This document shows positions 1-20,922 of a stretch of 20,922 nucleotides of DNA, in pieces. A model generated the notes under the pieces. The model was not told the DNA's origin. It saw nothing but the letters and a program-made list of their open reading frames with translations, and did not search any database. Position numbers and translations under genes: made by a program. Each line of letters begins with the position of its first letter. Position 1 is the stretch's first letter. This DNA comes from a virus. Location: IMG/VR virus record IMGVR_UViG_3300043446_002407, positions 1 through 20,922 of that record. One strand, 5' to 3'.

Positions 1-503
1 GCTACCAGGCTGGCTTTGCTGGCCTGAAGGTAGTTCATGGGTTTCAGTTTGATAGCTAGTCCGCTGGTCTCTACTGGTTCACGATAGTTGGGCATACGGA
101 TTCCACCCAGCACTGATGCCAGGTCAATGTCGTAGTCGTGTTCTTCAGAGCAGTGTGGGCATTTGCTGCTCACTGACATACTGGGTCCGTAGCTGGCAAT
201 GCGAATAGCCAACAACGTGCTGTCCACGTCCACTGTGGGCATTTTCCAGGCGTCTTTAACGTTGGGCGCACAACTTTCAATTACTTTAACCACGCTGGTG
301 CCGTTCAACAACGCATCGGGTGTGCGTAATGTGATTTCGTCTTTGGTGGTCATGGGAAAGATGGGAATTTCCCCAGTCGCGGGCAAATCCAGTGATCCGT
401 CGGGCCAATAACTGCCTTCGCTAGTCAATTTGACATATAATGCGGGTTGGCGAAAGTGTTTCGCTAATGGGTTTACTGCTGGTGTTGCACTTGGTTGAGT
501 CAT
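1..503 (-). CDS. T4 gp26-like baseplate hub subunit, partial
   Basis: The reverse strand reads openly from ATG at 503 to the window edge, giving about 167 residues with the C-terminus missing. The protein begins MTQPSATPAVNPLAKHFRQ. It then carries 'SYWPDG' (about residues 31-36), 'MTTKDEITLRTPDAL' (51-65), 'VIESCAPNVKDAW' (74-86), 'LLAIRIASYG' (97-106) and a CPHC pair (115-118). This pattern of a plus-charged N-terminus, a DEI...TPDAL block, an IESC block and an AIRIASYG block is what I recall of the T4 base plate hub family (gp26-like) in environmental T4-like phages. T4 gp26 takes part in forming the central hub of the baseplate. An AGGA (minus strand, 515-512) lies 8 bases upstream of the start. 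A minus-strand TAAATA lies at 543-538. The gene is divergent from the tape-measure candidate. The family call rests on memory of motifs, not a search. Confidence 0.75.
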   Translation of the reverse strand, partial: MTQPSATPAVNPLAKHFRQPALYVKLTSEGSYWPDGSLDLPATGEIPIFPMTTKDEITLRTPDALLNGTSVVKVIESCAPNVKDAWKMPTVDVDSTLLAIRIASYGPSMSVSSKCPHCSEEHDYDIDLASVLGGIRMPNYREPVETSGLAIKLKPMNYLQASKASLV

Positions 504-514
504 TTCTACAGTCC

Positions 515-522
515 TATAAATA
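515..522 (+). promoter_or_regulatory. Late promoter box TATAAATA
   Basis: This is the only copy in the window with the full T4 late consensus TATAAATA. It ends one base before the ATG at 523. T4 late transcription starts about 6-7 bases after the box, so the RNA would start inside the annotated open frame. Either the coding start is further downstream (Met13 at 559) or another promoter serves this gene. Confidence 0.6.
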
Positions 523-3500
523 ATGGATACTACCACATATTTATTGGCACAAACCCCCATGGATGATAAAGAATTAGACGCAGAAATTGAAAGACTCAAG
601 CGGGTCAGCACTAGCCTGCGTGAAAGCATGGAAACTCTTCAGAAGGGTCTTGACGGCACCAAGAAGAGTAAAGAGCAATTGGTCAAACTGGGCAAGGCTG
701 CCGAAGCACAAATCAAGACTTACGAAGATCTTGGTGAAAGCCTGATCTCATTACGTGAGCAAGTTAAACGCACGACCAACACTCAGGAACGAGCTGAAAA
801 GGAAGAAAAACTACGACGTCTAGAAGCACAAAATGCTCGTGACAAAGCCGAGGAAGGATTCCGCCAGGGTTTAGGAAAAATGACTGGTGCGTTGCTGACT
901 GGTATCGCTAACACGTTTGTTGGTGGTGTCAAGGCTGCACTGAGCGGCAGTGATGGTATTACTGTTGCTGCCGAGTTCATGAAGGGTGGGCTGGACACAG
1001 CTAACAATGCTGCTCAAGCTGGCGCAGGTGCGCTGAAAGATTTCGGTGCTGCCACTGCTGGTGCTGGTGGTAAGATTGGTAAATTTGGTGTCGCTGCCAG
1101 TATAGCTGGTTCTGCAATTGGTTATCTAAGCAACCAGATGACAGAACTGGCCAAGGCCGGTATCAACTTCATGATCACCCAGACCACCAAGCTGATGGGC
1201 GACTTCGTCCAGTTGAGTCAGGCGGGTGTAGTGTTTAGTGGTGGCATGCTGGCCATGGCCAATACTGCGCTCAACGGCGGTATGACCCTAGATCAGTTCA
1301 GCAAGGTGGTATCTGCCAACCGAGCTGAACTTACCAGTCTAGGTATGAGCATGGGCGATGCCAGCAAGCGCATGAGTGGTGCCATGGCTGCTGGTGGTAC
1401 TGCCATGCGTAAAGGCTTATTTGCACTGGGTATGACAGTGGAAGAGCAGGCAGACACTGTGGCCAAGACCATGGCTATTATGTCAGGCCCTGCACAACGA
1501 CTGAAAGCCAACGATGCTGAAGTTGCCAAGCAGACTGAAGATTATGCTAAAAACTTGAAACTGTTGGCAGCACTGACTGGCGAAGACATGAAGGCTAAGT
1601 CAGATGCCATCAGGAAAGAAAACGACACTCTGGCATTCCAGCAAAAGCTGGATGAAATGAACGAAGGCCAACGTCTAGAATTACAAAAAGCCATGGAGGG
1701 TATGACCGAGAGTCAACGCCGTGCGCTACGTGAGAACATGATCTATGGTACTGTTATCAGTAAAGACATTGCCATTTCACAAGCCACCAACTCGGGTGTG
1801 GCCAAAACTAACCAGGAGTTTGCAGAAGCTCAACGTGCTGGTGCGCTGTCGGCAGAGAAGGCTCGAGATATTCAAGCCAAGAACGCTGACGAAACATATA
1901 AACAGGCCATGGGCAACAAGGCACTTGCTGCCGCAGCCATGGCAGGTAACCAAGCTGCATCTGATGCAGCCAAATCACAGTTGAGTGACGCTCAATATCA
2001 GAGAAAACTTAGTGCGGCTGCTACTGAGGAAGAAAAGAAAAAGATCGAAGACGAATATAAAGCCGGTAAAGAAGGTAAGAATACTGCTGCCGAACTGATG
2101 CAAATCAATCAGGACTTTGCTAAGGAGATGCAAAAGATTGCAGTTGGAGCTCTGCCAGCTTTTGCTGATGCACTAAAATCAGTGCTTAACAATGTTAGAG
2201 CGTCAGTGCTAGAGGCAGTTAAAGGTGCAGCCAATTCGACAGGTATGCCTGCCTGGTTGGCTCCACTGTTGGGCGTGGCCACAGCATTGCTACAACTGTT
2301 GCCATTGTTAATTAAAAGTAAAACTGCTGAGACAGTTGCTGGCGGGGCTCAAGCCGCAAAAACAGCCTATGCAAAAACGGGTAGTATTCTAGCAGATAAC
2401 GCTCTAGCAAGGGGTGATACAAAAGGGGCGGCACGGACTGTTGGAATAGAGGCGTATAACAGAGCGCATATTGGGTCTAAAGGCACAACTATTGCAGAAA
2501 GACACGCAGAAGGTAGAGCCGCGGAATTAAAAGCAAGAAAAGAATTCTTTGATAACCAACGTGCTGCCAGAGCCGGTGCTGGTACTGGTGCGGCACCAGC
2601 TGGCGGTAAAGGAGTTATGGGTGGCGGCGGTGGCATTGGTGAGACTCTGCAGAGTCTTGCTAAAGGTGTCAGTGCTTTTGCCACACCACAAGCTGCTCTT
2701 GGATTAGGTGCAGTTACACTAGCTATTATTGGTCTAGCCAAAGCCTTTGAAGTGGCCAGCCCGGGATTTGAAGCGTTTGGTAAAATGGTTGGTGAGATAA
2801 TTGAATCCACATTTACTGGACTATCTACAATTATTCCACCAATGGCAGACGCAATTAAACAAGCTGTCGAGGCAGTGGGCGGTGTGTTAACTAGAGTGTT
2901 TGAGGGTATAAAATTGGTAATCCCACCAATCACTACACTGATTACCAGTGTGATCAAGTCAATGGGCGAAACAATGGGTGTAATATTCAATGGTATAAAA
3001 GATACAGTACCACCCATCCTGAATGCCATTGGCGATACCTTTACTAAATTTGGCAACGCGGCAGTCGCAATATTTAAACAGGTGGGTGAAACTGTCACAT
3101 CAGTCATCAACTCGTTAACTGGATCTATCATTAAATTGAGTAATGACACCAACCCAGTCAGATTGTTGGAAGTGGCTGGGGCTATAACTGCACTGGGTGC
3201 CGCATTTATACCATTTGGTATAGGTGGTGCCCTAGCTGGATTGTTCACCGCAGGCGGTGGATTCAGTCAAATCATTAAAGACCTAACTGCGTTTGGTAAT
3301 CTAGATCCAGTTAAGCTGGCGCAAGTGGCAGAAGCATCTAAAAAGCTAACTGACAGTCTACCCAGTGCCGCCCAAATGGCTGCAATGGCAGCATCAGGAT
3401 ATGTTTCCAAACTGACTGGTGGTACTCCCAGTGGTGCTGGTTCAAATACACCAGCAGCTACACCAGCACCCAGCTCGTCTAGTTCTGCTAGCACACCATC

Positions 3501-3669
3501 GTCAGCCAATGCTGCCAATAACAACACTGCTGGTGGAAATGACACTCTTTCAGTTATGAAGGAAATGCGCGATGCAGCCAGATCACAACTGACCATCCTG
3601 GAACGCACTGTTCGTGCGGCAGAAGAGACACTAGCAGTTAACAAGAAGATATTGAGTGCCACACACTAA
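523..3669 (+). CDS. Tape-measure-like tail protein (1048 aa)
   Basis: This is a large Ala/Gly-rich protein of the type that sets tail length and lies in the tail tube. Residues about 15-110 are charged and predicted coiled coil (ERLKRVSTSLRESM and on). The middle is helical, followed by a hydrophobic stretch near 576-597 (WLAPLLGVATALLQLLPLLI) and others near 721-746 and 880-915. Residues 772-858 hold three exact 29-residue repeats, each beginning PP. A Ser/Pro/Ala/Asn-rich linker (about 965-1005) leads to a final coiled coil (about 1009-1048). Size, low complexity, hydrophobic helices and coiled coils fit tape-measure proteins, but I see no family-specific motif. T4 gp29 is about 590 residues, so this would be a much longer version. 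There is no clear ribosome-binding site before 523, and Met13 (559) is an alternative start. It could instead be another large internal virion protein. Confidence 0.6.
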   Translation: MDTTTYLLAQTPMDDKELDAEIERLKRVSTSLRESMETLQKGLDGTKKSKEQLVKLGKAAEAQIKTYEDLGESLISLREQVKRTTNTQERAEKEEKLRRLEAQNARDKAEEGFRQGLGKMTGALLTGIANTFVGGVKAALSGSDGITVAAEFMKGGLDTANNAAQAGAGALKDFGAATAGAGGKIGKFGVAASIAGSAIGYLSNQMTELAKAGINFMITQTTKLMGDFVQLSQAGVVFSGGMLAMANTALNGGMTLDQFSKVVSANRAELTSLGMSMGDASKRMSGAMAAGGTAMRKGLFALGMTVEEQADTVAKTMAIMSGPAQRLKANDAEVAKQTEDYAKNLKLLAALTGEDMKAKSDAIRKENDTLAFQQKLDEMNEGQRLELQKAMEGMTESQRRALRENMIYGTVISKDIAISQATNSGVAKTNQEFAEAQRAGALSAEKARDIQAKNADETYKQAMGNKALAAAAMAGNQAASDAAKSQLSDAQYQRKLSAAATEEEKKKIEDEYKAGKEGKNTAAELMQINQDFAKEMQKIAVGALPAFADALKSVLNNVRASVLEAVKGAANSTGMPAWLAPLLGVATALLQLLPLLIKSKTAETVAGGAQAAKTAYAKTGSILADNALARGDTKGAARTVGIEAYNRAHIGSKGTTIAERHAEGRAAELKARKEFFDNQRAARAGAGTGAAPAGGKGVMGGGGGIGETLQSLAKGVSAFATPQAALGLGAVTLAIIGLAKAFEVASPGFEAFGKMVGEIIESTFTGLSTIIPPMADAIKQAVEAVGGVLTRVFEGIKLVIPPITTLITSVIKSMGETMGVIFNGIKDTVPPILNAIGDTFTKFGNAAVAIFKQVGETVTSVINSLTGSIIKLSNDTNPVRLLEVAGAITALGAAFIPFGIGGALAGLFTAGGGFSQIIKDLTAFGNLDPVKLAQVAEASKKLTDSLPSAAQMAAMAASGYVSKLTGGTPSGAGSNTPAATPAPSSSSSASTPSSANAANNNTAGGNDTLSVMKEMRDAARSQLTILERTVRAAEETLAVNKKILSATH
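538..543 (-). promoter_or_regulatory. Late promoter box (TAAATA) for the gp26-like gene
   Basis: Read on the minus strand this is TAAATA, ending 34 bases before the ATG at 503. It is one of only two minus-strand copies of the hexamer that I found in the window. The other (3071-3076) is internal to a gene. It lies inside the first codons of the divergent gene, so two oppositely directed late promoters overlap here. Confidence 0.5.
2836..3096 (+). repeat. Three 29-residue tandem repeats in the tape-measure candidate
   Basis: Pro-Pro pairs begin at residues 772, 801 and 830, exactly 29 residues (87 bases) apart. Each unit reads PP, a hydrophobic helix, then a phrase like VFEGIK, IFNGIK or IFKQVG, then a short turn before the next PP. 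A partial unit (FTGLSTII) precedes the first. The DNA copies are diverged, so this is an old duplication held at the protein level. Confidence 0.75.
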
Positions 3670-3674
3670 TTGGG

Positions 3675-3680
3675 TAAATA
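3675..3680 (+). promoter_or_regulatory. Late promoter box (TAAATA) for portal gene
   Basis: TAAATA sits in the 30-base gap between the tape-measure candidate and the portal gene, 19 bases before the ATG at 3700. This spacing leaves a leader of about 12 bases containing AGAGAA. Confidence 0.6.
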
Positions 3681-3699
3681 GAATAACAGAGAACAAATT

Positions 3700-5418
3700 A
3701 TGACCTGGAGAAAGTATTTTAAAACCACATCGCCTGCTAACGTAAGCCCAATTTCTGGGCAAGGTTCAGCGGCACAAAGCGGTGTGGGATACCGAAACTA
3801 TCAGAGTCAACTACCAGAAGTGTATGTTGGCCACCCCAACCGTACTGAGCGTTACAACCAGTATGAGCAAATGGACATGGATTCAGAAGTGAACTCGGCA
3901 CTGGACATTCTGGCCGAGTTCTGCACACAAATCAACACAGACAACGAGACTGCTTTTGAAACAGTGTTTCATGAAAAGCCCACAGACTCAGAAATTAAAA
4001 TTATCACTGAACAGCTGAAGCAGTGGTACAGCCTAAACAAACTGGACAAGCGCATCTTCAAGATTGTGCGTAACACACTCAAGTATGGTGACCAGGTGTT
4101 CTTGCGTGACCCAGAAACATTTGAATTGTACTGGGTGGAAATGAGCAAGGTCACCAAAGTGATCGTAAACGAAAGCAAGGGCAAAGAGCCCGAGCAGTAC
4201 GTGATCAAAGACATCAACCCCAACTTCCAAAACCTAACTGTTACTGCGGTGTCCACTAGTGACACATACACCAACCACCCACAAGTGGGCGGACCCAGCG
4301 GCAGTTACATACAGCCCAAAACACCTTACAGCGGTGGATCACGTTTTACTCATGCACAAAACGAAGCGGTCGTTGATGCAGAACACATTGTTCACTGTAG
4401 TCTAACCGAGGGTCTAGACGTCAACTGGCCTTTTGGTAACAGTATTCTAGAACAGATTTTTAAAGTATTCAAGCAGAAAGAACTGCTGGAAGACAGTATC
4501 CTGATCTATCGTGTGCAACGTGCGCCCGAGCGCCGTATCTTTAAGATCGACGTGGGTAACATGCCAGCACACATGGCCATGGCATTCGTGGAACGTGTAA
4601 AGAATGAAATCTGGCAGCGCCGTATTCCCACTCAGACTGGTGGCGGCACCAACATGATGGATGCCACATACAATCCATTGTCAATTAACGAAGACTACTT
4701 CTTCCCACAGACTGCTGACGGTCGTGGTTCTAGTGTGGAAACACTGCCTGGAGGTCAGAACTTAGGTGAGATCGACGACTTGCGTTACTTCACCAACAAG
4801 CTGTTCCGTGGCTTGCGTATTCCATCCAGCTATTTGCCCACTGGTCCAGAAGATGGCACCATGACTGTTAACGACGGTCGTGTGGGCACAGCACTGATCC
4901 AGGAATGGCGCTTTAACCAATACTGTATGCGTTTGCAGAAAATGATTGGTGAAAAGCTGGACGAAGAGTTCAAAATGTTCATGAAGTGGCGCGGTATTAA
5001 TATTGACAACAGTATTTTTACTCTGAAATTCACTGAACCACAGAACTTTGCACAGTACAAACAAGCTGAAATTGACTCAGTTCGTATTGGTACATTTACC
5101 CAATTGGAAGCATTTCCTTACCTGAGCAAGCGTTTCTTGCTAACCAGATACCTGGGCTTGAGCGAAGAAGAGATGCAGAAGAACGAGGAAATGTGGGCCG
5201 AAGAGCAGGGCGACGCTGAAAGTTCACCAGCCAACCAGGCTGACTTACGTAGTGTGGGTATTACTCCTGGCGGTCTGGAAACTGACATGGCCAATGTGGC
5301 GCCCCCAGCTGAAGGTGAAGCTGGCGGTGAAGCACCAGCAGGTGAAGTACCTGGTAACACTGGCGCCGCACCAGCAGCCGCCGCAGCCAGCGTGGGCGCA
5401 CCAGCCCCAGCCGCATAA
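3700..5418 (+). CDS. 20: Portal vertex protein (T4 gp20 family)
   Basis: The portal forms the dodecameric ring at one head vertex through which DNA is packaged and to which the neck and tail attach. In T4 it also initiates prohead assembly. The 572-residue product is close to T4 gp20 (524). Family-like signs are the N-terminal 'MTWRKYFKTTSP', the block 'YEQMDMDSEVNSALDILAEF' (about 53-72), the conserved 'VQRAPERRIFKIDVGNMP' (about 275-292) and 'PEDGTMTVNDGRVG' (about 385-398). The last 40 or so residues are an Ala/Gly/Pro/Glu tail, not part of the core fold and longer than in T4. The gene order with core, protease, scaffold and capsid genes downstream supports the call. A weak AGAGAA precedes the ATG. 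Leucine codons here are mainly CTG and TTG, unlike the capsid gene. Confidence 0.95.
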   Translation: MTWRKYFKTTSPANVSPISGQGSAAQSGVGYRNYQSQLPEVYVGHPNRTERYNQYEQMDMDSEVNSALDILAEFCTQINTDNETAFETVFHEKPTDSEIKIITEQLKQWYSLNKLDKRIFKIVRNTLKYGDQVFLRDPETFELYWVEMSKVTKVIVNESKGKEPEQYVIKDINPNFQNLTVTAVSTSDTYTNHPQVGGPSGSYIQPKTPYSGGSRFTHAQNEAVVDAEHIVHCSLTEGLDVNWPFGNSILEQIFKVFKQKELLEDSILIYRVQRAPERRIFKIDVGNMPAHMAMAFVERVKNEIWQRRIPTQTGGGTNMMDATYNPLSINEDYFFPQTADGRGSSVETLPGGQNLGEIDDLRYFTNKLFRGLRIPSSYLPTGPEDGTMTVNDGRVGTALIQEWRFNQYCMRLQKMIGEKLDEEFKMFMKWRGINIDNSIFTLKFTEPQNFAQYKQAEIDSVRIGTFTQLEAFPYLSKRFLLTRYLGLSEEEMQKNEEMWAEEQGDAESSPANQADLRSVGITPGGLETDMANVAPPAEGEAGGEAPAGEVPGNTGAAPAAAAASVGAPAPAA

Positions 5419-5421
5419 ATA
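5416..5421 (+). promoter_or_regulatory. Late promoter box (TAAATA) overlapping the portal stop codon
   Basis: The first three bases are the TAA stop of the portal gene. The box ends only 5 bases before the ATG at 5427, so a T4-type start point 6-7 bases after the box would fall on or next to that ATG. Confidence 0.5.
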
Positions 5422-5426
5422 AAATT

Positions 5427-5666
5427 ATGATACTATCAGAATTCACTTCAGCTAACGCCATGTTGCCCGTTTTCCAGAATGAGGAAGACGACAACTCCAC
5501 TCTGAAAGTTTCAGACGTTCGTAAAACCCGTCTAACATTGCTACAGCTGAACAAGCTACGCAAAATGAATGATGTGCGTGAATATGAGCGTGAAAAGAAA
5601 TTGGATTCAGTTAGCAAGCAATACAAAGCGGCAGCGCCTGAAGGCGGCGCAATGCCTGGTCTTTAA
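5427..5666 (+). CDS. Small charged protein in the gp67 position (79 aa)
   Basis: The product has a short acidic N-terminus (FQNEEDDN, residues 17-24) followed by a basic helical segment (about 28-70: VRKTRLTLLQLNKLRKMNDV and on) and a Gly/Pro end. In T4 the gene directly after gp20 is the small prohead core gene 67 (80 residues). The position and length agree, but the sequence here is basic in the middle while T4 gp67 is acidic, so I infer a role in the prohead core only from position. There is no Shine-Dalgarno sequence before the ATG, and a TAAATA box lies 5 bases upstream, so the mRNA may be leaderless. Met12 (5460) is an alternative start but also lacks a binding site. Confidence 0.7.
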   Translation: MILSEFTSANAMLPVFQNEEDDNSTLKVSDVRKTRLTLLQLNKLRKMNDVREYEREKKLDSVSKQYKAAAPEGGAMPGL

Positions 5667-5686
5667 TTATCTCCTAAGAAACCTTC

Positions 5687-5714
5687 AAAAAACACGCATT
5701 TAACGCAGTTTTTT
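5687..5714 (+). terminator. Weak A/T stem with T-tract, possible terminator
   Basis: AAAAAAC (5687-5693) can pair with GTTTTTT (5708-5714) around a 14-base loop. The stem is nearly all A-T, so it is a poor terminator by itself, and it may work in either direction. It fills the gap after the 79-residue gene. Confidence 0.3.
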
Positions 5715-5725
5715 TAACTACGCTG

Positions 5726-5731
5726 TAAATA
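5726..5731 (+). promoter_or_regulatory. Late promoter box (TAAATA) for the core protein gene
   Basis: TAAATA lies 30 bases before the ATG at 5762. The leader then carries a clear AGGAG (5751-5755), 6 bases from the ATG. This is one of the best formed promoter-plus-binding-site arrangements in the window. Confidence 0.6.
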
Positions 5732-5761
5732 GATTACAAGCCATAGTTTTAGGAGACCCTA

Positions 5762-6859
5762 ATGAATAAATTTGAAAGTTTAATTGAGCACATCATCAAT
5801 GGCGATGAAAACCGTGCCCGTGCAATTTTCCACGACATCGTCGTAGAACGTAGCCGCCAGATTTACGAGTCTTTAGTTGACGAAGACACAACTGAAGAAG
5901 ATATCGAACAAATTTCCGACGAAGTTGATGCAGACCACGAAGGCGTTGAGCCCAAGTTGGAAAGCATTATCACTGCTGAGGATGCAAAAAGTCTAATGGA
6001 TTGGGTAGACAGCGGCATTGCCGAAGGTCTTGACCCAGCTTTGCTAGAAAAAGTTAGCCAATTCTACGGTGTTGGCGTACAAGAAGGTCTAACCACCAAG
6101 CTAGAAGAAAACGCTGACAACCTATTGAACATTGCTTACGGCGGTGTTGCAGAGGCTGACGACGAACTAGACATGGGCGGCGAAATGGACATGGACATGC
6201 CCGGCGCTGAAGAAGGCGGCGAAGGCGAAGAAGGTATGGAAGGTGGTGAGGGCGAAGAAGGCCTAGAAGACCGCGTTCAAGACCTAGAAGACGCTCTAGA
6301 CGACTTGCAAGCTGAATTTGATGCCCTAATGGCTGACGAAGCTGGCGAAGAAGAACACAATGACGGCGAAAGCGATCCTGATTTCGGCGGTGAAGAAGGT
6401 GGAATGTTTGGTGGCGAAGAAGAGCCAGCAGAAGAAAGCCTAGCTAACTTCCCAGCTACAGAAAGCAAAATCCCCGCTAACCAACGCAAGAGCGACATTG
6501 ACATCATGCGTGAATACGTAGAGAAAGTCAGTTCTCCTTCTAACACAGAAGGTCAGACAGTTGGTGGTAACAGCAGTAGCAAGCCTACAGTAAATGCTAC
6601 ATCTATCGTTGCAGGTAAGAACGACATGGGTGGTACATCTGCTAACATCGCTAAAGGTGGTACAGAACAAGCTCCTGACGGACAATCTGCTACTAAGAAG
6701 CCATCTAATCAGTACACAAAAGGCCAAGGCAACCTAAAGGGCGCTGGCAGCTTTGAGAACGTACCTGGTGCTAAAGCTGGTAACACTTTCGCTAAGAAAG
6801 AAACTGCTAAGACAGGCGAAGAAGGTGGTGTAAACAAGACCACTCCTTTGGCCAAGTAA
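5762..6859 (+). CDS. Acidic prohead core protein candidate in the gp68 position (365 aa)
   Basis: The first 45 residues (MNKFESLIEHIINGDENRAR, then AIFHDIVVERSRQIYESLVDE) form an amphipathic helix of the style seen at the N-termini of T4-like prohead core proteins such as gp68. Residues about 50-125 remain acidic and helical. Residues about 135-240 are extremely acidic and Gly-rich (repeated Met-Asp, Gly-Glu-Glu and Glu-Glu-Gly runs), with one predicted coiled coil (LEDRVQDLEDALDDLQAEFD, 165-184). The C-terminal 110 residues are Ser/Thr/Asn/Lys-rich and probably disordered. An acidic core protein would fill the prohead before the protease degrades it. At 365 residues it is more than twice T4 gp68 (141). 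It has an AGGAG site and a TAAATA box, and sits 13 bases before the protease gene. Assignment is by position and composition. Confidence 0.65.
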   Translation: MNKFESLIEHIINGDENRARAIFHDIVVERSRQIYESLVDEDTTEEDIEQISDEVDADHEGVEPKLESIITAEDAKSLMDWVDSGIAEGLDPALLEKVSQFYGVGVQEGLTTKLEENADNLLNIAYGGVAEADDELDMGGEMDMDMPGAEEGGEGEEGMEGGEGEEGLEDRVQDLEDALDDLQAEFDALMADEAGEEEHNDGESDPDFGGEEGGMFGGEEEPAEESLANFPATESKIPANQRKSDIDIMREYVEKVSSPSNTEGQTVGGNSSSKPTVNATSIVAGKNDMGGTSANIAKGGTEQAPDGQSATKKPSNQYTKGQGNLKGAGSFENVPGAKAGNTFAKKETAKTGEEGGVNKTTPLAK

Positions 6860-6872
6860 GGACTAAACGGCG

Positions 6873-7499
6873 ATGACTTTAATGCTTCGTGAACATTTGT
6901 CGTTCGACAACGCCAAGATGGTTGTCGAATCGACAGATGAAGGCAAAACACTGAAAATGGAAGGCATTTTCATTCAGGGTGGTGTACGTAACGCTAACGA
7001 GCGTGTATACCCTGTGAATGAAATTCGCCAGGCCTGCGAAAACATCAACAAGCAAATTGGTGATGGTAACAGTGTTTTGGGCGAAGTGGACCATCCCGAA
7101 GGTTTGAACATCAACCTGGACCGTGTCAGTCACTGCATTGAAAAAATGTGGATGGACGGTCCCAACGGTTATGGTAAACTTAGAATTATCCCCACACCAA
7201 TGGGTCTGCTAATCAAAACCATGCTTGAAAGCAAAGTCAAGCTGGGTGTTAGCAGCCGTGGTAGTGGAAACGTAAATGAAGGCACTGGCCATGTCAGCGA
7301 TTTTGACATTGTCACTGTTGACATCGTGGCACAACCTAGTGCCCCTAATGCATACCCCCGTGCAGTATACGAAGGTTTACTGAATATGCGACATGGGCAC
7401 AGGGTATTCGATATGGCTCGTGAAGCCAATGTAGATCAAAAAGTGCAGAAGTATTTGAAAGAGCAGGTAACTCGCTTGATCAAAGACTTGAAAGTATAA
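6873..7499 (+). CDS. 21: Prohead core maturation protease (T4 gp21 family)
   Basis: This serine protease is activated inside the prohead and cleaves scaffold, core and capsid proteins so that the head can mature. The 208-residue product is similar in length to T4 gp21 (212). It shows the family layout: 'ANERVYPVNEI' (41-51), His74 in 'DHPEG' (73-77), 'SRVS'-like 'LDRVSHCIEKM' (82-92), Ser127/Ser128 in 'GVSSRGSG' (125-132), and Asp150 within 'TVDIVAQPSAP'. His74 and one of the two serines are the likely catalytic residues of this herpes-protease-like family. AAGGA (6858-6862) overlaps the end of the core gene and is 10 bases from ATG 6873. Met4 (6882) would be too far from it. No TAAATA box precedes this gene, so it is probably transcribed with its upstream neighbour. 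Confidence 0.93.
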   Translation: MTLMLREHLSFDNAKMVVESTDEGKTLKMEGIFIQGGVRNANERVYPVNEIRQACENINKQIGDGNSVLGEVDHPEGLNINLDRVSHCIEKMWMDGPNGYGKLRIIPTPMGLLIKTMLESKVKLGVSSRGSGNVNEGTGHVSDFDIVTVDIVAQPSAPNAYPRAVYEGLLNMRHGHRVFDMAREANVDQKVQKYLKEQVTRLIKDLKV

Positions 7500-7509
7500 G
7501 GAGAAACAG

Positions 7510-8616
7510 ATGTTAGATGCTATCAAACCATTAGTAGATAATGGCATCGTAAACGAGGAAACTCGTGCAGCAATCACGGAAGCCTGGGAGATCAAACTCG
7601 CCGAGGCCAAAGAACAAGTTCGTGCTGAGTTGCGTGAGGAGTTTGCGACCCGCTATCAACACGACAAAAGTGTAATGGTTGAAGCTCTAGACAAGATGGT
7701 TACTGAATCTCTAGCAAACGAGTTGGAAGAGTTCGCTCACGATAAGCGCAAACTAGCTGAAGACCGCGTCACCTTTAAAAAGATGATGTCGGAATCTGCT
7801 GGCAAGTTCCAGAACTTTGTAGTCGAAAGTCTAGCAAAGGAAATCAAGGAACTACGTGCTGATCGCAAAATCCAACAGGAATCATTCCAGAAGTTAGAAG
7901 CTTTCGTTGTTAAAGCCCTAGCTGAGGAAATCCAAGAGTTCGCTAAAGACAAGCAAGCTGTTGTTGAAACTAAAGTACGCCTAGTAGCAGAAGCCAAGAA
8001 CAAATTGGCCGAACTACAAGCTAACTTCGTACAACGCTCAGCAAAGCTGGTTAAAGAATCAGTTGCCCAAAATCTAGAAGCTGAACTATCTCAGCTGAAA
8101 GAGGACATCCAAACTGCTCGTCAGAACATGTTTGGCCGTCGCCTGTTCGAAGCTTTTGCTTCTGAATACACTATGACTCACCTAAATGAGAACCAGGTAA
8201 TCAGTAAGCTAAAGGCCCAAATCCAGAAAAAGGATATGGCCCTAGCAGAAGCTCGCAAACAAGTCCTGGAAAAGGCTCGTTTAGTTGAACACAAAAACAA
8301 AGAGATCAAAGTGATCAGTGAGCAAACTCAACGCACTACAAAGTTGAATGAGCTTATGAAACCACTAAACAAAGAGAAGCAAGCCATTATGGGTCAGCTT
8401 CTTGAATCAGTGCAGACTGACAAATTGCAAGCTGCATTTGAAAAGTATCTTCCAGCCGTTCTGGAGACCAAAGGCCAAATGTCATCAGCCCCACAAAAGC
8501 AGGTGATTGCCGAGAGTCGTACAGCCGTAACTGGAGACAAAGCTGCTAAAACGGCGCCTATCACCGATGACGACAATAACGTCATTGAAATTAGACGTCT
8601 AGCAGGGCTAAAGTAA
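7510..8616 (+). CDS. 22: Prohead scaffolding core protein (T4 gp22 family)
   Basis: This is the major internal scaffold on which the capsid shell assembles. The protease removes it later. The 368-residue product is almost wholly charged helix and coiled coil, with no predicted membrane segment. Residues about 55-205 contain a diverged internal repeat, seen in the phrases 'VTESLANELEEFA', 'VVESLAKEIKELRA', 'VVKALAEEIQEFA' and 'VKESVAQNLEAELS'. 'FGRRLFEAFASEYT' (about 205-218) marks the start of the C-terminal half, which matches the gp22 style, and the protein ends 'VIEIRRLAGLK'. It is about 100 residues longer than T4 gp22 (269), and the internal repeat accounts for much of that. AAGGAG (7498-7503) overlaps the protease stop codon, so translation of the two genes is probably coupled. 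Confidence 0.9.
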   Translation: MLDAIKPLVDNGIVNEETRAAITEAWEIKLAEAKEQVRAELREEFATRYQHDKSVMVEALDKMVTESLANELEEFAHDKRKLAEDRVTFKKMMSESAGKFQNFVVESLAKEIKELRADRKIQQESFQKLEAFVVKALAEEIQEFAKDKQAVVETKVRLVAEAKNKLAELQANFVQRSAKLVKESVAQNLEAELSQLKEDIQTARQNMFGRRLFEAFASEYTMTHLNENQVISKLKAQIQKKDMALAEARKQVLEKARLVEHKNKEIKVISEQTQRTTKLNELMKPLNKEKQAIMGQLLESVQTDKLQAAFEKYLPAVLETKGQMSSAPQKQVIAESRTAVTGDKAAKTAPITDDDNNVIEIRRLAGLK

Positions 8617-8617
8617 G

Positions 8618-8623
8618 TAAATA
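8618..8623 (+). promoter_or_regulatory. Late promoter box (TAAATA) for major capsid gene
   Basis: TAAATA lies in the 19-base gap between scaffold and capsid genes and directly abuts the AGGAG binding site (8623-8627). A start point 6-7 bases after the box would leave out that binding site, so capsid translation may depend mainly on read-through RNA from upstream or on a start point closer to the box. Confidence 0.5.
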
Positions 8624-8635
8624 GGAGAAACTTAA

Positions 8636-9838
8636 ATGAAACAAGCACTACTAGAAAGCCGCTGGGGAGAGACCAAAGACGCCCTGTTAGAAGGACTACA
8701 AGGTTCTCGCCGCACCAGCATGAGTGTTATCTTAGAAAACACTCGCAAGCACCTAGCTGAATCCGCAACTGCTGGTTCAACTTCAGCTGGTAACATCGCG
8801 ACTTTAAACCGCGTGATTCTACCAGTTATCCGCCGTGTTATGCCCACTGTTATCGCTAACGAAATCGTTGGTGTACAGCCCATGACTGGCCCTGTGGCCC
8901 AAATCCACACATTGCGTGTACGTTACGCAGACCAAATGACCGATAGCTCAGGCTTCGGTAACAGCACAGCACCTGGTGATGAAGCTCTAAGCCCATTCAA
9001 GATTGCTGCCGCTTACTCTGCACAAGCACAAGCTGCTGGCGGTTCTACTGCTACTAGCTACCGCGCTGCCGCAACTAGCGCCCTAGAAGGCAATCCAGGT
9101 CAACGTATCAACGTTCAGATCTTGAAGCAAGTTGTTGAAGCTAAGACACGTAAGTTGTCTGCACGTTGGACATTTGAAGCCGCTCAAGACGCACAGTCTA
9201 TGCACGGCCTAGATGTTGAAGCAGAAATCATGGCAGCTTTGGCACAAGAGATTACTGTTGAAATCGACCAAGAGATCATCGGTAGCCTACGTAGCCTAGC
9301 CCCAACTGAAGAAGCATACGACCAAGCTGCTGTATCTGGTACAGCTACATTCGTTGGTGACGAACACGCTGCTCTAGCTGTTCTAATCAACCGTGTTGCT
9401 AACAAGATTGCCGCACGTACACGTCGCGGTGCTGGTAACTGGGCAATCGTAAGCCCACAAGCTCTGACAATTCTACAGAGCGCAACAACAAGTGCATTTG
9501 CACGTACAACCGAAGGTACTTTCGAAGCACCTACAAACACTAAGTTTGTTGGTACATTGAACGGTGCTATGCGTGTTTACGTTGACAGCTATGCTCCTGA
9601 CAACACACCAGTATTGGTTGGTTACAAGGGTACAAGCGAAGCTGACGCAGCCGCATTCTACTGCCCATACATTCCATTGATGAGCAGCGGTGTTGTTCTA
9701 GACCCAGCAACATTCGAACCAGTCGTGGGCTTCATGACTCGTTACGGATATGTTGAGTTGACAAACACAGCATCTTCTCTAGGTAACGCAGCCGACTACC
9801 TAGGCGAGATCACAATCGCTAACGCTAGCTTCCAGTAA
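8636..9838 (+). CDS. 23: Major capsid protein (T4 gp23 family)
   Basis: This is the main shell protein of the head. The 400-residue product has the family N-terminus (MKQALLESRW, then GETKDALLEGLQGSRR) and the block 'RVILPVIRRVMPTVIANEIV' (about 59-78), followed by 'VQPMTGPVAQIHTLRVRYA'. Later blocks such as 'RKLSARWTFEAAQDA' and 'FYCPYIPLM' also fit. It is shorter than T4 gp23 (521), as usual for the environmental relatives. Candidate gp21 cleavage motifs ([LI]-x-E) end at residues 7, 19, 34 and 42. Cleavage after 'LAE' at 42 would leave a chain beginning SATAG. AGGAG (8623-8627) is 8 bases from the ATG. Leucine codons are dominated by CTA. A strong terminator follows the stop. Confidence 0.95.
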   Translation: MKQALLESRWGETKDALLEGLQGSRRTSMSVILENTRKHLAESATAGSTSAGNIATLNRVILPVIRRVMPTVIANEIVGVQPMTGPVAQIHTLRVRYADQMTDSSGFGNSTAPGDEALSPFKIAAAYSAQAQAAGGSTATSYRAAATSALEGNPGQRINVQILKQVVEAKTRKLSARWTFEAAQDAQSMHGLDVEAEIMAALAQEITVEIDQEIIGSLRSLAPTEEAYDQAAVSGTATFVGDEHAALAVLINRVANKIAARTRRGAGNWAIVSPQALTILQSATTSAFARTTEGTFEAPTNTKFVGTLNGAMRVYVDSYAPDNTPVLVGYKGTSEADAAAFYCPYIPLMSSGVVLDPATFEPVVGFMTRYGYVELTNTASSLGNAADYLGEITIANASFQ

Positions 9839-9870
9839 TCACTTACTGGTCGCAACAGGCGATTATACAA

Positions 9871-9893
9871 AAACCCGCTTCGGCGGGTTTTTT
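9871..9893 (+). terminator. Rho-independent terminator after the major capsid gene
   Basis: A perfect stem AAACCCGC / GCGGGTTT closes on a TTCG tetraloop (9879-9882) and is followed by six T in a row (9888-9893). The UUCG loop makes this an unusually stable hairpin. It should end or thin out the head-gene transcript. Confidence 0.92.
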
Positions 9894-9914
9894 GTTGACT
9901 GAATATTCGCACAC

Positions 9915-9920
9915 TAAATA
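9915..9920 (+). promoter_or_regulatory. Late promoter box (TAAATA) for the 75-residue gene
   Basis: TAAATA lies between the capsid terminator and the next gene, 58 bases before ATG 9979. It overlaps the right arm of an A/T-rich inverted repeat (GAATATT 9901-9907 with AATATTC 9917-9923). Confidence 0.55.
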
Positions 9921-9923
9921 TTC

Positions 9924-9941
9924 TTGTAGCAACAGCTACAG
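9924..9941 (+). other. Stem-loop at the expected 5' end of a late transcript
   Basis: TGTAGC (9925-9930) pairs with GCTACA (9935-9940) around an AACA tetraloop, extendable by one T-G pair. It starts about where a transcript from the box at 9915-9920 would begin, so the RNA would carry a hairpin at or very near its 5' end. Confidence 0.5.
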
Positions 9942-9978
9942 CTCGTGTTTAACACACATACACACAAAGGAGAAAAAT

Positions 9979-10206
9979 ATGAGCAAAACACCTTACGAGA
10001 TCCGTCTCGAACTTTTGACCTTGGCCAAGGAAATCCTTTCAGCGCCAATCTACGAAAAACGCAGTCAACTACAGAATGAATATCATTCCAAGCTAACTGA
10101 TGCTAACCGTAGTACACTTCCGTTTCCAACTATGCCTGATTTTCCATCCACCACGGATATCATCGCACAGGCTGAGGCACTGAAGAAGTTTGTAGACCAG
10201 GCGTAA
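9979..10206 (+). CDS. Conserved-looking small protein of unknown function (75 aa)
   Basis: The product begins MSKTPYEIRLELLTLAKEIL and is a mostly helical, charged protein with a Pro-rich middle (LPFPTMPDFPS, about 46-56) and a final helix (IIAQAEALKKFVDQA). AAGGAG (9967-9972) lies 6 bases from ATG 9979. The frame is open further upstream to 9892, but those codons overlap the terminator and promoter, so 9979 is the real start. I have a recollection of similar small proteins near gp23 in other T4-like phages, but no function is known to me. It is insulated on both sides by terminators and has its own late promoter, which points to expression at a level set separately from the capsid gene. Confidence 0.85.
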   Translation: MSKTPYEIRLELLTLAKEILSAPIYEKRSQLQNEYHSKLTDANRSTLPFPTMPDFPSTTDIIAQAEALKKFVDQA

Positions 10207-10210
10207 AAAT

Positions 10211-10235
10211 GAAAGCCCCGCAAGGGGCTTTCTTG
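10211..10235 (+). terminator. Rho-independent terminator after the 75-residue gene
   Basis: GAAAGCCCC (10211-10219) pairs perfectly with GGGGCTTTC (10224-10232) around a GCAA tetraloop, followed by TTGT. The stem begins 4 bases after the stop codon. The T-tract is short, but the stem is strong. Confidence 0.85.
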
Positions 10236-10256
10236 TGGCTATACAAGCAACTGGCA

Positions 10257-10262
10257 TAAATA
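10257..10262 (+). promoter_or_regulatory. Orphan late promoter box (TAAATA)
   Basis: CATAAATAA lies after a terminator and before a long hairpin, with no convincing gene following. The only nearby frame is 20 codons from ATG 10286, spaced 23 bases from the box as for some real genes, but it has no ribosome-binding site. Confidence 0.45.
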
Positions 10263-10294
10263 ATTTAAAATAACAAAGACTCTCAATGGGATGG

Positions 10295-10338
10295 GAAGAC
10301 AGGGCCCCCGGCAGCAATGCTGGGGGTTTTCTGTTTTC
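10295..10338 (+). ncRNA. Long hairpin after an orphan promoter: small RNA or terminator candidate
   Basis: An outer stem pairs GAAGACAG (10295-10302) with CTGTTTTC (10331-10338), allowing one G-T pair. Inside it CCCCC (10305-10309) faces GGGGG (10322-10326), and CAGC (10312-10315) pairs with GCTG (10319-10322), using one shared G in alternatives. A TTTT run (10327-10330) and a later TTTT follow the GC stem. If the box at 10257 is active, this would give an RNA of roughly 65-70 bases made mostly of this hairpin. It may equally be a simple terminator insulating the next promoter at 10342. Confidence 0.4.
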
Positions 10339-10341
10339 AGC

Positions 10342-10347
10342 TAAATA
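10342..10347 (+). promoter_or_regulatory. Late promoter box (TAAATA) for the 333-residue virion gene
   Basis: GCTAAATAG lies directly after the long hairpin. It is 87 bases before ATG 10435, the longest leader of the set, and that leader is highly structured. Confidence 0.55.
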
Positions 10348-10355
10348 GATAGTAC

Positions 10356-10420
10356 GACTTACACAGGGTAAGTTTTATGCGGAAGTTCAACCGCGTACGG
10401 CCTAGAACGCCGTGATTTTT
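10356..10420 (+). promoter_or_regulatory. Structured 5' leader with three consecutive hairpins
   Basis: Hairpin 1 pairs GACTTAC (10356-10362) with GTAAGTT (10368-10374). Hairpin 2 pairs ATGCGG (10377-10382) with CCGCGT (10391-10396), allowing one T-G pair. Hairpin 3 pairs ACGGC (10397-10401) with GCCGT (10409-10413) and is followed by GATTTTT and then at once by the AAGGAG of the next gene (10421-10426). Hairpin 3 plus five T resembles an intrinsic terminator or attenuator. A 12-codon frame (ATG 10377 to TGA 10415) spans hairpins 2 and 3. The pairing is visible in the sequence, but its regulatory role is inferred. Confidence 0.45.
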
Positions 10421-10434
10421 AAGGAGAAAATAAA

Positions 10435-11436
10435 ATGGGACGTCCTCTAAACAAGAAATATTTCGGTAACCGCAACCAGGGTACCGGTGGTTACGAAGTA
10501 ACTGGTAACCTATCTAACAGCCAAAACTATGCTGACGATCGTATCGGCGGTGAAGGCGTTGACTATATCAACTGGTCAACACTAGGTGCTTTCCGTGGTA
10601 ACGGTACATTTGGTATCACTGGCCTAGCATTGCCAGCACCATCCCTACCAGGCGGTGTGCAAGCAACTTGGACCTTGCTATTTGAAGTTGAAGGTGTTTC
10701 AACTGGTGCAGGTAAAACTAACCTAGCAGTTGGCGACACTTTTGGCCACGCAAGCATTCCTGGATTGATCGCTAAAGTAACTGACCTGAGTGGTGCTAAC
10801 GCGGTATTCAGCGTAACAGCCTCTGGCGCTAGCCGTGGTAACGCACTTGCTTATGCTTCATTATTGGCAGACACACAGGGCCTAACATTAACAAAGATTG
10901 CTGGTAGTGGTACTGCTAGCACGTTCCTAGTTGACTTAAACTACCGCGTCAAGTCAGCCGCTATTGTTGAAAAAGGTTCTGGTTACACTGGTACAGAAAC
11001 ATTCACAGCAGTTGTAACAGGTAACGGCGGTTCACAGACTGCTCCAGCAGGTACACTAGTGTTGACTACTGACAGCGGTGCAGTTGGTTCATCAACTAAC
11101 CAAGAAAACGCTATCATCATGTACGCTAACACAAGTGGTTCAGGTTCTACAGGCCTCGCCGCTGACGTTATCAAACAAGTGAACACACGCACTTACAAAG
11201 TCAAAACATCTGACGGTATTGGTAAAGTAAAACTAAGTACTGATTCTACACCTGCTACAGGTTATGCTTATATGGTTGCCACTTCTGCATCTGGCGCAAC
11301 TTATTATGTTACCAAGCTGACAGCACACCGAGCTACACTGGTTGCCAAGACTGGTGACGAGGCACTGGACGGTATGTCAGTACAGTGGACATTGGGTTCA
11401 CCAACTGGTTCTATTGTACAGATCGAAAATGCCTAA
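10435..11436 (+). CDS. Virion structural or head decoration protein candidate (333 aa)
   Basis: The product begins MGRPLNKKYFGNRNQ, a start that I associate with structural proteins of environmental T4-like phages. The rest is Gly/Thr/Ser/Ala-rich and beta-like, without long helices or membrane segments. 'VEKGSGYTGTETFTAVVTG' (about 179-197) is a recognisable motif of such virion proteins, and the C-terminal part (YKVKTSDGIGKVKL and on) is also beta-rich. Its place just after the capsid gene and its own promoter and terminator suggest a highly expressed shell decoration or head-associated protein, although a tail-associated role is possible. AAGGAG (10421-10426) is 8 bases from ATG 10435. I do not know an exact family. 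Confidence 0.75.
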   Translation: MGRPLNKKYFGNRNQGTGGYEVTGNLSNSQNYADDRIGGEGVDYINWSTLGAFRGNGTFGITGLALPAPSLPGGVQATWTLLFEVEGVSTGAGKTNLAVGDTFGHASIPGLIAKVTDLSGANAVFSVTASGASRGNALAYASLLADTQGLTLTKIAGSGTASTFLVDLNYRVKSAAIVEKGSGYTGTETFTAVVTGNGGSQTAPAGTLVLTTDSGAVGSSTNQENAIIMYANTSGSGSTGLAADVIKQVNTRTYKVKTSDGIGKVKLSTDSTPATGYAYMVATSASGATYYVTKLTAHRATLVAKTGDEALDGMSVQWTLGSPTGSIVQIENA

Positions 11437-11458
11437 GCATTGACGACTTAACGGAACA

Positions 11459-11486
11459 GGGTTACTGCAAAGTAACCCTTTCTGTT
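11459..11486 (+). terminator. Rho-independent terminator after the 333-residue gene
   Basis: GGGTTACT (11459-11466) pairs perfectly with AGTAACCC (11471-11478) around a GCAA tetraloop, followed by TTTCTGTTTT. The shorter AACAG and CTGTT flanks can extend the stem. Confidence 0.9.
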
Positions 11487-11497
11487 TTGAAAGCAAA

Positions 11498-11503
11498 TAA
11501 ATA
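11498..11503 (+). promoter_or_regulatory. Late promoter box (TAAATA) for the 146-residue gene
   Basis: CAAATAAATAAAC contains TAAATA 22 bases before ATG 11526, directly after a terminator. AGAGAG (11514-11519) serves as a weak ribosome-binding site. Confidence 0.6.
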
Positions 11504-11525
11504 AACAATAACCAGAGAGTATTTT

Positions 11526-11966
11526 ATGGCAGCTATTAAACGCATTAATTCAGGATCATACAGCATCGTTCTTGCCGATGGCACTAGCAATCTGAATATC
11601 ACTGCTGGAAATGTGGCAATCACAGGCAACTTAACTACATCTGGCTCACAAGTATTAAAATCAAGTATTAGCGGAACAAACATCACTACTCTAGCACTGG
11701 ACTTTTCCAATGGCGGGGATTCTCTAGTGCATCGCAAGTGCATCCAGGACGTGACTGTCAGCTATTCCAATGTACAAGCTGGGCGAGCAATTGATGTGGT
11801 TATCCAGAACGCCACCAGCGCCAACGTGACTATCACACTGCCCAATGCACATAACAACCTGAAGTCCAACAACTTTTCTATAACTCAAAATACTGTGGCT
11901 AGCATGAGATTCTTAAGTTTTGATACCAACAGCGCCAACGTGGCTGTTTCTATCAATAACAGCTAA
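11526..11966 (+). CDS. Small beta-rich virion or fibre-associated protein (146 aa)
   Basis: The product begins MAAIKRINSGSYSIVLADG and continues with 'NLNITAGNVAITGNLTTSG' (about 22-40), a beta-repeat phrase of the kind found at the N-termini of the large fibre proteins downstream. The rest (AIDVVIQNATSANVTITLP, about 87-105) is Asn/Ser/Thr-rich and beta-like. There is no coiled coil. It has its own late promoter and ends just before the first long fibre gene, so it may be a fibre partner, an attachment piece or a short fibre. I recognise no exact family. Confidence 0.7.
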   Translation: MAAIKRINSGSYSIVLADGTSNLNITAGNVAITGNLTTSGSQVLKSSISGTNITTLALDFSNGGDSLVHRKCIQDVTVSYSNVQAGRAIDVVIQNATSANVTITLPNAHNNLKSNNFSITQNTVASMRFLSFDTNSANVAVSINNS

Positions 11967-11999
11967 TCGTTGCGCGATAGCAAAAGTAATTCTGATAGC

Positions 12000-12005
12000 T
12001 AAATA
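12000..12005 (+). promoter_or_regulatory. Late promoter box (TAAATA) for the first long fibre gene
   Basis: GCTAAATAC lies 50 bases before ATG 12056. An inverted repeat CATAAA (12006-12011) with TTTATG (12021-12026) follows directly. The gap 11967-12055 holds no gene. A second small hairpin at 11962-11981 overlaps the preceding stop codon. Confidence 0.55.
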
Positions 12006-12055
12006 CATAAACTGGTTCGATTTATGCAGGACCACAGAAGTTATGGAAAATTGAC

Positions 12056-14653
12056 ATGGCGAATACCAATTTCGTAGTAAAAAATGGCCTAACCGTAGGC
12101 AATTTAACCGTTGATGCAAACGGCGTAGTCGCCACATCCGGTAATATCTCTACCACTGGAACATTTTTAGGTAATATTACTGGAACTGGTAACAGCAGCA
12201 TTGCCAACTTATCCGTAACCAGTAACGTAGCAAGTACCAGCAAGACCACAGGCGCACTGATTGTAACAGGCGGTGTGGGCGTTAGCGGCAACCTGCAGGC
12301 TAACGCAATTTATACAGACAACCATTTGTTCGCCAACGGCGTGAACATCTTAACAACACTGACCTCTAGTGTTGACACTGTCAGTAACGCACTGAGCGTT
12401 GAGACGGTAAATCGTGTCAGTGCAGACAACGCACTAAGCGTCAGAGTTGATACAGTCAGCAATGCAGTTAGTATTGTAAGTCAAGCCCTATCAGTTGAGA
12501 CGGCCAACCGCATATCTGCAGGCAATGCTCTAAGCGTTCGCATTGATACACAAAGTAATGCCATCAGCGTTCTAAGCCAACAGGTATCAGTACTGAGTGT
12601 ACAAATTAACACTGTCAGCAATGCGGTATCAGTTGTAAGTCAGGCATTGAGTGTTGAGACTGCTAACCGTATTTCGGCAGTCAATGTTGTAAGCAATGCA
12701 GTCAGCATTGTCAGTCAAGCCCTATCAGTTGAAACGGTAAACAGAACTAGTGCAGATAATGCACTGAGTGTTCGTATTGACACCGCCAGCAACGCAGTCA
12801 GCATTGTAAGCCAAGCCTTATCAGTTGAAACAGTAAACCGTGTCAGTGCTGATAACGCACTGAGTGTTCGTGTTGACACTGTTAGTAACGCAGTATCTAT
12901 CGTCAGCAACGCACTGAGCGTTGAGACAGCAAACAGAATTTCCGCAGACAATGCCTTAAGCAATTTAATTAGCGCATTGAGCAACTCAATTTCAGTCACA
13001 TACGTCCACAAATCGGGCGACACGATGACTGGCAACTTGTTGGTTCCTAACCTACAAGTAACAAGTTCACTAAACAGTTCATCAACATCAAGTGGCGCAT
13101 TAGTTGTCACTGGTGGTGTTGGTATTGGTGCCAACCTGAACGTGGGTGGTATTGGTAACTTCTACAGCAACGTTGTAATTACTGGTAACCTGATTGTTCA
13201 AGGTAATACCACAGTTGTTGGTAGCAACAACTTTGCCACAACCGACAACGTGATGGAGCTTCATGCTGCCAACATTGCCAATGTTGCACAACCCTGGACA
13301 CTAGACGACGGTAAAGATATCGGTTTCCGTTTCCACTATTACAAGTCTGGTGCCGACAACAATGCCTTCCTGGGATTTGCCAATGACACCAGTTACCTAG
13401 AGTGGTATGGATCAGGTGCTGAAGGTGTTAATACTTTTACTGGTACCTATGGTACATTCAAGACTGGTAATTTGATTCTAACTGGCGATGCCACCATCAA
13501 TGGTGTCAGCGTATTAGCAAGATTTGATACACTAAGCAATGCCATTTCAGTCGTAAGCCAAGCAGTATCAGTAGAGACCGCAAATAGAACATCGGCTGAT
13601 AACGCATTAAGTGTCCGTATCGACACAGTCAGTAATGCGGTCAGTATTGTAAGTCAGGCACTGTCAGTTGAGACCGCAAATAGAACATCAGCTGATAACG
13701 CATTAAGTGTTCGCATTGACACTGTCAGTAATGCAGTATCAGTTGTTAGCAATGCACTAAGCGCAGAAATTGTCAACCGTATCAGTGCAGATAATGCACT
13801 AAGCAATTTAATCAGTGCAGAGATAGTCAACCGTACCAGTGCTGACAACGCCCTAAGCGTTCGTATTGATACTGTCAGCAATGCAGTATCACTTGAAATT
13901 GCAAATAGAACAAGTGCAGATAACGCATTGAGTGTTCGCATCGATACAGTCAGTAATGCGGTATCAGTAGTAAGTCAGGCCCTATCAGTTGAAACTGCCA
14001 ACCGAATTTCAGCTGTAAACGTGGTCAGCAACGCAGTGAGCGTTGAGATTGCCAACCGTACTAGTGCTGATAATGCCCTAAGTGTAAGAATTGATACCGT
14101 CAGCAATGCGGTGTCCATTGTCAGCAATGCATTAAGCGTAGAGACGGCAAATAGAACAAGTGCTGACAATGCACTGAGCGTTCGCATTGATACAGTCAGT
14201 AATGCGGTATCACTTGAAATTGTCAACCGTACTAGTGCAGTAAACGCATTGAGTAACAGCATCAGTGTTACATACGCACCCAAGGCCAACCCTGCATTTA
14301 CTGGCAATGTCACAATTAACACCAGCAGTAGCTTTAGTGCTAATGCGGTAACAGCCGCTGGCGTAACACAGACTCAGATTGACAGTTTCCCAATCACAGA
14401 TTTCAGAACAGTTAAATATATTGTTCAAGTATATGACAACGGTGGTACTGTTAAGTATCACAGCAGTGAGATTTTAATCGTACATGATGACACCAGTGTT
14501 TACATGGTAGAGTACGGCGAAATAACATCAAACGGAACGATCGGAACCTTTACGGCCACTATCCAGACCGGTATTGTGAAATTGTTGTTTACTGGATCAG
14601 CTTCTGGTACCAACAAGACCGTCAAAGTACAAAGGACAGCAGTTGTGACCTAA
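12056..14653 (+). CDS. Long tail-fibre-like protein with coiled-coil repeats (865 aa)
   Basis: This is probably a homotrimeric fibre for host contact. Layout by residue: 1-100 beta-repeat N-terminus (MANTNFVVKNGLTVGNLTV and on, with TGALIVTGGVGVSGN); about 100-310 first coiled coil; about 315-486 a 'TGALVVTGGVGIGANLNV' module and a compact knob containing 'DDGKDIGFRFHYYKSGADN' and 'NDTSYLEWYGSGAEG'; about 487-735 second coiled coil; about 738-865 a C-terminal tip starting 'YAPKANPAFTG' and containing 'SSEILIVHDDTSVYMVEYG'. That tip pattern is one I recall from virion proteins of marine T4-like phages. Eleven copies of ADNAL mark the coiled-coil repeat. The ribosome-binding site is weak (TGGAAAA). 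The next fibre gene follows 52 bases later without a TAAATA box, so the two are probably co-transcribed. Confidence 0.85.
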   Translation: MANTNFVVKNGLTVGNLTVDANGVVATSGNISTTGTFLGNITGTGNSSIANLSVTSNVASTSKTTGALIVTGGVGVSGNLQANAIYTDNHLFANGVNILTTLTSSVDTVSNALSVETVNRVSADNALSVRVDTVSNAVSIVSQALSVETANRISAGNALSVRIDTQSNAISVLSQQVSVLSVQINTVSNAVSVVSQALSVETANRISAVNVVSNAVSIVSQALSVETVNRTSADNALSVRIDTASNAVSIVSQALSVETVNRVSADNALSVRVDTVSNAVSIVSNALSVETANRISADNALSNLISALSNSISVTYVHKSGDTMTGNLLVPNLQVTSSLNSSSTSSGALVVTGGVGIGANLNVGGIGNFYSNVVITGNLIVQGNTTVVGSNNFATTDNVMELHAANIANVAQPWTLDDGKDIGFRFHYYKSGADNNAFLGFANDTSYLEWYGSGAEGVNTFTGTYGTFKTGNLILTGDATINGVSVLARFDTLSNAISVVSQAVSVETANRTSADNALSVRIDTVSNAVSIVSQALSVETANRTSADNALSVRIDTVSNAVSVVSNALSAEIVNRISADNALSNLISAEIVNRTSADNALSVRIDTVSNAVSLEIANRTSADNALSVRIDTVSNAVSVVSQALSVETANRISAVNVVSNAVSVEIANRTSADNALSVRIDTVSNAVSIVSNALSVETANRTSADNALSVRIDTVSNAVSLEIVNRTSAVNALSNSISVTYAPKANPAFTGNVTINTSSSFSANAVTAAGVTQTQIDSFPITDFRTVKYIVQVYDNGGTVKYHSSEILIVHDDTSVYMVEYGEITSNGTIGTFTATIQTGIVKLLFTGSASGTNKTVKVQRTAVVT
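12365..12990 (+). repeat. Coiled-coil repeat array, first fibre gene, segment 1
   Basis: The array encodes 32-residue units made of SVETxNR, xSADNAL, an 11-residue piece SVRxDTxSNAV and SIVSQAL, with shorter 25-residue variants. The DNA copies differ widely at third codon positions while the protein is held. Confidence 0.85.
13200..13530 (+). repeat. Knob domain, copy 1 (paralogous to 16378-16708)
   Basis: The domain aligns without gaps to the second copy at a constant offset of 3178 bases. The stretch from KSGADNNAF to SGSGAEG-like 'WYGSGAEG' is identical in protein in both genes, while the DNA differs mostly at third positions. Confidence 0.85.
13520..14265 (+). repeat. Coiled-coil repeat array, first fibre gene, segment 2
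   Basis: The array holds seven ADNAL copies, including a fairly recent 96-base tandem pair beginning at 13574 and 13670 (GAGACCGCAAATAGAACATC in both). Confidence 0.85.
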
Positions 14654-14705
14654 TACTTTTATTCATTATTAGTATTGGGTCCGCTTTAGTGGAGAGTGAA
14701 ACTAA

Positions 14706-17700
14706 GTGGCAATTAACAAAGATTTCGTCGTCAAGAATGGCATTTCAGTTGCGGCTGATGCCAACGTTGCTGGTAACGTAAATATCACCAGCAATATCAG
14801 TAGTACCAGCACCAGCACGGGTGCATTAAAGGTCACTGGCGGCGCAGGCATTACCGGAAACGTTAATACAGGTGCCATTTACACAGACAACTATTACTGG
14901 GCCAATGGTACACCATTCGTCAGTAGTGCATTCAAATATACCGCATCCAATACCGCGCCCACTAGTCCCAGCAACGGTGACGAGTGGTTCAATACAGACA
15001 CCAATACATTGTATGTTCGTGCCAATGACGGCACCAGCTCATTCTGGTTAGACTTAACCACAACCCCACAAGTTACATCGACGCCCAATCTGTCGATCAC
15101 TGACTCCACTGCCAGCGGTAACCTGACAACTGGTGCATTAACTGTTGCTGGCGGCGCTGGCATTTCTGGTAATTTACGGGCCAATGCAGTCTATACAGAC
15201 AATTATTACTATGCCAACGGCGTGGCATTTAGCCCAGATGCTATCAGCAACACACTGAGTATTGAAACTGTAAACCGTGTAAGTGCAGATAATGCACTGA
15301 GCGTTCGCATCGATACTGTCAGCAATGCAGTGTCCATTGTCAGCAACGCATTGAGTGTTGAGACGGTAAACAGAACAAGTGCTGACAATGCACTGAGTTT
15401 GCGTATTGATGCAATCAGCAATTATGCGTCAGTAACCAGTCAACAACTGTCAGTTGAGACTGCCAATAGAACGTCCGCAGATAACGCACTGAGCGTTCGT
15501 GTTGACACTGTTAGCAATGCAGTGTCTGTTGTTAGTCAGGCACTATCACTCGAAACAGTTAACCGAACAAGTGCTGACAATGCACTGAGTTTGCGTATTG
15601 ATGCAATCAGTAACTATGCGTCAGTGACTAGCCAACAGTTGTCCGCTGAAATTGCCAACAGAACATCGGCTGACAATGCACTGAGTGTTCGCGTTGACAC
15701 TGTTAGCAATGCAGTGTCAGTTGTCAGCCAGGCCCTGAGTGTTGAAACAGCCAACCGTATCAGCGCAGTTAATGTGGTTAGTAATGCAGTGTTAGTTGTC
15801 AGCCAGGCCCTGAGTGTTGAAATCGCAAACAGAACGTCGGCTGACAATGCGTTAAGTGTCAGAATTGATACCGCAAGCAATGCAGTCAGCATTGTTAGCC
15901 AGGCATTGAGTGTTGAAACCGTAAACAGAACGTCAGCCGACAATGCACTGAGTGTTCGTGTTGACACTGTTAGTAATGCAGTAAGTAACGAAATATCCAA
16001 TCGCATCAGTGCTGATAATGCGCTGGGTTTAAGAATTGATACTGTCAGCAATGCAGTCAGTATTGTAAGCCAAGCACTGAGTGTAGAAACTGTCAACCGC
16101 ACTAGTGCAGATAATGCACTGAGCGTTCGTGTTGATACGGTCAGTAATGCCGTTTCAATTGTCAGTCAGGCACTGAGTGTAGAAACTGCTAATCGCATCT
16201 CAGCAGTCAATGTGGTCAGTAATGCACTATCAGTTGAGATAGCAAATAGAACATCAGCTGACAATGCACTAAGCAATCTGATTAGTGCATTAAGCAATAA
16301 CATTTCTGTTAACTATGCCCGTTTGAGTGGTGCAACATTCAGCGGCAACGTTACTATTGCAGCCAACTTGGTCGTCAGTGGCAATACTACGATTATTGGT
16401 AGTAACAATTACGCCACCACTGACAACATTATTGAATTACATACACCCAATGTGGCCAATATTGCACAACCTTGGAGTGTAGACGACGGTAAAGACATTG
16501 GTATTAGAATTCACTATTACAAGTCAGGTGCTGATAACAATGCTTTCCTTGGCTTTGCAAATGATACCAGTTACCTAGAATGGTATGGATCAGGTGCAGA
16601 AGGTGGTAATGTCTTTACCGGTACTTACGGCACATTTAAGACTGGTAACCTAATCTTAACTGGCGACGCTACTATTAGCGGTGTCAGTGTGTTGGCAAAG
16701 CTGGATTCATTAAGCAATTCTATATCAGTTGTCAGTCAAGCCCTATCAGTTGAGACAGCCAACCGCATTAGCGCGGTTAACGTGGTCAGCAATGCAGTTA
16801 GTATCGTAAGTCAAGCCCTATCAGTTGAGACAGTCAATCGCGTAAGCGCAGATAACGCATTGAGCGTTCGAATTGATACAGTCAGCAATGCCGTATCAGT
16901 CGTAAGTCAGGCATTATCAGTAGAAACTGCTAATAGAGTATCAGCAGTAAACGTAGTCAGTAACGCATTATCAGTTGAGATAGCAAACAGAATATCCGCA
17001 GACAATGCCCTAAGTAATCTAATTTCTGCGCTGAGTAATAGTGTATCAGTCACGTATGCACCCAAGGCCAATCCCACATTCACTGGTACACTAACTGGCG
17101 ACATCATTGCGTCTACAAATAATGGCAACGGTACTAACTTTAAAGTTGGTGATGACATATGGATTGGTGATGTTAACCAAGCCAATGCCTTGCGTCTGAC
17201 AGGCCAACAAGATGGTACTCAGGGTTACATTATATTTGGTAACAGTAACACTCAGACATTGGGTCGTAGTGGCACTGGTGCATTAACATATCAGGGCGCA
17301 TTTACAGCACAGGGTGGTATTCAGAATACTCCAATTGGTAATGCCACTGCCAGCACTGGTGCGTTCACCACATTAACAGTAAATGGTGTGAACGTCGCCG
17401 CGGCAATTGATACGATCAGCAATGCGGTTAGTATTGTCAGTCAGGCACTGTCAGTTGAGACAGCAAATAGAACATCAGCTGACAACGCACTGAGTGTTCG
17501 CATTGACACAGTCAGCAATGCAGTATCAATCGTTAGCCAGGCACTGTCAGTTGAGACAGCAAATAGAACATCAGCTGACAACGCACTGAGTGTTCGCATT
17601 GACACAGTCAGCAATGCAGTGTCAGTTGTAAGTCAAGCATTGAGTGTTGAGACTGCCAATCGGGTGTCAGCAGTTAATGTGGTTAGTAATACTCTAAGCG

Positions 17701-19943
17701 TTGAAATAGCTAACCGTATCAGTGCTGATAATGCATTGAGCAATTTAATTAGCGCACTGAGTAACAGTGTATCAGCCACATACGTAAACAAGACAACCGC
17801 AGTAGTCAACAACCAATTGGTTGTTGTTGCCCCATCACCAGTAACTGAAGGTGGCCAGATTGTTCTAGCTTGGGCTAACATTTCAGGTATCACTGGGCAA
17901 GCTAACAGCACCTGGAACATTGATGTCGATGGCACCAATAGCCTGCGCTTCTTCTATCAGAATGCCGCAGGTGCGACTGCTGTACCACTTTCGATTACAC
18001 AATCCAACGGTAACGTTAACGTTTTAGGTAACATACTGGCATCCAATTACTATTGGTCCAATGGCGTCGCACTAACCACAGTTGTGGATTCCATCAGTAA
18101 CGCTATATCAGTTGTCAGTCAAGCACTGAGTTTAGAAACTGCCAACCGCGTCAGCGCCGTTAATGCACTAAGCAACACACTGAGTGCAGAAATAGCAAAT
18201 AGAACCAGTGCAGACAACGCACTGAGTGTTCGTATTGATGCAGTCAGCAACGCAGTGTCTGTTGTAAGTCAAGCACTGTCAGTGGAGACAGCCAATAGAG
18301 TTAGCGCAGTCAATGTGGTCAGCAATGCACTATCAGTTGAAACTGCAAACCGAACATCAGCAGACAACGCATTAAGTGTTCGCATTGACGCGGTCAGTCA
18401 GGCAGTTAGCATCATTAGCCAGGCATTATCAGTTGAGACTGCGGCCCGCGTTAGTGCTGATAATGCACTGAGCAATTTGATCAGTCTGGTCAGTGTGCGT
18501 GTTGACAGTATCAGCCAGGGATTGTCATTAATTAGTAATGCACTGAGTGCAGAAATTGCCAACAGGACCAGTGCAGACAACGCACTGAGTGTTCGTATTG
18601 ATGCAGTTAGCCAGGCAGTCAGCGTGGTAAGCCAGGCACTGTCAGTGGAAACAGCGGCACGTATAGCCGCAGATAATACCATCAGCAATGCAGTATCGGT
18701 TGTCAGTCAGGCGCTATCAGTAGAAACGGCCAATAGAATTTCCGCAGTTAATGTGGTTAGTAATGCATTATCGGTTGAGACAGCCAATCGCATTAGCGCA
18801 GACAATGCACTGAGCAACCTAATTTCAGCATTAAGTAACTCAGTATCAGTTACCTACGCACCTAAAGCTAACGCCACGCTGACTGGTACTACCAATATTG
18901 GCACACTAAATGTCAGCGGTGACACTGTGTTGTCAGGTAACTTGACAGTTAACGGCAGCGTGGAAACTGTCAATAGTACCACTGTTACTATTAACGACAA
19001 GAATATTTTAATTGCAAATAATGCAAGCACTAGTGCTACCATTGACGGTGGTGGTATTGATGTGGGTCAGGGCCCAGTCACGTATTTGCGATATCTCCAT
19101 GCCAATCTAGGCTGGTATACTGCTAACAATTTTGGTGTAGGTGGAACTCTAACAGTTGCGGGCACTAATATTGTTCTTGCAATTGACACTGTTAGTAACG
19201 CAGTCAGCGTAGAAACAGTAAACCGAATCAGTGCTGATAATGCATTAAGTGTCAGAGTTGACACTGTCAGCAATGCAGTCAGCATTGTCAGTCAGGCGCT
19301 GTCAGTTGAGACGGCCAACCGAATCAGTGCTGATAGCGCATTAAGCGTTCGTCTTGATGACATTGTCAGTTCTGGAACTGCCAACCGTATTAGTGCAGAT
19401 AACGCACTGAGTGCCAGAATTGATATTGTCAGCAATGCAGTATCAGTTGTAAGTCAAGCATTGAGTGTTGAAACAGCCAACCGTATTTCAGCAGTTAATG
19501 TGGTCAGCAACGCACTGTCAGTTGAAACAGCCAACCGTATCAGCGCAGACAATGCCCTGAGCAATCTGATCAGTGCGTTAAGTAATTCAGTTTCAGTAAC
19601 GTATGCGCCCAAGGATGCGCCATCATTTACTAGCAATGTGGTAATAAATGGTAATGCCGCAATTTATGGCAATACTATCAGTTCCAGCACTGGAACAGGT
19701 GCCCTGACAGTAACTGGTGGTGTGGGTGTATCGGGTAACATTTATGCTGGTGCGTTTTTCTTTGCGAACGGCACAGCAGTGGGAACAGGTGGCGGTGGCA
19801 GCGATTACGTAGTATCAAATATGCCATATTTGATAAATGCGGGCGAGACCTATTATGTGAGAGCCAACACACAAGCATTATTCGTGCTTCCGATCGAAAT
19901 TAACGGTGATCTGGAAGTGAACGGGATTTTAATAGAAGTGTAA
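14706..19943 (+). CDS. Giant tail-fibre-like protein, beads-on-a-rod architecture (1745 aa)
   Basis: This is probably a trimeric long fibre. By residue: 1-75 N-terminus (MAINKDFVVKNGISVAADA, with TGALKVTGGAGITGN), paralogous to the N-terminus of the 865-residue protein; about 80-120 a 'SNGDEWFNTDTNTLYV...DGTSSFW' domain; about 134-175 another TGAL/GG/SGN module; then five coiled-coil segments (about 178-531, 661-778, 900-1021, 1128-1381, 1491-1628). Four beta-rich knobs separate the segments (about 533-661, 781-898, 1022-1126, 1382-1491). The tip (about 1630-1745) ends 'IEINGDLEVNGILIEV', a phrase typical of fibre C-termini. I count 23 ADNAL copies. The start is GTG at 14706, with GGAGAG (14691-14696) 9 bases upstream. 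The matching N-terminal sequence of the sister gene supports it. The stop overlaps the promoter of the next gene. Confidence 0.85.
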   Translation: MAINKDFVVKNGISVAADANVAGNVNITSNISSTSTSTGALKVTGGAGITGNVNTGAIYTDNYYWANGTPFVSSAFKYTASNTAPTSPSNGDEWFNTDTNTLYVRANDGTSSFWLDLTTTPQVTSTPNLSITDSTASGNLTTGALTVAGGAGISGNLRANAVYTDNYYYANGVAFSPDAISNTLSIETVNRVSADNALSVRIDTVSNAVSIVSNALSVETVNRTSADNALSLRIDAISNYASVTSQQLSVETANRTSADNALSVRVDTVSNAVSVVSQALSLETVNRTSADNALSLRIDAISNYASVTSQQLSAEIANRTSADNALSVRVDTVSNAVSVVSQALSVETANRISAVNVVSNAVLVVSQALSVEIANRTSADNALSVRIDTASNAVSIVSQALSVETVNRTSADNALSVRVDTVSNAVSNEISNRISADNALGLRIDTVSNAVSIVSQALSVETVNRTSADNALSVRVDTVSNAVSIVSQALSVETANRISAVNVVSNALSVEIANRTSADNALSNLISALSNNISVNYARLSGATFSGNVTIAANLVVSGNTTIIGSNNYATTDNIIELHTPNVANIAQPWSVDDGKDIGIRIHYYKSGADNNAFLGFANDTSYLEWYGSGAEGGNVFTGTYGTFKTGNLILTGDATISGVSVLAKLDSLSNSISVVSQALSVETANRISAVNVVSNAVSIVSQALSVETVNRVSADNALSVRIDTVSNAVSVVSQALSVETANRVSAVNVVSNALSVEIANRISADNALSNLISALSNSVSVTYAPKANPTFTGTLTGDIIASTNNGNGTNFKVGDDIWIGDVNQANALRLTGQQDGTQGYIIFGNSNTQTLGRSGTGALTYQGAFTAQGGIQNTPIGNATASTGAFTTLTVNGVNVAAAIDTISNAVSIVSQALSVETANRTSADNALSVRIDTVSNAVSIVSQALSVETANRTSADNALSVRIDTVSNAVSVVSQALSVETANRVSAVNVVSNTLSVEIANRISADNALSNLISALSNSVSATYVNKTTAVVNNQLVVVAPSPVTEGGQIVLAWANISGITGQANSTWNIDVDGTNSLRFFYQNAAGATAVPLSITQSNGNVNVLGNILASNYYWSNGVALTTVVDSISNAISVVSQALSLETANRVSAVNALSNTLSAEIANRTSADNALSVRIDAVSNAVSVVSQALSVETANRVSAVNVVSNALSVETANRTSADNALSVRIDAVSQAVSIISQALSVETAARVSADNALSNLISLVSVRVDSISQGLSLISNALSAEIANRTSADNALSVRIDAVSQAVSVVSQALSVETAARIAADNTISNAVSVVSQALSVETANRISAVNVVSNALSVETANRISADNALSNLISALSNSVSVTYAPKANATLTGTTNIGTLNVSGDTVLSGNLTVNGSVETVNSTTVTINDKNILIANNASTSATIDGGGIDVGQGPVTYLRYLHANLGWYTANNFGVGGTLTVAGTNIVLAIDTVSNAVSVETVNRISADNALSVRVDTVSNAVSIVSQALSVETANRISADSALSVRLDDIVSSGTANRISADNALSARIDIVSNAVSVVSQALSVETANRISAVNVVSNALSVETANRISADNALSNLISALSNSVSVTYAPKDAPSFTSNVVINGNAAIYGNTISSSTGTGALTVTGGVGVSGNIYAGAFFFANGTAVGTGGGGSDYVVSNMPYLINAGETYYVRANTQALFVLPIEINGDLEVNGILIEV
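15240..16300 (+). repeat. Coiled-coil repeat array, giant fibre gene, segment 1
   Basis: This is the longest uninterrupted coiled-coil segment, with ten ADNAL copies. Two units carry the variant SLRIDAISNYAS, found only here, and lie in a 192-base duplicated block (15373 and 15565). Confidence 0.85.
15373..15610 (+). repeat. 192-base spaced duplication with variant units
   Basis: The 46 bases at 15373-15418 are identical to 15565-15610, offset 192 bases (64 codons, two 32-residue units). The DNA on both sides diverges, so a double unit was duplicated and has since drifted. Confidence 0.8.
16378..16708 (+). repeat. Knob domain, copy 2 (paralogous to 13200-13530)
   Basis: The domain contains 'DDGKDIGIRIHYYKSGADN' and 'NDTSYLEWYGSGAEGG', and is followed by GTFKTGNLILTGDATISG. 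It aligns gap-free with copy 1. Confidence 0.85.
17442..17620 (+). repeat. Recent 96-base tandem duplication
   Basis: The 83 bases at 17442-17524 are identical to 17538-17620, offset 96 bases, exactly one 32-residue unit. Other units in the array differ at many third positions, so this copy is young. Confidence 0.9.
18114..18214 (+). repeat. Segment shared with the next fibre gene
   Basis: It matches 20481-20581 at 97 of 101 positions, and its part 18138-18214 matches 20259-20335 at 76 of 77. All three encode LETANRVSA followed by a short LSN...LSAEIANR piece in the same frame. Confidence 0.85.
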
Positions 19944-19946
19944 ATA
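19941..19946 (+). promoter_or_regulatory. Late promoter box (TAAATA) overlapping the giant fibre stop codon
   Basis: The TAA stop codon is the first half of the box. It ends 18 bases before ATG 19965, a spacing like that of the portal gene. Confidence 0.6.
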
Positions 19947-19964
19947 AAGGGTAAGGGAAAAAGA

Positions 19965-20922
19965 ATGTCTTTAATTTTAAAACAGGAATCAAGTGGAAAC
20001 GTCACAGTGCCAGGGTCTGGCAAAGGTGCCGTCTACCTAAATGCGAGCAACCAACTGAACGTTAAAGACAGTTCTGGTAATGTTGCTGCCATCCCTACAA
20101 TTACAGCAACGGCTGACACGGCTGTGGTGTTTAACGATGCTGGCGCATTTGGCCAGACCACAGATTTCACATTTAATAAAACAACCAAAGTTTTAACAGT
20201 GAACGGTGTGGATATTCAGGGTGCCATCAACACTGTTAGTAATTCATTAAGTGTCGAGACTGCCAACCGCGTCAGCGCCGATAATGCACTAAGCAACACA
20301 CTGAGTGCAGAAATAGCAAATAGAACCAGTGCAGATAATGCATTGAGCGTCCGTGTTGACACAGTTAGCAATGCAGTGTCGGTAGTAAGCAACGCACTGA
20401 GCGCAGAGATCGTCAATCGCGTAAGCGCAGATAATGCATTGAGTGTTCGTATTGACACAGTCAGCAATGCCGTTTCAATCGTCAGTCAAGCACTGAGTTT
20501 AGAAACTGCCAACCGCGTCAGCGCCAATGATGCACTAAGCAACGCACTGAGTGCAGAAATAGCAAATAGAACCAGTGCAGATAATGCCTTGAGCCTAAGA
20601 ATTGACAGCATCAGTGGTGCAGTGTCAGTTACTAGTAATGCGTTATCAGCATCCAATTCTCGAATCGATGTGGTAAGTCAAGCAGTATCAGTGGAGACGG
20701 GCAACAGAACGTCAGCTGACAACGCATTAAGTGTTCGTATTGATACTGTCAGTAATGCAGTGTCGGTGGTAAGTAACGCACTATCAGTTGAAACGGCAGC
20801 TCGCATTGCGGCGGTCAATACTGTCAGCAACGCAGTCAGTATTGTTAGCAACGCACTGAGCGCAGAGATTGTCAACCGCACTAGTGCAGATAACGCACTG
20901 AGCGTAAAAATCGACACGGTCA
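19965..20922 (+). CDS. Third coiled-coil tail-fibre-like protein, partial
   Basis: The frame is open from ATG 19965 to the window edge, at least 319 residues, with the C-terminus missing. It begins MSLILKQESSGNVTVPGSG, followed by 'KGAVYLNASNQLNVKDSSG' and 'TVNGVDIQGAINTVSNSLS' (about 78-96), which leads into the same coiled-coil repeat as the two preceding genes, with six ADNAL copies in view. The N-terminus differs from the sister genes (no FVVKNG start), so it probably attaches to a different virion site or partner. AAGGGA (19953-19958) is 6 bases from the ATG, and a TAAATA box lies 18 bases upstream. Parts of its rod are nearly identical in DNA to the giant fibre gene. The tip, which would tell most about function, lies outside the window. 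Confidence 0.85.
   Translation, partial: MSLILKQESSGNVTVPGSGKGAVYLNASNQLNVKDSSGNVAAIPTITATADTAVVFNDAGAFGQTTDFTFNKTTKVLTVNGVDIQGAINTVSNSLSVETANRVSADNALSNTLSAEIANRTSADNALSVRVDTVSNAVSVVSNALSAEIVNRVSADNALSVRIDTVSNAVSIVSQALSLETANRVSANDALSNALSAEIANRTSADNALSLRIDSISGAVSVTSNALSASNSRIDVVSQAVSVETGNRTSADNALSVRIDTVSNAVSVVSNALSVETAARIAAVNTVSNAVSIVSNALSAEIVNRTSADNALSVKIDTV
20259..20335 (+). repeat. Segment shared with the giant fibre gene, copy A
   Basis: It matches 18138-18214 at 76 of 77 bases, the only difference being A at 20281 for T at 18160. Confidence 0.85.
20481..20581 (+). repeat. Segment shared with the giant fibre gene, copy B
   Basis: It matches 18114-18214 at 97 of 101 bases, with the first 45 bases identical. 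Mismatches are at 20526, 20527, 20529 and 20544. Confidence 0.85.

Follow-up and report, generated by a model that had tools for sequence, protein, structure and literature searches.

An uncultured giant phage of the T4-like, jumbo type has three adjacent genes that very probably encode fibers with modular coiled-coil shafts; the shafts are most likely parallel homotrimers and consist of units that keep the helical register. The window (the whole stretch of DNA analyzed, 20,922 bases of IMG/VR record IMGVR_UViG_3300043446_002407) carries a tape-measure-like gene, a portal gene, a scaffold-like gene, and a major capsid gene whose product is 64 to 67% identical to those of the jumbo phages PA5oct, GAP32, and CBB, Vibrio phage 2.275, and Sinorhizobium phage Phosso. 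The three fiber genes, here called A, B, and C, lie downstream of the capsid gene on the plus strand; they lie among virion genes and encode domains common to phage virion proteins, as expected of fibers. Their neighbors and the annotation of homologs of the gene C tip suggest a location in the virion, and the fibers may serve in host adhesion. Contigs L081 and L083 overlap and match the window, although such repeats are prone to short-read misassembly and the agreeing contigs might share the same reads.

All three proteins combine rods with other domains. Gene A (12056 to 14653; 865 aa) runs from a beta-rich N-terminal region (FVVKNGLTV...TGALIVTGGVGVSGN) through rod 1 (residues 116 to 307; 12401 to 12976), a globular domain (TTDN..WTLDDGKDIG..HYY..NDTSYLEWY; 13187 to 13495), and rod 2 (residues 507 to 738; 13574 to 14269) to a C-terminal domain (approximately residues 770 to 865; 14363 to 14653). 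Gene B (14706 to 19943; 1,745 aa, with a GTG start) has five rods with four globular inserts between them: rod 1 (residues 187 to 528; 15264 to 16289), rod 2 (16752 to 17030), rod 3 (17457 to 17756), rod 4 (18135 to 18830), and rod 5 (19212 to 19577). Gene C (19965 to 20922) is cut at the window end, leaving 319 of its 990 aa (an N-terminal domain and the start of a rod); contig L083 completes it and ends it in a C-terminal tip domain, which is 41 to 46% identical to proteins of PA5oct-like, Phosso, and Atu_ph07 phages, some of them annotated as virion structural or baseplate/tail pin proteins. An alpha-helix rises 0.148 nm per residue, at which the summed rod lengths come to approximately 63 nm in A, 132 nm in B, and 82 nm in the complete C.

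The original prediction counted 40 copies of an ADNAL mark, and a DNA pattern search returned exactly these (11 in A, 23 in B, and 6 in C; none with a reversed-pattern control). Every mark sits inside a unit that begins E-[TI]-x-N-R-x-S-A-[DV]-N, and the fixed part of the unit is an anchor of 12 residues, E-[TI]-[AV]-N-R-x-S-A-[DV]-N-[AV]-[LV] (ETANRxSADNAL). Both unit forms quoted from the first inspection, of 32 and 25 residues, are present, along with units of 18, 39, 46, and 53 residues. From residue 13 onward, units of all six lengths are strict heptads: large hydrophobic residues occupy two core phases at 99% and 92% and are absent (0%) from two other phases, which hold Ser, or Ser/Asp. 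The 11-residue piece had been misplaced: the stretch to which it was assigned, SVRIDTVSNAV, runs into SIVSQAL as heptads with no shift of phase, and the sequence places the four-residue offset (stutter) in the anchor instead. Counted from the final Leu/Val of a unit, the first core residue of the next unit's heptads invariably comes 18 residues later; over five turns this gives 3.6 residues per turn, i.e., a stutter spread across two heptads (18/5), as described in standard coiled-coil theory (PMC4786415). The minimal unit accordingly has 18 residues, and longer ones grow by heptads. The nearly invariant anchor residues E1, R5, A8, and N10 lie in the 18-residue stutter stretch; position 9 is D in the longer units and often V in those of 18 residues. 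That the anchor puts E, R, and D near the core is unusual and counts against the coiled-coil model.

In the architecture that we propose, the anchor would supply one four-residue stutter per unit, distributed along some 18 residues (five turns of the helix), and would be followed by ordinary heptads (for example, SVRIDTV, SNAVSIV, and SQALSVE), of which longer units would have more. Each unit (11+7n) would be self-consistent, so that whole units or single heptads could come and go with the core left continuous; rod length could then alter without fiber breakage or loss of helix packing, while the rods hold the globular domains and the C-terminal tip apart.

Listing all units, with the whole anchor as the mark and with genes A and B, the completed gene C, and two genes of a relative (contig L082, whose capsid protein is 99% identical to that of the window) included, yields 106 within-rod spacings: 18 (21 times), 25 (26 times), 32 (48 times), 39 (6 times), 46 (once), 53 (3 times), and 22 (once). 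The proposed 7n+11 rule is obeyed by 105 of them, all in class 4 modulo 7, for which the chance of any one given class would be 1 in 7, with the proviso that unit duplication makes the spacings interdependent. Counted as distinct lengths, six of seven share that class. In order, the spacings are 32, 53, 25, 32, and 32 in gene A rod 1; 32, 32, 18, 25, 32, 18, 32, and 25 in gene A rod 2; five of 32, then 25, 32, 25, 32, 32, and 18 in gene B rod 1; 25, 32, and 18 in rod 2; 32, 32, and 18 in rod 3; 18, 32, 18, 32, 39, 32, 25, and 18 in rod 4; 32, 22, 32, and 18 in rod 5; and, within the window, 18, 32, 32, 18, 46, 32, and 25 in gene C. The exceptional unit (ETANRISADSALSVRLDDIVSS; gene B residues 1535 to 1556; 19308 to 19373) also fits a mix of elevens and sevens, since 22 is twice 11.

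Whether such regularity reflects selection for register, as had been suggested, depends on how much of it unit copying can produce. The lengths could follow from unequal recombination of the repeats at the DNA level, with register selectively neutral beyond the parent unit, and events of this type are on record: gene B rod 3 contains a nearly identical 96-bp pair (17442 to 17624), and gene A rod 1 differs in unit number from its counterpart in L082 by exactly one 32-residue unit, which L082 lacks through a clean 96-bp deletion with in-frame ends. Copying thus explains much of the pattern, and the length rule by itself is only partial evidence of such selection, but six different lengths in a single class modulo 7 go beyond it: DNA self-identity at a lag of 21 bp is only 0.33, versus roughly 0.25 to 0.3 at most other short lags, and with similarity this weak, steps of one heptad are poorly accounted for by homology alone. 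Moreover, fibers of unrelated phages obey the same rule (215 of 234 spacings, as detailed below). We therefore consider it rather unlikely that recombination is the whole explanation and infer that register, rather than copying alone, limits unit lengths.

Structure prediction, the check called for at the outset, returned helical rods. An AlphaFold2 model of the last 100 residues of gene B rod 1 (15990 to 16289), aligned with 13 related rods, is one continuous helix (residues 2 to 99; pLDDT 98), unbroken at the anchors, and every rod has a hydrophobic period of 3.55 to 3.59, near the value that its unit mix predicts. The prediction is thus of a long continuous alpha-helix with a heptad/stutter core, as in a coiled-coil tail fiber. 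A beta-structured rod (a beta-solenoid or triple beta-helix rich in V/S/T), of the kind that forms the shafts of most relatives, would suit the V-, S-, T-, and N-rich composition and the beta-type repeats that those relatives carry, and strands were indeed drawn in the rods of a model of whole gene A, which was made from a two-sequence alignment and discarded (pLDDT 34.5). Against this very improbable fold stand the confident continuous helix obtained once related rods are aligned, the hydrophobic period near 3.56 in every rod, and the homologous modules of other phages, which are rich in helix formers. Several searches were uninformative or rejected: Foldseek found no match for the single modeled helix; Pfam matches to ANC1_spectrin and FixG_C fell below the cutoff; a match of gene C to SF-assemblin, just above the cutoff, was not accepted as homology because it is of the coiled-coil type; and PDB searches with whole proteins A and B gave no hit or a catalase at an E value of 0.3.

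That these helical rods are parallel homotrimers is likely by analogy, because the module occurs in solved chains deposited in threes, i.e., a J fiber (9ze4; 3 chains), gp9 (23sh; 3 chains), and an F2-pyocin fiber (25vf; 9 chains in 3 entries). Against the PDB, the profile of the window itself matches weakly (E values of 0.2 to 0.3); the strong matches (6e-8 and 1e-6) came with the relative from Psychrobacter phage Psymv2 as the query. A long collagen-like shaft on homologous domains in contig L214 also fits a trimeric fiber, although proteins A, B, and C themselves are free of Gly-X-Y collagen repeats.

The window carries the ExxxRxxADxxL module, with its anchor motif at 18+7k spacings, and the same building block is common in phage fibers. 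Scans with the anchor DNA pattern reported 111 stretches of viral contigs and, in a genome collection, one bacterial contig (Maribellus luteus). Spacings in the viral contigs are chiefly 18, followed by 36, 25, 29, 46, and 32; of those under about 70 residues, 215 of 234 fall in classes 4, 1, and 5 modulo 7, the product of one, two, and three stutters, compared with a uniform expectation of approximately 100, a count that serves as a consistency check and not a strict test because some of the 36s and 54s are missed anchors.

Known proteins resemble the window to different degrees. Burkholderia phage KS9 gp19, Psymv2 J, and the protein in PDB 9ze4 share both the anchor and the 32-residue spacing (J-type pattern E-x-x-x-R-x-x-A-D-x-A-L-x-x-R-I-D-T-V), but in them that spacing occurs just four or five times, in a single short run, whereas the window has about 40 units of six lengths in several rods, and no Pfam or PHROG match to the J-protein domains around the repeats was found in A, B, or C. 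The tail fiber of Streptococcus phage S21, the GAP32 adhesin, and many viral contigs have the same anchor in a minimal 18-residue unit; in contrast to these ExxxRxxADxxL fibers, most window units carry one or more extra heptads, rich in V, S, and N. The F2-pyocin tail fiber (PDB 25vf, 25vj, and 26ci) and gp9 (23sh) contain at least one anchor and have their chains deposited in multiples of three, but their match is short and the window's array is long. Prophage collagen-like fibers with PCoil (PMC3368898) also set a trimeric helical rod beside other rod types, but PCoil is Ala/Ser-rich, has almost no Leu or Ile, and follows only a loose seven-residue period, and the window proteins lack collagen.

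Stutters likewise interrupt heptads in the stalks of trimeric autotransporters of the YadA and UspA1 type (PMC4786415), and in GAP32, the protein bearing the 18-residue module has an adhesin annotation that mentions YadA. It is nevertheless extremely doubtful that the rods are bacterial autotransporter adhesin stalks captured by a phage: A, B, and C have no Pfam match to a YadA-type head or a C-terminal membrane anchor, their genes sit directly 3′ of the major capsid gene, and their middle and tip domains are common to phage proteins. Each element of such a coiled-coil phage fiber, namely the module, the arithmetic of the stutters, and helical rods that form trimers, is already known or closely matched by something known, although a limited search of the open-access literature returned no published description of the anchor motif. 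The window is a clean, large example and not a new type of structure; what is new is a length ladder of such size and regularity, joined with shaft exchange in one fiber family. As such, it offers a large natural data set on coiled-coil lengthening in register (105 units, six lengths, and 87 distinct sequences), in which heptads are freely added while one stutter per unit stays fixed, and the anchor motif is a usable signature of coiled-coil rod segments in unannotated phage proteins.

Domains outside the rods recur on fibers with other shafts. The gene A globular domain is present in 75 loci, whose shaft types were classified by regular expressions; among the classified loci, tightly spaced anchors occur only in the window lineage and L082 (L202 to L205), as four other loci labeled “alpha” owe the label to widely scattered matches, and 17 loci were unclassifiable. 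In L085 and L086, the gene A C-terminal domain is conserved but joined to beta-type repeats, for which the sequence suggests a beta fold. The collagen-like shaft of L214 (2 to 3424; long GPQGPQGPIGNTGPQG arrays) accompanies the gene A globular domain at 63% identity and the gene C tip at 55%, in a contig whose sample number is also that of L081 and L083. Because relatives pair the same middle domain or tip with beta or collagen-like shafts, the helical rod is best read as an exchangeable spacer, in a single phage fiber family that keeps its domains while shaft fold differs between members.

A broader and improbable reading holds that the family swaps whole shafts between conserved domains, that the helical version is a quantized spacer evolving in heptad steps, and that the rods may be sugar modified. 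Ser occupies most exposed heptad positions of the rods, and such modification would come from the glycosyltransferase and 2OG-oxygenase genes 3′ of gene C. At that location, L083 (5064 to 8588) encodes a GT8 glycosyltransferase, a product weakly matching 2OG-Fe(II) oxygenases, and a protein that combines MptE-like and FkbM methyltransferase domains; these are possible modifiers of the Ser-rich fibers.

The fiber protein is under strong purifying selection: between the window and L082, dN ranges from 0.01 to 0.06, versus a dS of approximately 1 or more (for the rods, dN of 0.026 and 0.059 and dS of 1.1 and 1.4). Units within the window have a pS of 0.72 (random codons, 0.81) and a pN/pS of 0.19. 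The capsid gene, at a dS of 0.14, is far below the rods. Along gene A (12350 to 14330), synonymous divergence from L082 climbs from approximately 0.1 to 1 or more and is lower again at the C terminus, with a low-divergence patch (0.145) at residues 337 to 384; this pattern marks the gene as a mosaic. The central block was probably swapped with a more distant lineage, with its protein sequence strongly kept; this exchange is preferred over hypermutation as the source of the high rod dS because high divergence is shared by the unique 53-residue unit and by parts of the globular domain.

The interval between the capsid and fiber genes also contains a gene (10435 to 11436) that is just 60% identical to its L082 counterpart, while its neighbors are 97 to 99% identical. 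A match to the Rfam freshwater-2 RNA (RF02980; 71 bits; 10357 to 10437, plus strand) follows the capsid gene and overlaps the start codon of this gene with its 3′ end. Since its position after the capsid gene recurs in two relatives (L082, 2206 to 2286; L004, 11785 to 11872), the RNA appears to be a conserved leader belonging to the gene at 10435. In L004, the capsid gene is followed by two adjoining matches to the glutamine riboswitch (RF01739; 11450 to 11561) and then by the freshwater-2 RNA.
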